Shown here piece after piece: positions 1 to 64,000 of a DNA stretch of 64,000 nucleotides; within the stretch, counting starts at the first letter, position 1; each line of letters opens with the position of its first letter. Both the position numbers and the translations under genes were made by a program. Source of the stretch: Methylococcus geothermalis. Its GTDB lineage: Bacteria; Pseudomonadota; Gammaproteobacteria; Methylococcales; Methylococcaceae. The notes beneath the pieces were generated by a model, which was not told the DNA's origin, did not search any database, and saw nothing but the letters and a program-made list of their open reading frames with translations. Location of the stretch: contig NZ_CP046565.1 in assembly GCF_012769535.1 (NCBI RefSeq), positions 2,804,501-2,868,500 on the forward strand. Reading direction: 5' to 3'.

Positions 1-63
1 TTCAAACACCAACCGGACAGCCCGCTCGCGAACCTCCGGTGAAAATCTCGATATCTTGTTCAT
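1..63 (-). CDS. IS3-family transposase OrfA, N-terminus only
   Basis: Reading leftward from an ATG at 61-63, the first 21 codons give MNKISRFSPEVRERAVRLVF followed by Glu. This is the characteristic start of the helix-turn-helix OrfA of IS3-family elements, the DNA-binding half of the split transposase. A GAGAGGA Shine-Dalgarno sequence lies just upstream (about 71-77). The gene runs off the left edge of the window, so intactness cannot be judged. The call rests on the recognised N-terminal sequence alone. Confidence 0.8.
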   Translation of the reverse strand, partial: MNKISRFSPEVRERAVRLVFE

Positions 64-90
64 GACTCCATCCTCTCAAGAAATAGAGTA

Positions 91-108
91 TCCGAAAAAC
101 CCGGTTCA
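91..108 (-). repeat. Probable terminal inverted repeat of the left-edge IS3 element
   Basis: Read on the minus strand this is TGAACCGGGTTTTTCGGA, beginning with the TG typical of IS3-family tips and lying about 30 bp upstream of the orfA start. The partner repeat is outside the window, so the assignment is by position and sequence style only. Confidence 0.5.
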
Positions 109-597
109 CTTACTCGCTGCTCGAAATATCTGGGCTAGGTGTTTTGCCGCACAAGGTACGGCAAAACACCTATAAGACCTAGGTGAGGGAGTCGTCATTC
201 ACTCACTCAGCGATTCGTCCGCTCGGGCTCGAAGAATCAAGCCATTGAAGGACAATCTTCTTGCGGCATAAATCGTGCTACATTGACATGCCGAGGCGAG
301 CCATTTTTTGGGCGCGTTACTTGATTCGGCATATCTTTGCATAAATTCTGAGTCCGAAAAGCGGTCGTCATCTGGGTGTTTCTTAAACTCAAGAGCGAGG
401 CCGAACACTCATGCGTCAGACGCATCCCCGGCTTTCCCGCTCGCCGTGTTTGGGATTCGACGCCTTATTCACTCGGACCAGAGCCCGATATGGAATAAGG
501 CACTCAGCACCCCCCCGCCCGGAAACATTAACGACGTGAGCCGTTTGAAAGAGGGGCGGGCCATTACTTCCAACTTATAATACAGGAGCATCTGTTC
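109..597. other. Gene-poor stretch, no convincing CDS
   Basis: About 490 bp between the IS3 end and the secreted protein at 598. Short open frames exist on both strands but none has a ribosome-binding site, domain or codon pattern I would trust. It contains the strong hairpin at 136-172 and presumably the promoter of the gene at 598. Confidence 0.5.
136..172. repeat. Perfect 14-bp inverted repeat (hairpin)
   Basis: TAGGTGTTTTGCCG at 136-149 is exactly repeated in inverse at 159-172, separated by the 9-nt loop CACAAGGTA. No T-run follows on either strand, so it is not a classical rho-independent terminator. It lies next to an IS3 end and could be a small repeat element, an mRNA hairpin or a recombination site. 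Confidence 0.75.
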
Positions 598-1379
598 ATG
601 TCGGGCACGACAATTTCCAAAAAGTTAAGCGCACTTGCAGTGGCTGGCATTTTACATGGCATCACAGCAAGCGTATGGGCTCACTCGCTGATCATCGTTC
701 CCAACGGCGAGATCGTCGAAGAGTGGGTAACCGCCAAGTACCGTATTCAACACGGCTGTGAGGAGCAACTCCGCGGTGCTAAGCCGCGCCCAATCATTGC
801 TCAAAGCTTTTTGTTGCCGACGGTCAATCCTGTCCTCAGTCGCGACGACGGTGGCCAGATTCAGGACACGGACGGAAATGGAATCGTCGATCTGAACGAT
901 GTCATCCAAGGCGGCTCATTGATAGGTCAGGTGACACCCTTGGTCGACAGTAGCGTATTCAAGAACCGAAGGCCAATAACTGATGCGTTGGGTAATGTGC
1001 TCGGCTTCAACTCGACCAATGGGAAAGTCCCTCCGGGCGGCCGTATTTACGCCGAAGTCCCCTTCGTCGTCACCCCAGTCTTTTTCGTCGAGGCGTCCTG
1101 TGCAACTCGTCTGGTGGTGCATCCTGTGGGCGCAGACATATGCAAGCTTGGGGTCACCCCCAACTCGGCGATGCGAACATTTGGATCGCCGAGCCCACCG
1201 CGAAGTTTCCTAATGCCGTACATGGCATCGGCGAAAATGAATTGCGGATCGAGTTCAAACGTGGTCCCAGTTCAGGGGTACTGCCTGCCGCCTGCGGCGA
1301 TGGTTACACCGTTCATGTCAACGCCTCCAAGGAAGACATAGACGCCAATCTCCCGATTCCTGGGAAATGGCCGAAATAA
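598..1379 (+). pseudogene. Secreted protein with His at predicted mature N-terminus, frameshifted
   Basis: The ATG at 598 follows an AGGAG at 584-588. Residues 1-28 form a signal peptide ending in VWA, so the predicted mature protein starts with His29. Residues 48-54 (YRIQHGC) resemble the core of YcnI/DUF1775-type copper-associated proteins, and residues 90-101 (DTDGNGIVDLND) form a dockerin/EF-hand-like calcium loop. The reading frame breaks near 1150-1166, around a CCCCC run: the original frame ends in nonsense at 1341, while the neighbouring frame continues plausibly with DANIWIAEPTAKFPN and ends at 1379. The repaired protein would be about 260 residues. Either the gene is decayed or there is a sequencing indel. 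The family assignment is tentative; export and frameshift are well supported. Confidence 0.6.
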
Positions 1380-1398
1380 CACACCGTAAGTTAAATCA

Positions 1399-1417
1399 CC
1401 CCCGGCAAAGCCGGGGG
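1399..1417. repeat. IS200 end hairpin (3' side of tnpA)
   Basis: 8-bp perfect GC stem with AAA loop. It probably doubles as transcription terminator for the flanking genes and is the right-end recognition hairpin of the element. Confidence 0.7.
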
Positions 1418-1475
1418 CTTATTGGGTGAGCGCCTCAAAGGCGCCTTAAAATCGGGAGCCGCCCAAGGCGGCTAC

Positions 1476-1907
1476 CTACAGCCCCGGCTTGATCAGGTCG
1501 TAACGCTCATCCTCCTGTTCCTGCCGGCGGATATATGCCCGAACCCTAGCTTCATCCAGTCCCACGGTAGAAACAAAGTAGCCCCTGGCCCAGAAATTCT
1601 CTCCGCTGAAATTCCTTTGACGACCGCCAAACTTTCGGGCAATTTGAATCGCGCTCTTACCCTTGATGTAACCCACCACGTTCGACACCGCGTACTTCGG
1701 CGGGATGCTGATGCACATGTGAACGTGGTCCGCCATCAGATGACCCTCCACGATCTTCGAATCCTTGTGCCCGGCAAGCTCATGGCACAGTTCGCCCAAA
1801 TGCCGCTTCAGCGCCCCAAAAAGCTGCTTCTTCCGCCTCTTGGGAATGAACACCACGTGATACTTACAATCCCATCGCGTGTGGGAAAGACTCTGGTACT
1901 CTTTCAT
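1476..1907 (-). CDS. tnpA: IS200-family HUH/Y1 transposase TnpA
   Basis: 143 residues, normal length for the family. It is a relaxase-like transposase that cuts and joins single-stranded DNA at the subterminal hairpins. The HUH metal motif is visible as DHVHMCISIPP around residues 60-70, and the conserved ARGYFVSTVG segment near residues 107-116 carries the catalytic tyrosine. The N-terminus (KYHVVFIPKRRKKQL) is also classical. The frame is intact, so the element may still be active. It lies between a decayed secreted-protein gene and the FAD oxidase gene. Confidence 0.92.
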   Translation of the reverse strand: MKEYQSLSHTRWDCKYHVVFIPKRRKKQLFGALKRHLGELCHELAGHKDSKIVEGHLMADHVHMCISIPPKYAVSNVVGYIKGKSAIQIARKFGGRQRNFSGENFWARGYFVSTVGLDEARVRAYIRRQEQEDERYDLIKPGL

Positions 1908-1970
1908 CGTGAACCTCTATCTCTTGGTCGAGATTTCAGGTTCACGGCGACCGCCGCATAGGTCAAACCC

Positions 1971-2003
1971 CGTGAGCCCCCCGGCAGAGCCGGGGGACTC
2001 ACG
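1971..2003. repeat. IS200 end hairpin (5' side of tnpA)
   Basis: Imperfect stem CGTGAG-C-CCCCCGGC / GCCGGGGG-A-CTCACG with AGA loop. It is matched by the hairpin at 1399-1417 on the other side of tnpA. Confidence 0.7.
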
Positions 2004-2286
2004 GGCGATGCCCCCGCCGAAGCCTTAGGCCCGGATGTTTTGTAGGAGTCCGCGGCTTCATCATGGGTGGAGACAAAACATAAGGGAACCGACGCGGCGT
2101 CGAGTGGGAGCCGAGTCGGAACCAGAACGGCGCCGGTCGCCGAAGGCAAAGTCCTCGCCATAATTTGCTCCCGAGGGTGACCGGGATGTTCCCACGGGTT
2201 TCGCGAAAAACGGCGACGTTCCGGAAATTGGTCATTCCAGGAGCCCATTACTTTCCGCATGAGGGCGGCGCAGGTTCCAAAAACTG

Positions 2287-3849
2287 CTACAGGGGGTAAT
2301 GACTTAGCAAGTTGTACGGGTCATATTTAGCTGCCAGCCTATGCAATAGGCTCAATTTGTTGCGGAATGCCATCTCGAGTTCATGCTTTGTTTCAGGAGT
2401 ATCTTTTTTTATCTCAACGCTATACACCCCAACTATCGCGGCATTGATCCGGTGCATAATGTTTTTAACCCAAGCAGTTGTTTTCTCCACCTCATCAGGC
2501 AATGAGTGCGCATAATAAAATCCAGTCACGACAACATTCCAGTCAGCATCTCTTCCGGAAAAAACAGAGCCATTCTTGATTCGGCGCACCTCGCCACCCA
2601 TATGCTGAAAATCAATCCGGCAAAACTGATTCGGAGCTGTGCGTATTGCGTTCAACAACACCTCCCCCATCCTCTTAACTACTCGATTCTTAACCAAGTA
2701 GCTCTTCACGACCGGAATCATTTCACCGCCGAGCTCTCCGGAATCACGCAGAGGCACATCGAATGGCGGCATTTGAGCATAATCCACGACATGCGCCTCC
2801 TCAAGCCAAGAGAGTTTTGCGTCTCCTGTCATATTTTTCTGCGCCGAGCTTAATTCAGCCAAAGCGTTTTCATTGCTACCTTGGTGAACCAAATAGCCAT
2901 AAAATACAGGATTCATATGCTTAACGCTATCAGACCCTAAGACAAAAGAAGCCGACACGCTATCCTGCAATTTATCCGCATTTTCCATCCAGCCATTTAA
3001 CATGCCTGTATCCGCGGTCAAACGTGATACGGTCACTTTGGTGCCAGGCACGGTGTCCAGATAAACTTCAGAGACGATACCAAACCTGGGTGCCGCCCCG
3101 CGAACCGCATTCCAGAGATATTGCCGAGCGCAGTTGGCATCAAGGAGAAAATTATCGCCGCAGGCAGTAACAAAATTTACCTGAGAAATATGATCACAAG
3201 TCAAACCTTCGCTACGCGACAAATGCCCTATTCCGCCTCGCATGACGAGTCCCAAACCAGGCATTGGCGACACGCCAACAGGAATATGGCGTCCGTGATT
3301 TTTCAAAATAGCAACGATGTCCCCGACCTTTGCTCCGCCACACGCCTTTACAATAGTACACCCATCCCTATCCAAAACCTCTACTTTATTATAGAAAACA
3401 TTAAGCGCTAGACAGATCATGTCCGTTTGAACGGACAATGAACTAAGACCGCCGCCGCAAACAGTGAACTTCAACTTGTCATGGACAGCAATCTCGACGA
3501 AGCGCATGATATCTTCATGCTTTTTTGGACAGACTATTGCGCTAGGCTTTTTTTGGCCGGCCTCTCTCGAAAACAGCCCCTCTAGAAACGACCCGTATCT
3601 CTCATCCCCAGGAAAATAAATATCGACATCCTTCAACAAGGACAGGCTATTGGCTACGGTGTTACCGGGAGATTTATCGGTACGGCCCGATTGCCTGGCG
3701 ACAGCTTCACTTCCTGCCAGATAGACTCCAGCCGTTGCCGCCGCCCCCATAACAAGAAAATTACGGCGAGACATCGCACAAAATTCATCTGCGCTAATAT
3801 CCAACGAAGACTCGGCCGCTCCTGATTTTTTCGTGCAATCTGTTTTCAT
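2287..3849 (-). CDS. Tat-exported FAD-dependent oxidase (PCMH / berberine-bridge type)
   Basis: Start chosen at the ATG ending at 3849 because GGAGAGG precedes it; a TTG ten codons earlier has no such signal. Residues 27-32 (SRRNFL) followed by a hydrophobic Ala/Gly-rich stretch form a twin-arginine signal, so the enzyme is predicted to fold with FAD before export. The FAD_binding_4 pattern follows: TVCGGGLSSLS, then KACGGAKVGDIVAIL, then a Gly-rich segment GLVMRGGIGHLSRSEG. The C-terminus YDPYNLLSHYPL matches the usual end of berberine-bridge-type oxidases. Substrate unknown. The coding sequence is clearly more AT-rich than the surroundings, suggesting acquisition. Its Tat signal resembles that of the neighbouring deaminase. 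Confidence 0.85.
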   Translation of the reverse strand: MKTDCTKKSGAAESSLDISADEFCAMSRRNFLVMGAAATAGVYLAGSEAVARQSGRTDKSPGNTVANSLSLLKDVDIYFPGDERYGSFLEGLFSREAGQKKPSAIVCPKKHEDIMRFVEIAVHDKLKFTVCGGGLSSLSVQTDMICLALNVFYNKVEVLDRDGCTIVKACGGAKVGDIVAILKNHGRHIPVGVSPMPGLGLVMRGGIGHLSRSEGLTCDHISQVNFVTACGDNFLLDANCARQYLWNAVRGAAPRFGIVSEVYLDTVPGTKVTVSRLTADTGMLNGWMENADKLQDSVSASFVLGSDSVKHMNPVFYGYLVHQGSNENALAELSSAQKNMTGDAKLSWLEEAHVVDYAQMPPFDVPLRDSGELGGEMIPVVKSYLVKNRVVKRMGEVLLNAIRTAPNQFCRIDFQHMGGEVRRIKNGSVFSGRDADWNVVVTGFYYAHSLPDEVEKTTAWVKNIMHRINAAIVGVYSVEIKKDTPETKHELEMAFRNKLSLLHRLAAKYDPYNLLSHYPL

Positions 3850-4230
3850 AGTAACCACGAGCCTCTCCGGGTTGAACAACTAGTCAAGCACCACAACGCC
3901 TAGGGCACTTCGAATAACCAATACTTGGCTGGGTAAAGCGCGCGCACCAATGATCGCTGAGCGGTAAACCCTGCCGTCTTTTGGAACCTGTCTTGAAAAA
4001 GTTCACAGGCATTTGGCACAGGTCCGGCACAGACAAGCAAGAGAGAAATGAAGAGACGTGCCAGTGTGCCTTTGGATGCGTTGGTCTTCGGCTCAGGCAT
4101 CTGACGCTCCACGCGATGATGCGGAGAAAGGTGTCGTAGGCGCCAAGCCCCGTTGGGCGCGCGCATGCCCGGGAACCGCGGCGGGGGTATAGGCTCTCGC
4201 CGTGGCTCCCGGATTGAGTTGGGCAAGCGA
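3850..4230. other. Intergenic region between two Tat enzymes; weak small ORF
   Basis: The only candidate is a 66-codon leftward frame 4100..3900 beginning MPEPKTNASKG with a hydrophobic stretch LARLFISLLLVCAG and a weak GGAG upstream. I cannot assign it and give it low credence. Otherwise the stretch presumably carries the promoter of the FAD oxidase. Confidence 0.3.
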
Positions 4231-4893
4231 TCAGTAACGTGCGCCGTCGGGCACTTTTCGGAATTCCGCCCAGACCTTTTGTCCTTCGTCCCTCAGGATC
4301 TGTTGCGGTTTCAGTTTGCGCTGGGAGTACGGCTTTGCCATGTCCTTGTGGAGCACCAGATCATCGAACAAATCGTCGTAGTCCGCCCAACTGGCAGCGT
4401 AAAAGACCTTGCTGATGCGTGCCCAATAGGCGGTGGCGTAGCACATGGGGCACAGCTCGCAGCTCGAATAAAGCACTGCGCCAGTGAGATCATGGCTGTC
4501 GATTTTGCGGCAAGCTTGCCGAATAGCGTTCACTTCCGCATGGGCGGAAGGGTCCTTGTCCTTCATGACGCTGTTGCCCGTGGCGGACAGGATTTGGCCG
4601 TCCTTGACGATAACGGCGCCGAAAGGGCCACCTGTCTTGTCGACGACTCCAGCTTGCCGCATGAGACGGATGGCCTCTCGCATATATTCGCGATCTTTAT
4701 CCGTCACGGGTTCAGCTGCTTTGCCGCCGGCAGGGGATTTGGCAAGCGCGTCGCCGGCTCCAAAATAGAGGCCTGCGCCGGCCGCTGCGCCAGCAAGCAG
4801 GAAATTACGGCGGGACACCGCGTAAATCCGGGTGGTATCGGCATCCAATGCTTGCTCTGAATGTTCAGGCTTGTTTTCTTGTTCTGCGCTCAT
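4231..4893 (-). CDS. Tat-exported nucleobase deaminase (CMP/dCMP-guanine deaminase fold)
   Basis: The ATG at 4893 is preceded by AGGAG; upstream in-frame codons are not needed. 220 residues. Residues 28-33 (SRRNFL) plus the hydrophobic GAAAGAGLYFGAGDALA form a Tat signal. The zinc-dependent deaminase core has HAE at 118-120 (zinc His and general-acid/base Glu) and CELCPMC at 145-151 (two zinc cysteines). GGPFGAVIV at 88-96 and the general pattern fit the guanine deaminase/tRNA-adenosine deaminase branch. These enzymes are normally cytoplasmic, so an exported member is unusual. Together with the Tat amidohydrolase at 7422 it suggests extracytoplasmic purine or related heterocycle deamination. 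Substrate is inferred only. Confidence 0.85.
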   Translation of the reverse strand: MSAEQENKPEHSEQALDADTTRIYAVSRRNFLLAGAAAGAGLYFGAGDALAKSPAGGKAAEPVTDKDREYMREAIRLMRQAGVVDKTGGPFGAVIVKDGQILSATGNSVMKDKDPSAHAEVNAIRQACRKIDSHDLTGAVLYSSCELCPMCYATAYWARISKVFYAASWADYDDLFDDLVLHKDMAKPYSQRKLKPQQILRDEGQKVWAEFRKVPDGARY

Positions 4894-5239
4894 TTCGGAG
4901 TCTCCTAATGGACTTGGTATGGTTGTTGTCGCAATAACAAAACGCTCCCCTTGGAATGGTACGCCCCGAGAAGAAAAAGGGTGACGTGCCGTTCGAAGCT
5001 TGTACTGCAAATGCGCTGTCCTTGGCGCTCGGAGTCCGACGATCAACTTCGGGCGTAACGGGTAACCTTTAATTTACCGATCTCGCTGCTAAGGCTCCCA
5101 AGGTGCACGCACTAATGTCCATTTAGACTGAACCTGATAGCTCGTCCCGGTAGGCCCATGCAGCACCGTCCCGCTGCATCGTACCATGAAATTCTCGTAA
5201 TACTCGGCGACCCCAAATGCAGCAGCACGCAATCCTCTG
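4894..5239. other. Intergenic region upstream of the exported deaminase
   Basis: About 345 bp holding the probable promoter of the leftward deaminase gene, then sequence abutting the IS1380 end. I see no gene I can support. Confidence 0.5.
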
Positions 5240-5591
5240 CCTGAATCCGTGTTCCCCAACCCTCACAACAACCCTGAAGGCCTGATTGCATGATTTTTCA
5301 GCAATCGGCCCCGGCTTTTGCCTTGGACCACTCCGATCCGGGGAAGCATCGATAGGGGGTTTTAAGCAAATCGGCCTCTCTTTCGCCCGAAATCGGCTCA
5401 TTTTCCGTGCTCCGTGCAGGGCAGACCCTTCCGACGGGTCGGAAGAGGTGTTCACCACGGGAGTTCGTCCGCCAGTGGGTCTCATCCCGAAGCCGCCGCT
5501 CGCCGCAAGCGCTCTTGCAGCGCCACGAACACGTTCACATGCGCGGCTACGCTGCGCCCGAAGTCCAGCACGAGGCGGCGGGCATGGGCCA

Positions 5592-5623
5592 CGAACCCTG
5601 TCCTGAGCCAGTCGAAGGGTTCG
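5592..5623. repeat. Small palindromic repeat inside IS1380 transposase
   Basis: It begins CGAACCCT and ends AGGGTTCG, an 8-bp perfect inverted repeat around GTCCTGAGCCAGTCGA. This is the style of short interspersed palindromes (TTCGACTGGCTCAGGACAGGGTT type) common in environmental proteobacteria. Its insertion after IMYRAA shifts the transposase reading frame. Confidence 0.7.
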
Positions 5624-5971
5624 CTGCCCGGTACATGATCTCCTGCAGCACCGTCTCGGATAGCGCCGACGTTTGGCCGGGTGTAGAGGCGGCGCGATCC
5701 TCGCCGGTGAGCCCCAACTGCCCCAGCAAGCGCAGGCCGTTGTAGGCGAAGGCCGCCCGATGCAGGACGACATCATTGGTGTCGAATTGGCCCGAAGGCA
5801 GCCGCTCCATATCCAGATCGGTCTTCAACTCGGAGTGGAACGGCTCATGCACGCCGTGGTGCTTGTAGAGGTCAATGACCTCTTGCGGCGTGGCATCAAG
5901 GCTCGTCCACCAGCCCTGCAATTCGATGTCGGGGACCAACAGATGCTGGCCGTTCTTGTGTTCGGCTGCGC

Positions 5972-6022
5972 CGAATCCTTCGCTTCGCTCAGGACCGCCA
6001 CGACGTGGCGTCCTGCGCCCTT
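5972..6022. repeat. Second palindromic repeat inside IS1380 transposase
   Basis: The block CGAATCCTTCGCTTCGCTCAG followed by AGGACCGCCACGACGTGGCGTCCT (a near-perfect dyad, given here in part) is translated in frame as an Arg/Gly-rich peptide with PERSEGFG between the conserved IDQPEG and NGQHLLVPDIELQGW segments, where family members have no such insert (from memory). Confidence 0.6.
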
Positions 6023-7150
6023 CGGGCTGGTCGATGGTGCGTTCGGTGACTTGAACGATCAGCCGGAAGCGGCGCGTCTTTTTGGCCCAGGCGCGCTCGA
6101 CCTCGACAGACAAGAGGGCGATGCGCTTGCCGGGACGCGTCTCTTCAAAGGCGCCCGCTGCTTCTGCCTGGGCCACCCAAGCGGCCTTGTCCTGGCGGCG
6201 CGGGTTCCACTTGCAGAGGAAGTCAAAGGAGCGGCCCAGCAGGGCCAGTCGATCCCGTTCCTCGACCTTGGCAAAGAGCAGGCGGGCGCTGTCGAAACCG
6301 CTGTCCTCGCGCAGCAGGACGGGTTGATCGGCCTGGACCAGGCGCTCGATCCGGGGAAAGAGCCGCTCGTAGAAGTACTCCGTTTCGCTCGCCGAGTGTT
6401 GCGACCCCGGTCGCCATTCCAGACCGATGGCCCAGCCCTCGTTGCCAAGGTACGCTGCAATCGGGGTATAGCCGTCAAAGCCCAGGTCAGTGCGCGTGAC
6501 CGCTTCCTTCTTCGTCCCGCTGTTGTCCAGGGCGACGGTGTCGATGTCGACGCAGACATCGCCTCGGTGGGCGGTGATGGGGGCTTCGGTCCGTTCCAGC
6601 AGGCGCAGGGACAGCTCGTCGACCCGCTCCCGGATCGCCTCCGCCTTGGCATCGAGCCGCTTACCGTTCCAGACACTACTCGGGACATTGGACAGACCCA
6701 GGGCCTCCTTGAAGAATCGATCCGTCCGGAATGGCTCGATGGCTTCGAAGTCACTCTTCCCCAGACTCAAAAGCCCCCACCATGCTCTTGACGATGCTTG
6801 ATGTGCGCATGCCTTGCGATACGGGAATCTTCCCGTCGATCACCGCTTCCACCTGCGCCGCTTGACAACATTGGCCAATCAGGGCCAGCCCTGCATACGA
6901 GGTCAATTGCAGCTTGCTCGAGTGCTTGACTTCAAAGTGCGGCATGGTCGTTTGGGTGAGGTTGAATTGCGCTCAATTATCTCATTAAATCAATGTGTTG
7001 GATTGTTATTTCGGGATCATGAACACGGATTCAGGTAGACCCATACCAGCTCGGCCTTCTGAGCTGGGTATTCTCATCAACTACGCGATTGGCCAGCGCG
7101 TGCGGAGCATCGCACTGAGCTGGTATCTTCCCGAAACGTACTAAGCGGGG

Positions 7151-7306
7151 TTCGCCAAATACGCTCATCGCTATCTTGCCGAGGTTCAATACCGTTTCAA
7201 TCGTCGCCTCGATTTAACCTCAATCCTCAGGCGTCTGCTCGTCGCCGCTGTGGCCCCGCCACCCAGACCGGAGCGCGATCTGCAGGACGCTGAACTTTTT
7301 GTCTGA
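7151..7306 (+). pseudogene. IS1595-family transposase C-terminal remnant
   Basis: The frame reads FAKYAHRYLAEVQYRFNRR then LDLTSILRRLL and ends at TGA 7304-7306. The YxFNRR segment is the conserved C-terminal signature of IS1595 (ISXO2-like) transposases. No start and no catalytic part remain. It is the first sequence right of the IS1380 end, so older mobile DNA was already present here. Confidence 0.7.
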
Positions 7307-7421
7307 ACCTCAATATTTTTCCGGTATACTATCCGCCTGGATACGAAAAGGCTGTTCGGGCTTTATCAGTGCATCCGGGAGCTTCCTGTTTGATCGAACA
7401 CAGAAGAAAAGGGAGATGTGG

Positions 7422-8993
7422 ATGAATAAGTTTGAATTTAAAGATGGGGAGAGGCTTGCCGACGACTCAGGCCACCAAGGGTTTACCCGGCGAGAATTCT
7501 TGACTACCGGTTCTGCCGTCGCGGCTGGACTAGCGCTCAGTGTCGATAGCAAAGGAGGCCTAGCGGCACCAAAATCCAAAAAAGCCGCCGGTTCGGACCG
7601 TAAAGGCCCGAAAACGATGCTTGTAAAAAACGCGACCGTGATGGTTACGATGGATGGCAGTCGCCGGGAAATTGCAGACGGTGGCCTGTACATCGAGGAA
7701 GGCGTCATCAAGCAAGTCGGCCCGACCAGCAGTCTGCCGAAAACCGCCGACGAAGTGCTGGACCTCAAGGATCACATCCTTCTTCCGGGGCTGGTCAATA
7801 CCCATCATCACTTGTACCAACACCTGACTCGGGTAGTGCCTGCCGCACAGGACGGCAACGTCTGGAACTGGCTCAAGGTGCTGTATCCCATGTGGGCGCG
7901 CATGCAGCCCGATGACGTCAAGCTGGCCATTCAGGTTGGTCTGGCGGAACTCGCCCTGTCCGGCTGCACGACCGCTTTCGATCATCAATATGTTTTCCCG
8001 AATGGTTGCAAGATCGACGACGCAATACATACCGCTGCCGAATTCGGCATGCGTTTCCATGCATCACGTGGCAGCATGTCGCTTGGCGCGTCCAAAGGCG
8101 GCTTGCCGCCGGATAGTTGCGTCGAAGAAGAAAGCGCGATTCTGAAAGACTCACAGCGGGTTATCGAGACATACCATGACGACAAGCATGGGGCGATGAC
8201 CCGTATCGTGCTGGCGCCTTGCTCACCGTTCTCGGTGACCGACGACCTCATGGTCGAATCTGCCAAGATGGCGCGAAAATATAAGGTGAATCTGCATACC
8301 CATCTCGCCGAATCGCCCAATGAGGAGCGTTTCACGCTGGACAAATACGGCGTGCGCCCCGCGGGTCTGATGGAAAAATTCGGCTGGGTCGGCAAAGACG
8401 TCTGGTTTGCGCACTCGGTACACATCAACGACGCCGAAATTTCGATGTTTGCCAAGACGGGTTGCGGCGTGGCCCATTGCCCCTGTTCAAACATGCGGCT
8501 CGCCTCGGGCATCGCCCCGGTGTGGAAATACCGTCAAGCGGGTGTCAACGTAGGCCTTGGCGTCGACGGTTCGTCCAGCAACGACGGATCGCATTTACTG
8601 GCCGAGGCTCGTCAGGCGATGTTGTTGGCGCGGCTCAACTTGGCGAACACTCCTGGCGGCCCTCCGACCGACAAGAAACAATGGCTGAGCGCGAGGGAAG
8701 CGTTGGAGATCGCGACCCTGGGCGGCGCAGCCGTATTGGGACGAAACGATATCGGTTCTCTCGAACCAGGCAAATGCGCCGACTTCTTCGCCGTAAATCT
8801 CAATCGGGTGGATTTCGCCGGAGGCAGCATGATCGATCCCGTGGCTTCGATCGTCTTCTGCGCACCGGTAACCGCCGACTACACGGTGATCAACGGCCGT
8901 TACATCGTCAAACAAGGCCATGTCACGACTCTGGACCTGCCCAATGTGATCGCTCAGTGCAACCGAGCAGCGCGGCGAGTCGTGTCGGGCTAA
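7422..8993 (+). CDS. Tat-exported amidohydrolase, 8-oxoguanine deaminase / AtzB-TrzN type
   Basis: The ATG at 7422 is chosen because GGGAG (7411-7415) sits six bases upstream. 523 residues. A Tat signal is visible at 22-27 (TRREFL) followed by TTGSAVAAGLALS. The metallo-dependent hydrolase barrel has HxH at 129-131 in LVNTHHHLYQHLTR, a second metal/substrate His in NLHTHLAESPNEE near 295, VAHCPCSNMRLASG, and the metal Asp in GLGVDGSSSNDGS. The NTHHHLYQ-LTR-VPAAQD signature is that of 8-oxoguanine deaminases and hydroxyatrazine-type aminohydrolases. The usual enzyme is cytoplasmic and about 450 residues; the extra length is the export signal. Substrate is likely a purine or triazine-like ring. 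It lies in the same direction as the porin at 10197, now separated from it by ISAs1. Confidence 0.88.
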   Translation: MNKFEFKDGERLADDSGHQGFTRREFLTTGSAVAAGLALSVDSKGGLAAPKSKKAAGSDRKGPKTMLVKNATVMVTMDGSRREIADGGLYIEEGVIKQVGPTSSLPKTADEVLDLKDHILLPGLVNTHHHLYQHLTRVVPAAQDGNVWNWLKVLYPMWARMQPDDVKLAIQVGLAELALSGCTTAFDHQYVFPNGCKIDDAIHTAAEFGMRFHASRGSMSLGASKGGLPPDSCVEEESAILKDSQRVIETYHDDKHGAMTRIVLAPCSPFSVTDDLMVESAKMARKYKVNLHTHLAESPNEERFTLDKYGVRPAGLMEKFGWVGKDVWFAHSVHINDAEISMFAKTGCGVAHCPCSNMRLASGIAPVWKYRQAGVNVGLGVDGSSSNDGSHLLAEARQAMLLARLNLANTPGGPPTDKKQWLSAREALEIATLGGAAVLGRNDIGSLEPGKCADFFAVNLNRVDFAGGSMIDPVASIVFCAPVTADYTVINGRYIVKQGHVTTLDLPNVIAQCNRAARRVVSG

Positions 8994-9002
8994 GTAGCGA
9001 AC

Positions 9003-9036
9003 CCGCGCAATGGGCAAGATTCAGCTCATTGCGCGG
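9003..9036 (+). terminator. Perfect 10-bp hairpin after the amidohydrolase gene
   Basis: CCGCGCAATG at 9003-9012 pairs exactly with CATTGCGCGG at 9027-9036 around a 14-nt loop, ten bases after the stop codon. No T-run follows, so it may be a weak terminator or an mRNA-stabilising hairpin between the amidohydrolase and the original porin start. Confidence 0.5.
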
Positions 9037-9084
9037 AATTCTGGAGTCATCGATATAAGGTTTCCGCAAAGGAAATTTCTGGCC

Positions 9085-9094
9085 GAATTACCAT
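9085..9094. repeat. ISAs1 target-site duplication, left copy
   Basis: GAATTACCAT immediately left of the element; the identical 10-mer is at 10189-10198. Confidence 0.9.
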
Positions 9095-10188
9095 CAGGGC
9101 TGTTCAACGCTAAATACCTTCATAGGCCAAGAGCCGGTGTAGGCTGATGGCATTGTCGTAAAGGGCGGAGCGGATGGGGGTTTGTCCCTTGTGTCGCAAG
9201 AGGTTCAAGGCGAAGTGGCGCAGCAGGGCAAAGACGCCGGGATTTTTGCGGATGCGGCTTGAGTCCTCGCCGAGGGAGACATCGAGCACATGATGGAGGC
9301 GGTTTTCGATGGCCCCATGGCCGCGGATGAGGTGCGCCATGGTGGCCGCCGAGGCCGTGCAGGTCGTCAGGTAATAGGCCGGGGGGCCTGGCGGGGCTCG
9401 AAGCAGCGGTGGCAGGGATGGAAAACTTCGGTCTGGCGCTGCACCTCGATCACGGTCTGGAAGTGGTCATGCCAAGGTTCGGTGCCGCTGCCCGACGGGA
9501 GCGGCCACAGGCGCACGGTGCGCTGTTCGATGCGGTTGCGCCGGCCCAGGTCGACGGTGTAGCTCTGTTCGGCGTGGGCTCGGCTCTGGCACAGCATCCG
9601 CACTGCCGCCAGCAGCTTGGGATGATGGCCTTTGAGCTGCACCAGGAGGTGGTTGCCGGTGGCGAGCACGGTTTCCACCGTTTTTTTGAAGGTGGAGGGC
9701 GTCGAGCGTATCGAGCCGCCCGCTCAGCCCCAAGGTTTCGATGAGGCGCTGGGCACCTGGGCGGCCTTGCGGTCCTCGAAACGGTCCAGGCTGCCGCGCA
9801 AGGTCTTGCCATTGAGCGTGATGACGGCCGCCCCTTCGGCCAAGCGCGCGGCATGGGCGCGAAAATGCGGCGCCATGGCTTGCGTGTCCAAGCCCTGCAA
9901 GGCATGGCGGATCGAACTGTAAGCCGGCGCGCGGCGCCACCGGCAACCGAAGGCCGCGTTCAAAGCCACCTGATGGGTGTACAGGAACTGATGAATGCGC
10001 CGGTACGACGTCGCGCCGCTCATGATCGCCAAGATGCTGAACAGCAGCAGATGCGGCAGGTCGAATAGCCGCCCCTGGGCACGGCGATGATCCGGGATGG
10101 CCAGCAGACTTTGTTTGAGGGCGGACAACGGGAACCTCCTTGAAAATCTCGACTTCTTGCATCAATTTTTCAGCATTGAACAGCCCTG
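9095..10188 (-). mobile_element. ISAs1-family element with 10-bp target duplication
   Basis: Terminal inverted repeats: CAGGGCTGTTCAACGCT at 9095-9111 and AGCATTGAACAGCCCTG at 10172-10188 (one mismatch). The direct repeat GAATTACCAT flanks both ends exactly. The element separates the exported amidohydrolase from the porin. Removing it plus one duplication restores a continuous sequence in which the porin ATG follows the amidohydrolase hairpin by about 55 bp. The perfect duplication indicates a fairly recent insertion even though the transposase gene is already frameshifted. Confidence 0.92.
9110..10128 (-). pseudogene. ISAs1-family transposase, multiple frameshifts
   Basis: The N-terminal third is read from 10128 (MSALKQSLLAIPDHRRAQGR, then FDLPHLLLFSILAIMSGA and ITLNGKTLRGSLDR, the latter with the first catalytic Asp region). 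The middle (VLATGNHLLVQLKGHHPKLL) is in a second frame and the C-terminus (GAIENRLHHVLDVSLGEDSS, RHFALNLLRHKG) in a third, ending at 9110. At least two indels are needed to join them, so the product is non-functional. Confidence 0.88.
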
Positions 10189-10198
10189 GAATTACCAT
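10189..10198. repeat. ISAs1 target-site duplication, right copy
   Basis: GAATTACCAT. Its last two bases are the A and T of the porin start codon (ATG 10197-10199). Confidence 0.9.
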
Positions 10199-11657
10199 GG
10201 CATCGATTATGGGAGGTCCAAATAACAATAAGCAACAGCATCCGTGGTCTGTAATAGCAGTTTTACTGGCCTTTTGTCTGCCCAACATGCAGGCGAATGC
10301 CGAGCAGCAATCTCCGGCACCAAAGGCAACCCATTCGCAGTCGGATGACAAACCCACCATTAATCCTGTTTCCGAGGAAAAATCAAAGCACCGGCAAAAA
10401 GCAGCGGCCGCATCAAGTAAACCGGCAAACCATCTCAACGAAAGTGGCTATAGCAGCAAGCAGGTTGGTATCGCAGGAAACCCGGGCGCGGTCAACGTAT
10501 TGACCGGCACCGGATGGCTGGGCCAGACGCTGGGCTTGACGGAAGATACGGGCGTGCGTTTGGGGGGACTCTGGATCGGCAACGCCGACATTCAGATGTC
10601 AGGCCGGTTGGCTGGCAGTGCGTCGTTCAACAGCATGGGCATTGTCGATCTGCAACTCGACCTGGCCCGCTTGGGTGGCCTTCCCGGCGCATCATTCGGC
10701 GCGACCTTCCTGCAATTCGATGGTCAGGACAGCAACGGACGAGGCGGCGTTCTAACCGGCTACAATGGTTTGACCGAAACGGAACCGCTGAATAGAAGCG
10801 AGCTTTATCAGTTTTGGTGGCGTCAGTCCTTGCTTGATGACAAGGTGATCGTACGTGCAGGCAAGAGCATTCCGACTTTCGATTTCAATAATGTCAGCCG
10901 CCGCTTGCCGGTACCCGACGAAAAGCCCTATGTCGCCGCCGTGACCGGCCTTTTATTCACTCCCATTTATGTGAACCCGTCCATCCTCGGCGTCATGCCG
11001 GGGTACTACAACTCGGCCTGGGGCCTCACGGTCACGGCCGCACCCACCAAGACCCTCTATGCCTCCTATGGTATCTACGATGGATCCTTGGCCAGGGGCC
11101 GGCAGACGGGAACTCACGCCTGGCCAACCTTTAACAGCTATTATTTCAATATTAGCGAAGCCGGGTTTTCATGGGTTGGAGACTACCCTGGCAAGGTTGC
11201 AGTAGGCGGCTGGGGTCAGAGCGGAACCTTAGGTACGGGCAACGACCTGGAAACTGGTGCCCAAGGCATTTATGCAACGGCATCCAATCGCTTGTGGAAC
11301 CTTGACACAACCCATGGCAAGGGAGTGGTTTTAGGATATCTTCAATATGGCATCAACAATTCACATACCATGATGGTCAACGAATTCGTGGGCGGGGGTT
11401 TGTCCGGTTTCGGCCTGATTCCTGGCCGTAATAAAGATTCGCTGGGCCTGGGCATCGGCGTTTCCTGGCTAAACAACCCGCCTCGGTCGCAATCAACGGA
11501 AATACTGACCCAGTTCTATTACCAAGCCCACGTCATCGGCGACGTTTTTTTCCAGCCCACGTTTTCCTATGTACCCAACCCAGGGATTCCTAATGGTGCA
11601 TACGGAAGCTACCCATCCGCCACCTCGATGATATTCCAGTTAGTGACTCTCTTTTGA
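10197..11657 (+). CDS. Outer-membrane porin, OprB (carbohydrate-selective) family
   Basis: Start at ATG 10197, the first codon outside the ISAs1 element. The frame runs further upstream into the IS, but that part is not native. 486 residues with a signal peptide (HPWSVIAVLLAFCLPNMQANA). After a polar linker (about 25-85) comes the OprB barrel: GWLGQTLGLTEDTGVRLGG, WWRQSLLDDKVIVRAGK, PSILGVMPGYYNSAWGL and a C-terminal aromatic strand ending QLVTLF, the Phe-terminated BAM signal. It probably admits a small polar substrate into the periplasm where the Tat deaminases act. The native ribosome-binding site is now displaced by the ISAs1 insertion directly before the start codon, so expression is doubtful unless the IS end provides signals. 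Confidence 0.85.
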   Translation: MASIMGGPNNNKQQHPWSVIAVLLAFCLPNMQANAEQQSPAPKATHSQSDDKPTINPVSEEKSKHRQKAAAASSKPANHLNESGYSSKQVGIAGNPGAVNVLTGTGWLGQTLGLTEDTGVRLGGLWIGNADIQMSGRLAGSASFNSMGIVDLQLDLARLGGLPGASFGATFLQFDGQDSNGRGGVLTGYNGLTETEPLNRSELYQFWWRQSLLDDKVIVRAGKSIPTFDFNNVSRRLPVPDEKPYVAAVTGLLFTPIYVNPSILGVMPGYYNSAWGLTVTAAPTKTLYASYGIYDGSLARGRQTGTHAWPTFNSYYFNISEAGFSWVGDYPGKVAVGGWGQSGTLGTGNDLETGAQGIYATASNRLWNLDTTHGKGVVLGYLQYGINNSHTMMVNEFVGGGLSGFGLIPGRNKDSLGLGIGVSWLNNPPRSQSTEILTQFYYQAHVIGDVFFQPTFSYVPNPGIPNGAYGSYPSATSMIFQLVTLF

Positions 11658-12285
11658 AGAAAACCAGCCCCTCTGGCCGTATTCTTTAGCGCTTCCCCAT
11701 GTGCCCCTGAAAAAGCCTTCTGGCCAGACCCCGCTGCTGCCGGCATAATCTTGCGTCGGAACTCCCCATCGGAGGTAACGGGCATGCAACCGAAAAACCA
11801 CGAAACCACGGGGTCACCCTTTAGCCGGCCCTGGTCAATAGCACGAGTTTGCTACTCGCGCCCGTTCACGATGTTCGTCTTTCCTGGCGCGAAGCGCCGT
11901 GTTCAACCCAGTACGCGCCTTCGGTTCTCGGTCGGTCGGTGACGGCATCATCGCTGATCCGCACCAGTCACCCTTCTGGATCAAGGCTTCGGGGCTACCC
12001 TGTGGAGGGGAGACACCCGGCCCCTGGCTCGTTCGAGCCCCAGAAAATCCTCAGTACCCTGCCCTGTCCAAGTGGTCGCAGTCGGTGAAGACCGCTTCAC
12101 AGGTCTGTGGCTCGCCACCGTCGGCGGCAGCGTCCAACCCCATGTGGGCTCAAGTCAGAGGCGTCTCAGTCAAACTCGTTGCTCCACGGCCGATGGGTGG
12201 GATGAGACGGCGGCCGAATCAGGTCTCATGGTTATCAGCCAACCCCATGGCGAGCTCACCGCCTCAGCCCGGAAATCTCAGGTGT
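11658..12285 (-). ncRNA. Non-coding, hairpin-rich stretch downstream of IS110 gene; candidate bridge RNA region
   Basis: No credible CDS in 628 bp. The part next to the transposase is rich in self-complementarity: GTGAAG/CTTCAC at 12085-12090/12095-12100 with an ACCG loop, and ATGAGAC/GTCTCAT at 12202-12208/12223-12229. The motif CCAACCCCATG occurs twice (12134-12144, 12239-12249). IS110/IS1111 elements carry a structured guide (bridge) RNA in a non-coding end, downstream of the gene in the IS1111 subgroup. Position and structure fit, but I cannot fold or align it, so this is inference. The alternative is plain decayed mobile DNA. Confidence 0.35.
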
Positions 12286-12873
12286 TCATGCAAACGCCTT
12301 GTTCACGTCGAACGGCACCTGATCGCGCAGAAGGTAGTAGCACGCCCGCGCCAGCTTGTGCGCTACGGTTTTGATCGCGACCAATGTGTTGCTCCGGCTG
12401 CACTTGCGCTGGTAGTAGCGCTTGATCTGCGCGTTGTAGCGGACCGCAAAGTGGGCCGCTTCGACGTATGCCCAGGCCAGGTAGCGGTTGCCGTTCTTGC
12501 TGTTCCCGCGCCCTTTGCGCTTGCCGTTGCTGATCCGCTCACTGCCCACACAGCGGCAGTACGACGCATACTGACCCACGCTGGCGAAGCGCTTGATCTC
12601 GCCCGTCTCGAGCAAAATGGTCAATCCCAGGATGTCGCCGACCCCACTGACGCTCAGCAGAAACTGCAACTCAGCGCTTGGCTTGACGTGCGCCTGGATG
12701 GTCTTCTCCAGCACCGTGATCTGCTCGTCCAAATGCACGCGATAACCGGCGGCCACCAGCATCGTGGCCAGGTCGTTCGGCAACCGCTTCCGATACACCA
12801 CCTGATCCTGTTCATCCAGCAACGCGATCACACTATTGTTGGAATGTAAGTCGATACCACCGTACAGTTTCAT
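12286..12873 (-). pseudogene. IS110-family transposase with in-frame internal deletion
   Basis: Good start: ATG at 12873 behind GAGGAG. The N-terminus MKLYGGIDLHSNNSVIALLD carries the first Asp of the DEDD (RuvC-like) site. At about residues 35-50 the sequence jumps (LPNDLATMLVAAGYRVHL then DEQITVLEKTIQ) to the coiled-coil linker and the Transposase_20 domain (FLLSVSGVGDILGLTILLE, ASYCRCVGSERISNGKRKG). The reading frame is open throughout, but only 195 of the usual 330-350 residues remain. One or two in-frame deletions have removed most of the catalytic RuvC domain. It probably cannot transpose by itself. Confidence 0.8.
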
Positions 12874-12997
12874 CTTCGGCTCCTCTTCTCGGGTTCGCGT
12901 TCGTTCCGCTTACACGACGAACTCTACACCCGGTCGGGGTGCGGTGGCCCCGGTTTTTTAGACAGGATTTTACCTGGCTTAAGTGGGCTTCTGCGGT

Positions 12998-13165
12998 TTA
13001 GGCTGCCTTCTGGAGTGGCAGCGAATTAAAGTACACGCTATCCGGGGTCTTGCCATCAAGCGATGAATGAGGCCGCCGTTCATTGTAAAACTTGAAATAG
13101 CTTTGTAAGCCTTGCCTTGCTTGAGAAACTGAGTCGTAAGCATGCAAGTAAACTTCCTCGTATTT
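12998..13165 (-). pseudogene. IS3-family transposase OrfB C-terminal remnant
   Basis: Leftward frame ending at TAA 12998-13000 reads KYEEVYLHAYDSVSQARQGL, then FKFYNERRPHSSLDGKTPD. The FYNERRPHSSL block is the diagnostic C-terminal motif of IS3/IS2-like OrfB integrases. Catalytic DDE residues and start are absent; the remnant is cut off at the IS630 insertion on its 5' side. Confidence 0.85.
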
Positions 13166-13181
13166 TAACCCGGCCATGAAA

Positions 13182-14258
13182 TATCGTACGAATCATGCGG
13201 CATATTTGATGCGATCAGCTTTGAAATACGAACGGATGCGCGCTGGCTGTTTTTGGATGGAGCGCAGATGAGAAAGCACCTTGCGCTTGAGATGGGCGGC
13301 ATCGCGCACCGGCTCGGCGGCGCTCATCCTCGCCTTCAAGTCGGCGTTCAGGTACTCGTCGGGGTTGAGCTCCGGGGAATCGCTGGGCAGGAAGAACAGC
13401 TCGATCTTGTCGAGCTTGTCCGCCAGCCATTCCCGCACCTTGCGGCTGTGGTGCACGCGCAGGTTGTCCAAGACCAGAAACACCTTGCGGTCGGCCTCGC
13501 GGCTGAGCCGGTCGAAAAACTTGATCAGCACCTCGGCAGTCAGCGTGTCGCGGTACATCATGAAGCGCATCGTGCCCTGGTTGGTGATGGCCGAGATGAG
13601 GTTGATGCGCTCCCGCTTGGCTTGGGAGAGCACCAGCACCGGCGTCTTGCCTTTGGGCGCGTAGCCGCGCGGGTAGTGCTCCACCGAGCTGACCGCCGTC
13701 TCGTCCCCCCAGCAGATTTCCGCCCCTTCCGCCTTGGCTCGGGCCGCGATGGCCGGATATTCCTCGGCCAGCCATTTCTGCACCGCTTCGGGCTTTTGCT
13801 CGAAGGCCCGCTTCAGCGGCCGCTGCGGTGTGAAGCCCCAGCGCTTGAGGTAGTTCCTCACCGAGCGCACCGTAAGATCGATGCCGAAGTACGCCTTGAT
13901 CAGGGCGCGCACGGCTTGCGCACTCCACAGGGCAAAGCGCAGCTTGAGCGGGTCGGGCGTGTTGTCCACGATGTCCTTGCGGATGCGCTCCTCTTGGGCC
14001 GGCGTCAGCTTGCGCCCCTCGCCCAGCGGGCGGCCGCGTTGGGCCTCTTTCACGCCACGGCCCGCGTTGGCCTGGACAATCCAGCCCGTCACCGTCGGGC
14101 GACGCAGACCCAGTTTCTGCGCAATGGCCGTTTGCGTGTGGCCCCGCTTGTGCATGTGTATCACCGTGCGGCGCAGTTGCTCGCACGCCGCCGGCTCCAG
14201 TTTCCGTATATCCGTGCGTTCCGTTTCCATGCCGGAATTCTATCATGTATGTACGGTA
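13182..14258 (-). mobile_element. IS630-family element, apparently intact
   Basis: Imperfect terminal repeats ATATCGTACGAATCATG (13181-13197) and ATACCGTACATACATGA (reverse strand, 14243-14259) flank one intact transposase gene. TA dinucleotides at both tips agree with the TA target preference of IS630/Tc1-mariner elements. It has inserted in or beside the IS3 OrfB remnant. Confidence 0.75.
13193..14230 (-). CDS. IS630-family transposase
   Basis: 345 residues, full length. The N-terminal helix-turn-helix region (HKRGHTQTAIAQKLGLRRPT) binds the ends. The DDE catalytic domain shows ICWGDETAVSS (first Asp), FLVLDNLRVHHS (second Asp) and SPELNPDEYLNADLK (third acidic residue), exactly the spacing of Tc1/mariner-like IS630 enzymes. 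No frameshift is seen, making this one of the few potentially active transposases in the window. Confidence 0.93.
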   Translation of the reverse strand: METERTDIRKLEPAACEQLRRTVIHMHKRGHTQTAIAQKLGLRRPTVTGWIVQANAGRGVKEAQRGRPLGEGRKLTPAQEERIRKDIVDNTPDPLKLRFALWSAQAVRALIKAYFGIDLTVRSVRNYLKRWGFTPQRPLKRAFEQKPEAVQKWLAEEYPAIAARAKAEGAEICWGDETAVSSVEHYPRGYAPKGKTPVLVLSQAKRERINLISAITNQGTMRFMMYRDTLTAEVLIKFFDRLSREADRKVFLVLDNLRVHHSRKVREWLADKLDKIELFFLPSDSPELNPDEYLNADLKARMSAAEPVRDAAHLKRKVLSHLRSIQKQPARIRSYFKADRIKYAA

Positions 14259-14428
14259 TTATGTTGCCTGGTTAATAGTCCGAAATTCATCAACACTCTT
14301 CGATGCTTCCACCCTGTGCCCGCTTTTATGGCCAACGCGATATCCGGGTCGGTGTCATATCCCACAAAGATTACAAGACGTTGGAGTGTTCCTGGGGACT
14401 ACTCCACCTTTCCGTGCGGGATGCCTGA

Positions 14429-15689
14429 TCAATGCACGATGAACTGATGAAACAGAAAGAACAGCCCGCCCGAAAGCAGGATGGCGGCGGGCAGGGTCAG
14501 CACCCAGGCCATCAATAGATTCCGCACCGTGGACCACTGCAGTCCCGAGCCATTGGCCGCCATGGTGCCGGCAACCCCCGACGACAGTACATGGGTCGTC
14601 GACACGGGCACCCCATACAGGTCCGCCACCGCGATGGCGCTCATGGCCACCAGTTCCGCCGAAGCGCCCTGGCCGTAGGTCAGGTGCTGCTTGCCGATCC
14701 TTTCGCCGACGGTCACCACGATGCGCCGCCAGCCCACCATCGTGCCTAGCCCCAGCGCAATGGCGACGGCGACCTTTGCCCAGGTGGGAATGAACCGGGT
14801 GGCCTTCCCCAGCGCCTTGCGGTAGCCACCGATCTCCTTTTGGCTGCGCTCGTCGAACACGGGCTGGCCCAGTTTTTCGAAGCAGCGCATGGCCTCGTCG
14901 ACCAAGTACATGTCGTTGCGCACGTCCTGGGTCTTGGTGACGGGAATGTGCGCCAGCGACCCGTTCTTTTCGATGGTGCCGGCGATCTCCTCGACGAGCT
15001 TCGCGGTTGCCGTCAGCGTGTCCGGCCCCCGTTGGCGGGCCCTGATAAAGTCGGTCACCGCAGGCCGGGGATCACCGTCGAATCCTTTCGCCCCTACCGA
15101 CTTTTCCAGCAAAGCCTGCCCGACGACATGCGACAAAGCCAGGAATTCTGGCACATAGGAGTCCGGCACCGCCCGATTCAAGGCATAGGCTGTCGGCACG
15201 ATGCCGATCAGTATCAGCATGATCAGCCCCATGCCTTTCTGCCCGTCGTTCGAGCCATGCGCGAAGGAGACGCCGGTGCAGGTCAGCACCAGGACGCTGC
15301 GGATCCACCACGGCGGCGACGGCCCCGGACGACACCAGCACGCCGACGAAATTCCACAGTCCCGACCAGACCACGGCCACCATCGGCGGCAGCGAATGGG
15401 TATAGATGACGATGGCGACGGCATTCGCCGTATCGTGGAACCCGTTCACGAACTCGAAACCCAGGGCGATCAGCAACGACAGCCCGAGCAGTAGCAGGGG
15501 TGCCAAGGCCAGGGATGTGCCGGCACCGGCTACGTCGCTTTGCAGACCGTACGCCGTGAAGGCCACGCCGACGCCCAGAAGGCCCATGAATACGATCGAC
15601 CCGACCGGCCCGGTACGGGATGCCAGTTTCGGTTTCTCGACGGTGGCCGCGATGGGCTCTGCAACCGCTTCGCAAGTAGTCTGTGTCAT
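14429..15689 (-). pseudogene. pitA: PiT-family inorganic phosphate permease, internal deletion plus frameshift
   Basis: The start ATG at 15689 opens MTQTTCEAVAEPI and reads through the first PiT signature GFEFVNGFHDTANAVA to LVSSGAVAAVVD near 15310. The second half resumes in another frame with WIRSVLVLTCTGVSFAHGSN and GQKGMGLIMLILIG, then ends GVPVSTTHVLSSGVAG...FFLFHQFIVH at 14429. Family members have roughly 140 residues (several membrane spans) between these points, so a deletion of about 400 bp that also shifts frame lies near 15305-15320. Phosphate uptake through this copy is lost. It is divergent from the P-type ATPase. Confidence 0.85.
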
Positions 15690-15854
15690 GAGCACCTGTC
15701 CCGACGGAGAGCGATACGATACCGGGCACGGGAAATCCGCCCCGCCGGCCAAGACGATAAGCGAGCCTCGTTGCCGCCGTGTGACAGTCCCCGCTCTAGG
15801 CAAGCGCGGTGCTTCGGGCCATCATGATGATCTTCACGGAGAGGAACCGCGACC

Positions 15855-18572
15855 ATGAACCAAGCCTGGCATTCGTTGACATCCGAGGAAGTGGCAAGCC
15901 GCCTGGACGTGAACGTCCAGCAGGGACTGAGCGAGACCGAAGCCGAAAACCGGCTCGCCACGTCCGGCCCGAATGAAATCCCCAGCGCCGGCACGCGCGA
16001 CCCTTGGCGCATCTTCACCGAGCAGTTCTCCGGCATGCTGGTCCAGATACTGATCGCCGCTGCCGTATTCTCCCTGATCATCGGTGAAGGCCTGGAGGCG
16101 GGCGTGATCCTGGCCATCGTCCTGCTCAATGCCATCCTTGGATTCCTGCAGGAATCCAAAGCGGAAAAGGCCCTCGAGGCGCTGCGGCGCATGGCGGTCG
16201 GCCAGGCCACGGTACGGCGCGGCGGGCGGATCTGCGAAATCCCCGCCGACCGGCTGGTGCCGGGCGACGTCGTGCTGCTGCAGACCGGCAACAGCGTGGC
16301 CGCCGACGGCCGGCTGCTCGAAAGCATCGACCTCAGCATCCAGGAATCGGCGCTGACCGGCGAATCGGCGCCGGTCCGCAAGGATGCCGCGGCCGTGCTG
16401 GAGCCGGCTACCGCGCTCGCCGACCGGACCAACAGGGTCCACCTCGGCACTCAGGTCGTCTACGGCCACGGCAGCTTCATCGTGACCGAGACCGGACCGG
16501 CCACCGCCCTCGGCGCCACGGCCCGATTGCTGGAATCGGTGACTGCCGAGCCCACTCCGCTGCAGAAGCAGCTCGACGGCTTCGCCCGCTCGCTGGCCTA
16601 CGGCGTTTCCGGCATCGCCATCGTGATCCTGCTGCTCGGAACGGCCATGGGCGAGAGCTTCCGCACCATGATGCTCACGGCGGTCAGCCTCGCCGTCGCA
16701 GCGGTGCCCGAGTCACTCACGGCGCTGGTCGCCATCACCCTGGCTCTGGGCGCCCAGAAGATGCTGAAGCAAGGCGCATTGATCCGTCGCCTGCCGGCGG
16801 TGGAAGCCCTGGGTTCGATCAAGGTGATCTGCGCCGACAAGACCGGCACGATGACCCAAAACCGGATGACCGTCTCCGTGCTGGACGTCGCCGAACACCG
16901 GCTGGAACTCAAGCTCGACGAACCGGACGCCGCGGGACTGGCGGTGGAAATCGCCGGCCACCCGGCCATCGACCTGCTGTTGATCGGCGGCGCGCTGTGC
17001 AACGATGGACTGATCGAGAACCCGGAAGACCCGCATCACGCGTACCGGGTCCTGGGAGAGCCCACCGAGGCCGCGCTGGTGCTGGCCGCGGCCCGGGCGG
17101 AACGGCTCAAGCCGGAACTGGAAGCCGCCTTGCCCAGGATCGAGGAAATCCCCTTCGATGCCGGCCGCAAGCTCATGACGACCGTGCACGGCCCCGCAGC
17201 GGCCGACGGCGCCTACCCTGGCGTCGTCGGCCAGTATCTCGCCGGGAGCCGGTTCCTCAGCCTGACCAAAGGCGCGGTGGAAGCCCTCCTCCCGCGCGCC
17301 GACACCATTTGGGTCGACGGCAGCGAGCAGGCGCTGGACGCTGCCTGGCGCGAGCGGATCGTCCGGGCGCACGACCTCCTGGCGGAAAAAGGCATGCGGG
17401 TGCTGGCCCTGGGCGCGCGTCGCCTGGAAGCTCCCCCGTCGGCGGCAGCCAAGGCGACGCTGGAAAGCGGCCTGAGCTTCATCGGCCTGATCGGCATCTA
17501 CGACCCGCCGCGCCCCGCGGTCATGCAAGCCATCGCCGAATGCCGCCGAGCCGGCATCAAGCCGGTCATGATCACCGGCGACCACCCGCTGACAGCCCGC
17601 CACATCGCGGAGGAGGTCGGCATCGACACCACGGGCGGCGTGATCGGCGGCAGCGAGATCGCCGCCATGACACCCGCCAAACTGCGGAACGCGGTGAAAC
17701 GCTGCGCCGTGTTCGCCCGGGTCGCGCCGGAGGACAAGCTAAGGCTGATCGAAGCCTACCAGAGCGAAGGCTGGAGCGTCGCGATGACGGGCGACGGCGT
17801 CAACGACGCGCCGGCCCTCAAGAAGGCGGACATCGGCATCGCCATGGGCAGGATCGGCACCGACGTCGCCAAGGAAGCCGCCCAGATCGTCCTGCTGGAC
17901 GACAATTTCGCCACCATCACCGCCGCCGTGCGCCAGGGGCGGGCGATCTACGACAACCTGATCAAGTTCATCGTCTACCTGCTGAGCTGTAACGTCAGTG
18001 AAATCGCCGTGGTCACCTTCGCGCCGTTCCTGGGGATGCCCCTGCCGCTGCTGCCGCTGCAGATACTCTGGATGAACCTGGTCACCGACGGCCTGCCGGC
18101 CCTTGCGCTGGGGATGGAACCGGCGGAGGACAGCCTGATGGAGAGGCCGTCCAAGGCCGCCAACGAGCTGATCTTCGGGAAACAGGGCCTGCACCTGATG
18201 CTGCTGGTGGGTGCGCTGATCACCGAGCTGAGCTTGGGCGTGGGCTTCGCCTACTGGCTGGGAAGGAGTGCGGCCTGGCAGACCATGCTGCTCACGGTGC
18301 TGGTGTTCAGCCAGATGGCCGTCGCTTTGGCCTTGCGCAGCCGGACGCGCCCCGTCAGCCAGCTCGGCTGGGGATCGAACCCGGCGCTGCTCGGCGCCGT
18401 CGCCGCCATGGTGCTGCTGCAGCTCGCCATCGTCTACCTGCCGCCGCTGCAAACCGCCTTCCATACCACCGCGCTGTCCCTGGGCGATCTGGCCGTTGCC
18501 GGCGCAGTGGCCACAACCGTGTTCCTGGGTACGGAACGGATCAAGCTGGCGGGATTTCTCCGGCACGGCTAG
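15855..18572 (+). CDS. P-type cation-transporting ATPase (type II, Ca2+-ATPase-like)
   Basis: The ATG at 15855 follows GGAGAGG. 905 residues, normal for PacL/SERCA-like pumps. An N-terminal cation-ATPase domain (TSEEVASRLDVNVQQGLSET) is followed by the actuator motif LTGES near 175, the membrane motif AAVPESLTA near 288 (the usual PEGL/PEAL position), the phosphorylation site DKTGT with Asp328, the nucleotide-binding part, MTGDGVNDAPALKKADIGIA (hinge) and the C-terminal transmembrane domain (ILWMNLVTDGLPALALGMEP). It exports or sequesters a divalent cation at ATP cost. The ion is most likely Ca2+ or Mn2+ by class, not proven. It ends one base before the convergent transpeptidase gene. Confidence 0.9.
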   Translation: MNQAWHSLTSEEVASRLDVNVQQGLSETEAENRLATSGPNEIPSAGTRDPWRIFTEQFSGMLVQILIAAAVFSLIIGEGLEAGVILAIVLLNAILGFLQESKAEKALEALRRMAVGQATVRRGGRICEIPADRLVPGDVVLLQTGNSVAADGRLLESIDLSIQESALTGESAPVRKDAAAVLEPATALADRTNRVHLGTQVVYGHGSFIVTETGPATALGATARLLESVTAEPTPLQKQLDGFARSLAYGVSGIAIVILLLGTAMGESFRTMMLTAVSLAVAAVPESLTALVAITLALGAQKMLKQGALIRRLPAVEALGSIKVICADKTGTMTQNRMTVSVLDVAEHRLELKLDEPDAAGLAVEIAGHPAIDLLLIGGALCNDGLIENPEDPHHAYRVLGEPTEAALVLAAARAERLKPELEAALPRIEEIPFDAGRKLMTTVHGPAAADGAYPGVVGQYLAGSRFLSLTKGAVEALLPRADTIWVDGSEQALDAAWRERIVRAHDLLAEKGMRVLALGARRLEAPPSAAAKATLESGLSFIGLIGIYDPPRPAVMQAIAECRRAGIKPVMITGDHPLTARHIAEEVGIDTTGGVIGGSEIAAMTPAKLRNAVKRCAVFARVAPEDKLRLIEAYQSEGWSVAMTGDGVNDAPALKKADIGIAMGRIGTDVAKEAAQIVLLDDNFATITAAVRQGRAIYDNLIKFIVYLLSCNVSEIAVVTFAPFLGMPLPLLPLQILWMNLVTDGLPALALGMEPAEDSLMERPSKAANELIFGKQGLHLMLLVGALITELSLGVGFAYWLGRSAAWQTMLLTVLVFSQMAVALALRSRTRPVSQLGWGSNPALLGAVAAMVLLQLAIVYLPPLQTAFHTTALSLGDLAVAGAVATTVFLGTERIKLAGFLRHG

Positions 18573-18573
18573 A

Positions 18574-20265
18574 TCAGGAAGGATACGGGAAGCCCTTCTC
18601 CAGCAATCGCTCCAGCACCAGGTCGAGTCCGTAGATGTCCTCGAAGAACCGTACGGTGCCATCCGGCTCGGCCAGCACGGTCGAGTAGTAGATGTAGACC
18701 GGCAGCGGCTGCTTCAGCGTCACCGTGCGCGACTGGGCGCCGTTCATCGCCGCCTCGATCCGCTCGGGAGGCCAGGGCTCGTCCTGGCGTTTCAGCACGA
18801 ACTCCGCCAGGCCCACGGGGTCCTGGACCCGGATGCAGCCATGGCTGAAATCCCGCCGCGCCCGCTGGAACAGGTTCACGCTGGGCGTGCCGTGCAGATA
18901 GATGTTGTCGTTGTTGGGAAACGCAAACTTGACCAGCCCCAGCGCGTTCTTCGGCCCCGGCCGCTGGCGCAGCTTGAGTGAACCGGCCGACAGCATCGCC
19001 AGGCTTTCCGGGCTGGGTTCATAGACCTGGGAACCGTTGCCGAAGCTCGGCACCATCTCCAGGTTGTGGCGGGCCAGGTAGCTCGGGTCGCGCAGGATGC
19101 CCGGCAGCATTTCCTTAACCGTGATGGCGCGCGGCAGGTTCCAGTAGGGGCGGAACACCACGTAGGTCATGTCGGAATGGAACACGGGCGTGTTATGGCC
19201 CCCGGACGACCGGCCCACGACCACGTTCATCGACACCTCCGGCCGCTCGTGGTCCTCGCCGTAGCCGTACAGGCGGAACGACGGGATGTTCACCAGGATG
19301 AAGGGCCCATCGAACTGCTCCGGCAGCCAGCGCAGCCGCTCCAGCCCCAGCCGGATCTGCGTGAGCCGCGCGCCCGGCGGCACGTTGAGCGCCGCCAGCG
19401 TGTCCTTGCCGATCACCCCGTCCGGCACCAGACCGTGGCGCTCCTGGAACCGCTCGACCGCGTCGACCAGATCGCCGGCGTAGGCTTCCGGATCTTTGGC
19501 GGGAGACTCTTGCGGGAGGAAACCCATGGCGGCCAGACGCTTGCGCAAGGCGGGAACCTCCTTGTGGCGGTCGCCCGGACTCAGCTTGGACGGGAGGACC
19601 AGCGCCGAGGCATCGTAGCCCCCGGCCCAATCCCGGTAGCGCGGCAATGCGGCTTTGAGGTTCCGGTACAGGGGCAGTTTCGGCTCCAGCTCGGCGAGCA
19701 CCTCGCAAGGCCGGGAATCATGGGCGAGGCGCTGCACCAGCGCCGGCAGGTCGAGCCGCTTCGGCGCAACGTCCAGGGCGAAATCGGCGGCGCGCGGGCT
19801 GACCCGGCCGACGGCGAGATTCGAGCCGTAGCGCATCAAGGCGAGGCTCATCGCCACCTCGAACTGCGCCGCTTCCTCCGCGCTGGCCGCCCCGCCGTCA
19901 TTGAACTTCTCGATCCAACCGCCCAGGAGATCGGCGTCATAGTCGCTGCCGTTCAAGCCCTGGTCGTCGGCCATGCGCAGACACTCGAGAACGGCGGCCG
20001 ACTGTTTCACCGGCCTGCCCCCGTCCAGCCACAAAGGCCGTGAACCTTGGGCAAGGTACAAGGCCCGCAACGGCTCCTGGACATCCGCAAAACGCCCCCA
20101 GCGCAGCCGGGGATGGACACCCGACGCGACCAGGGCGTCGATGTGCGCCGCCGGAGCCTCCGGTGCGGCGCCCGCGGCATCGGCGCCGACCGAAAATGCC
20201 GCCACGAATGCGATCAACCGGCCCCGTGGGAAGCCGCCCATGTTCCTTTCCCGCCCGTTTTTCAT
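18574..20265 (-). CDS. L,D-transpeptidase, YcbB/LdtD type
   Basis: Start chosen at ATG 20265 with GGAGT five bases upstream. 563 residues. A signal peptide lies around 14-33 (GRLIAFVAAFSVGADAAGA). A scaffold domain with LWLDGG and YRDWAG precedes a peptidoglycan-binding helical domain (VDAVERFQERHGLVPDGVIG, near 275-295) and the catalytic YkuD domain (ILVNIPSFRLYGYG onward) with IYLHGTPSVNLF and the nucleophile motif SHGCIRV. It makes 3-3 cross-links in periplasmic peptidoglycan. Its size and domain order match E. coli LdtD. A smaller, signal-less L,D-transpeptidase is at 26908. Confidence 0.92.
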   Translation of the reverse strand: MKNGRERNMGGFPRGRLIAFVAAFSVGADAAGAAPEAPAAHIDALVASGVHPRLRWGRFADVQEPLRALYLAQGSRPLWLDGGRPVKQSAAVLECLRMADDQGLNGSDYDADLLGGWIEKFNDGGAASAEEAAQFEVAMSLALMRYGSNLAVGRVSPRAADFALDVAPKRLDLPALVQRLAHDSRPCEVLAELEPKLPLYRNLKAALPRYRDWAGGYDASALVLPSKLSPGDRHKEVPALRKRLAAMGFLPQESPAKDPEAYAGDLVDAVERFQERHGLVPDGVIGKDTLAALNVPPGARLTQIRLGLERLRWLPEQFDGPFILVNIPSFRLYGYGEDHERPEVSMNVVVGRSSGGHNTPVFHSDMTYVVFRPYWNLPRAITVKEMLPGILRDPSYLARHNLEMVPSFGNGSQVYEPSPESLAMLSAGSLKLRQRPGPKNALGLVKFAFPNNDNIYLHGTPSVNLFQRARRDFSHGCIRVQDPVGLAEFVLKRQDEPWPPERIEAAMNGAQSRTVTLKQPLPVYIYYSTVLAEPDGTVRFFEDIYGLDLVLERLLEKGFPYPS

Positions 20266-20376
20266 CGTACTCCGACCGAACCGTTGCCCATCCGCAACAG
20301 TATAATGCGGTATCGGCACGCTTCAGTCTTCCATCGACTTACAATCGGCGCTCCATCCCCCCGCGAGGCACCGCCC

Positions 20377-21033
20377 ATGATCACCCTGTACGGTTCCGCC
20401 ATCAGCAACTACTACAACAAGGTCAAGCTGGCCCTGCTCGAAAAGGACGTCGAATTCCGCGAGGAACGGACGATCCCTTCCCAGGACGCCGCCGTCCTGG
20501 CGAAGTCGCCGCTCGGAAAGATCCCGTTCATCGCAACCGGGCACGGCTGTTTGTCGGAATCCCAGGCCATCCTGGAATACCTGGAAGACGCCTACCCGGA
20601 AAGACCGCTCTACCCCGCCGACCCTTACGCCCGCGCCAAATGCCGCGAACTGATCCAGCACCTCGAGCTGAACGTCGAACTCATCGCCCGCCGGCTCTAC
20701 CTGGAAGCCTTCTTCGGCGGCAAGGTCTCCGAGGAAACCAAGGCCGAGGTCAGACCGAAGATCGAAGCGGGCCTGAAAGGCGTGATGCGGCTGGCACGGT
20801 TCAACCCCTATGTGTGCTCCGAGAACTTCGGCGCCGCCGACTGCGCCGCCTGGCCGCATTTGACCCTGATCGGCCTCGCCACCAGCCGCGTCTACGGCGA
20901 AGACCTGGTCTCCGCCCAGATTCCGGCTCTGGCCGAGTATCTGGCGGCGATGACGGCCCGCCCCGCCGCACAAAAGGTCGCAGCGGACCGGGCCCAGGCG
21001 CTGGAAGCATTCTTCGGCAACCGCAAACCGTAA
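20377..21033 (+). CDS. Glutathione S-transferase family protein
   Basis: 218 residues from ATG 20377 (GAGG eleven bases upstream). The N-terminal thioredoxin-fold domain reads ITLYGSAISNYYNKVKLALL, with the Ser of YGSAISNYYNK at the usual catalytic position. LGKIPFIATGHGCLSESQAI contains the cis-Pro (KIPF) and the glutathione gamma-Glu contact SES. The alpha-helical C-terminal domain has the N-capping FGAADCAAWPHLTLI. Likely cytoplasmic detoxification or isomerase activity, substrate not predictable. The cupin gene starts four bases after its stop, so the two are probably co-transcribed. Confidence 0.88.
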   Translation: MITLYGSAISNYYNKVKLALLEKDVEFREERTIPSQDAAVLAKSPLGKIPFIATGHGCLSESQAILEYLEDAYPERPLYPADPYARAKCRELIQHLELNVELIARRLYLEAFFGGKVSEETKAEVRPKIEAGLKGVMRLARFNPYVCSENFGAADCAAWPHLTLIGLATSRVYGEDLVSAQIPALAEYLAAMTARPAAQKVAADRAQALEAFFGNRKP

Positions 21034-21037
21034 CGCC

Positions 21038-21517
21038 ATGAAAACGCCGCTCGATTTACCCGCCCTCGACCCCGCGGCCGTGCCGGCCCGGACCGCCTCC
21101 ATCTACCCGACCGTGGAGCAGCGCCAGCGGATCCATGGCCGCAGCAAGCAGGCCCTGGGCGACGCCCTGGGATTGCAGAATTTCGGCGTCAACCTCGTCA
21201 GGCTGGAGCCCGGCGCGATCTCCGCCTTCCGGCACTGGCACAGCCGGCAGGACGAATTCATCTACGTGCTGGAAGGCGAACTCACCCTGGTCACCGAGGC
21301 CGGCGAGCAATGCCTGGCGGCGGGCACCTGCGCCGGCTTCCCGGCCGGCCAGGCGGACGGGCATCAGCTGGTCAACCGGAGCGGCCGCGTCGCGGTCTAC
21401 CTGGAAGTCGGCGACCGGCTGCCGGGAGACCGGGTGCATTATCCCGAAGAGGATATGGAGGCCAGGGCGATCAGGGGAAGCTACGAGTTCCGGCACAAGG
21501 ACGGCACGCCCTACTGA
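21038..21517 (+). CDS. Cupin-domain protein
   Basis: 159 residues. The double-stranded beta-helix cupin motif is clear: FRHWHSRQDEFIYVLEGELT (GX5HXHX3-4E...G type, first metal motif), then GFPAGQADGHQLVNRSG (second motif, with a single His). This resembles single-domain cupins often annotated as XRE- or mannose-6-phosphate-isomerase-like, but there is no DNA-binding domain. The function is unknown. Tight coupling to the preceding GST suggests a shared stress or small-molecule detoxification role. Confidence 0.85.
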   Translation: MKTPLDLPALDPAAVPARTASIYPTVEQRQRIHGRSKQALGDALGLQNFGVNLVRLEPGAISAFRHWHSRQDEFIYVLEGELTLVTEAGEQCLAAGTCAGFPAGQADGHQLVNRSGRVAVYLEVGDRLPGDRVHYPEEDMEARAIRGSYEFRHKDGTPY

Positions 21518-21556
21518 AACCGCCCTGGCTCGCGCCCGAACTCCGGCATGGGCGCC

Positions 21557-22120
21557 TCACGGCCCCATCTCGAACCGGCCCAGCTTGCGGAACACCGGCG
21601 CCGGATTGACGCCGAAGGTGGCGCGGAAGCGGTGGCTGAAATGGGTCGCGTCCGCGTAGCCTGCGTCCAGAGCGGCGCGGGTCAGGCTGTCGGTGGAATG
21701 CAGCAGGGCAATGGCGGACATCATGCGCTTCCACTGGCGGAAGCGGCGGTAGGGCAAACCGGTCTGCTGGCGGAATAGGTGCAGGAACCTCGAGGGCGAC
21801 AAGCCGATCCGAGCCGCCAGCTCCTCCTGGGAAAAATTCCGGTCCGGCTCCCGGCCGATCAGTTCGACCACCTGGCGGATGCGGGCATCGGGCGCCCACG
21901 GCTGCCGCTCCGGGCACGGCAGCAGCCAGTCCAGGCACTCCTCGACGGCAACCCGGCCGGGGTCTTCCTCGTATATCCAGCGGAAGCATTCGATCGCTTC
22001 CGTATCCTCGAAAAACCTCGCCGCCGTCTCCGGATGGGGAAACCGGCGGCACAGTCCCGGCGCATCGGCGCTGTCCCGCTCCACGAACAGCTTGCCGTGC
22101 ACCCCGCCCGCCAGGTCCAA
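21557..22120 (-). CDS. AraC-family transcriptional regulator, possibly N-terminally truncated
   Basis: The C-terminal 100 residues form the double helix-turn-helix of AraC/XylS regulators: FSQEELAARIGLSPSRFLHL for the first and LTRAALDAGYADATHFSHRF for the second, followed by FGVNPAPVFRK. Only about 85 residues precede it, without the usual full effector domain. The frame stays open upstream to about 22210 but has no ATG and no good ribosome-binding site; the best start is a TTG at 22120. It abuts the DUF3047 gene head to head with no promoter space, so both 5' ends may have been lost in one deletion. Confidence 0.75.
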   Translation of the reverse strand: MDLAGGVHGKLFVERDSADAPGLCRRFPHPETAARFFEDTEAIECFRWIYEEDPGRVAVEECLDWLLPCPERQPWAPDARIRQVVELIGREPDRNFSQEELAARIGLSPSRFLHLFRQQTGLPYRRFRQWKRMMSAIALLHSTDSLTRAALDAGYADATHFSHRFRATFGVNPAPVFRKLGRFEMGP

Positions 22121-22123
22121 GGC

Positions 22124-23128
22124 ATGGCTGATCCCCGCAGGCCCTGGCTGGACACCGGCATCGATCTGGCCGAGGGCGAATCCGTCACCAGTTTCGCCGT
22201 GGGCAAGACGCAGCTACAGGGCGCGGATTTCTGGTTCGGCGCGGACTTCCAGTTGTGGTTCCGCATCGGCGCGGACGGTGAAGTCTTCCGCGGCACCCGG
22301 GCGAGCCATACCTTCACGGCCGAGCGCGCCGGCCGGCTTTATCTGGCCAGCTACTTCCCAGGCGAATGGTCGACCCGGACCGGCGGCCTGGCGACGCCGG
22401 ACGAGGTCTACAACCACGCCTCGGGAAACCTGGCCGTGCTGATCCTGCGCTGGCGGAAGGCGCCGCTGGAAGGGCTGAACAAACTGGCGGAAATCGGCGA
22501 CGTGGCAGGACTGATCGCCTCCGAGATCGACCGTCTGAGCCATCCCGTGGAAACGCCGGCGGGCTGGAATGACCTGTGGTTCGTGGGACCGGCCGAAATC
22601 TACCGGCCCTGCCGGACCCCGGAGGAAAAGCCCGCCATCTGCTGCCATACCCACCGCGACGTCGGGCTGCTGCAAAAGGACGTCGCGCTCCCGCTTTCGC
22701 CGGACACCCGCTTGCGTTGGGCCTGGCGGATGGACCGCCTGCCCTCGGCGGTCCGCGAAGATACCCTGCCGACCCACGACTACCTCAGCATCGCCGTGGA
22801 ATTCGACAACGGCCAGGACATCACCTATTACTGGAGCGCCGAGTTGCCTGTCGGCACCGGCTACCGCTGCCCGATCCCCACCTGGACCGCGCGCGAAACC
22901 CACGTGGTGATCCGTTCCGGCAGCGAGGAACTCGGCCAATGGTTCGACGAGGAGCGGAACGTCTACCGGGACTATCAGCAGTACATCGGCGGTCCGCTGC
23001 CGGGCAACATCGTGCGGGTGTGGCTGATCGCCGTCAGTCTGTTTCAGGGACGGGAAGGCGACGGGCGCTACGCGGACATGGCGTTCGTGACCGACGCTAG
23101 CATAATCCCGGTTCCGGCGGGCGAGTGA
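22124..23128 (+). CDS. DUF3047-like protein with N-terminal beta domain
   Basis: Start uncertain: the ATG at 22124 has only AAGG directly before it. About 334 residues. Residues 10-110 (TGIDLAEGESVTSFAVGKTQ...LYLASYFPGEW) resemble the jelly-roll/PA-IL lectin-like domain found on diverse bacterial proteins. The C-terminal half has the DUF3047 pattern: WAWRMDRLP, ITYYWSAELPVGTGY, VVIRSGSEELGQWFDEERNV, and a closing strand with YADMAFV. No signal peptide remains, which, with the missing upstream space, points to 5' truncation. DUF3047 proteins are usually exported and of unknown function. Confidence 0.65.
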   Translation: MADPRRPWLDTGIDLAEGESVTSFAVGKTQLQGADFWFGADFQLWFRIGADGEVFRGTRASHTFTAERAGRLYLASYFPGEWSTRTGGLATPDEVYNHASGNLAVLILRWRKAPLEGLNKLAEIGDVAGLIASEIDRLSHPVETPAGWNDLWFVGPAEIYRPCRTPEEKPAICCHTHRDVGLLQKDVALPLSPDTRLRWAWRMDRLPSAVREDTLPTHDYLSIAVEFDNGQDITYYWSAELPVGTGYRCPIPTWTARETHVVIRSGSEELGQWFDEERNVYRDYQQYIGGPLPGNIVRVWLIAVSLFQGREGDGRYADMAFVTDASIIPVPAGE

Positions 23129-23164
23129 GCCGCCCCGGCCATGTTTCGCAAAGGAGAACGATCG

Positions 23165-23419
23165 ATGCCCCAGTCTTCACAGCCGGAAAACAAGCTTCTG
23201 CTGCAAGGCGCGGCCCTGTGGCTGCTGTTGGCCCTGATCCTGGCCTGGTGCCTGGTCGGGCTGAATTTCGGCCTGCCCCTGCTGCCTGCGGTTTTCGCGG
23301 GCAAATTCACCCGTCTGGTGCAGGCGCATCTGGATCTGCTGCTGATGAGCGCCCTGCTGTTCGGCTTCCATGCCGCGAAGATCCCCTTGCCCCCAAAGTC
23401 CTTTCCAATCCAGAGATGA
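23165..23419 (+). pseudogene. Small membrane protein, 3' end truncated by IS
   Basis: The ATG at 23165 has an excellent AAAGGAGA upstream. The product has two hydrophobic segments (AALWLLLALILAWCLVGLNF and LDLLLMSALLFGFHAAKIPL), then the frame becomes unrelated (KSFPIQR) and stops at the IS481-type element tip. The amphipathic LVQAHLDLL turn before the second span is reminiscent of small four-helix membrane proteins. I cannot name the family. The missing remainder is not found on the other side of the IS. Confidence 0.6.
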
Positions 23420-24778
23420 GCCTGAAGGAGGGTTGAGGAAGCAGCGGTTCAGGCGGCGTTGGTTTGGGATTGGTTGATGAGTTGAAAGAGTTCAGCCCGA
23501 GCCTGATTCAAGCGTTGGGCGGCTTCATTATCGCTGTATTGGTTGGCGATGGCATCCAGGTGGTTGGAAGGTGATGCCGGGCTTGAGGTATTCGGAGGCT
23601 TGGGGCAAGGATTTCCATTTCTCGTAGGGCGTCATCATGTCCTGGTAGCGGTAGTGTTTGCGAAGCTTAGCTTTGGCATCGACCGATTCGGTGGGGAAGT
23701 GGCAGGGCCTGTGGAAGTTGAGATACTCGGTGAGCATGCCGCTGGTGAAGCGATTGACCGCCTCGGCGAAGCGGCCGGGGATATGGCTGTAGCCGAGGTG
23801 TTTGCGGAGGGTGGAGCCGTTTTTGGATTCGACCAGGGCATTATCGTTGGTCTTTCGAGCGCGGGACTTGGTCTGTTCGATACGGAGCTTTTCGAGCAGT
23901 TTGGCGACTTTCTTGTTGATGTACTCCGAGCCGTTGTCGGTGTGGAACCCCTGGATGGTGAAGGGGAAGCTGTTGAGGAGTTGGGTGAGCACCGGCACCA
24001 GGAAGTGCTCGCTGATCTTGGCCGTGGCAAAGACGGCCGGGAACGGGGTGACTTCATCCACCGCGTGGATCAGATACAGCCCCTTGATGCCGTCCAGATC
24101 GCCCTGATGGACCGAATCGATGCGCAGATAGCCGGGCTTGCCTTGGGGTGTGGGCTTGCGCCGTTCGCCGATCTGGACATGAACCGGGCGGGTCTTGTCG
24201 AAGCTGCCGCGCTGAGTCCGGTAGGTCTTGTGCTGGCGCAGGTTGTAGAGGTGGCCGTTTGAGATTCGCGCCAACCGTTCGAAGCGGGCGTCGCCGAAGA
24301 CCTGGTGCATGCGCTCGCACAGCTTGCGTGTCGCGGGGCCCGAGAGCGTGCCATGCAGCGCATCCGTCTCGGCCAGCAGGCGAATATCGTCCGCCGTGTA
24401 GCGCCGCGCAAAGGGCTTGGCGGGAGCTCGGCGGCGATCCTCGATGACACCCGCGCGGCAGAACAGAGTGATGGCGCGGGTCAGCTGGGCTCGGGACAGC
24501 CCGGTCACCTTGGCCAGGTAGCGGCGCAGCAGGCCCTTATCGGTCCGTGTGCAGTGCATGTAGCGAAAGCGCTTGAGCGTGTCCGTCATCCACAGATGGG
24601 CGACGGTGCGGTCGGTGAGAGTGAAAGAAACGGGCTCATTGCCCTCCACGAAGGCGCGTACCTGCGCCAGGGTTTGAAGTCCTGCGGTCTGCAAAGTCAC
24701 GATCACCTCTCCATGATCCCAACTTCGCCGCCTCCAGGCTCACCTCACACTGGAAACACGGCCCTCCCTTCAGGCTCA
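23417..24778 (-). mobile_element. IS481/rve-type insertion sequence
   Basis: The tips are inverted repeats TGAGCCTGAAGGAGGG (23417 onward) and, on the other strand from 24778, TGAGCCTGAAGGGAGGG. The single transposase gene fills the element. No clear target duplication is seen at the flanks, so a deletion may have followed insertion. It truncates the small membrane protein gene at 23165. Confidence 0.75.
23449..24706 (-). pseudogene. IS481-type integrase-core transposase, C-terminal frameshift
   Basis: The frame from GTG 24706 encodes an N-terminal HTH region (TGLSRAQLTRAITLFCRAG), then the retroviral-integrase core with LRIDSVHQGDLDG (Asp), GFHTDNGSEYIN (Asp) and DNALVESKNGS (Glu). At about 23560-23566 the frame slips. 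The present frame ends in PPGCHRQPIQR, whereas the neighbouring frame gives the natural-looking tail LDAIANQYSDNEAAQRLNQA and stops at 23449. Only the last 30-odd residues are affected and the catalytic core is intact, so residual activity is possible. Confidence 0.85.
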
Positions 24779-24960
24779 TGTGTCATTGGACAAGGCTCGA
24801 TATGGACCGTTCCGCCCGACGGGATGACAATAGGAACCCTCTCCAGTTTCTCCGCCCCGGCGATCTGCCGCCACCTCGGCGATACCGCGGTCCTCCCCCG
24901 ATCGGGAACCAATGAGCGGATGATTGGATTCCGAATAACAACATCTGGGAGAGATCGACC

Positions 24961-26637
24961 GTGAAACGCATCCTGAACCTGTACCGCGCCAGCCTCCGCC
25001 CCGTCGCCTATGGCCTGCTACTGCTCATGCCGGTGGCTCAAACACCGGCGCACTCGCGGCAGACGCAATGTCAGGTGAAACTCTACCGGCATATCGGCGA
25101 ATACCTGCATTGCCGGATGAACGCCGAGGCCGCCTTGGCGAAAGGGCAAAACGTGCTCAAGAATGAGCATGTCCGTAAGGCCTGCGACGATGCCTACAAA
25201 AAAGCCTACCACGCGGCCCTGAAGCTCTCGGCCGAAGGGTGCCCCGCGGCGGGCGACACCGAATCCGGTATCCAGTCGCCATTGGAGCAAGAGGTTCGGC
25301 AAACGGTGGGCGAAGTGCGCGGCATGGTTGCGGGAACCCCGCCCGACCCGGTACCGGGCCAACTCACGCTCTACAACCATTGCACCCGGCCCATAAAGAT
25401 CATGTCGCCCACCAGCAGCACGATCAACGGCACGACGCTGCAGCCGTATGACAGCACCTTTTATCCGACCGCTGCCGGCGGGGGTTTGGGCCAGAACACG
25501 CCCAACACCTTCCTGTTCGCGCCGATCACCACCGATGCCCAATGCGCCCAGGTGCAATGCGGCAACTGGACGGACATACGGGCCGCGGGACAGCGCATGG
25601 GCTACATGTGGATGAACAACACTTCCAATAACCCTCCCGGCAACGACAACCTGGTTTACGCAGCCTATTGCCAGCCCACCAATGCGGCGGCAGGACAGTG
25701 CACCACCACCTCCACGACCCCATGCTGCGGCTCGCAAATGAATTATGACAAGACCTTCGGTACGACTTTCGAGATCACCCCGAACGGCGGCGCGACGAAT
25801 AGCCAGGACTTCGTCGATCTCAGCACGAATTACGGTTCGGGCCCCACCTCGCCGCCCACCTTGTGCGGCACCCCCGGTGCCGACGCCAACAACTGCGTGA
25901 GCGCCACCGCGAACCTATTTTTCAACGTTCCGATCGGCGTGACCATGAGCAACGGCGCCGGCTGCACGTTCCCGCAAGGCGGCTCGGATCTCACCTGCAC
26001 GGACGTCTCGTGTCCGGACGCGTATCAGTATCCGGAAGACAACAAGCAGGTCGCCTGCCCGGCCGGCACCGGCTACGTCGTCACGCTCTGTCCCGGCACC
26101 CATCAACTGCCGGCACTGGCCCAGGCCGGCGCCCTTCAGAACAAGATCACGGTCCAGAACAACCTGAGCAAGAGCTCTCCCTGCGCCAACGGCAACACCG
26201 TGAGCATCTTCACCTCCGGCGGACAGCAGGTCGTCCAGCCCGGCGGCGGCTCGGTCACCCTCCAGGGCGACTATTCCGCCTATCCCGGGCTCGGCTTGCA
26301 GGTGAACAACTGGTACTGGACTTCGGAAGACCTGCCGGTCCAGAAGGGTCCGCCGCAGAATCCGGACAATTCGGGCGCCCAGTTCATGATTTCCGACCAG
26401 TGCGTCTTGTCGCAGGCGCCGCCGGTCTACGGCGAAGGTATCGAGACCTACAAGATTTCGACGGTGACCGCCCAGAAAAAAGGGACCAACGAGTGCCTGA
26501 TAACGATCGATGAAAGTCAGCCCTACACCGACGCCGTCACGCCGGGCTGCTGCGCCCCGCCCCTGCAGAACATGGGCAACGTCTGCACCGGCCCATGGGG
26601 CGTGACCAACAACCAGCAGCCCTGGCCACCGCAATAG
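24961..26637 (+). CDS. Secreted Cys-rich thaumatin-like protein
   Basis: GTG start at 24961 behind GGGAGAG. 558 residues with a signal peptide (PVAYGLLLLMPVAQTPAHS). Residues 35-110 are a small Cys-containing helical region (CQVKLYRHIGEYLHCRMNAE). From about 138 (LTLYNHCTRPIKIMSP) a thaumatin-like fold follows, with many Cys-Cys pairs and the family signature CPDAYQYPEDNKQVACPAG then TGYVVTLCP near 352-380. The C-terminal 150 residues (NLSKSSPCANGNTVSIFTSG) look like a further beta domain. In plants and fungi this fold is a beta-glucan binder/hydrolase; bacterial members are rare and uncharacterised. Likely extracellular. Confidence 0.75.
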   Translation: MKRILNLYRASLRPVAYGLLLLMPVAQTPAHSRQTQCQVKLYRHIGEYLHCRMNAEAALAKGQNVLKNEHVRKACDDAYKKAYHAALKLSAEGCPAAGDTESGIQSPLEQEVRQTVGEVRGMVAGTPPDPVPGQLTLYNHCTRPIKIMSPTSSTINGTTLQPYDSTFYPTAAGGGLGQNTPNTFLFAPITTDAQCAQVQCGNWTDIRAAGQRMGYMWMNNTSNNPPGNDNLVYAAYCQPTNAAAGQCTTTSTTPCCGSQMNYDKTFGTTFEITPNGGATNSQDFVDLSTNYGSGPTSPPTLCGTPGADANNCVSATANLFFNVPIGVTMSNGAGCTFPQGGSDLTCTDVSCPDAYQYPEDNKQVACPAGTGYVVTLCPGTHQLPALAQAGALQNKITVQNNLSKSSPCANGNTVSIFTSGGQQVVQPGGGSVTLQGDYSAYPGLGLQVNNWYWTSEDLPVQKGPPQNPDNSGAQFMISDQCVLSQAPPVYGEGIETYKISTVTAQKKGTNECLITIDESQPYTDAVTPGCCAPPLQNMGNVCTGPWGVTNNQQPWPPQ

Positions 26638-26907
26638 CACTCTCGGCGCGAATCCCGCGATCCGCGCCTTGCATCCGCCCGGCAAAGACACGGGGCATTC
26701 GGAACTTCGGTTTCGCGTCTCGTCCCTGATTTGGCGCCGCGCCACAGCCCCGATGCCGGCTCTGGAAGCGGCTCCTCTCCCCGCCCCCATTCCGGCGAGA
26801 CATCGATGGATGATCGTTTCGCCGAGTTGGTCGCCATCGTAAGGATTCCGCCGGAACATCTCGGCGAAGGGATTTGGCGGATCGCCTTCGGCATCCGCCC
26901 TACGGTC

Positions 26908-27417
26908 CTACGGTCCTGCCGCATCGACATAAACCAGCGCTCCCGCGGAAACCCGGTCGAACAGATCGATGACGTCGGCGGAAATGAGGCGGATGCAGCC
27001 ATGGGACTGGGGCGTGCCGTCGACGCCGGCGTCCGGACTGCCGTGGATGTAAATGTAGCGCCAGGCGGTATCGACGTCGCCGTAGCGGTTGAAGCCGGGC
27101 TGAAGGCCACCCAGCCAGAGGATGCGGCTCAGAATCCAGTCGCGGCCGGGATGGCGGGCGGCGAGTTCGGGCGTGTGGATCTCGCCGGTGGGCCGGCGCC
27201 CGACCAGGACGGCTCCCGGCGGCAGGCCGGCGCCGATTTTGGCGCGGACCCGGTGCCAGCCGCGCGGCGTGCATTCCGAGCCGCGCTTTTCGCCCACGCC
27301 GTTCTTCGCGGTGGATACGCGGTAGCGGGCCACCACCTTCCCTGCTTCGATCAGCTCCAGGCATTGCCGCGGCACGCTGACGCGCAGGAAGTCCGTAACG
27401 TTGTTCGGGATCGTCAT
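26908..27417 (-). CDS. Small L,D-transpeptidase (YkuD/ErfK family)
   Basis: 169 residues. The YkuD catalytic pattern is plain: IHGSPDAGVDGTPQSHGCIR with the nucleophilic Cys, after the earlier YRVSTAKNGVGEKRGSECTP strand. There is no obvious signal peptide and no clear Shine-Dalgarno before the ATG at 27417, so either export is by a non-classical route or the true start differs. It would cross-link peptidoglycan or attach proteins to it if periplasmic. It is divergent from the symporter gene. Confidence 0.85.
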   Translation of the reverse strand: MTIPNNVTDFLRVSVPRQCLELIEAGKVVARYRVSTAKNGVGEKRGSECTPRGWHRVRAKIGAGLPPGAVLVGRRPTGEIHTPELAARHPGRDWILSRILWLGGLQPGFNRYGDVDTAWRYIYIHGSPDAGVDGTPQSHGCIRLISADVIDLFDRVSAGALVYVDAAGP

Positions 27418-27478
27418 GAGTTACAGCTTGTCGCGATAAGCCGTAAACTTCGCGGTTTGTCTTTCACGGCTTCCGACG

Positions 27479-28483
27479 ATGCTTCGAATCTGCAATTCAT
27501 TGGCGAACCTGTTTCCGGTCTGGGTGCTGCTGTGCTCGGGGCTGGCGCTGTATTTCCCCGCCTGGTTCACCTGGTTCACCGGGCCGATGATCGTCTGGGG
27601 ACTGTCGATCATCATGCTCGGCATGGGCATCACGCTCACTTTCGACGATTTCCGCCGGGTGGCGAAGATGCCGCGGATCATCATCGCCGGCACGGTCGCG
27701 CATTTCGGCATCATGCCATTCCTGGGCTGGTCGATCGCGCATGGGCTCGCACTCGAACCCGAACTGGCGGTCGGACTCATCCTGGTGTCCTGCTGCCCCT
27801 GCGGCACGGCTTCCAACGTGGTGAGCTACATCGCCCGCGCCGACGTGGCGCTGTCCGTGCTGCTGACCATGGTATCGACCTTCACCGCGGTGGTCATGAC
27901 GCCGCTGCTGGTGAAGGTCCTGGCGGGCGCCTACACGCCGGTGGACGGCTGGGGCATTTTCCTGAACACCTTGCAGGTGATCGTCATGCCCGTCACCGCC
28001 GGCCTCCTGCTGAACCGCTATGCGCCGCGGCTGGTGCGTGCCGTCAGCCCGGTGACGCCACTGGTGTCGGTGATCTTCATCGCCTTCATCTGCGCCAGCA
28101 TCATCGGCGCCAATGCCGAAACCATCAAGGCCACCGCCCTGAAACTGTTCGGCGCCGTGGCGCTGCTGCACGTCGGCGGCTTCGGACTCGGCTATGTCTT
28201 CGCCCGCGTTCTGGGCTACCGTGATGCCGTGGTCCGCACCATCGCCATCGAGGTCGGCATGCAGAACTCGGGACTGGCAACCGTGCTGGCCAAGGCCAAT
28301 TTCGCCAGCATGGCGCTGGCGCCCATCCCTTCGGCGATTTCCGCCAGCTTCCATTCCATCATCGGCAGCCTGCTGGCGGGGTGGTGGCGGCTGCGCGCGC
28401 ATCAACCCCTGCCGGCCGTGGGGCATGCGTTCGACGCCCCTATGCCAGCCCCAGCGGATTGTCTGGATCGATGTGAGCCATGA
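27479..28483 (+). CDS. Bile acid:Na+ symporter (BASS/SBF) family transporter
   Basis: 334 residues with nine or ten hydrophobic segments. Family landmarks: GPMIVWGLSIIMLGMGITLT followed by FDDFRRV, the LILVSCCPCGTASNVVSY motif of the first broken helix, and TIAIEVGMQNSGLATVLA of the second broken helix, which bind Na+ and substrate. It imports an organic anion (pantoate, pyruvate, sulfonates and bile acids are known substrates of relatives); the actual one is unknown. Its 3' end overlaps the convergent metA-like gene by about 44 bp. Confidence 0.88.
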   Translation: MLRICNSLANLFPVWVLLCSGLALYFPAWFTWFTGPMIVWGLSIIMLGMGITLTFDDFRRVAKMPRIIIAGTVAHFGIMPFLGWSIAHGLALEPELAVGLILVSCCPCGTASNVVSYIARADVALSVLLTMVSTFTAVVMTPLLVKVLAGAYTPVDGWGIFLNTLQVIVMPVTAGLLLNRYAPRLVRAVSPVTPLVSVIFIAFICASIIGANAETIKATALKLFGAVALLHVGGFGLGYVFARVLGYRDAVVRTIAIEVGMQNSGLATVLAKANFASMALAPIPSAISASFHSIIGSLLAGWWRLRAHQPLPAVGHAFDAPMPAPADCLDRCEP

Positions 28484-29507
28484 AGGGCTTGCGGCGATCC
28501 TGGTCGGTGATCTGGTAGATCTTGCCGAGCCAGTTGTTGAACACCGCCTTGGCGGTGTCTCGCCAGGTGTTGTCCAGGTGCCGCAGCACGAATTCCTCCG
28601 GGAATTCCGGCGGCGCCTTGCCCGCGCGGCGGGCGCTGCGCAGGGCTTGGCCGTAATCGTTGAGCGCAGCGCCCACCTCCAACGAGAAATAGTGTTCGGG
28701 GAACGGCGGGTAATCCTCGCGCTCGCCGGAATAGTACCTCAGGATTTCCCGCTTGTATTCCTTGAGCAGGCTCACGGTGTCGTATTCCGGATGGGCCTGG
28801 AAATAGACGACGCGGAACAGGTCCGGGCTCACCGCGAGATGCACCCCGGCTTCCTCGCTCTCGACCAGGACCCGCAGCCCCGCGGCCTCCATGTCCTCGC
28901 GGAAGATTTCGTTGTAGCGCGAATGGGGCACGTCGAAGCGGGTGTTGATGTCCGCCACCAGCGGATGCAGCGGCTCGACCACCCGGTGCGAATACACGCC
29001 CCAGCGCTTGAAGCCGAGATGGGTGCGCTCCACGCCGTAGCTGTACTGGAACAGGGCGTGGGTGGCGAGGCATGAGCAGAGGATCGAGGTGACGTTGCTG
29101 CGCGCCCAATCGAACACCTCGGTGAGCGGCTGCCAGAACTGCTCCTGCTGCAGATGCGGCTGGGTGACGTTGGCCCCGCTCACGATCAGGCCGTCGAGTC
29201 CCTCCTCGCGGATGCGGTCGAAGCTCTCGTAATAGCGGGCGATGTGCTCCGCCGCCTGTTCGCCGCGCGGCAATCCATCGATGGTGAACGGATGCATGTG
29301 GAACTGGACGATCGGATTGGCACCGCCGACCAGACGGAAGAACTGCCGCTCGGTCGCCTCCAGCGCCGCGTCCGGCATCATGTTAAGCAGGCCGACGTGC
29401 ATTTCCCGGATGTCCTGGCGGGCGGCCCGCTCCACGCTCAAGACATCCTGGCCTTCTTCCCGCAGGCGCTGGAAGGTGGGTAGATCGGTGTGTGCGACCA
29501 GGGGCAT
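28440..29507 (-). CDS. metA: Homoserine O-succinyltransferase-like acyltransferase (MetA family)
   Basis: 355 residues. ATG at 29507 with GAGAGGGAT upstream. The glutamine-amidotransferase-like fold of MetA is evident: VGLLNMMPDAALEATERQF at the N-terminus, VSGANVTQPHLQQEQFW, the nucleophile region ILCSCLATHALFQYSYGV (Cys146 in the C-A-T-H-A segment) and the YFQAHPEYD His/Glu pair. It activates homoserine for methionine synthesis; whether succinyl or acetyl is transferred cannot be told from sequence alone. It is the last gene of a leftward run with the P-loop protein, haemoglobin, nadD and proA. Confidence 0.85.
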   Translation of the reverse strand: MPLVAHTDLPTFQRLREEGQDVLSVERAARQDIREMHVGLLNMMPDAALEATERQFFRLVGGANPIVQFHMHPFTIDGLPRGEQAAEHIARYYESFDRIREEGLDGLIVSGANVTQPHLQQEQFWQPLTEVFDWARSNVTSILCSCLATHALFQYSYGVERTHLGFKRWGVYSHRVVEPLHPLVADINTRFDVPHSRYNEIFREDMEAAGLRVLVESEEAGVHLAVSPDLFRVVYFQAHPEYDTVSLLKEYKREILRYYSGEREDYPPFPEHYFSLEVGAALNDYGQALRSARRAGKAPPEFPEEFVLRHLDNTWRDTAKAVFNNWLGKIYQITDQDRRKPFMAHIDPDNPLGLA

Positions 29508-29520
29508 GGCGGTATCCCTC

Positions 29521-30360
29521 TCAGCCGCCCAGGACCGAGGCCACGAGCCGGACGAAATCGCTCTCGTCGCGCACCTTGGCCACGTCCGCGACGTCCACCG
29601 TATAGCCGTAGCGGTCGGCGATGGCCTGATAGCGCGGCAGCCGCGATTTGAACAGGTACGGAAACACCCAGCTCACGAATTCGTCGGGCGGCATGGCCTC
29701 GACCGTGGGATAGCCCTTTTCCTTCAGGAAAACCGGCAGGTGTTCGTCCAGGAAAGCCTCGCGGTAATACAACGGCTTGGGGTCGCGGGCGGCGCGCTCG
29801 ACCAGCATCTGCTCCAGCTCGGGGCTGGTGCGGATGTACAGGATCAGCGTGTTTTCCGCCAGCACCTCCAGGGTTTCCGGATCGTCCAGCTCGCACACGC
29901 TGCCGCCGGCATCGTTGATGAAATGCTGGTAGCCGTAAATCTCGCGCACCTTGTCGATGAATTCCGGCACATCGCGCATCGCCGCGATCTCGGCCTGACG
30001 GTGCAGCGCCTGGCGCCGCTTGAATTCCTTCAGCGGCAGGCCGCCCCGGTCGGGATCGCCCAGTTTGCCGAGGAAGGACGAGATCGGGGCGAGGTTGTCC
30101 ACGGTAATGTTGCTGCAGATGTAGATCGAATCCGACATCAGCAGATCGCGCAGGAACGGCACGTCCATGGCCTGGCGCTTGATGTTGTCCAGGATCGGCT
30201 CGTCCAGATAGCGGGTGCCGATCCGGTAGTCGCCGGAATAATGGAACCAGGTCCGCTTCGGCAGCCTGTTGGCCAGTGTAGTCTTGCCGGTACCGGACAT
30301 GCCGAGCAGGGTGATCTTCTTGCGGTCCCAGTCCAGGAATTCTTGGGGGGTCAAACGCAT
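29521..30360 (-). CDS. P-loop NTPase of unknown function
   Basis: 279 residues. A Walker A (LLGMSGTGKTTLANRLPKR) near residues 18-36 is followed by WFHYSGDYRIGTRYLDEP, a layout of small kinases. RTSPELEQMLVERAARDPKP may be a lid region. It is similar in style to shikimate/adenylylsulfate kinase-like proteins but I cannot assign it. It starts six bases after the haemoglobin stop and ends just upstream of the metA-like gene, suggesting one transcription unit and possibly a role in sulfur or one-carbon metabolism. Confidence 0.7.
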   Translation of the reverse strand: MRLTPQEFLDWDRKKITLLGMSGTGKTTLANRLPKRTWFHYSGDYRIGTRYLDEPILDNIKRQAMDVPFLRDLLMSDSIYICSNITVDNLAPISSFLGKLGDPDRGGLPLKEFKRRQALHRQAEIAAMRDVPEFIDKVREIYGYQHFINDAGGSVCELDDPETLEVLAENTLILYIRTSPELEQMLVERAARDPKPLYYREAFLDEHLPVFLKEKGYPTVEAMPPDEFVSWVFPYLFKSRLPRYQAIADRYGYTVDVADVAKVRDESDFVRLVASVLGG

Positions 30361-30366
30361 GGGGTG

Positions 30367-30765
30367 CTATCGGTCTTCGCGGTTGATCATGTGATGGGCG
30401 GTGCGCGCCAGCGCCTCGTACAGAGCCTCGCGGAACGGGCCGTCCATCGGGATGTCGTCGAGCGCCTTGCGCATGCACAAGAGCCACTGGTCGCGCTCGG
30501 GCACACCGATCGAAAACGGGAAATGCCGCGCCCGCAGGCGAGGATGGCCGAACTCCTGCATGAACAGATCCGGTCCACCCAGCCAGCCGGAGAGGAACTT
30601 GAACAGCTTGGATTTGGCGCCGGACAAGTCATCGGCGTGCATCGCCCGGATCGGGGCCGCTTCCGGCAGCGTATCCATGTAGCCGTAGAAGCGTTCGACC
30701 AGTTCACGCAGCACTTCTTCGCCGCCGAGGCGCTGGTAGGGTGTCTGTGTCAGGGGTTCCTGCAT
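30367..30765 (-). CDS. Truncated haemoglobin, group II
   Basis: 132 residues, the normal size. The 2-over-2 globin of group II (trHbO) is recognised by LGGEEVLRELVERFYGYMDT, the proximal-helix segment FGHPRLRARHFPFSIG (His ligand within GHPRLRARH) and ERDQWLLCMRKALDD with the conserved Trp of helix G. It probably binds O2 or NO in the cytoplasm and protects against nitrosative or oxidative stress. It lies 13 bp downstream of nadD on the same strand. Confidence 0.9.
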   Translation of the reverse strand: MQEPLTQTPYQRLGGEEVLRELVERFYGYMDTLPEAAPIRAMHADDLSGAKSKLFKFLSGWLGGPDLFMQEFGHPRLRARHFPFSIGVPERDQWLLCMRKALDDIPMDGPFREALYEALARTAHHMINREDR

Positions 30766-30778
30766 GGCTGAAACGGTC

Positions 30779-31411
30779 TCACTTGGCGTATAGCGATTCC
30801 CGGCGGATCAGTTCGAGCACCGCGTCCGGCACGAGATACTTGGCGCTGCGCCCTTCCCGCAGCATGCGGCGGATCGAGGTGGAGGCGATGGCGAGCTGGG
30901 TCACTTCCAGGAAGTAGATCATGCCATCCGGCTGAGTCGTGAGCTGCGATGGGTCCGCGACCTGCCGCTCCTCGACGCAGCGCTCCAGGTCTTCCACGTA
31001 GTCGACGTCGTAATCCGGCCGCTGCAGCACCACGATGTGCGCCTGCCCGAACAGCCGGCGCCAGCGGTGCCAGGCCGGCAGCGCGAGGAATGCGTCCAGC
31101 CCGAGGATGAGGCAGAGCGGCTCGTCGCCGACTTCCTTGCGAATCGAGCCCAGGGTATCGACCATGTACGACGGGCCGCTCCGTTCGAGCTCCCGCGTAT
31201 CGAGGGTAAAGCCCGGATCGGCATCGGCCAGCGCGATTTCCAGCATGCGCAGGCGGGTCCCGGCATCGGCCACCGGCGGCGGACGATGGGGCGGCTGACG
31301 GCAGGGCAGGAAGCGCAGCTCCCGCATGCCGACCGCCTCCTTGACCTCCAGCGCGGCCCGCAGGTGTCCGTAATGGACCGGATCGAAAGTGCCGCCGTAG
31401 ATGCCGATCAT
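30779..31411 (-). CDS. nadD: Nicotinate-nucleotide adenylyltransferase
   Basis: 210 residues. Nucleotidyltransferase motifs GIYGGTFDPVHYGHLRAALE (GxFDPxHxGH) at the start and IASTSIRRMLREG (ISSTxIR-like) near the C-terminus are both present. It converts nicotinate mononucleotide plus ATP to deamido-NAD in NAD biosynthesis, cytoplasmic. It starts 12 bp after the proA stop, a proA-nadD arrangement common in proteobacteria. Confidence 0.95.
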   Translation of the reverse strand: MIGIYGGTFDPVHYGHLRAALEVKEAVGMRELRFLPCRQPPHRPPPVADAGTRLRMLEIALADADPGFTLDTRELERSGPSYMVDTLGSIRKEVGDEPLCLILGLDAFLALPAWHRWRRLFGQAHIVVLQRPDYDVDYVEDLERCVEERQVADPSQLTTQPDGMIYFLEVTQLAIASTSIRRMLREGRSAKYLVPDAVLELIRRESLYAK

Positions 31412-31423
31412 CCGCGCGTCATC

Positions 31424-32716
31424 TCAAGTTCTGACCTGGCCATCGCCGAGGACGATGAACTTCTGGGTGGTGAGCCCTTCCAGGCCGACGGGCCCTCGCG
31501 CATGCAGCTTGTCGGTGCTGATGCCGATCTCCGCCCCCAGGCCGTACTCGAAACCGTCGGCGAAACGAGTCGAGGCGTTCACCATGACCGAAGCCGAATC
31601 GACCTCGCGCAGGAAGCGGCGGGCGCGGCTGTAGTCCTCGGTGACGATGGCATCCGTGTGGCCCGAGCCATGCCGGTGAATATGCTCGATCGCCTCGTCC
31701 AGCCCCGCCACCACGCGAATCGCCAGGATCGGCGCCAGGTATTCCGTGTCCCAGTCCGCCTCCGAAGCCGGACCGCAATCCGGCACGATCCGGCGGGTTT
31801 GCGGGCAGCCCCGCAGTTCGACACCCTTGTCCCGGTAGAGCGCGGCCAGCTCCGGCAGGATCGCCGGCGCGACGCCCGCGGCGACCAGCAGGGTTTCCAT
31901 GGCGTTGCAGACGCCATAGCGCTGGGTCTTGGCGTTGAGGGCGATGTTCAGGGCCTTGTCGCGGTCCGCGCCGTCGTCGATGTAGACATGGCAGATGCCG
32001 TCCAGGTGCTTGATGACCGGAATCCGCGACTCCGCCATGATCCGCTCGATCAGCGAACGCCCGCCGCGCGGCACGATGATGTCGACGTATTTGTCCGCCG
32101 CCAGCAGCGCGCCGACCGCCGCCCGCTCGGTGGTCTCGATGAGCTGGACCGCATCGGCCGGCAGGCCGCCGGCTTCCAGCCCCAGCCGGATGCAGGCCGC
32201 GATGGCCTTGTTGGAGTGGATCGCCTCCGAGCCGCCGCGCAGGATGCAGGCGTTGCCGGATTTCAGGCACAGCGCCGCCGCGTCGGCAGTCACGTTGGGG
32301 CGGGATTCGTAGATGATGCCGATGACGCCGAGCGGCACCCGCATCCGTCCGACCTGGATGCCGGACGGCCGGTAGGTCAGACCACTGATTTCGCCGACCG
32401 GATCGGGCAGTGCCGCGATCTCCCGGAGGCCCGCGGCCATGGCGGCCACGCGTTTGGCATCGACACCCAAGCGCTCGAGCTGGGCCCGCTCCAGCCCCTT
32501 GGCCGCCCCCGCATCGAGGTCCTTGCGGTTCTCCTCGATCAGCCGGGCCGCCGAATTCTCGAGCGCATCGGCGATCGCCAACAGCGCCCGGTTCTTCGCC
32601 GCCGTCTCGGCCCGGCCCAGTACCCGGCCGACTTCACGGGCGCGCCGGGCCAGGCCGTCCACATACGCCGCCACGGCCACCGCTTCGGCCGGACGGGCTG
32701 CGCTCGCTGCCGTCAT
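31424..32716 (-). CDS. proA: Gamma-glutamyl phosphate reductase
   Basis: 430 residues. Aldehyde-dehydrogenase-fold enzyme that reduces gamma-glutamyl phosphate to glutamate semialdehyde with NADPH in proline synthesis. Family segments include [40 protein letters not shown] and the catalytic-cysteine region [15 protein letters not shown], then [20 protein letters not shown] at the C-terminus. Its start overlaps the stop of the upstream lipoprotein gene by 4 bp (ATGA). Confidence 0.96.
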
Positions 32717-33114
32717 CGTTCCTTCGGCCCGCTGCGCTCGATCGCCTGGCCCATGCAGGTCATGATGTAGTCGGTCATGCGCAGCGCCGCCTGGTTCGCG
32801 GCCTTGACCGATCCGAACAGGTCCTTGTACTCCTCTGCGACTTGCTCGAAATCGCCCGAGCCCTTCACCGAATAGAACTTGGCGTAAGCCGTCAGATATT
32901 GCTTGCGCCGCGGGTCGCCCGGGAAGCCCGGCAAATCGTCCGTCAGATCGTGGACCACGCAGTCCGCGATTTCACCCGGATCGAGCTTGTAGTCCTTGAG
33001 ATCGCTGTCCTCCTGGAGCTTGGCGACCAGTGCTTCGCGTAAATCGCCCTGTTCCTTGCCGGCGCATGCGGTCAGCAGCGCAAGCAGCAGAACCGATAAG
33101 AATGTCCCCTTCAT
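32713..33114 (-). CDS. Small lipoprotein of unknown function
   Basis: 133 residues. The signal peptide ends in a lipobox LLTAC (residues 13-17), so it is predicted to be lipid-modified and membrane-anchored on the periplasmic side. The mature part ([20 protein letters not shown] ... [18 protein letters not shown]) is helical with two cysteines and has no family I recognise. It is the first gene of the leftward proA unit. Confidence 0.75.
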
Positions 33115-33365
33115 GGAATCAACCGTTTGATGATAATAATGCCGAGTCGGCCACTCGCCGCCATCGGGCCGGATGGCACTCGCAACTCGGGTCTACGAGG
33201 CCTCAAAGCGGAAATGATACAGCGAAACCACACCTTTTGCGGAACGGAGCGGCACCGGCTTTCGCCGGACCCAGCAATAGCCTATAAAGTCCAATGATTT
33301 ACACATTTTGGAACTAATCTGGGCAGGACCTGCAGCCCTACAGCAAGGGCGTAAAGGAGGAGAAT
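33115..33365. promoter_or_regulatory. Divergent control region between the proA unit and the NRPS operon
   Basis: About 250 bp with both transcription units pointing outwards, so it must contain their promoters. No clear operator is seen. A strong Shine-Dalgarno AAAGGAGG at 33353-33360 decides the GTG start of the NRPS at 33366. Confidence 0.5.
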
Positions 33366-36300
33366 GTGACGGATTGCTACGCGCTGTCGCCGATGCAGGG
33401 ACACATGCTGTCGGCGACCCTGTACGATCAGCGGGAAGGTACCTACATCCAGCAACTGGTTTTGCGAACCAGCGAAAATCTCGACGAAGACGCTTACCGC
33501 AACGCCTGGACCCGCCTCATCGCCAGGCATGACATCCTGCGGACGGCCTTCGTCTGGCAAAACCTGGAGGCGCCGCTGCAACGGGTGGAACCGGCCGTCA
33601 CGATGCCCTGGGCCGACCTCGACTGGCGCGGGCTGACTCGGGCGGAACAGGAGAGCCGGTTCGACGCCTTCCTCGCCGACGACAGGTTGCGGGGCTTCGA
33701 CATGGCCGAGGCACCTCTCCACCGCCTGAGTCTGATTCGCATCGCCGAAGACGAACACTGGGCGGTCTGGACTTACCACCACGCCCTGTTGGACGGACGG
33801 GCACGGCTCATCGTCATGGAAGAGCTGTTCCGGGTCTACCAGGCGTTGCGCGACGGCCACGAGCCGGAGCTGCCTCCGCCGACGCCTTACCGCAACTACA
33901 TCGGCTCGCTGGAGTCCCTCGATTTCGCGGCGAGCGAAGACTACTGGCGCGGTCTGCTGGCGGATTTCGAAGAACCCAACCGCATCCTGACCGCCCTGCC
34001 CGAGCCGCGGCCCTTGCCGCCCGCCCACACCGGCGGACTGGTTCAAGCCTGGGCGCCTGTGGCCCTTTATGATGCGCTCCAGGAACTCGCGAAGAAACGG
34101 GACGTCACGCTCAACACCCTGGTCCAGGCCGCCTGGGGCCTGCTGATCGCACGCCACAGCGGGCTCGATGACGTGGTGTTCGGCGCCACGCGTTCCTGCC
34201 GGAAGTCCGTGCCGGAGGGCGAGGCCATCGTCGGCCCGATCATCAACACCACGCCGGTGCGCCTGAAGACCGACCCCGCCAAGTCCGTCGCCGAATTCAT
34301 CCGCGAGCTTCGGCGCCAGCACCTGAGCGTGCGCGAGCACGAGCACACGCCGATGGCCCGCATCCACGCCTGGAGCGGCCTGCCCGCCGGTCTGCCGTTG
34401 TTCACCACCATCGTGGTCTTCGAGAACTACCACGTGGTGAAATCGCGCGGCGGCGACTGGGACAAGCGCCGCTTCGAACTGAAGGAACAGACCGACCACC
34501 TCATCCTGGCGGGTTACCTCGCCGACGGCCTGCTGCTCAAGATCGAATACGACCGCCGCCTGTTCGAGGACGACGCCGTCGAGCGCATGCTGCAACAGCT
34601 CCTGACGATCCTCGAGAGCCTGGCCGCCCACGCCGACGGCCAACTCGGCGAGCTGCGCACTCTCCCGGACGACGAACTGCGCCGCCTGCTGGTGGAATGG
34701 AACGACACCGGCACCAGCTACCCCGAGGTCACGCTGGGTGAACTCTTCTCCGCAAAGGCGCGCCACACGCCGGACGCCATCGCGGTCCAAAGCGGGAATC
34801 AATGCCTCAGCTACGGAGAACTGGAACGGCGCTCGAACCGGTTGGCGGCCCTTTTAGTGGGCAAAGGCACGGGGCCCGGTTCCGTGGTCGCCCTGCTGCT
34901 CGACCGCAGTTGCGAACTCGCGGTCGGCCTCCTCGGCGTGCTGAAGGCCGGCGGCGCCTACCTGCCGCTGGACCCCGCCTATCCCGAAGACCGGCTCGCC
35001 TACATGCTCGAGGACTCGGGCGCGCGGATCGTACTGACCCGGACCGCGCTAGCCGATGCCCTTCGCCATTCCGGCGTCGAACCGCTGAAGCTGGACACCG
35101 GCTGGGAAACAGACCCCGCCGGCTCGGATGAAGCACCCCCCTGCCGCGCGACGCCGGACGATGTCGCCTATCTGATGTATACCTCCGGTTCCACGGGCCT
35201 GCCGAAAGGCGTGATGGTCCCGCACCGCGGCGTCGTCAACTTGTGCTCGGCAATGCGGCGCCGCTACCGGCTGGGGCCCCACGACCGCGTCCTGCAGTAC
35301 GCCTCCCTCAGTTTCGACATCTGCGTGGAGGAAATTTACCCGACCTGGCACGCCGGCGGCACGGTCGTGTTCCGCGACGAGACCCAGGGCCATTCGGTCC
35401 ACGAGTTCCTGGACTGGGCCGCCCGTGAACGGATCACCGTGTTCGACATCCCCACCGCGTTCTGGAACGAACTCGTGCGGGGACTCGGCACCAGCGGCGC
35501 TGGTCTTCCCGCCAGCCTGCGACTGACCGTGGTCGGCGGAGAAAAGGCCTCCCGCGCCATGCTGGAGGCTTGGAACCGGCTGCCCGGCGCATCCCGCGTT
35601 TCTTGGCTCAATACCTACGGGCCGACCGAAACGACGGTCACCGCGACCGTCTACCAGCCGCCACAGCCCTCCCCTGCCGGCCCGCCGGCCACCGATCCGC
35701 CGATCGGCAGGCCCATCGACAACGTCCGCCTGTACGTGCTCGACCGCCACCTGAAACCGGTGCCCATCGGCGTGCCGGGCGAGCTGTACATCGGCGGCGC
35801 CGGGGTGGCGAAAGGCTATTGGCGGCGTCCCGAATTCACCGCGGCGGCCTTTGTCCCCGATCCGTTCGCCGGCGAGCCCGAGGCCCGGATGTACCGCACA
35901 GGCGACCTGGTGCGTTACGGCGCCGACGGCCAGCTGTCTTTCATGGGACGCAATGACGACCAGGTCAAGATCAGCGGCTTCCGCGTCGAACCGGGCGAAA
36001 TCGAAGCGGCGATCGAGCGCCATGACGGCGTGGCCCAGGCCGCGGTGAAGGCCATCGAAACGCCGAGCGGAAACTATCTCGCCGGCTACGTCGTTCCGGC
36101 ACCGGACGGCCGGTTCGACGCCAAGGACCTGGAAACCTTCCTGCGGGACACCCTGCCGGAACACGAAATCCCCCGGGTAATCGTAGCCATGAAGGCATTC
36201 CCGCTCACGCCGGGCGGCAAGCTGGACCGCAAGGCCCTGCCCGATCCGGCCACCCCCTCCGCCACGGCCGGCGCCGCCGGGGCCGCCCCTCCCCGCAACG

Positions 36301-37319
36301 GCACCGAGAGGCAACTCGCCGCGATCTTCGAGGAACTTTTCCCGGCGCGCTCGATCGGCGTCCGGGACAACTTCTTCGCCCTGGGCGGCGATTCCCTGCG
36401 GGCATTCCAACTGCTCACGCGCATCGAGCTCGTTTGCGGCCAACGGCTCTCGTTCGCCGCCCTGGCGAGGGCCGCCACGGTCGAACAACTGGCGGCACTG
36501 ATCGACGGCAGAGGCAAGACGGAGGCTCCGAACACCCACATCGTTCCCTTGAGCCTGGAGGCCGCCCAGGGACCTGCGCTATTCCTGGTCCATGGCGTGG
36601 GCGGCAGCGTGCACTGGTATCACGCCCTGGCTGAATGGCTGAAAGCCGACTTCGACGTCTACGGCATCCAGTCGCCCGGCATCGACGATGACGAGGACGA
36701 CATGGTCGGCGCCGACATCGAATGTCTGGCCCGGCTCTACATCTCGGAAATCAAGACCATTCAGCCACAAGGGCCATATTGGATCGGCGGCCACTCCATG
36801 GGGGGCATCATCGCCTTCGAAATGGCTCGCCAGTTCCACGCCCTGGGAGACGAGGTCGCGCTGGTGGCGAATTTCGACAACTGGAACCGCGCGGCGGACG
36901 CCCCCGGTTTCGCCACTAAGCTGCTCCGCCTCGCCGTCCATTTCCTGAAACTCGACACCCCGGACAAGCTGCGGTTCCTGCGCGACAAGATGCAGTGGGC
37001 GAAACAGTGCCTCAACGCGCGCCTGGCGCCCGGCCGGGCCGACATCCGCCCACTGGAGCGAATGAAAGCCGCGAACGTCAAGGCCGCCTACCGTTACACG
37101 CCCGGTTTCTATCCCGGCACCCTCACGCTGTTCCGCGCCCGCCAGCAAGCTGCCTCCGCCCTGGACGATCCGCTGCTCGGCTGGAACGGACTGGCGGAGA
37201 ACATCGACGTCGTGGAGGTGGCGGGGAACCATTACACCCTGCTCGGCGAACCGCACGTCCGCACGCTGGCCGACGAACTGAGGCGCCGGGCGCGCGCCCG
37301 GCGGAGCAGCGGGCGCTGA
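33366..37319 (+). CDS. Single-module non-ribosomal peptide synthetase, C-A-T-TE
   Basis: 1317 residues. The condensation domain (about 4-430) has SPMQGHMLSATL at the very N-terminus and the catalytic HHALLDG near 138-144. The adenylation domain (about 460-960) has YTSGSTGLPKG near 605, NTYGPTETT, YRTGDLVRYG, GRNDDQVKISGFRVEPGE and the lysine motif PLTPGGKLDRKALP. The carrier domain has LGGDSLRAF with phosphopantetheine Ser1010. The thioesterase has GGHSMGG with Ser1144 and probable His1289. Where family members have the FDxxxxE specificity stretch this one reads FDICVEEIYPTW. I do not predict a substrate. A lone module starting with C suggests that it condenses an acyl or aminoacyl donor made elsewhere with one amino acid. 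Two esterases follow in the same operon. Confidence 0.93.
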   Translation: MTDCYALSPMQGHMLSATLYDQREGTYIQQLVLRTSENLDEDAYRNAWTRLIARHDILRTAFVWQNLEAPLQRVEPAVTMPWADLDWRGLTRAEQESRFDAFLADDRLRGFDMAEAPLHRLSLIRIAEDEHWAVWTYHHALLDGRARLIVMEELFRVYQALRDGHEPELPPPTPYRNYIGSLESLDFAASEDYWRGLLADFEEPNRILTALPEPRPLPPAHTGGLVQAWAPVALYDALQELAKKRDVTLNTLVQAAWGLLIARHSGLDDVVFGATRSCRKSVPEGEAIVGPIINTTPVRLKTDPAKSVAEFIRELRRQHLSVREHEHTPMARIHAWSGLPAGLPLFTTIVVFENYHVVKSRGGDWDKRRFELKEQTDHLILAGYLADGLLLKIEYDRRLFEDDAVERMLQQLLTILESLAAHADGQLGELRTLPDDELRRLLVEWNDTGTSYPEVTLGELFSAKARHTPDAIAVQSGNQCLSYGELERRSNRLAALLVGKGTGPGSVVALLLDRSCELAVGLLGVLKAGGAYLPLDPAYPEDRLAYMLEDSGARIVLTRTALADALRHSGVEPLKLDTGWETDPAGSDEAPPCRATPDDVAYLMYTSGSTGLPKGVMVPHRGVVNLCSAMRRRYRLGPHDRVLQYASLSFDICVEEIYPTWHAGGTVVFRDETQGHSVHEFLDWAARERITVFDIPTAFWNELVRGLGTSGAGLPASLRLTVVGGEKASRAMLEAWNRLPGASRVSWLNTYGPTETTVTATVYQPPQPSPAGPPATDPPIGRPIDNVRLYVLDRHLKPVPIGVPGELYIGGAGVAKGYWRRPEFTAAAFVPDPFAGEPEARMYRTGDLVRYGADGQLSFMGRNDDQVKISGFRVEPGEIEAAIERHDGVAQAAVKAIETPSGNYLAGYVVPAPDGRFDAKDLETFLRDTLPEHEIPRVIVAMKAFPLTPGGKLDRKALPDPATPSATAGAAGAAPPRNGTERQLAAIFEELFPARSIGVRDNFFALGGDSLRAFQLLTRIELVCGQRLSFAALARAATVEQLAALIDGRGKTEAPNTHIVPLSLEAAQGPALFLVHGVGGSVHWYHALAEWLKADFDVYGIQSPGIDDDEDDMVGADIECLARLYISEIKTIQPQGPYWIGGHSMGGIIAFEMARQFHALGDEVALVANFDNWNRAADAPGFATKLLRLAVHFLKLDTPDKLRFLRDKMQWAKQCLNARLAPGRADIRPLERMKAANVKAAYRYTPGFYPGTLTLFRARQQAASALDDPLLGWNGLAENIDVVEVAGNHYTLLGEPHVRTLADELRRRARARRSSGR

Positions 37320-37346
37320 CCCCGCATCCCGGCCTTGGCGGAAACC

Positions 37347-38300
37347 ATGCCGTACAGCCATGCCTACCCGTTCGATCCGACCTACGGGTTTTCCCTCGAC
37401 TCGTTGCTCCGGGTGGAACCACCCGACCCGCCGGAGGACTTCGCCGCTTTCTGGTCGGCGCGGTACGACGACGCCAGGAACGTTGCGCCCCGGCCGGAAC
37501 TCCGCCGCTGCGGCTGGAACCATCCGCGCTTCCAGGCATTCGACCTCGCCTACCGCTCGACCGGCGCGATCACCATCGGCGGCTGGGCGCTGATCCCGGC
37601 GCACGGCCGGATCAACCGGGGCTTCGTCGTCGGCCACGGCTACGGTGGGCGCGGCGGCCCCGATCTCGACCTCCCCTTCGACGACGCCGCCATCCTGTTT
37701 CCTTGCTTCCGCGGCCTCTCCCGCAGCCGCCGTTCCGGCATTCCCGACACGCCGGACCGGCATGTGCTGTGCGGCATCGAGGACCGCGACCGCTACGTTC
37801 TCGGCGGCTGCGTGGAAGACCTCTGGCTGGCCGTCAGTGCCCTGCTCGAACTGTTTCCCGAGGTCGAAGGCCGCGTGGGCTACCTCGGCATCAGCTTCGG
37901 CGGCGGCATCGGCGCCCTGAGCCTGCCGTGGGAGCCGCGCATCCGCAGGGCCCATCTCAACGTCCCGACCTTCGGCCACCAGCCGCTGCGGCTGACCCTG
38001 CCGACCATCGGCAGCGGGGAAGCGATCAGGCGCTATCAAGCCGCCCACGGTAACGTGATGGCAACCTTGGCCTATTACGATGCCGCCGTGGCAGCGCGTT
38101 TCGTCGGCATCCCGGTGCACGTCGCCGCCGCCCTGTTCGATCCGGCGGTCGCGCCGCCCGGGCAGTTCGCCATCTTCAACGCGCTCGCCGGGCCCAAAGA
38201 GCTGTTCGTGCTGGACGCGGGGCATTTCGACTATCCGCGCAAACCGGAACAGGATCGATCGCTGTCCGCCGCCATCGCGGCTTTTTTCGAACCGCTATGA
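37347..38300 (+). CDS. Acetyl-xylan-esterase-like alpha/beta hydrolase (AXE1 family)
   Basis: 317 residues from ATG 37347, 27 bp after the NRPS stop (GGCGGAAA upstream). The AXE1/cephalosporin-C deacetylase pattern is present: DFAAFWSARYDDAR near the N-terminus, RGFVVGHGYGGRGGPD, the nucleophile elbow GYLGISFGGGIGA with Ser183, an acid in the FDPAVAPPGQF loop, and LDAGHFDYP with the catalytic His. It probably removes or transfers an acyl group. Position behind the NRPS suggests it acts on its product rather than on polysaccharide. It overlaps the next gene by 4 bp. Confidence 0.82.
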   Translation: MPYSHAYPFDPTYGFSLDSLLRVEPPDPPEDFAAFWSARYDDARNVAPRPELRRCGWNHPRFQAFDLAYRSTGAITIGGWALIPAHGRINRGFVVGHGYGGRGGPDLDLPFDDAAILFPCFRGLSRSRRSGIPDTPDRHVLCGIEDRDRYVLGGCVEDLWLAVSALLELFPEVEGRVGYLGISFGGGIGALSLPWEPRIRRAHLNVPTFGHQPLRLTLPTIGSGEAIRRYQAAHGNVMATLAYYDAAVAARFVGIPVHVAAALFDPAVAPPGQFAIFNALAGPKELFVLDAGHFDYPRKPEQDRSLSAAIAAFFEPL

Positions 38301-39025
38301 ACCGGGAATATCACCGCTGGTACACCGAACGTCTGGGCCGTGACATGGAACTGCTGGTGTTCGGCCATGCCGGCGCGAAAGTCCTGGTCTTCCCGACCCG
38401 TGACGGCCGCTTCCACGAGTACGAAGACCTCCGGCTGGTGGAAAGCCTGCGGCACAAGATCGAGGCCGGACACCTGCAGCTGTTCTGCCTGGACAGCATC
38501 GACCACGAAGCCCTCTATTGCTTCTGGCGGCACCCGGCCGAGCGCATCCGGCGCCACGTCCAGTTCGAGGAATACGTCCTCAATGAGGTGTTCCCTTTGA
38601 TGGCCGCCAAGAACCCGCATCCCTGCACCATTGCGCACGGCTGCAGCCTGGGCGCGTTCCACGCCGTCAACATCGCCTTCCGCCACCCCCACCTGTTCCG
38701 CAAGGTCGCCGCATTCTCCGGCCGCTACGATCTGACGCTTGGCGTGGAACACTTCCGCGACCTGTTCGATGGCTATTACGACGACACCATCTACTACCAC
38801 ACCCCCTCCCATTTTCTCCCCAACCTGGATTGCCATTGGCGGCTCGAATCGCTGCGGCGCATGGACATCGTGCTGGTGGTGGGCGGCGACGATCCCTTTC
38901 TCGGCAACAACCGCGACCTGAGCCGGATTCTGTGGTCCAAAGGCATCCCCCACGCCTTCCATACCTGGGACGGACGCGCCCACCAGGGTCACGCCTGGCG
39001 GAAGATGGCGCCGCTGTACGTCTGA
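38297..39025 (+). CDS. Esterase-D-like alpha/beta hydrolase
   Basis: 242 residues, start ATGA overlapping the previous stop. The putative-esterase family pattern shows VLVFPTRDGRFHEYEDL, the nucleophile elbow AHGCSLGAFHAVNIAF with Ser117, VVGGDDPFLGNNR (acid) and WDGRAHQGHAWRKM (His). Members include enterochelin-esterase-like and feruloyl-esterase-like enzymes. No signal peptide, so cytoplasmic. As third gene of the NRPS operon it could trim, release or hydrolyse the peptide product. Confidence 0.82.
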   Translation: MNREYHRWYTERLGRDMELLVFGHAGAKVLVFPTRDGRFHEYEDLRLVESLRHKIEAGHLQLFCLDSIDHEALYCFWRHPAERIRRHVQFEEYVLNEVFPLMAAKNPHPCTIAHGCSLGAFHAVNIAFRHPHLFRKVAAFSGRYDLTLGVEHFRDLFDGYYDDTIYYHTPSHFLPNLDCHWRLESLRRMDIVLVVGGDDPFLGNNRDLSRILWSKGIPHAFHTWDGRAHQGHAWRKMAPLYV

Positions 39026-39340
39026 ACCGCGAATGTTCCCAACCGATGTCCGGTCTGCCCGCTTCTGGCATCGAGCGGACCGGCTGAGGTAGCCTCCGGT
39101 TTCGTAAAAACGCCCGCCCCAGTCCCCAAGCTCGACCCACGAAGTTCCGGCGGAAGCGTCATGGTAGGGTTGCCAGATCTGCCCATCGCGCGACGGGGGA
39201 TGATAAACCGCATGCGGCAGCCGCCTGTGCCAGGGGTAGCGACCGGTAATCCTCCCCCTTTGTCAGTAAGGCCCGGATGATACGGGCGTCCTCAGCGACC
39301 AGGGCCACCGCCGCGCGTTATAGCCACGCCTGGCAACCAA
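39026..39340. other. Intergenic stretch after the NRPS operon
   Basis: About 315 bp without a credible gene. A clear terminator hairpin was not found. The right end merges into IS110 debris. Confidence 0.4.
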
Positions 39341-39585
39341 CTAGCGCAACCAGCAAAACGAAGGGGCAATGATGCGGGCGTCATGTCCGAGTTCGCGCAA
39401 AGCCCGTGAGGTGTGGGCACCGGTACGGCATCCATGCCAACGACACACGGCGGCAGCTTGGCAAGGCATTCCAGCAGTTTGCCGCGCGAGACCGTTTTCT
39501 TCAGCACCACCTTGTCATGCACGTCAACGCCATGGACCCTGAACACGTTCTTGGCCAAGTCAATTCCTGCGGTAGTAATATTCAC
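39341..39585 (-). pseudogene. IS110-family transposase N-terminal remnant
   Basis: It starts at GTG 39585 behind GAGGAG and reads VNITTAGIDLAKNVFRVHGV, then VVLKKTVSRGKLLECLAKLP and CVVGMDA: the DEDD-type N-terminus with the first Asp and the invariant GMDA/GMEA segment. After that the frame shifts; the neighbouring frame gives GAHTSRALRELGHDARIIAP, the expected continuation, and stops at 39341. The rest of the gene is gone. It is a different IS110 lineage from the copy at 12286. Confidence 0.85.
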
Positions 39586-39772
39586 GGTAGACTCTACTCC
39601 TCGTTCGATTGATCGGTCTTGCAGCCTTCCATGAGGCACATGTGATGGCGTGACGGGCGGGAGAGTCCATTTCGTCCGTTAGGCACCCCAGAGTGACCTT
39701 CGCAGTGCGCCCACTGAGCCGGCACGAGGAAACACCGGCGCCCGATTCCAGACACGGAGTAAGATCCCCCGA

Positions 39773-40168
39773 ATGATCACCGGCCCCATCAAAAACCAGA
39801 TCGACCGCATCTGGGACGCCTTCTGGTCCGGCGGCATTTCAAACCCCCTGGAGGTGATGGAACAGATCACCTACCTGCTCTTCATCCGCCGCCTGGACGA
39901 CCTGCACACCCTGGAAGAAAACAAGGCCAACCGCCTCAGGCAGCCGATGGCACGGCGCATCTTTCCCGAAGGCAGGGACGCCAAAGGCCGCCCCTTCGAG
40001 GACTATCGCTGGTCGCGCTTCAAGCACTTCGCCCCGGCCGAGATTTACGGCGAAATCATCGGGTTTGCGCGCAACAGGCGGTTTTGCTATGCGCCGTATA
40101 TAGCAGCGCTGTTCAACGAGGCGGGGCCAGGGTCGGGGTTAGATGAAGCTCGTCCGCAACACCGGTAG
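39773..40168 (+). pseudogene. hsdM: Type I restriction-modification HsdM, N-terminal fragment
   Basis: The first 85 or so residues are the HsdM N12 helical domain (IKNQIDRIWDAFWSGGISNP, VMEQITYLLFIRRLDDLHTL, RWSRFKHFAPAEIYGEIIG). The sequence then becomes unrelated and stops at 40168, inside the start of the helicase gene. No SAM-binding or NPPF motif remains. This is the 5' stump of a type I modification gene, cut where the type III-like operon begins, and it may still provide the operon promoter. Confidence 0.85.
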
Positions 40169-43100
40169 CGACCGCGTCGCGGATCTCATCCAGCCGGCGG
40201 TCCTCGATGGCCGCCAGCTCGACGCGGTGACGCCGGGACTCTCCATCTTCGCCTGGGCTCAGTTGCTGCGCGGTCTCCGCCGCGCCGAACGATGCCGATT
40301 TGTGCTGCCCGCCGACCCATCGATGACGCCGCTCCTCGGCTCGGCCACGGACCGCTCGGCACGGAACCAGCTGCAGTCGCGCTGGCTCGCAGGTGGCATG
40401 CGCGACTGGATTGTCGAGAAGGCGGATATCCGGTTCGCACGTGGCGGCGTACCGCAGGGTGCGCTCGTGATCCGCGATGCGGGTGCCCAGCCGGTACAGG
40501 CACTCCTCGGTTCGTTCGCGCTCACCACCGACGGCCTCGGCCTGACCCCGGGTAACCCACTCAGCCTGATCCAGGCCTCCGAGACCCCGGAAGAAGCCCT
40601 GCTGTTGAGCCAGTGGTTCGATGGGCAGTGGGCGAGCCTGCCGAACGACCCCGGGGCGAAGACCGCGGTCCTCGACGCGCTCAATCAGATCGCCCGCCAC
40701 CGAGATCCGCACCTCGCCTACGCACTTATCCTGCACAATCTGTTCGCCAGCCGCAGCGACGAGCTCGACGAAGAGCGGATCGTCAAGTCGGCGACCGGCA
40801 TTCGCAACACCGTCGTTTGGAAAAAGCTCTACAAGTTCCAGCGCGATGGCGTAGTCGGCGCCATCGACAAGCTCAACCGCTTCGGCGGCTGCATCATCGC
40901 CGACAGCGTCGGCCTCGGTAAGACATTCGAGGCGCTGGCCATCATCAAGTACCACGAGCTGCGCAACGACCGGGTGCTGGTGCTCTGCCCAAAGCGCCTG
41001 CGCGACAACTGGACGCTCTACAAGGCCAACGACCGCCGCAATGTCCTGGCGTCCGACCGCTTCAACTACGACGTCCTGAACCACACCGACCTGTCGCGCG
41101 ACCGCGGCCTCTCCGGCGACATCGACCTCGCCCACGTGAACTGGGGCAACTACGACCTTGTCGTCATCGACGAGTCGCACAACTTCCGCAACAAGAAGAC
41201 GCCGCAGGCGGGCGGGGAGACACGCTACGACCGGCTGATGCGCAAGATCATCCGCGAGGGGGTCAAGACGCGCGTGCTGATGCTTTCTGCCACGCCAGTC
41301 AACAACCGCCTGGCCGACCTGCGCAACCAGATCGCCTTCGCCACCGAGGGCGACGACACCGCGCTCAGCGATCACGGCATCGGCAGCATCGACGCCACCA
41401 CGCGGCAGGCGCAGAAGCAGTTCAACCGCTGGCTGGAACTTGACGAGTCCGAGCGCACGCCCTCGCGGTTGATCGAGATGCTGGGCTTCGACTACTTCAC
41501 GTTGCTCGACCTGCTCACGATCGCGCGCTCACGCCGCCACATCGAGAAGTACTACGGCACCACCGAGACCGGCCGCTTTCCGGAGCGGCTCAAGCCCATC
41601 AACATCAAGGCGGATGTGGACCTCGCCGGCGCGTTTCCGGCCATCGCCCAGATCAACCTCGAAATCCGCCGCCTGCACCTCGCCTCGTACGCCCCCCTGC
41701 GCTACGTGCTGCCGCACAAGCAGGAGGCCTACGACCGCAAGTACAGCACGCAGGTGAAGGGCGGCACCGGCTTCTTCCGGCAGGTGGACCGCGAGGAGAG
41801 CCTGATCCACCTGCTGCGCGTCAACGTGCTCAAGCGGATGGAAAGCGCCGTGCCGTCCTTCGCGCTCACCGTACAGCGCCAGCTCCGCGACGTGGAGGCG
41901 ACGCTGGCACGCATCGAGGCGCAGGCCGAGGACCTGGAAGAGATCGACATGTCGATCGCCGACCTCGACCTTGACGACCCCGCCTTCGAGAGTCTGGTCG
42001 TGGGCCGCAAGGTCAAGGTGCTGCTCAAGGATGTGGACCTCGTGCGCTGGAAGCAGGACCTGATCGAGGACCGCAACCGCCTGGCCAACATGCTCGCCGC
42101 CGCACGCGAGATCACACCGGAGCGCGACGCCAAACTGGCCGAGCTGCGCAAGGTGATCGAAGACAAGTGTCGGCAGCCGATCAACCCGGGCAACCGCAAG
42201 GTGATTGTCTTCACCGCTTTTGCCGATACCGCCCGCTACCTCTACGAGCAGCTCGCGCCCTGGGCCAAGACGACGCTTGGGCTCGACTCGGCGCTGGTCA
42301 CCGGCGCGGGTAGCAACCAGACCACGCTTCCGGGGCTGCGCAAGGACCTGGCGTCGATCCTCACGGCCTTCGCGCCGCGCTCCAAGGAGCGCCCCGAGGA
42401 CCTTGCCGGCGAAGGTGAACTTGACCTGCTCATCGCCACCGACTGCATCTCCGAGGGCCAGAACCTGCAGGACTGTGACTGGCTCATCAACTACGACATC
42501 CACTGGAACCCGGTGCGCATCATCCAGCGTTTCGGCCGCATCGACCGCCTGGGCTCGCCGAACCAGCGCATCCAGCTCGTCAACTTCTGGCCCAACATGG
42601 AGCTGGAGGAGTACATCAACCTGGAGCAGCGGGTGAGCGGCCGCATGGTGCTGCTCGACATCTCCGCCACCGGCGAGGAGAACCTGATCGAGCAGCAGTC
42701 CGGCAACCCGATGAACGACCTCGAGTATCGCCGCAAGCAGTTGCTCAAGCTGCAGGACGCAGTCATCGACCTTGAGGACCTGTCCACCGGCGTCTCCATC
42801 GCCGACCTCACGCTCACGGACTTCCGCATCGACCTGGCCGAGTACCTGCGCGCCCACCCCGGCGTGCTCGAAGGGCTGCCGCTGGGCACCATGGCCATCA
42901 CCACCACTGAGGACGCCGAGATTCCGCCGGGGATCGTCTTCTGCCTGCGAACCGAGGATGCGGCCGCCACGCGGGCGTTCGAGCCGGGCTACCCGCTGGC
43001 GCCGCACTACCTCGTGCACGTGGGCGACGACGGCGCCGTGCTGCTTCCGTTCACGCAGGCCAAGCATATCCTCGACCGCCTCAAGCGCCTGTGTGTCGGT

Positions 43101-43346
43101 CGCAACCTGCCCGACGCCGCGGCCTGCGCCCGGTTCGACAAGGCCACAAAGGAGGGCGAGGACATGCGCCACGCGCAGCGCCTGCTCGCCGCCGCGGTGG
43201 CGTCGGTGGTCGGCAAGACGGAGGAACGCGCCGTCGCCAGCCTGTTCACACCGGGCGGCACACACGCGCTGGCCGGTGAGTTCGCGGGGATCAACGACTT
43301 TGAGGTCGTGGCCTTCTTGGTGATCCTGCCGGAGGTGTCCGCTTGA
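40143..43346 (+). CDS. SNF2-type helicase with PLD-like N-terminal domain
   Basis: 1067 residues. The N-terminal 170 residues resemble a degenerate phospholipase-D-type nuclease fold (QALLGSFALTTDGLGLTPGN). The superfamily-2 helicase core follows: IIADSVGLGKTFEALAIIK (Walker A near 253-262), VVIDESHNF (DESH box from Asp343), MLSATPVNNR, and the C-terminal lobe with FTAFADTARYLYEQ, IATDCISEGQNLQ and IQRFGRIDRLGS. It would translocate on DNA. Its start lies within the hsdM stump, and its stop overlaps the DUF4391 start (TTGA). Helicases of this type occur in several anti-phage systems; here it heads the type III-like operon. Confidence 0.88.
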   Translation: MKLVRNTGSDRVADLIQPAVLDGRQLDAVTPGLSIFAWAQLLRGLRRAERCRFVLPADPSMTPLLGSATDRSARNQLQSRWLAGGMRDWIVEKADIRFARGGVPQGALVIRDAGAQPVQALLGSFALTTDGLGLTPGNPLSLIQASETPEEALLLSQWFDGQWASLPNDPGAKTAVLDALNQIARHRDPHLAYALILHNLFASRSDELDEERIVKSATGIRNTVVWKKLYKFQRDGVVGAIDKLNRFGGCIIADSVGLGKTFEALAIIKYHELRNDRVLVLCPKRLRDNWTLYKANDRRNVLASDRFNYDVLNHTDLSRDRGLSGDIDLAHVNWGNYDLVVIDESHNFRNKKTPQAGGETRYDRLMRKIIREGVKTRVLMLSATPVNNRLADLRNQIAFATEGDDTALSDHGIGSIDATTRQAQKQFNRWLELDESERTPSRLIEMLGFDYFTLLDLLTIARSRRHIEKYYGTTETGRFPERLKPINIKADVDLAGAFPAIAQINLEIRRLHLASYAPLRYVLPHKQEAYDRKYSTQVKGGTGFFRQVDREESLIHLLRVNVLKRMESAVPSFALTVQRQLRDVEATLARIEAQAEDLEEIDMSIADLDLDDPAFESLVVGRKVKVLLKDVDLVRWKQDLIEDRNRLANMLAAAREITPERDAKLAELRKVIEDKCRQPINPGNRKVIVFTAFADTARYLYEQLAPWAKTTLGLDSALVTGAGSNQTTLPGLRKDLASILTAFAPRSKERPEDLAGEGELDLLIATDCISEGQNLQDCDWLINYDIHWNPVRIIQRFGRIDRLGSPNQRIQLVNFWPNMELEEYINLEQRVSGRMVLLDISATGEENLIEQQSGNPMNDLEYRRKQLLKLQDAVIDLEDLSTGVSIADLTLTDFRIDLAEYLRAHPGVLEGLPLGTMAITTTEDAEIPPGIVFCLRTEDAAATRAFEPGYPLAPHYLVHVGDDGAVLLPFTQAKHILDRLKRLCVGRNLPDAAACARFDKATKEGEDMRHAQRLLAAAVASVVGKTEERAVASLFTPGGTHALAGEFAGINDFEVVAFLVILPEVSA

Positions 43347-44167
43347 ACGCCGCCGAGGTCATCGCCGCGCTCGACCTGCCACCCGGCGCGCGGGTGGACC
43401 GCCGCGTACCCAAGGCGCTGCTGGTAGAACACGGCGCGCCGACGGCCGCAGACAAGCGGCGCATCCATGAGGGCATTGAGGCGGTGCAGTGGGTGGCGAC
43501 GCTCAAGCCCTCCACCATCGGCGTGCCGTCGTTCCGTGACGAGGTGCGCGAGTACCTGGAGATCAACGTGTTGAGCGCGACGCTGCGTGGGGGCGCCAAG
43601 GCGGCGCGTCTCGCCGAGCTGATCCATCGCGCCGTGCCGTACCCAACGCTTTTGATCACTCAAATGGCACACAGAGTCGCAGAGGACGCGGGACACCAGC
43701 CGGATAAACCTCTCCGCGTCTCCGCGCCTCCGCATGAACTTGTTTCCATTTCGGCCGCCCACACGCGCTGGTCGCAGGGGCAGGTGGGTGCCACCGTGCT
43801 CGATGGCGAACCGATAGCCGTCGCAGTCACGGAGGCAGAGACCGACGGGTTGCCGTCGTCGTTTCGCCAGGCGCTCTCGCTGGCTCGCCAGCCGCGCGCC
43901 GACCTCTACCAGCTCTATCAGGGTTGGATCGACACCCTGCTGGCGCTCAAGGCCGCCGAGGTGACCGGTCGTTTTGCGATGGTCACGTCGGCCGATCAGG
44001 CGGCCGCCCGACGCGAGGCGCTGCGCGAGTGCGCCCGGTTGGACGCTGAGATCACCCGCTTGCGCAAGGCCGCAGCGAAGGAGCGGCAGGTGCCGCGGCA
44101 GGTGGAACTGAACCTGGAACTCAAGCGCGCCGAGGCCGCCCGCGCGACGGCGAGGGAAAAGCTATGA
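43343..44167 (+). CDS. DUF4391 protein with an in-frame repeat insertion
   Basis: The TTG start at 43343 overlaps the helicase stop and has GGAGG at 43331-43335, seven bases away. 274 residues. Family features: LDLPPGARVDRRVPKALLVE, TADKRRIHEGIEAVQWVATL, LIHRAVPYPTLLI and a C-terminal coiled coil (ARREALRECARLDAEITRLR). The DUF is known from restriction-modification neighbourhoods; function unknown. Residues about 108-133 (HRVAEDAGHQPDKPLRVSAP and flanks) are encoded by the CGCGGAG-type inverted repeat at 43668-43737 and look like an insertion between PTLLI and ELVSISAAHTRWSQG. The reading frame is preserved. Confidence 0.85.
   Translation: MNAAEVIAALDLPPGARVDRRVPKALLVEHGAPTAADKRRIHEGIEAVQWVATLKPSTIGVPSFRDEVREYLEINVLSATLRGGAKAARLAELIHRAVPYPTLLITQMAHRVAEDAGHQPDKPLRVSAPPHELVSISAAHTRWSQGQVGATVLDGEPIAVAVTEAETDGLPSSFRQALSLARQPRADLYQLYQGWIDTLLALKAAEVTGRFAMVTSADQAAARREALRECARLDAEITRLRKAAAKERQVPRQVELNLELKRAEAARATAREKL
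43668..43737. repeat. CGCGGAG-type inverted repeat, copy 1 (inside DUF4391 gene)
   Basis: The right arm CTCCGCGTCTCCGCGCCTCC (43711-43730) then GCATGA is nearly identical to the terminal repeat at 44603-44628. The left arm CACACAGAGTCGCAGAGGAC is a diverged inverse copy. Together about 70 bp, inserted in frame. Confidence 0.75.
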
Positions 44168-44169
44168 AC

Positions 44170-44197
44170 TCACGCGGAGGCGCGGAGAACGCGGAGA
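44170..44197 (+). repeat. Left terminal repeat of the GxxExxY cassette
   Basis: TCACGCGGAGGCGCGGAGAA followed by CGCGGAGA. It begins three bases after the DUF4391 stop. Its GGAG at 44193-44196 lies eight bases before the GxxExxY ATG, so the repeat itself is the ribosome-binding site. Confidence 0.85.
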
Positions 44198-44204
44198 AGA
44201 CTGG

Positions 44205-44654
44205 ATGAAAGAGATAAAAGAGATAGACGACATCACGGGCGCCATCGTCGATGCCGCCTATGCGCTGCACACCGGGCTTGGGCCGGGACTGTTGGAGTCG
44301 GTGTACGAGGCAGTCCTGGCACGCGAGCTCGAACGCCGCGGATTGAGAGTCGAACGCCAGAAGATCGTCCGGTTCGAATACGACGGCATGGTCTTCGAAG
44401 AGGGCCTGCGGCTCGATCTGCTGGTGGAGGATCGCGTCATTGTGGAACTGAAATCCGTGGAGAAGCTGGCCCCAGTTCATCCCAAACAGCTTCTCACCTA
44501 CTTGCGCCTGATGCAGCTCCCCGTCGGACTCTTGATCAATTTCGGTGCGCCCACGCTCAAGGAAGGCCTGCAGCGCGTAGTCAACCACTATTCCCCGTCT
44601 CACTCCGCGTCTCCGCGCCTCCGCGTGAACCAAAATTCTGGAGGACCAAAATGA
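44205..44654 (+). CDS. GxxExxY protein (PD-(D/E)xK nuclease-like)
   Basis: 149 residues. The name-giving motif is GLLESVY at 28-34. A nuclease-like core follows: LRLDLLVEDRVIVELKSVE, with Asp71, Glu81 and Lys83 in the D...ExK arrangement, then a helix with QLLTYLRLMQ. Family function is unknown (TIGR04256-type). The last 20 residues (SHSASPRLRVN and beyond) are translated from the right terminal repeat, and the ribosome-binding site comes from the left repeat. It is inserted between DUF4391 and mod without breaking translational coupling: its stop overlaps the mod start (ATGA). Confidence 0.85.
   Translation: MKEIKEIDDITGAIVDAAYALHTGLGPGLLESVYEAVLARELERRGLRVERQKIVRFEYDGMVFEEGLRLDLLVEDRVIVELKSVEKLAPVHPKQLLTYLRLMQLPVGLLINFGAPTLKEGLQRVVNHYSPSHSASPRLRVNQNSGGPK
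44603..44628 (-). repeat. Right terminal repeat of the GxxExxY cassette
   Basis: CTCCGCGTCTCCGCGCCTCC followed by GCGTGA, the inverse of 44170-44197. It is translated as the C-terminus of the GxxExxY protein and ends 22 bases before the mod start codon. Confidence 0.85.
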
Positions 44655-46717
44655 AGAAGCTGACCGCCAACGACCCCGAGACCAAGAGCCCCGACCTCGT
44701 CGCCGAAAACATCGCCCGGCTCAAGGCGCTGTTCCCTGAACTTGTGACCGAGGGGCCGGACGGCGCCGCCGTGAACGTGGACGTGCTCAAGGCGCTGGTG
44801 GGCGACAAGACCGTCACCGACGCCGACGAGAAGTACGGCCTCAACTGGCACGGCAAGCGCCGCGCCCGGCAGCTCGCGCTCACGCCCTCCACCGGCACGC
44901 TGCGCCCCTGCCCGGAGGACAGCGTGGACTGGGACACCACGCAGAACCTCATGATCGAGGGCGACAACCTGGAGGTGCTCAAGCTCCTGCAGAAGAGCTA
45001 CGCCGGGAAAGTGAAGCTCATCTACATCGATCCGCCGTACAACACGGGCAAGGACTTCGTCTATCCCGACGACTTCAAGGACAACATCAAAAACTACCTG
45101 GAGCTGACCGGGCAGGTCGAAGGCGGGCGGAAGATCAGCAGCAACACCGAGGCCAGCGGGCGGTTTCACGCGGACTGGCTGAACATGATGTATCCGCGGC
45201 TGAAGTTGGCCAGGGGGCTTCTGCGAAGTGACGGCGTGATGTTCGTGTCAATCGATGAGAAGGAGGTCTCTCGGCTTAGAGCAATCTTGGATGAGGTTTT
45301 CGGTGAAGAGAACTTTGTCTCGAATCTGGTTTGGCAATCGCGAACCTCCATTTCGGACGATCAGGAAGTATCGTTGAACCACAACCACACGTTGATTTAT
45401 GCGAAACGGCGTGAGGCTTTGGAGTACCATGGTGAACCATTAAACGAGTCGGAGTATGAGAACCCGGACAACGACGTAAGAGGTCCCTGGAAGCTGGTTC
45501 CCCTTGATGCGAACAAGCCGGGCGGTAATACCATGTACCCAATTAGAAACCCCAAGACCGGGGTGGACTACTGGCCCCCAACAGGGCGTAGCTGGGCAAT
45601 TAACCCAGACGAATACCAACGGCTGTTGGACGACGGGCGCATTAAATTCGGCAAGACCGACGATTCTGCGCCCAAGAAGAAGCTGTATCTGAAGGAGCGA
45701 TTGGCAGCTGGAGAAACCAGAACCCCCAGCTCAATGCTGACCGACGCTGGGACGACTAAGGACGGGACAGAAGAGTGTGCGAGTCTCATGGGCAAAAAAA
45801 GGGTATTCGATTACCCAAAGCCGACTTCCCTGATTAGCAGGCTCATTCAGTACGGATCTTCCGCACATTCAGAATCCATAGTTATGGACTTCTTCGCAGG
45901 ATCAGGTACTACAGGTCACGCAACGTGGTTGCGGAGCGCACTCGACGGACGCCCCCGACGATTCATCCTCGTCCAGCTTCCCGAACCGCTCGACCCGGAG
46001 AACAAGGACCAGAAGGTCGCCGCTGAGTTTTGCGACAAGCTCGGCAAGCCCCGCACCATCGCCGAGCTGACCAAAGAACGCCTCCGCCGGGCCGCGAAGA
46101 AGATCCGGGAAGAGATCGCACGCGGAGCCGCGGAGAACGCGGAGAAGAGCGAAGGCGGGTTGTTTTCTGACCCTCTCCGCGCCTCCGCGCCTCCGCGTGA
46201 GCCCGACCTCGGCTTCCGCGTCTTCAAGCTCGACTCCAGCAACATCCGCGCTTGGGAGCCGGACCGCGCCGACCTGGACCAGACGCTGCTCGACCACGTG
46301 GAGCACATCAAGGACGGCCGCACCGAGCAGGACATCCTCTACGAGCTGCTGCTCAAGCTCGGCCTCGATCTGTGCGTGCCGATCGAAACGAAAAGCATCG
46401 CACGCGGAGCCGCGGAGAACACGGAGGAAAGGGACAAGTCCGCGATGACTTCACTCCGCGCCTCCCCGCCTCCGCGTGACCCCTTCACCGTCTACAGCAT
46501 CGGCGGCGGCGTGCTGCTGGCCTGCCTCGCCACGCGGATCACTCGCGAGGACGTCGAGCCGCTGGCCCAAGGCATCGTCGCCTGGCACCAGGAACTCGCC
46601 CCGGCCGGTGACACCACCTGCGTCTTCCGCGACAGCGCCTTTGCCGACGACGTGGCCAAGACCAACCTCGCAGCCATCCTCGAGCAACACGGCATCGCCA
46701 ACGTGAGAAGTTTGTGA
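44651..46717 (+). CDS. mod: Type III-like DNA methyltransferase (Mod) with two in-frame repeat insertions
   Basis: 688 residues; ATG 44651 with GGAGG at 44640-44644. Beta-class order of motifs: [13 protein letters not shown] (motif IV, DPPY 127-130) precedes [11 protein letters not shown] (motif I, 415-422). The target-recognition region between them (about 200-405; 45240-45880) is markedly AT-richer than the flanks, suggesting exchange of the specificity domain. Two alien peptides interrupt conserved regions: [20 protein letters not shown] and following (encoded by 46118-46200) before [13 protein letters not shown], and [20 protein letters not shown] and following (46400-46479) before [15 protein letters not shown]. 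Both insertions preserve the frame. The enzyme would methylate adenine in the host DNA. Its partner Res is at 48527. Confidence 0.9.
46118..46200. repeat. CGCGGAG-type inverted repeat, copy 2 (inside mod)
   Basis: Left arm GCACGCGGAGCCGCGGAGAA then CGCGGAG; right arm CTCCGCGCCTCCGCGCCTCC then GCGTGA, around a short centre. 83 bp, in frame with the methyltransferase. Confidence 0.85.
46400..46479. repeat. CGCGGAG-type inverted repeat, copy 3 (inside mod)
   Basis: Left arm GCACGCGGAGCCGCGGAGAA; right arm CTCCGCGCCTCCCCGCCTCC then GCGTGA. 80 bp, in frame. The left arm is identical to that of copy 2 over 20 bases, so the two copies are recent relatives. Confidence 0.85.
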
Positions 46718-47922
46718 TGAGTCAATTCTTTGAACCCCCGCGTGTAGAGGCTCTGCATGTGCGGAATTACCGCGCCCTGCGAGACGTGCGCTTGGATTCC
46801 ATCACGCCGCTGACCGTCTTGCTCGGCCCCAACGGTAGCGGCAAGTCCACGGTCTTCGACGTGTTCGCCTTTCTGTCCGAGTGTTTCGGTGAAGGGCTGC
46901 GCAAGGCGTGGGACCGGCGGGGACGCTTCCGTGAGCTCCGAAGTCGTGATTCGGACGGCCCCATCGTCATCGAGCTGCAATACCGGGAAAAGCCGGGCAC
47001 GCCGCTGATCACCTATCACCTGGAAATCGACGAAAAAGATCGGGGACCGGTGGTCAAACGTGAGTCTTTACGCTGGAAGCGGACCCACCCGGGGGCCCCT
47101 TTTTACTTTCTCGATTATTGCGAAGGCAAAGGCCAGGTCATTACCGGGGAACAGCCGGAATCGCAGGACAACCGTATTGAAAAGCCTCTTTCCGGACCGG
47201 ATGTGCTGGCGGTGAACACTCTGGGGCAGCTCGCGGAGAACCCGCGAGTAATCGCCCTGCGCGCCTTTATCACCGGCTGGCATCTTTCGTACCTTTCCGC
47301 CGACGCGGCACGGGGCAACCCGGAGGCAGGGGCGGAAGAACGGTTGTCCCAGACGGGCGACAACCTCGCCAACGTCATTCAATACCTGGGCGAGGAACAT
47401 CCGGAACGCTTGGACAAGATTTTCCAGACCTTGAAACGCCGTGTCCCCCGCGTCGAGGAGGTGACCTCACGCCCGCTGGACGACGGCCGCCTGCTGCTGC
47501 AGGTCAAGGATGCACCCTTTTCTTCCCCGGTGCTGGCGCGCTTCGCCTCGGACGGAACACTGAAGATGCTGGCCTACCTGATCCTGCTCTACGATCCGGA
47601 ACCACCGCAGCTCATCGGCATCGAAGAGCCGGAAAACTATCTCCACCCCCGGCTTCTGCCGGAACTGGCGGAAGAGTGCGACATGGCTTCGGCGCGCACC
47701 CAGCTCATCGTGACCACCCACTCCCCCTTCTTTATTGATCGGCTGCGTCCTGAACAGGTGCGTGTTCTCTATCGAGGCGCCGATGGTTACACCCGGGCGA
47801 AGCGGGTCGCGGATATGCCCGGCATCAGGGAATTTCTTGAGGCGGGGGCATCCCTGGGGGATCTGTGGATGGAGGGGCATTTCGAAGTGGGCGACCCCCT
47901 GGCTGGGGAGGAAGGGGCATGA
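46717..47922 (+). CDS. AAA/SMC-like ATPase (AAA_21 type)
   Basis: 401 residues; ATG 46717 shares its A with the mod stop (TGATG). Walker [19 protein letters not shown] is near residues 36-53. The signature-like segment [16 protein letters not shown] is followed by Walker [21 protein letters not shown] and the His-loop [12 protein letters not shown]. This is the ABC-type architecture of OLD/RecF-like ATPases that sense DNA ends or phage factors and drive a partner nuclease. The next gene, DUF4276, overlaps by 4 bp. The pair looks like a self-contained two-gene module lodged between mod and res. Confidence 0.88.
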
Positions 47923-48530
47923 GCCGACTGGAAGTGCTCGTGGAGGAGCCATCCATGGAAGAGGCCTTGCGGCACCTGCTGCCGAAGATCATCGGGAATC
48001 GCACCGGGTGGAAGGTGATCAACATGCGGAGCAAGGGGCGGCTCATGAAAGAGCTCCCTGACCGGCTCCGCGGCTACAAAAGGCGGATGGATGGAGGCGA
48101 GGAGATCAAGGTCATTGTCTTGATCGATCGGGACAATGACAACTGTCATGACCTGAAACGGCAACTTGAAGACATGGCTCGCAACGCCGGATTGCAGACA
48201 AAAACGGCTGCAGGAACGGGTGGTGCTGCTTTCCAGGTGGTCAATCGCATCGCCATCGAGGAATTGGAGGCGTGGTTTATAGGCGATACCACGGCATTGC
48301 AATGCGCTTTTACATCGTTACGTGGTATTCGCTTTCCGAACTCATTCAACAATCCCGACAATGGCGGCACCTGGGAGCGGCTTCACCATTTCCTCAAACA
48401 AAACGGTATCTACCGTAACAGTTTTCCCAAGATCGCCGCGGCCCGCAATATTGCCAAACACATGGACCCTCGCCGCAATCGCTCACGCAGTTTTCAGTGC
48501 TTTCTGCAAGGCGTGGTGGCCTGCCTATGA
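47919..48530 (+). CDS. DUF4276 protein (possible Toprim-like nuclease partner)
   Basis: 203 residues from ATG 47919 (overlaps the ATPase stop). DUF4276 proteins typically follow AAA_21 ATPases. Visible features are [20 protein letters not shown] at the start (acidic Glu motif as in Toprim domains), [20 protein letters not shown] (DxD-like acidic pair) and [18 protein letters not shown] (a further acidic cluster). These acidic positions fit a metal-dependent Toprim fold as in OLD and PARIS AriB, but that is inference. It ends overlapping the res start. Confidence 0.8.
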
Positions 48531-51496
48531 AACTGCATTTTGAGCCCAACCTCGACTACCAGCTCGAGGCCATCGAGGCGGTGTGCGACCTGTTCCGCGG
48601 GCAGGAAATCTGCCGCACCGAGTTCACCGTCACGCGCGACACCGCAAGCCCGCAGGCGAGTCTGGCGTTTGCCGAGAGCGACCTGGGCGTCGGCAACCGT
48701 CTGACCCTGCTCGACGACGAGCTGCTGAAGAACCTCACCGACATCCAGCTCCGCCATGGCCTGCCGCCCTCGGGCACGCTCGCCTCGGGCGACTTCACCG
48801 TGGAAATGGAGACGGGCACCGGCAAGACCTACGTCTACCTGCGCACGATCTTCGAGCTGAACAAGCGCTACGGCTTCACCAAGTTCGTCATCGTGGTGCC
48901 GTCGGTGGCGATCAAGGAGGGTGTGTACAAGTCGCTGCAGATCACCGAGGAGCACTTCAAGAGCCTGTATGCAGGTGTACCCTTCGACTACTTCCTGTAC
49001 GACTCGGCCAAGCTCGGCCAGGTGCGCAACTTCGCCACCAGCGCCAGCATCCAGATCATGGTGGTCACCGTCGGGGCCATCAACAAGAAGGACGTCAACA
49101 ACCTCTACAAGGACAGCGAGAAGACCGGAGGCGAAAAGCCCATCGACTTGATCAAGGCCACCCGCCCCATCGTCATCGTGGATGAGCCGCAGAGCGTGGA
49201 CGGCGGCCTCCAGGGCCAAGGCAAGGCCGCGCTCGATGCGATGAACCCGCTGTGCACGCTGCGCTACTCGGCCACCCACGTGGACAAGCACCACATGGTC
49301 TACCGGCTGGACGCGGTGGATGCCTATGAGAAGCGGCTGGTGAAGCAGATCGAGGTGGCCTCGGCCACGGTCGAGGACGCACACAACAAGCCCTACGTGC
49401 GCCTGATCTCGGTGAGCAACAAGAAGGGCACGATCAGCGCGCGGGTCGAGCTGGACATACAGACCGCGGGCGGCAAGGTGCGGCGGCAGGAAGTCACCGT
49501 GCAGGACGGCGACAACCTGGAGCAGACCACCGGCCGGGCGATTTACGCCAACTGCCGCATCGGCGAGATCCGCGTGGCCAGGGGCGACGAGTACCTGGAG
49601 CTGCGCGTGCCGGGGGGCGAGCAGTACCTGAAGCCGGGGCAGGCTTGGGGCGATGTAGACGCGCTGGCCGTGCAGCGCGAAATGATCCGCCGTACCATCC
49701 GCGAGCATCTCGAAAAAGAGAAGCGACTGCGGCCGCAGGGCATCAAGGTGCTGTCGCTCTTCTTCATTGACGAGGTGGCGAAGTACCGGTCGTACGACGC
49801 CGACGGCAACCCGGTGAAGGGAGACTACGCGCGCATCTTCGAGGAGGAGTACCGCCGTGCGGCGAACCTGCCCGACTACCGCACTCTCTTCCAGGAAGTG
49901 GACCTCACTCGCGCCGCCGAGGAGGTGCACAACGGCTACTTCTCCATCGACAAGAAGGGCGGCTGGACCGACACCGCCGAGAACAACGCGAGCAATCGCG
50001 AGAACGCCGAGCGTGCCTACAACCTGATCATGAAGGACAAGGAGAATCTGCTCAGCTTCGACACGCCGCTCAAGTTCATCTTCTCCCACTCTGCACTCAA
50101 GGAAGGCTGGGATAACCCCAACGTCTTCCAGATCTGCACCCTGCGCGACATCCAGACCGAACGCGAGCGGCGCCAGACGATTGGCCGGGGCCTGCGCCTG
50201 TGCGTCAACCAGCAGGGCGATCGCGTCCGCGGCTTCGAGGTGAACACGCTCACCGTGGTGGCGATGGAGAGCTACGAGCAGTTCGCCGAGAACCTGCAGA
50301 AGGAAATTGAGCAGGACACCGGCATCCGCTTCGGTGTCGTCGAGCCACACCAGTTCGCCGGCGTCACGGTCGCCCAGCCCGACGGCAGCACGGCGCCGCT
50401 TGGCGTGGAGCAGTCCAAGGCCCTGTGGGAACACCTCAAGGCCGCGGGTCACATCGACGCCAAGGGCAAGGTGCAGGATTCGCTCAAGCAGGCTCTGAAG
50501 GACGGCACGCTGGCAGTGCCCGAGCCCTTCGCCGCGCAACGCGACCAGATCACCGCCGTGCTCAAGAAGCTCGCCGGGCGGCTGGAGATCAAGAACGCCG
50601 ATGAGCGCCGCCAGGTGCGCACCCGCCAGGCGGTGCTGCACAGCCCCGAGTTCAAGGCGCTGTGGGACCGCATCAAGCACAAGACCACGTATCGGGTGCA
50701 GTTCGACAACGAGAAGCTGATCGAGAGCTGTATCCGCGCCGTGCAGGAGGCGCCCGCGATCCCGAAGACGCGCCTGCAATGGCGCAAGGCCGACATCGCC
50801 ATCGGCAAGGCGGGTGTGGAGGCGACCGAGCGGGAAGGCGCCGCGACCGTGGTGCTTGACGAAGCCGACATTGAACTGCCCGACCTGCTCACGGAACTGC
50901 AGGACCGCACCCAGCTCACGCGCCGCAGCATCCAGCGCATCCTGAGCGGCAGCCGGCGGCTCGACGACTTCAAGCGCAACCCGCAGGCCTTCATCGAGCT
51001 GACCGCCGAAGCGATCAACCGCTGCAAGCGGCTGGCGGTGGTGGACGGCATCAAGTACCAGCGCCTGGGCGACGAGCACTACTACGCGCAGGAGCTGTTC
51101 GAACAAGAAGAGCTGACCGGCTACCTCAGGAACCTGCTCGACGCCAACAAAGCCGTCTACGAGCAGATCGTCTACGACTCGGACACCGAGCGAACCTTTG
51201 GCGACCAGCTCGAAAAGAACGGCGCCATCAAGGTGTACGCGAAGCTCCCGGGCTGGTTTACCGTGCCGACGCCGCTCGGCAGCTACAACCCGGACTGGGC
51301 GGTGCTGGTAGAGAAGGATGGCGCCGAGAGGCTGTATTTTGTGGTGGAGACGAAGAGCGGCTTGTTCGCCGACGATTTGCGGGATAAGGAGTGGGCCAAG
51401 ATCGAGTGCGGGAAGGCGCACTTCAAAGCATTGGAAATGGGAGTAGCGCCGGCGCGATTCGTCGTAGCCCGTCAGGTTGACGACCTTCTGCAATGA
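48527..51496 (+). CDS. res: Type III-like restriction endonuclease subunit (Res)
   Basis: 989 residues from ATG 48527, overlapping the previous stop by 4 bp. The superfamily-2 core shows VEMETGTGKTYVYLRTIFEL (Walker A from about 95), PIVIVDEPQSVDGG (DEP/Q form of the DEAD box), LRYSATHVDK, LKEGWDNPNVFQICTLRD and RRQTIGRGLRLCVN (motif VI). The C-terminal nuclease shows SYNPDWAVLVEKDG with Asp923 and FVVETKSG with Glu941 and Lys943, a PD-(D/E)xK site. With Mod it would cleave unmodified DNA after ATP-driven communication between sites. Intact. Confidence 0.92.
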   Translation: MKLHFEPNLDYQLEAIEAVCDLFRGQEICRTEFTVTRDTASPQASLAFAESDLGVGNRLTLLDDELLKNLTDIQLRHGLPPSGTLASGDFTVEMETGTGKTYVYLRTIFELNKRYGFTKFVIVVPSVAIKEGVYKSLQITEEHFKSLYAGVPFDYFLYDSAKLGQVRNFATSASIQIMVVTVGAINKKDVNNLYKDSEKTGGEKPIDLIKATRPIVIVDEPQSVDGGLQGQGKAALDAMNPLCTLRYSATHVDKHHMVYRLDAVDAYEKRLVKQIEVASATVEDAHNKPYVRLISVSNKKGTISARVELDIQTAGGKVRRQEVTVQDGDNLEQTTGRAIYANCRIGEIRVARGDEYLELRVPGGEQYLKPGQAWGDVDALAVQREMIRRTIREHLEKEKRLRPQGIKVLSLFFIDEVAKYRSYDADGNPVKGDYARIFEEEYRRAANLPDYRTLFQEVDLTRAAEEVHNGYFSIDKKGGWTDTAENNASNRENAERAYNLIMKDKENLLSFDTPLKFIFSHSALKEGWDNPNVFQICTLRDIQTERERRQTIGRGLRLCVNQQGDRVRGFEVNTLTVVAMESYEQFAENLQKEIEQDTGIRFGVVEPHQFAGVTVAQPDGSTAPLGVEQSKALWEHLKAAGHIDAKGKVQDSLKQALKDGTLAVPEPFAAQRDQITAVLKKLAGRLEIKNADERRQVRTRQAVLHSPEFKALWDRIKHKTTYRVQFDNEKLIESCIRAVQEAPAIPKTRLQWRKADIAIGKAGVEATEREGAATVVLDEADIELPDLLTELQDRTQLTRRSIQRILSGSRRLDDFKRNPQAFIELTAEAINRCKRLAVVDGIKYQRLGDEHYYAQELFEQEELTGYLRNLLDANKAVYEQIVYDSDTERTFGDQLEKNGAIKVYAKLPGWFTVPTPLGSYNPDWAVLVEKDGAERLYFVVETKSGLFADDLRDKEWAKIECGKAHFKALEMGVAPARFVVARQVDDLLQ

Positions 51497-51660
51497 CTGC
51501 GCGCTGCCCCTGAGGCTAGGCCAAACTACCTTGCAATTACGGAGCGACACTCCACAACTGCAAGGATGATTCCCCGCCGCCTCCTGCCGACCGTCGCCTC
51601 CGCCCTGGACGAAGTCCCCGCCGTGGCGCTACCGGACCTGGGCGAGGAGTTGCGCGCGGC
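51497..51660 (+). pseudogene. C-terminal tail of a lost upstream gene
   Basis: A frame reading VASALDEVPAVALPDLGEEL then RAA and TGA ends at 51664, overlapping the hsdR-like ATG at 51661 as in an intact operon. The body of the gene is missing, so identity is unknown; it probably belonged to the former type I restriction locus. Confidence 0.35.
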
Positions 51661-51775
51661 ATGAGCCATTTCTCCTTCCTCGTGCATGAATGACCCGCCG
51701 TCTTCAAGGCTGCCGCGAAGGCGCAAGGCGTGGTGCACGCCGATCCGCGCACGGCGGGCGCTGGCGCTTTTGCTG
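51661..51775 (+). pseudogene. Type I HsdR N-terminal remnant, copy A
   Basis: It reads MSHFSFLVHE, then a TGA where copy B at 53116 has TGG (Trp), then PAVFKAAAKAQGVVHADPRT before losing similarity. The pattern F-FL--EWPAVFEAA-KA----DPR is the usual start of HsdR-type subunits. It is dead by nonsense mutation and truncation. Confidence 0.7.
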
Positions 51776-51952
51776 TCTTGGCATCGTAACCATCACCCGC
51801 GTACGGCGACCGAGGGCAGCCGGGGCAATCAAGCGCGCCATTGCGGAGCGCCGCGCCACGATGACAAGGAGCATTCTGAATCAGCGCCCGGCATAGTTTT
51901 ACGATACATTGTCAAACTAAAATAACGCACGCCCTTATTTTAGGTTCGCCCC
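51776..51952. other. Short intergenic region before fic
   Basis: About 180 bp, noticeably AT-richer towards 51890-51945, presumably containing the fic promoter. No gene. Confidence 0.4.
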
Positions 51953-53119
51953 ATGCAACGACCTGCGCCCGGTCACTACCTGACCGTCACTACGGCGAGG
52001 GAGCCGTTCCGGGCCTTTGTGCCTGCGCCGCTGCCGCCGCAGCCGCCCATCGTCTGGTCCAGCGCCCTGCGGCGGCGTTTCGATGCGGCGCTGGTGGCGC
52101 TCGGTCGGCTGGATGCGGTCAGCGCCCTGCTGCCCAATGCGGCGCTGCTGCTCTACGGCTTCGTGCGCAAGGAGGCGGTGCTGTCTTCACAGATCGAGGG
52201 CACGCAGTCGTCCCTCGCGGACCTGTTGCTGTACGAGATCGACGAGCAGCCGGGCGTGCCGGTGGAGGATGCACGCGAAGTCAGTCGCTGCGTGGCGGCA
52301 CTGGAGCGTGGCCTGGAAAAGCTGCGTGGCGGGCTGCCGCTATGCACGCGCCTGTTGTGCGAGATGCACGAGGTGCTGATGGATCACCCTGGCGGCCGGA
52401 GCAAGACGCCCGGGGAGGTGCGCCGCACGCAGGTGTGGATCGGTGGCACGCGGCCCGGCAACGCCGTGTTCGTGCCGCCGCCGGCCGAGGCGGTTCCGGA
52501 GTGTCTTGCCGCGTTCGAGCGTTTCCTTAACGATGAGCCGGAGCCGACGCCGCCGCTGCTCAAGGCGGCGTTGGCCCATGTGCAGTTCGAGACCATCCAC
52601 CCGTTTCTGGACGGCAACGGACGCCTGGGGCGGCTGCTGATCGTGCTGCAGTTGGTGGCCGACGGCGTGCTGCGTGCGCCCATGCTCTACCCAAGCCTGT
52701 TCTTCAAGACGCATCGCGCGCTCTACTACGAGTTGCTGAACGCGGTGCGCCTGAACGGGGACTGGGAGCGCTGGCTCGATTTTTTCGCCGAGGGCATCGA
52801 GACCAGCGCCACACAGGCCGTGGCGACGGCGCATGCCCTGTTGTCACTCGTGGATGCGGATCGCGAGCGCATCGCCGGGCTGGGCCGGGCGGCCGCCTCG
52901 GCGCTGGCGGTGCACCAGGCGTTACAGCGCCAGCCGCTGGCCACGTCCGCCGCGCTGGTCAAGGCCACCGAGCTGACGCCGGCCACCGTCAACAAATCGC
53001 TGGCGCATCTCGCGCGCCTGGGTATCGTGGCCGAGCTCACGAACCGGCAGCGTGATCGCGTGTTCAGCTACCGCCGCTATGTCGAGGTGCTGGCTGCCGA
53101 ACTGGAGGTATCCCAATGA
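51953..53119 (+). CDS. Fic-family AMPylator
   Basis: 388 residues. The N-terminal Fic_N segment has the autoinhibitory helix SSQIEGTQSS (Ser78 to Glu82, the S/TxxxE motif that blocks ATP until released). The Fic core motif is HPFLDGNGRLGRLL with catalytic His216, and a C-terminal winged-helix part follows (AALVKATELTPATVNKSLAH). It transfers AMP to a hydroxyl of a target protein; class II layout with inhibitory helix in the same chain. Fic genes are frequent in type I restriction operons. Its stop overlaps the hsdR-like start at 53116, so it once sat inside an hsd operon. Confidence 0.92.
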   Translation: MQRPAPGHYLTVTTAREPFRAFVPAPLPPQPPIVWSSALRRRFDAALVALGRLDAVSALLPNAALLLYGFVRKEAVLSSQIEGTQSSLADLLLYEIDEQPGVPVEDAREVSRCVAALERGLEKLRGGLPLCTRLLCEMHEVLMDHPGGRSKTPGEVRRTQVWIGGTRPGNAVFVPPPAEAVPECLAAFERFLNDEPEPTPPLLKAALAHVQFETIHPFLDGNGRLGRLLIVLQLVADGVLRAPMLYPSLFFKTHRALYYELLNAVRLNGDWERWLDFFAEGIETSATQAVATAHALLSLVDADRERIAGLGRAAASALAVHQALQRQPLATSAALVKATELTPATVNKSLAHLARLGIVAELTNRQRDRVFSYRRYVEVLAAELEVSQ

Positions 53120-53253
53120 CCCAGTTCACCTTCCTTGCACAGGAATGGCCCGCCGTCTTCGAAGCGACGTCGAAGGCGGCAGGGGCGGTGCACGCCGATC
53201 CGTGCCGCCGGCTGCTCTATCAGGACAACGCCCGTAGGAAACTAAAACAATGA
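53116..53253 (+). pseudogene. Type I HsdR N-terminal remnant, copy B
   Basis: 45 codons: MTQFTFLAQEWPAVFEATSK then AAGAVHADPCRRLLYQDNAR and RKLKQ, stop at 53251-53253. It is the same start as copy A at 51661, without the nonsense codon, but the sequence turns non-homologous after the DP and ends. Its ATG overlaps the fic stop and its stop overlaps the next ATG, so translation coupling to DUF2726 is kept. Confidence 0.75.
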
Positions 53254-53786
53254 GCACGATGATTTTGCTGTTGGTCGTTGTCATCGCAGTGGGAGCAGTT
53301 CTGGCAGTTCTCAAGGCCAAGTCCCAAGGTGGGGGCACCGATGAAGTTTGGCCTTTCTACGCCAAGAAACCGCTTTCTCAACCTGAGCAGGTTTTGTACT
53401 TTCGCCTTACTCGGGCGCTGCCCGAGCACATTGTGCTCGCCCAAGTTCAGCTTTCCCGCTTGCTCGGGGTCAAGAAGGGCAACAACTATCAGGCCTGGCT
53501 CAATCGCATCAACCGAATGAGTGCCGACTTCGTGGTGTGCAACAAAGATTCCAGCATTGTCGCCGTCATCGAACTTGACGACGCAACCCATCAAAAAGAA
53601 GACCGCCAAGCCGCCGATGCAAAGAAGGATAAAGCCCTTTCTTCGGCGGGTATTCGCATAGTGCGCTGGCAGGCGAAGGCGATACCGGATATAGCTGCTA
53701 TCCGATCAACCATCATGCCGAATCGGATAACCAGGGGCTTCCAACCCCCGGTCCCCACACCACCCGGCACGGGGGCCGCTCCCTAA
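53250..53786 (+). CDS. Membrane-anchored DUF2726 protein, 3' end replaced by intron sequence
   Basis: 178 residues. An N-terminal transmembrane helix (MILLLVVVIAVGAVLAVLKA) is followed by a DUF2726 domain: LSQPEQVLYFRLTRALPEHI, VLAQVQLSRLLGV, SADFVVCNKDSSIVAVIELD, KDKALSSAGIRIVRWQAKAI. The FVVCN...AVIELDD...KD-AL---GI-I-R pattern is that of a Vsr-like PD-(D/E)xK nuclease fold. From about 53727 the coding sequence runs into the antisense of a group II intron, so the last 20 residues (RGFQPPVPTPPGTGAAP) are not native. The domain itself is complete, so function may persist. Confidence 0.82.
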   Translation: MSTMILLLVVVIAVGAVLAVLKAKSQGGGTDEVWPFYAKKPLSQPEQVLYFRLTRALPEHIVLAQVQLSRLLGVKKGNNYQAWLNRINRMSADFVVCNKDSSIVAVIELDDATHQKEDRQAADAKKDKALSSAGIRIVRWQAKAIPDIAAIRSTIMPNRITRGFQPPVPTPPGTGAAP

Positions 53787-54121
53787 GCGGTTCACGGGAA
53801 GGGAGCACACGGCGATCTCAGGCGTAGCCGCGGGCCTTCAGCCATTGGTTGGACATCCCGGTGTGGGTCGCCCGTGTCCGCGACAGGCGCCAGTCGCTGT
53901 TGCGGACTCCATCCTTGGAGCTGCGCCCTTCGGACCAGCCTCCGGCTGTCCAAAATCGTTCCCGACGCTTTTGTGCGGCTGATCGCCGTTCGGTTTCCGG
54001 ACCCGGTGCTTGAAGTCCTCGAAGGCTCGCTCCAACGCAGTTTCGTTCCCCGGAAGGTAAACCCCAGGAATTCGGCGGCACTGGTCTTGACCCCCCGCTT
54101 GAGCTTGCGGGTCAGGAAGCA
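53727..54121 (-). mobile_element. Group II intron 3' remnant (RT C-terminus plus domains V-VI)
   Basis: On the minus strand the reverse-transcriptase end is recognisable in pieces: CFLTRKLKRGVKTSAAEFLG and FTFRGTKLRW (from 54121), AFEDFKHRVRKPNG in another frame, and DWRLSRTRATHTGMSNQWLK ending at 53818. Beyond the stop, 53754-53793 can form the domain V hairpin (ACCGCTTAGGGAGCGG ... GGTGGTGTGGGG) and 53727-53753 a domain VI-like stem (CCGGGGG...CCCCTGG). Most of the intron and RT is deleted. It is inserted antisense in the 3' end of the DUF2726 gene. Confidence 0.75.
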
Positions 54122-54190
54122 CGAGACGCCGTCCCTGGGTAAGCGATGCTTCTGCCCTTCACCTGCCTCCCTCGGGTCTTTATCATCCTT

Positions 54191-55483
54191 TCAGCGTCGG
54201 CCAGGCAATGCAAACCCCGCCTTCGGCAACCAAACCCTCAAACAGGGCGTGGTCAGGACGGTACTGACGATGGCCATCAGCACCAGCATGGTGAAGACGT
54301 TGCGGGAAATCACGCCGAGGTCGTAGCCGACGTTGAGCACGATCAATTCCATGAGGGCCCGGGTGTTCATCATGATGCCGAGAATGGCCGACTCGTGGCG
54401 ACCGAGGCCGGACAGCCTGGCCGCGACATAGGCGCCGCCGAACTTGCCCACGGTGGCGAGCAGGACGATGAGCGCGCACCAGCCCCACAGTTGCAGGGTG
54501 TCCAGTCCGCCGATCTCGGTGCGCAGGCCGGTGTAGGTGAAGAAGATGGGGAGAAAGAACACCGTCACGAAGTGCCCTACCTTCTCCTTCCAGGCGGCGC
54601 GGAGTTCGGGTTCGTCGTGCAGCACGACGCCCATCATGAAGCCGCCGAAGATCGCGAAGATCCCCAGCTCGTAGGTGCACATGCCGGCGAGGAATATCCC
54701 GGCCAGCAGCACGCCGAGCAGGTTGCCCGACAGACCGGCTTCGGACGTCTGGAAGCGCCGCACCAGCCACTTCATCCCCGGCCGCACCACGAACCAGCTC
54801 AGCACGACGAAGGCGGCGACCAGCCCCACTTTGAGCGCGAATTCGGCATGGGAGTATTCGGCGACCGTGAGGGTGGTCACCAGCGCCAGCAGCAGCCAGC
54901 CGACCACGTCGTTGATCGCCGCCACGCTGATGGCAATCACGCCGAGTTTGTGATCGGTCATGCCGAATTCGATCATGATCCGGCCCAGGATCGGCAGGGC
55001 GGTGATCGAAAAGGCGGTGGCGATGAACAGCGACGAGGCGAGGCGGTCGGCGTCGGGGGAAAGCAGCGGCGCGGTCTGATAGCCGAACCCCAGACCGAGC
55101 ACGAACGGCAACGCCAGGCCGGCCAAGGCGACGTCGCGGACCGCGCGGCGGTTGCGCCGCTCCTTCAGATGCGAGAAATCGAACTCCAGGCCGATCTGGA
55201 ACATCAGCAGGATCAGGCCGAGCTGCGAGAGGATGGTGAGCGGCTCGGGCGGTGCGGAGCGGAACACGAACTTGAAGATGTCGGGCGAGAGCAGCCCGAA
55301 CAGGGAGGGACCCAAAACGATGCCGCCGATGATTTCGCCCACCACCGGCGACTGGCCGGCGCGCGAGGCCAGGGCGCCGCCGATCCGCCCGATCAGCACG
55401 ATGACGGCGAGCTGCAGCAGGGTGAAAAACAGCAGGGTTTCAGCCGCGTGGACCGATACGGTTGTCGCCGGAGCCGCGCTCAT
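54191..55483 (-). CDS. CPA2-family cation:proton antiporter (KefB/NapA type)
   Basis: 430 residues. Start at ATG 55483, ten bases after the reductase stop, with AAGGA upstream. About 12-13 hydrophobic helices. Landmarks: SPVVGEIIGGIVLGPSLFGL, ILLMFQIGLEFDFSHLKERR, ALPILGRIMIEFGMTDHKLG, and the ion-binding region AAINDVVGWLLLAL, whose ND is the site Asp of CPA2 exchangers. No C-terminal TrkA-N/RCK domain is present. It exchanges Na+ or K+ for H+ across the inner membrane. Sitting last in the leftward polyene-type unit it may be co-transcribed with it. Confidence 0.9.
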   Translation of the reverse strand: MSAAPATTVSVHAAETLLFFTLLQLAVIVLIGRIGGALASRAGQSPVVGEIIGGIVLGPSLFGLLSPDIFKFVFRSAPPEPLTILSQLGLILLMFQIGLEFDFSHLKERRNRRAVRDVALAGLALPFVLGLGFGYQTAPLLSPDADRLASSLFIATAFSITALPILGRIMIEFGMTDHKLGVIAISVAAINDVVGWLLLALVTTLTVAEYSHAEFALKVGLVAAFVVLSWFVVRPGMKWLVRRFQTSEAGLSGNLLGVLLAGIFLAGMCTYELGIFAIFGGFMMGVVLHDEPELRAAWKEKVGHFVTVFFLPIFFTYTGLRTEIGGLDTLQLWGWCALIVLLATVGKFGGAYVAARLSGLGRHESAILGIMMNTRALMELIVLNVGYDLGVISRNVFTMLVLMAIVSTVLTTPCLRVWLPKAGFALPGRR

Positions 55484-55493
55484 GGGGTGTCCT

Positions 55494-56213
55494 TCAGATG
55501 ATCCCACCGTTGATGGAGATGATCTGCCCAGTGATGTAGGCGGCCCGTTCGGAAGCCAGGAACGCCACCAGCTCGGCCACCTCATCCGGCCGGCCCGCCC
55601 GCTTCATGGGCACCAGCCGTTCGATGGCAGCCCGGTCGAACGCGCCTTCGGCCATGCCCGTCTCGATGATCCCAGGCGCCACGGCATTGACGGTCACGCC
55701 CCGGCTGGCCAGCTCCAGCGCCAGCGACTTGGTGGCCGAATGCAATGCGCCCTTGGCGGCGGCATAGTTGACCTGGCCGCGGTTGCCGGTCAGTGCCGCC
55801 ACCGAGGCAATGTTGACGATCCGGCCCCAGCGCTCGCGGATCATCGGCAGGACCAGCGGCTGGGTGAGGTTGAAGAAGCCGTTCAGCGAGACGTCGATGA
55901 CCCGGTGCCATTGGTCGGCCCGCATGGCGGGAAAGACGGCGTCGTCGTGGATGCCGGCGTTGTTCACCAGCACCTGGATGGGCCGTTCGGCGCACATCGT
56001 CTCGATGGCCGCCGCGGCCGCCGCCGCGTCGCAAACGTCGAAGCCGATCGCCTCCGCACGGCCGCCACCGGCGCGGATGGCATCCACCACCCGCTCCGCC
56101 GCCTCGCGATGGCCGTGGTAATGCACCCAGACGTGCAAGCCGTCGTGCGCCAGCCGGCGGCAAATCGCCGCGCCGATACCCCCGCTGCCGCCGCTGACCA
56201 GGGCCTGCCTCAT
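55494..56213 (-). CDS. 3-oxoacyl-ACP reductase, FabG type
   Basis: 239 residues. A short-chain dehydrogenase with the Rossmann motif VSGGSGGIGAAICRRLA, NNAG (VLVNNAGIHDD), catalytic Ser in NIASVAAL and YAAAK (Tyr/Lys). The C-terminus ITGQIISINGGI is typical FabG. It reduces beta-ketoacyl-ACP in the polyene chain elongation, corresponding by position to ApeQ of aryl-polyene clusters. Its start overlaps the dehydratase stop by 4 bp. Confidence 0.9.
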   Translation of the reverse strand: MRQALVSGGSGGIGAAICRRLAHDGLHVWVHYHGHREAAERVVDAIRAGGGRAEAIGFDVCDAAAAAAAIETMCAERPIQVLVNNAGIHDDAVFPAMRADQWHRVIDVSLNGFFNLTQPLVLPMIRERWGRIVNIASVAALTGNRGQVNYAAAKGALHSATKSLALELASRGVTVNAVAPGIIETGMAEGAFDRAAIERLVPMKRAGRPDEVAELVAFLASERAAYITGQIISINGGII

Positions 56214-56671
56214 GGTTTCGCTCCTCCTTCACCCGCTTCCGCGTCCAGCCGCATCGCGAGACGCCCGGTCAGCAGCTCCCGGCCATCCGCCGCCAGAAGA
56301 CGGAATCGATAGAGCGCGTCATTGCCGTCCCCCGTGAGGCGTTCCGCCTCGACCACGAGATCGCCGTCCAGCGTGTCCAGCCGGCGTACTTTGAATTCGA
56401 CGTTGCGCACGCTGACCAGGAAGCCGCTGCGCGGCGCCTCTTCGCGTCCGTCGGCGCGCAATGCGCCATGCACGGCGGTGGCCTGGGCCGCATATTCGAT
56501 CCCGCAGACCGCCGACAAGCAACCACCCGAGCGGAGCGGGTTGTCCGGGCGAAGGTGGCTGGTGGCCAGGCAGCGCAGCCGGTCGCTATCCCAGGCCAGC
56601 ACGCGGTCCAGAAGACACATGGCGCCGGCGTGCGGGATTCGCTGCGCGATCCAGTCGCGGTCTAGCGGCAT
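56210..56671 (-). CDS. 3-hydroxyacyl-ACP dehydratase, hotdog fold (ApeP-like)
   Basis: 153 residues from ATG 56671. The hotdog dehydratase pattern is IAQRIPHAGAMCLLDRVLAW with active-site His14, the substrate-helix CGIEYAAQATAVHGAL and GFLVSVRNVEFKVRRLDTLD. Small proteins of this kind are the ApeI/ApeP dehydratases of aryl-polyene synthesis and relatives in fatty-acid modification. It overlaps the preceding ketosynthase gene by 10 bp and the FabG gene by 4 bp. Confidence 0.85.
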   Translation of the reverse strand: MPLDRDWIAQRIPHAGAMCLLDRVLAWDSDRLRCLATSHLRPDNPLRSGGCLSAVCGIEYAAQATAVHGALRADGREEAPRSGFLVSVRNVEFKVRRLDTLDGDLVVEAERLTGDGNDALYRFRLLAADGRELLTGRLAMRLDAEAGEGGAKP

Positions 56672-57462
56672 GGCGTAAGCTCCAGTTCCAGCCGCAGTGG
56701 ATCGAGATAATCGATGACGAGACGGCACGACTCCGAAAGCACCAAAGCCCGCAGCAAGGGCAGCCCGCGACCGGCGGGAATGCCGCGCCGCATGGCTTCC
56801 AGACCGGCTTCCGGCAGCTCGCTGCACGGCCCCTCCCCCAGATTCAGCGTTAGCCGCGCCAGGCTCCGGGCCGTGGGCTCGGGCGCCAGCGCCAGAGCCA
56901 CACCCATGGCCCCGCCGATGTCCCGAACCCGGTCGAGGGGATCGGGATACGGCACGTCGTAAGCGATGAGCAGACATGGCTGGCGGTCATGGACGAGCTG
57001 CGCCATCGATTCGAGGAGCCCCGCGCCGAAACTGGCGTCGAACGCGCACAGGCTGGTCGAGGTCGCCGTGGCGCCGAGGGCGATGCCCCAGTAGCCGGAG
57101 GGGGCGTTGTGGACCGAGTTGTGAAACCGCGTGGGGGAAATCTGCCGGTCGTCGGACGCCAAGGACTCGCAGAGGTTGTGGCAGTTATCCCCATCCCCGC
57201 CGGAGGAGGCGAATACCGTCGAGAGCGCCGTGGGATCGCGCCCGGAGACCTCCAATGCCTGCAACCCTGCGGCCAGGGCGAGCTTGATCGAGGTCCCGGC
57301 GCGCCGCCGCTCCGCCGCCGGCAGACAGGCCGGCGGCGGCACCGGGGTCGGCGCAGAGGGATCGGCCCGGCCCGTCTCGACCAGCTTCCGGAATTCTTCA
57401 AGGCTGGCGAAACCCGGGCCGATCGCGCCCACGCCCTCGATATGACATTGCAGTAGGGTCAT
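56662..57462 (-). CDS. Beta-ketoacyl synthase-like chain-length factor (ketoacyl-synt_2)
   Basis: 266 residues, shorter than a full ketosynthase. N-terminal thiolase-fold half only: IEGVGAIGPGFASLEEFRKL, STVFASSGGDGDNCHNLCES, TRFHNSVHNAPSGYWGIALG, then SLCAFDASFGAGLLESMAQL, where a catalytic ketosynthase would have the Cys motif. The C-H-H triad is missing, so it most likely acts as the inactive partner that sets chain length beside the active ketosynthase at 57459. It overlaps that gene by 4 bp. Confidence 0.85.
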   Translation of the reverse strand: MTLLQCHIEGVGAIGPGFASLEEFRKLVETGRADPSAPTPVPPPACLPAAERRRAGTSIKLALAAGLQALEVSGRDPTALSTVFASSGGDGDNCHNLCESLASDDRQISPTRFHNSVHNAPSGYWGIALGATATSTSLCAFDASFGAGLLESMAQLVHDRQPCLLIAYDVPYPDPLDRVRDIGGAMGVALALAPEPTARSLARLTLNLGEGPCSELPEAGLEAMRRGIPAGRGLPLLRALVLSESCRLVIDYLDPLRLELELTPCR

Positions 57463-58649
57463 AACCGTCCGAACACCAGCGAACAGTTGGAACCGCCGAA
57501 TCCGAACGAATTCGACAGCACGGTCTCCAGACGCGCTTGGCGGCGGGAGCGGACATAGTCCAGCTCAAATCCCCGTTCCAAGAGCCCCGTATTCACGCCC
57601 GCGGGCATGAACCCGTGGCGGATCGCCAGGAGGCTGATGACAGCCTCGACGGCCCCCGCCGCCCCCAGGGTATGGCCGGTCGAGCCCTTGGTGGAACTGC
57701 AGGCCACGGCATCGCCGAAGACCGCTTGCACGGCCAAGGCCTCCGCCGCGTCGTTGGCACGGGTGCCGGTGCCGTGCAGGTTGACGTAGCCGATCTGCGC
57801 CGGCGACAGGCCGGCCGATGCCAATGCTGCGCCGATCGCCGCCTTGGCGCCCCTCCCTTCCGGATGCGGTGCCGACATGTGATAAGCGTCGCTGCTCTCG
57901 CCGATACCGAGCAGAAACAGGGCCTCGGGTCCGGCATCGTCCGGGGTCCGTTGCAGCAGGGCGAAAGCCGCCGCCTCCCCGATCGAGATGCCATCGCGAT
58001 GGGCGTCGAAAGGCCGGCAAGGCCGGGGCGAAAGCAGCTCCAACGAATTGAATCCGTACAGCGTGGTCAGGCACAGCGAGTCGACGCCGCCGACCACGGC
58101 CGCGTCGATCAGCCCCGCCTGAATCATGCGGGCAGCATTGCCGAAGACCTTGGCGCTGGACGAGCAGGCGGAAGACACCACCACCGCCGGACCCTCGATA
58201 CCGAAATGGTCGCGCACGAAAGCGCCGACGGAAAAACAGTTGTGGGTCCCGCCATAGTCGAAATCCGCCGGCAAAGCCCCGCTGTCCGGATCGCGCCGGC
58301 GATAGGCCAGTTCCGTCTCCAGCATGCCGGAGGTGCTGGTGCCGATGAACACGCCGACGCGGCGCGTCCCGAACCGCCGCACCGACTCCCGCACCGCATC
58401 CTCGAAGCCGTCCTGTCCCAGCCCGAGCAGGGCCAACCGGTTGTTGCGACAATCGAACGCGGACAAGCCGGAGGGAATGACGATTTGATCGACTCCCGTG
58501 ACTTCACCGACGAATGTGTTCAGATCGACCGTTTCGAACCGGCAGGGTGCAAGCCCGCACTCGCCCTCTGCCAAAGCATGAAGCATCGCCTCGCACCCGC
58601 ATCCCAACGAACTGGTGGCGGTAAAGGCTGAAATCAGAATGGGAACCAC
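57459..58649 (-). CDS. Beta-ketoacyl-ACP synthase (polyene-type KS)
   Basis: 396 residues. Active KS with the triad Cys162 (VVSSACSSSAKVFGNAARM), His in YVNLHGTGTRANDAAE and His in SSTKGSTGHTLGAAGAVEA; the C-terminus is LSNSFGFGGSNCSLVFG. It condenses malonyl-ACP with the growing chain. With CLF, dehydratase and ketoreductase in immediate succession it matches the iterative type II core of aryl-polyene clusters (ApeO/ApeR). The upstream 130 bp are AT-rich and probably hold the promoter. Confidence 0.92.
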   Translation of the reverse strand: MVPILISAFTATSSLGCGCEAMLHALAEGECGLAPCRFETVDLNTFVGEVTGVDQIVIPSGLSAFDCRNNRLALLGLGQDGFEDAVRESVRRFGTRRVGVFIGTSTSGMLETELAYRRRDPDSGALPADFDYGGTHNCFSVGAFVRDHFGIEGPAVVVSSACSSSAKVFGNAARMIQAGLIDAAVVGGVDSLCLTTLYGFNSLELLSPRPCRPFDAHRDGISIGEAAAFALLQRTPDDAGPEALFLLGIGESSDAYHMSAPHPEGRGAKAAIGAALASAGLSPAQIGYVNLHGTGTRANDAAEALAVQAVFGDAVACSSTKGSTGHTLGAAGAVEAVISLLAIRHGFMPAGVNTGLLERGFELDYVRSRRQARLETVLSNSFGFGGSNCSLVFGRL

Positions 58650-59432
58650 GACAATGAATTAAAGGGTAATTATAAAACTTGCCCAGATAGCGATATATTG
58701 GCTCAATATGATAATAGCGAGCCATCAATAAGGCAAAAACATCTCGCTGATGAACCATGCCCCGATGGTTTATTCGACCTCATTCACCTTCGGATAGGGA
58801 CTGGACCCTAAAACATATGCGCGCCTATACAACAGCACTTCAGCCCCGGAAACCACCCTGACATATCACGCAACGTCCTGGCTGGTACCTCCCGGGCTGA
58901 AGCCCGGCTCTCCCGAAGCCGCACAGGCTCGGTCTCGCGAAAGAAATTCGGCACAGACTATGCCATGATCCCGCCCTTCGATCCATACTGACACGAGCCA
59001 GCCGCCGCCATTCAGAGCACGACGACCGACATGCTTCCGTTTATTTCCTGAATCCGCCCGACGCCCGCGATCACCCTGATATAGTAGAATTGCTTCCGAT
59101 GATAATCGTGTGATTACCTTGTCCGTGGCGCGCCACGGACCTCTGTTCCGCTTCCGCCCGTCCTTACGCCTTATATTGATATCCGGCCGAAAATATTCAA
59201 AGGAACCTGATCAGGAACCGGCTCCATTGGATCGTGCTCATTTGCTACGCCCCATGGAGATACCTTGCCTTCGGGGGTCGCCTGGTAGGGCCGAAAGGGC
59301 CGGGATCCGACTTGGTCAACGCCATCGTGCATTGGGCGGCCATCCCGGACGAAGTTTTCGGCAGCTCGATTTTCCTGACCATGGCGGCCAATGCCGCAAC
59401 TTGGCGGAAGGACGAGGGGAACGGAAAGCGCT
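58650..59432. other. Non-coding gap inside the polyene-type cluster
   Basis: 783 bp without a gene I can support. 58650-58780 is unusually AT-rich and probably contains the ketosynthase promoter. A GC hairpin CCGGGC-TGAA-GCCCGG lies at 58892-58907, and a 20-bp perfect palindrome at 59121-59140. Short rightward frames near 59110-59520 lack ribosome-binding sites and run into the antisense of the methyltransferase gene. Confidence 0.5.
59121..59140. promoter_or_regulatory. 20-bp perfect palindrome, possible operator
   Basis: GTCCGTGGCGCGCCACGGAC reads the same on both strands with no spacer. No T-run follows. In an otherwise empty gap between two halves of a biosynthetic cluster, a dimeric regulator site is a reasonable guess; chance or a repeat element cannot be excluded. 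Confidence 0.4.
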
Positions 59433-60158
59433 TCATGCCGAATGAGAGCCTTCATGCCGCGCCGCCAGGAGCACATTGGCAAACGGCGTCCCTTCGCTCA
59501 TCGGAATCGCTTCGACACTGAAGCCGAGTTCTTCCAGCAGGCGCCGCCAAACCCGCAAGGGGCGGCAGTACAGCGACGGCAATCTGTGTCCGCGCAGAAA
59601 GGTCACCAGACGATCGACCCATAGGCTGATCAGGAACGGCAAGCCACCCTCCGCGTCCCCCACCCTGAGCAGCAGCACGCCGCGGGGGGTGAGTGCATTG
59701 CGGATGCGGCGCAGCACGGTTTCCTGATCCGCATACGTCATGTAATGCAGCACGTCCAACACGACGATGGCATCGGCGATGCCGAAATCGGTCCGGCGGA
59801 TGTCTCCTTCGACGATCTCGGCCCGCTCCGCCAGGGCCGTCCTGGCCCGGGCGACGTCGGCGGCCATCAGTTCGATGCCGCGCAGGGCATCGAGCCGAGG
59901 CGGCGGCGTCCAGCACTGCGGCCAAAGGCCCGACGCACGCAAGGAATGGGCTGCGAGAAGAAGAGACGCCAACAACCCCTGGCCACAGCCGAGGTCCAGG
60001 AGCCTCGCCCGCTCGGGCAGCAGATGGCGCTCGAACAACGCCATGAATACCGGATCGGCCCTGAGCTTGCCGCGGGCGAAATGCCAGGCGAAGTATCCGG
60101 CCCGGCGGTATGGCGCGGCGGCGGTTTCGACGAGCAACCGTTTGAAGTTTTCGGTCAT
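59433..60158 (-). CDS. SAM-dependent methyltransferase (class I)
   Basis: 241 residues from ATG 60158. Motif I is ARLLDLGCGQGLLASLLLAA; then ALAERAEIVEGDIRRTDFG, the motif IV-like DAIVVLDVLHYMTYADQETV and a C-terminal LRVWRRLLEELGFSVEAIPM. A small-molecule methyltransferase, cytoplasmic. In the polyene-type cluster it probably methylates the aryl head group or an intermediate. Its start overlaps the deacetylase stop by 4 bp. Confidence 0.85.
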   Translation of the reverse strand: MTENFKRLLVETAAAPYRRAGYFAWHFARGKLRADPVFMALFERHLLPERARLLDLGCGQGLLASLLLAAHSLRASGLWPQCWTPPPRLDALRGIELMAADVARARTALAERAEIVEGDIRRTDFGIADAIVVLDVLHYMTYADQETVLRRIRNALTPRGVLLLRVGDAEGGLPFLISLWVDRLVTFLRGHRLPSLYCRPLRVWRRLLEELGFSVEAIPMSEGTPFANVLLAARHEGSHSA

Positions 60159-60967
60159 GGGCAGGCGGCGCGGAGAGTGACGGGATGCAGTTGCCGCTCC
60201 CCCATGGTCTCGAGGAGCCGCGGCAGCACTTCGAGGATGACGGCCTGGCCGGAATCGGAACGCGCGGCGTTGCCGTCGTGCAGCAGCAGGATGTCTCCGG
60301 CCTGAAGTTTGCCGGTCAGCGAGGCGAGCACGCGCTGCGGCTGGCCGCGGCGGGTGTCGAAGCCGCGCCGGGTCCAGCTCACCAGGGAGAGACCCTGCCG
60401 GGCCAGGACCGGATCGAGCAGGGGATTGCGCAAGCCGGCCGGCGCCCGGAAGAACCGGGGTGCTCGCCCGGTGATTCCGGCGAGCGCTTCCTGCGCCCGA
60501 CGCAATTCGCGCTCGAATCCGCTCAGACCAGACAGGGAAAACGTGTGGCGATGGCTGTAGCTGTGATTTTCCACCGCATGGCCGCGGGCGGCGATGTCGG
60601 CGCAAAGCGCGGCGTGCTCCCGGGCCCTGCGGCCGATGCAGAAGAAAGTGGCCTTCGCTCCATAGGCATCCAGGATAGCCAGCACCTGGGGCGTCACCTC
60701 GGGGTCGGGACCGTCGTCGATGGTGATGGCCACCTCGCCCCTCGCCGCGGCGTCCGGCGGCAAGCGGGTCATGACCGGGCCGAGCACGCGGCTGTGCGGC
60801 CACAAGCCCGCCACCGTGAGCAAGGCGTGGTTGGCGGCCACCGCCCCCAGCGCCCAGGACCACGATTCGGGCCGCCACAGGGTCAGCGCGGCCGCCGCGC
60901 CATGGAGGACCACGGAAGCCTTGATGCCGAGGGAAGGCGTCCAGCGCTGCCCATGCCTCGCCTTCAT
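60155..60967 (-). CDS. Polysaccharide deacetylase-family protein
   Basis: 270 residues; ATG 60967 overlaps the MMPL stop (ATGA). An N-terminal hydrophobic part (ASVVLHGAAAALTLWRPESW, WALGAVAANHALLTVAGLW) indicates a membrane anchor. The NodB domain shows VAITIDDGPDPEVTPQVLAI (metal DD), HAVENHSYSHRHTFSLSG (HSxxH) and FFRAPAGLRNPLL (RxPxG). It would remove N-acyl groups on the periplasmic side. Such deacetylases accompany some polyene/flexirubin-type lipid clusters. The substrate is unknown. Confidence 0.85.
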   Translation of the reverse strand: MKARHGQRWTPSLGIKASVVLHGAAAALTLWRPESWSWALGAVAANHALLTVAGLWPHSRVLGPVMTRLPPDAAARGEVAITIDDGPDPEVTPQVLAILDAYGAKATFFCIGRRAREHAALCADIAARGHAVENHSYSHRHTFSLSGLSGFERELRRAQEALAGITGRAPRFFRAPAGLRNPLLDPVLARQGLSLVSWTRRGFDTRRGQPQRVLASLTGKLQAGDILLLHDGNAARSDSGQAVILEVLPRLLETMGERQLHPVTLRAACP

Positions 60968-63336
60968 GCCGCGCATTTCCCGTCCAGCTTCGAGTACATC
61001 GCCGAAATCACCAGCGCCAGGAACGTCCCCGGCGCCACCATCACGCCGATCGCGCTCAGCACCGGCACCGACGAGCCGGCCAGCAGGCCGAAGACGGCGA
61101 CGGTGGCGAGATTCGCCAGGGTCAGCGAAACCAGGGTCCTTCCCAGCCCGGCCGGAGCCGTCGTGCCGGCTTGGTTGAGGCGGTCGAAGAACAGGCAATA
61201 ATTGGAGCCGATCGCGACCGCCAGCATCATCCCGATGAGATGCAGCATGGTGAGCTGATGTCCGCTCGCCACCAGTGCCGCAGTCACCACGGCCAGGCCG
61301 GCTGCGAGCGGCAGGCAGACCCGCAGCACCCGCCCCGGCGAACGCAAGGCGAGGGCCAGCAGGAGGATGATCGCCCCCGCCCCGCCGGCGGAAAGCCGGG
61401 TCGCCTCGGCCAGATAGCCGCGGTAGAGGTGGTCGGTCTCCGCCTTCAAGTCGAGGAAGATCGCCTCCTGAACATCGGACAGCGCCGCGCGGATTCGGGA
61501 AGCCTCCAATCCATGCCCGGAATCCTCCGCCGGCGCCCGCAGCGGCAACAAAGCCGTCCAGCCCGCCGCGCCGGGCACCAGCAGGGAATCCACCGCAAGG
61601 GCGAAGCGGGTGCCCCGCAGATCCCCCGGCGTGAGCAGCGGCGCCTCGCGGGCGGCCCGCACGTCGGCAAAGAAGCTCTCGAATCGGTCCGGACGGACTG
61701 GCAGGCTGCGGACCGCGGCGGCGAAGCGCTCGCGCAGCGCCCGCTCCTCGGGCAAGGCGTCGCGCCGCCGGCTTTGAGTCAGGCGGCTGGGCAAATAGGT
61801 GGAGGCGCTCTGGAAGCCGGCGATGACGCCTTCTCCCGCCAGCGCGGCCAGGCGCGCCGAGGCACGCTCCGCGGCCTGCAAGGCGGATTCGGCGTCCGCC
61901 CCCCGCACCACAACCAGATAGCCCGCATCGGGCGCGCCCAGGTCGGCCCTGAGTTCGGCGTCGCGCCTCTGGGCCTCCACCGGGACGGGGCTGAGCGCGC
62001 CGAGCTGTTCATTCCACAGGGTATCGCGGTGCAGCCCGATGATCGCGCAGGCCAGAGCCACCGCCATCGGCACCAGCCACCGTAACGGCCGCAGCCGGCT
62101 TGCAAGCCGAACCAGAACCTCTCCCGCCCGGCTCAGGTCGTGAATCCGGAAATGTCCGGGCAGCAAGCCCGGCAACACCCAGCGGGTGACGGCCGCCGCC
62201 GCAAGCAGTCCCGCGATCGAGTAAACTCCGAGCTGGGAAAAACCGGGGAAGCCGGACAAGGCCAAAGGCAGTGCGCCGCACACCGAGGTCAGCACCCCCA
62301 GCCGGATGGTCGACCAGTACAGATCGAACCAGCCACGGCGCCCGTCCTCCCCGCTTCCCTCGCCGGCCTGGACGAACAGATAGATGGCGTAGTCCACCGC
62401 TTCACCGATGAGCGTCGCGCCGAACCCCAGCGTCATGCCGTAGACCACGCCGAAGCCCAGGCTCACGGCCGCGATGCCGGCCGCCGCGCCGGTGGCCACC
62501 GGCACCAGCCCCAGCGCCAGCGCCGTGACCGAGCGGTATACGGCGAGCAGCAGGACGACCACCAGAGCCGTGCCGATCGCCGACAGGCGGATGGCCTCGC
62601 CCTTGATCCGCTCCCGCGCCTCCACGGTGAATACCGCCGGGCCGGACAGCATCAGCCGGGCATCGGTGCCGCCGGCCTGCGCCGCGGCGCCGGCGAATGC
62701 GGCGCGGATCGCGGCAAGCGCCTGCTGCTGCGCGTCGGTGTCCGATCCTGCGGCGCGAATCTGGGCGAGCAACAGCGCTCGCTTGCGGTCCCGCGACACC
62801 CAGACTCCCCCGGCGGTTTCCGGACGCGCCTCCGTCTCCATACGGTCGAGGATTTCCAGCAGCTCGCCGGTGGGATCGCTTGGCAGCAGAGACTTCGTCA
62901 TCAGTCCCGTCGAGGAGGCGACCCGGTCGATGGAAGCGCGCACCGCCGCCCGCAGCCCCTCCACCGAAAATCGCTCGGGCGTCACGGCCGGGCTCAGCAG
63001 GTAACGCCGACGGAACAGCAGTTCCCGTTCGGGCTCGCCCTCGGCCGCTGCGCCGTTGCTCACCGCCGAAAACCGGGCGTCCTGACGCAGCCGATCCGCC
63101 ATGAGGCCGGACAGACGGAGGCGGACCGCTTCGGTCGCGCCTTCGACGGCGATCAGGATCAGCCGCGAGGCGGGGCCCTCCCGCAACTGGTCGATCAGCA
63201 GCTGCTCGCTCGCGCTGGGGCGGCTCGGCAGGAACGCCGACAGGTCGGTCGCCAGCCGCATGCGACCCGCCGCCACAGCGAAGACGCAGACCGAGACGAG
63301 CCAGACGACGAGCGGCCAACGCCGCGAAGCGGTCAT
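60964..63336 (-). CDS. MMPL/RND-family lipid exporter
   Basis: 790 residues from ATG 63336 (overlaps the LolA-like stop by 4 bp). Two repeats each begin with one membrane helix (PLVVWLVSVCVFAVAAGRMR and RPLRWLVPMAVALACAIIGL), then a periplasmic domain, then five helices. GFGATLIGEAVDYAIYLFV and MLAVAIGSNYCLFFDRLNQA contain the conserved acidic proton-relay positions. Members of this family next to LolA-like proteins and aryl-polyene genes (ApeM-like) move the finished lipid to the outer membrane. Confidence 0.9.
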   Translation of the reverse strand: MTASRRWPLVVWLVSVCVFAVAAGRMRLATDLSAFLPSRPSASEQLLIDQLREGPASRLILIAVEGATEAVRLRLSGLMADRLRQDARFSAVSNGAAAEGEPERELLFRRRYLLSPAVTPERFSVEGLRAAVRASIDRVASSTGLMTKSLLPSDPTGELLEILDRMETEARPETAGGVWVSRDRKRALLLAQIRAAGSDTDAQQQALAAIRAAFAGAAAQAGGTDARLMLSGPAVFTVEARERIKGEAIRLSAIGTALVVVLLLAVYRSVTALALGLVPVATGAAAGIAAVSLGFGVVYGMTLGFGATLIGEAVDYAIYLFVQAGEGSGEDGRRGWFDLYWSTIRLGVLTSVCGALPLALSGFPGFSQLGVYSIAGLLAAAAVTRWVLPGLLPGHFRIHDLSRAGEVLVRLASRLRPLRWLVPMAVALACAIIGLHRDTLWNEQLGALSPVPVEAQRRDAELRADLGAPDAGYLVVVRGADAESALQAAERASARLAALAGEGVIAGFQSASTYLPSRLTQSRRRDALPEERALRERFAAAVRSLPVRPDRFESFFADVRAAREAPLLTPGDLRGTRFALAVDSLLVPGAAGWTALLPLRAPAEDSGHGLEASRIRAALSDVQEAIFLDLKAETDHLYRGYLAEATRLSAGGAGAIILLLALALRSPGRVLRVCLPLAAGLAVVTAALVASGHQLTMLHLIGMMLAVAIGSNYCLFFDRLNQAGTTAPAGLGRTLVSLTLANLATVAVFGLLAGSSVPVLSAIGVMVAPGTFLALVISAMYSKLDGKCAA

Positions 63337-63914
63337 CGCTGCGGAATCTCCCGGATCGACATGACCGAGTAGTCGCCGCCGGGCTGGTGGATTTCGACCC
63401 GATCGACCCTGCCGTCCGAACCGCCAATGCGGATGTAGGCGACCCGTTCGGCCACCGCCGGTGTTGAAGGGACCAGCAGCAACGTCCAACGGCGGGCATC
63501 ACCATTGAGGGACAGCCGGTAGATTTTTTCCAGAGCGGCGCAGTCGCCCATCAGGGTGGAGCGGATGCTGCCGACCAGGGCGGCGATTTCAGGGTATTCA
63601 TCCAATCCCACGCTGCGGCGCTCGCTTCCCCGCTCCAGGCTCAGGCGCTCGCCTTCCAGCACCAGCCTCTCCCTCAGCGGCCTGATCGTCCGCTTCTCCA
63701 ACCGGTCCGGTGCGGCGAACGACAGCTCGCCCGAGGACTCGACCGGCTCGGTCAATACCGAGACGTATTTTTTTTCCACGAACTCGGCCGTGCCGGAGGT
63801 CTGGGCGGCAAGCGCCCGCATCAACTGGGCGAGACTCCAGGGCTCGGCCTGCGCCGCCGTAGCAAAGGCGATCAGGGCGAGGAAAAAGCCGATGAATCCC
63901 GCGCGAAATCCCAT
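63333..63914 (-). CDS. LolA-like periplasmic lipid carrier
   Basis: 193 residues with a signal peptide (FIGFFLALIAFATAAQA). The LolA/LppX fold pattern is SLAQLMRALAAQTSGTAEFV, EKKYVSVLTEPVESSGELSF then APDRLEKRTIRPLRERLVLE, and the closing strand VDRVEIHQPGGDYSVMSIR. It corresponds to ApeL in aryl-polyene clusters, handing a hydrophobic product from the MMPL exporter to the outer membrane. GGGGTAGGA precedes the start. Confidence 0.85.
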   Translation of the reverse strand: MGFRAGFIGFFLALIAFATAAQAEPWSLAQLMRALAAQTSGTAEFVEKKYVSVLTEPVESSGELSFAAPDRLEKRTIRPLRERLVLEGERLSLERGSERRSVGLDEYPEIAALVGSIRSTLMGDCAALEKIYRLSLNGDARRWTLLLVPSTPAVAERVAYIRIGGSDGRVDRVEIHQPGGDYSVMSIREIPQR

Positions 63915-63919
63915 GAATC

Positions 63920-64000
63920 CTACCCCTCGACTTCGGTCCGCCCTTCGCTCGCGGCCCAGAAATCGAAAAAATTGAACCAGTTGTAAGGCTGGGCACGGCA
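63920..64000 (-). CDS. LpxL-like acyltransferase, C-terminus only
   Basis: The last 26 codons of a leftward gene, ending at TAG 63920-63922. They read CRAQPYNWFNFFDFWAASEG then RTEVEG. The YNWFNFFDFW end is typical of the lipid A acyltransferase-like proteins fused or linked to aryl-polyene gene clusters. The rest is outside the window. Confidence 0.7.
   Translation of the reverse strand, partial: CRAQPYNWFNFFDFWAASEGRTEVEG

Follow-up and report, generated by a model that had tools for sequence, protein, structure and literature searches.

A GxxExxY nuclease gene between cognate terminal inverted repeats: a putative mobile mini-element with proposed homing-like spread

In the RAYT/REP system (Nunvar 2010, PMC2817692), a tyrosine transposase gene lies between inverted palindromes, gene and repeats co-vary, and many REP palindromes without a gene are regarded as non-autonomous elements. 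An intervening sequence (IVS) of 23S rRNA has 428 nt, 28-bp terminal repeats and one small ORF (PMC4990558). The element analysed here lies in a window of 64,000 nucleotides of the Methylococcus geothermalis genome. As an earlier note on this DNA had proposed, it follows the logic of RAYT/REP (REPIN) elements: a nuclease gene, GxxExxY, is flanked by palindromic repeats in inverted orientation, gene and arms vary together, and gene-less palindromes are present. Unlike in RAYT/REP, the gene encodes a predicted RecB/Cas4-type PD-(D/E)XK nuclease and a tyrosine (HUH) transposase gene is absent, the arms are built of tandem 8-10 bp units and are found in many phyla, and multi-copy genomes have own arms for each GxxExxY copy. 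With the IVS the element shares its size (~430-470 nt), terminal inverted repeats of ~27 nt, one small ORF and a sporadic occurrence suggestive of horizontal transfer.

Free-standing homing endonuclease genes include PD-(D/E)XK types, e.g. I-SspI and I-Bth0305I. The GxxExxY element is like them in having a single nuclease gene, in that the same site is occupied or empty in relatives (trpD-trpC), in its transfer without flanks and in its little intragenomic multiplication. To our knowledge, homing endonuclease genes have neither terminal inverted repeats of tandem units nor hairpin derivatives that lack the gene. MITEs and Rickettsia palindromic elements are short palindromic copies, some of them in frame within protein genes. 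Short palindromic copies related to GxxExxY elements are likewise found, in part in frame within protein genes, but in this case they are accompanied by a form that has the same arms and carries the gene. Terminal inverted repeats are also a feature of DNA transposons and MITEs. Unlike DNA transposons, the GxxExxY element has neither a transposase of a known class nor near-identical copies in one genome (128 pairs compared).

No function has been assigned to the numerous GxxExxY/PDDEXK_3 proteins, which are hardly present in the literature searched, a body of text that leaves out most subscription journals and all bioRxiv preprints. Within it, the few papers naming GxxExxY or its family accessions are, by title and abstract opening, not about mobility. 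The same search yielded no paper on PDDEXK_3 together with inverted repeats, no occurrence of six arm sequences and no description of a palindrome-bounded GxxExxY element, and it suggests that a mobile element type with this gene is undescribed. In this study, we report on arms, gene, sites and relatives of the element. We consider it probable that the GxxExxY nuclease gene and its cognate terminal inverted repeats form a self-contained mobile mini-element, which would spread in a homing-like manner.

In the window, inverted arms of 27 and 26 nt with exact complementarity over 19 nt enclose exactly one gene (Table 1). The left-arm sequence at 44170-44196 is TCACGCGGAGGCGCGGAGAACGCGGAG, and the right arm at 44603-44628 is the complement of TCACGCGGAGGCGCGGAGACGCGGAG. 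The left arm carries GGAG at 44193-44196, 8 nt 5' of the GxxExxY ATG, and the C-terminal residues SASPRLRV are encoded by the right arm. The earlier note had described this arrangement, including the Shine-Dalgarno sequence from the left and the C-terminus from the right repeat, together with three gene-less copies nearby, and our analysis bears it out, one of the copies having a degenerate left side. The repeats do bound the gene as it had claimed, although the limits it gave, 44170-44628, are widened by DNA homology to ~44168-44633. In a profile search the gene matches TIGR04256 with 138 bits (cut-off 35) and PF13366 with 137 bits. It is the only GxxExxY gene of this genome. The core 16-mer of the repeat occurs five times in the 3.37 Mb genome (control pattern 0) and the 26-nt left arm, at most 3 mismatches being allowed, three times (control 0), all at the window locus; at these stringencies the repeat is not dispersed in this genome but restricted to one 3-kb stretch.

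Table 1. Features of the GxxExxY locus in window coordinates; fold z-scores were computed as single-stranded DNA
Feature	Coordinates	Strand	Basis or remark
Putative mobile cassette (arm, GxxExxY gene, arm)	44168..44633	+	DNA-homology limits against Chthoniobacterales L066 and L067
Left arm, three tandem CGCGGAG units, source of Shine-Dalgarno GGAG	44170..44196	+	Repeat comparison
Right arm, reverse complement of left, one A fewer than the left arm's GAGAACGCGG	44603..44628	-	Same asymmetry in L066 and L067
GxxExxY/PDDEXK_3 gene, 149 aa	44205..44654	+	D71, E81xK83, Q95xxxY99; predicted RecB-type PD-(D/E)XK nuclease fold
Gene-less copy, degenerate left side, in frame within DUF4391 gene	43668..43737	.	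Fold z -1.48 (weak)
Solo hairpin, in frame within type III methyltransferase gene	46119..46200	.	DNA fold z -6.96
Second solo hairpin, in frame within type III methyltransferase gene	46401..46479	.	DNA fold z -2.43
Upstream host gene DUF4391, stop adjoining left end of element	43343..44167	+	Holds the gene-less copy with degenerate left side
Downstream host gene, type III DNA methyltransferase, start overlapping GxxExxY stop	44651..46717	+	Holds both solo hairpins

The second hairpin of the methyltransferase gene is missing from 24 of 26 aligned homologues, these being all that cover the site, and the first falls in a loop which is itself variable among the homologues. The insert in the DUF4391 gene is not present in any of six aligned homologues. 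The neighbourhood comprises DUF4391, the type III methyltransferase, an AAA ATPase, DUF4276 and a type III restriction subunit. The AAA ATPase and DUF4276 pair (46714-48530), within this type III restriction-modification locus, matches PADLOC HEC-01A/HEC-01B. A 131-aa ORF at 39773-40168, which matches the N-terminal domain of HsdM only, is probably a type I methyltransferase remnant at the edge of the defence locus. Empty sites, anticipated in the earlier note, are present both at the junction occupied in the window and at trpD-trpC (see below). The DUF4391-methyltransferase junction is without a GxxExxY insertion in at least four loci (L161, L164, L166 and L168), with 24-67 nt between the aligned segments versus 486 nt in the window. 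At six other loci (L158-L160, L163, L172 and L180) it is occupied by unrelated stretches of 346-1042 nt, which seem to consist of further small genes and may mark the junction as an insertion hot spot.

To see how generally GxxExxY genes have arms, each gene was scored for its best inverted repeat, sought up to 200 nt away (threshold >=13), and compared with same-sized windows slid along the same DNA. Arms were present at 25 of 30 genes in a first sample (controls 0.8% of 855 windows), consisting of one gene each from 30 of 33 matching genomes among 200 of the window's phylum, with the window's genome included; these loci are not independent, because 13 of the 30 sit at the trpD-trpC junction. 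A second sample, made up of the best 80 loci among the matches listed from named genomes plus one viral contig, gave arms at 68 of 81 loci (controls 1.07% of 9566 windows). It covers Verrucomicrobiota, Chloroflexota, Cyanobacteriota, Bacteroidota, Acidobacteriota, Planctomycetota, Pseudomonadota, one Methanothrix, in which an arm pair was looked for and not found, and others. In a third sample, 60 of 103 matches in 25 genomes, drawn from 13 multi-copy genomes, arms were found at 38 of 60 genes (controls 2 of 647 windows); 12 of the 60 loci are shared with the second sample, 9 of them positive. Hence 5, 13 and 22 genes, respectively, had no arm pair above threshold. The expectation that GxxExxY genes are flanked by repeats far above control windows, where the rate is about 1% or less, was therefore borne out. 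A single repeat family for these flanks was not: GxxExxY lineages differ in their arms, which are variants of a common grammar.

Among 119 distinct arm pairs this grammar takes the form of C(G/A)C-N-(A/G)-A-(G/T) units, spaced by 8, 9 and 10 bp in 151, 76 and 52 cases, in a search that itself fixed letters 1, 3 and 6 and limited letters 2, 5 and 7. The arms have a grammar in common, not a sequence, each with two or three tandem units of ~8-10 bp. In most cases they correspond to the halves of a single palindrome; at one locus (L105) a whole hairpin, not half a palindrome, stands on either side of the GxxExxY gene. Chance or base composition as the source of arms is ruled out by the in-locus control windows and by reversed control patterns, which gave zero or nearly zero. 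GxxExxY genes are scattered across phyla and multi-copy. One short peptide pattern found a single relative in 2.9 million viral contigs, and on this count carriage by phages was rejected.

Evidence of mobility comes from two comparisons. The window protein is 78 and 77% identical to those of two Chthoniobacterales loci, L066 and L067, and DNA similarity is confined to the unit from arm to arm, including the one-base asymmetry of left and right arm. The flanking genes of the window are unrelated to those of L066 and L067, which have a common downstream gene that reads like the hsdR of a type I system. The second and clearest comparison concerns the trpD-trpC junction in f27, a group of 74 genomes that is perhaps Mariprofundaceae; the protein of a zetaproteobacterial locus (L122) is identical to that of L294 in f27. 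Of the 74 genomes, 63 have trpC, and in 26 of these the junction was empty, the two genes overlapping or lying at most 32 nt apart. It held a GxxExxY cassette in 23, a solo hairpin in 7 and another insert in 1, and trpD was not found upstream of trpC in 6. The arm score of 13 was reached by 16 of the 23 cassettes and by 3 of the 7 solo hairpins, the remaining solos being called by eye.

On the trpC tree the full state requires 13 changes, at least 9 of them forced by well-supported branches. Among 210 pairs, formed by 21 of the 23 cassettes with the partial copies L310 and L354 left out, the identities of trpD and trpC go together (Spearman 0.81), whereas those of GxxExxY and the flanking genes do not (0.007). 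Since GxxExxY identities do not track those of trpD and trpC, different cassettes have reached the same junction without their flanks. In L313 and L337 the GxxExxY proteins are 96% and the TrpC proteins 72% identical, and this pair is closer in its cassette than in either flanking gene. Conversely, L296 and L297 share 95% of TrpC and 61% of GxxExxY, with cassettes in different clades. Vertical inheritance as the sole cause was rejected because the GxxExxY tree conflicts with the trpC tree and because of the L313/L337 pair. Fast divergence of the GxxExxY gene may add to the discordance. As candidate traces of a target-site duplication, inspection by eye gave AC outside both arms in six elements compared and ATGA at both ends of some trpD-trpC insertions, a motif that the stop/start overlap requires anyway.

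These data also bear on the view that GxxExxY is a resident host gene, a defence accessory or regulator without mobility of its own, and that the hairpins are ordinary terminators or regulatory repeats. The place of the window copy in a restriction-modification locus and the position of the L066 and L067 copies ahead of the hsdR-like gene agree with such a role. Cassette exchange and empty sites at trpD-trpC, the end of DNA homology at the arms and the scattered, multi-copy presence across phyla make it extremely unlikely. A horizontally mobile, palindrome-bounded cassette, with arms and gene as a unit common to several phyla and with gene-less derivatives, is what the compared genomes indicate.

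Steps from the cassette to such derivatives are visible at individual loci. In L092 (Sphingorhabdus) a tandem array lies behind a full element, and its copies retain both arms and both gene ends but not the middle. Partial copies extending into the gene were found at 7 of 88 loci (L084, L090, L092, L098, L129, L131 and L134) and, by eye, also at L069 and L070. Solo hairpins of near-constant length, similar to MITEs, occur in genome G155. As these forms show, internally deleted, gene-less derivatives arise from the cassette. Two further arrangements were seen: in G131 (L194) a three-unit hairpin looks as though it had been inserted into the loop of a second hairpin with the same grammar, and in L070 the GxxExxY gene is, by eye, broken by an insert of ~220 nt with terminal inverted repeats of its own, GCTAGCCCGCATTTCTCACC.

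Solo hairpins also point to a different reading, in which another factor, a host or unrelated mobile enzyme, moves a MITE-like family of palindromes, and GxxExxY is a passenger in the loop with a different use for its nuclease, such as defence or addiction. Hairpins are plentiful without the gene, as in G156 with 118 repeats and no TIGR04256 match. Moreover, genes for S23 four-helix-bundle proteins (TIGR02436, L036-L065) lie between inverted repeats of tandem units as well: a score of at least 13 was reached at 17 of 28 loci from the window's phylum, two short loci of 30 having been left out (controls 1.5% of 812 windows). The architecture is thus not bound to one protein. S23 arms, however, follow another grammar, often with tandem units of ~7 bp (AGTGAGT, GGCAGTA, GGCAATA). 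S23 cassettes form a parallel family and are perhaps the free-standing counterpart of the 23S rRNA intervening sequences.

The relation between arm type and protein lineage also speaks against a passenger. Similar proteins have similar arms in a Mantel test (rho -0.278) on the 88 of 105 loci with an arm score of at least 13, six of 111 loci having been removed beforehand for stops or an ambiguous frame. The correlation persists in pairs between phyla only (rho -0.191; phylum labels assigned by hand), and in both tests 0 of 999 permutations were as strong; mere co-inheritance would equally result in this correlation. By eye, all six members of the GE-Y subfamily (B-type, with a one-residue deletion) have units of ~10 bp, five of AT type and one of GAC type, and the remaining 82 proteins have mainly AG-type units of 8-9 bp. 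In f27, repeat type follows protein type. The AT-type repeat occurs in 8 of 74 genomes, and a B-type GxxExxY gene is present in 7 of these 8 versus 8 of the 66 others (P = 2.6e-5). When AT-type copies near the gene are left aside, such a gene is present in 5 of 6 genomes (P = 0.001); B-type classing by profile-match length and the sorting of near and away copies were done by hand. The AG-type pattern was found in 33 of 74 genomes, with any GxxExxY gene in 26 of the 33 versus 19 of the other 41 (P = 0.008) and with no such gene detected in 7 of the 33. For the two arm patterns against any GxxExxY gene the P values are 0.008 and 0.02, in part because the gene's own arms are counted. An 8-bp pattern goes with gene presence over 200 genomes (P = 2e-10) and outside f27 (P = 0.0005), and within f27 no significant association was found (P = 0.25).

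Paralogues within one genome are distant, with a median identity of 39% and a maximum of 70% over 128 pairs. As no pair reaches 80%, nothing points to the full element having multiplied recently within genomes. Where such paralogues have arms, the arm pairs differ from each other, a comparison of arms within versus between loci being biased because arms were picked by their left-right match. With arms that differ between paralogues of one genome and go with the protein lineage, we regard the passenger role as rather unlikely and prefer the reading in which the nuclease belongs to its arms.

The protein is predicted to be a small RecB/Cas4-type PD-(D/E)XK nuclease. The predicted active site is intact, with D71, E81, K83 and Q95 in all 49 sequences of one alignment and Y99 in at least 90%; in a more diverse alignment of 22 sequences E81 is not fully but nearly invariant. 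The structure, predicted with confidence (pLDDT 93.4, pTM 0.87), has its best Foldseek matches in Cas4, MGME1, alkaline and lambda exonucleases and other RecB-type nucleases, none at E <= 0.001, and a PDB sequence search with the protein gave no match. The profile search returned TIGR04256 and PF13366 only, plus a sub-threshold DUF2111, and no integrase, recombinase or transposase domain.

A DNA-nuclease fold, not that of S23, bears on a further proposal, namely that the element acts at the RNA level like 23S rRNA intervening sequences: the arms would pair in the transcript and shield the host mRNA, and the DNA would be spread by unspecified recombination. Size and plan do resemble the IVS (PMC4990558), and as DNA two of the three solo copies have better folds than shuffled sequences. 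The window copy, however, lies between protein genes, not in a 23S rRNA helix of the kind from which RNase III excises an IVS, with GxxExxY in place of the S23p ORF, and no Rfam match was found in 43300-46800. Selection on RNA pairing of the arms was rejected, given that left/right arm differences have no G-U bias (72 of G-U type, 92 of A-C type, P = 0.14). An RNA-level element is, in our judgement, very unlikely.

For the mobile cassette we propose, on the grounds of the RecB-type nuclease fold and the lack of an integrase or transposase domain, a homing-like sequence of arm recognition, break and copying by host repair. We infer that the nuclease drives movement, probably by such cut and repair. 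It would bind the iterated arm units, or the hairpin formed by them, and cut DNA at or near the target or at the arms. Host recombinational repair would then fill the break with a copy of the cassette, as happens in homing; since the element has no known recombinase or transposase domain, the joining step must be supplied by the host. Gene-less hairpins would be non-autonomous derivatives served in trans. Insertions would persist where harm is small, at operon stop/start junctions or in frame.

As the sole gene of a palindrome-bounded mobile element, GxxExxY would have a testable role. One class of short palindromic repeats may have its origin in this element, which, as a nuclease-only element with a Cas4/lambda-exonuclease-like enzyme, would join the few repeat-making systems of which RAYT/REP is one. 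Matched pairs of protein and arms are natural reagents for studying the possible recognition of iterated DNA by a 130-residue nuclease. More tentatively, and with somewhat less than even confidence, we suggest that GxxExxY nucleases may represent a widespread, undescribed class of mobile elements homing through cognate iterated palindromic arms, that bacterial genomes may owe a large share of their short palindromic repeats to the gene-less hairpins left by these elements, and that the S23 parallel would explain the 23S rRNA intervening sequences.
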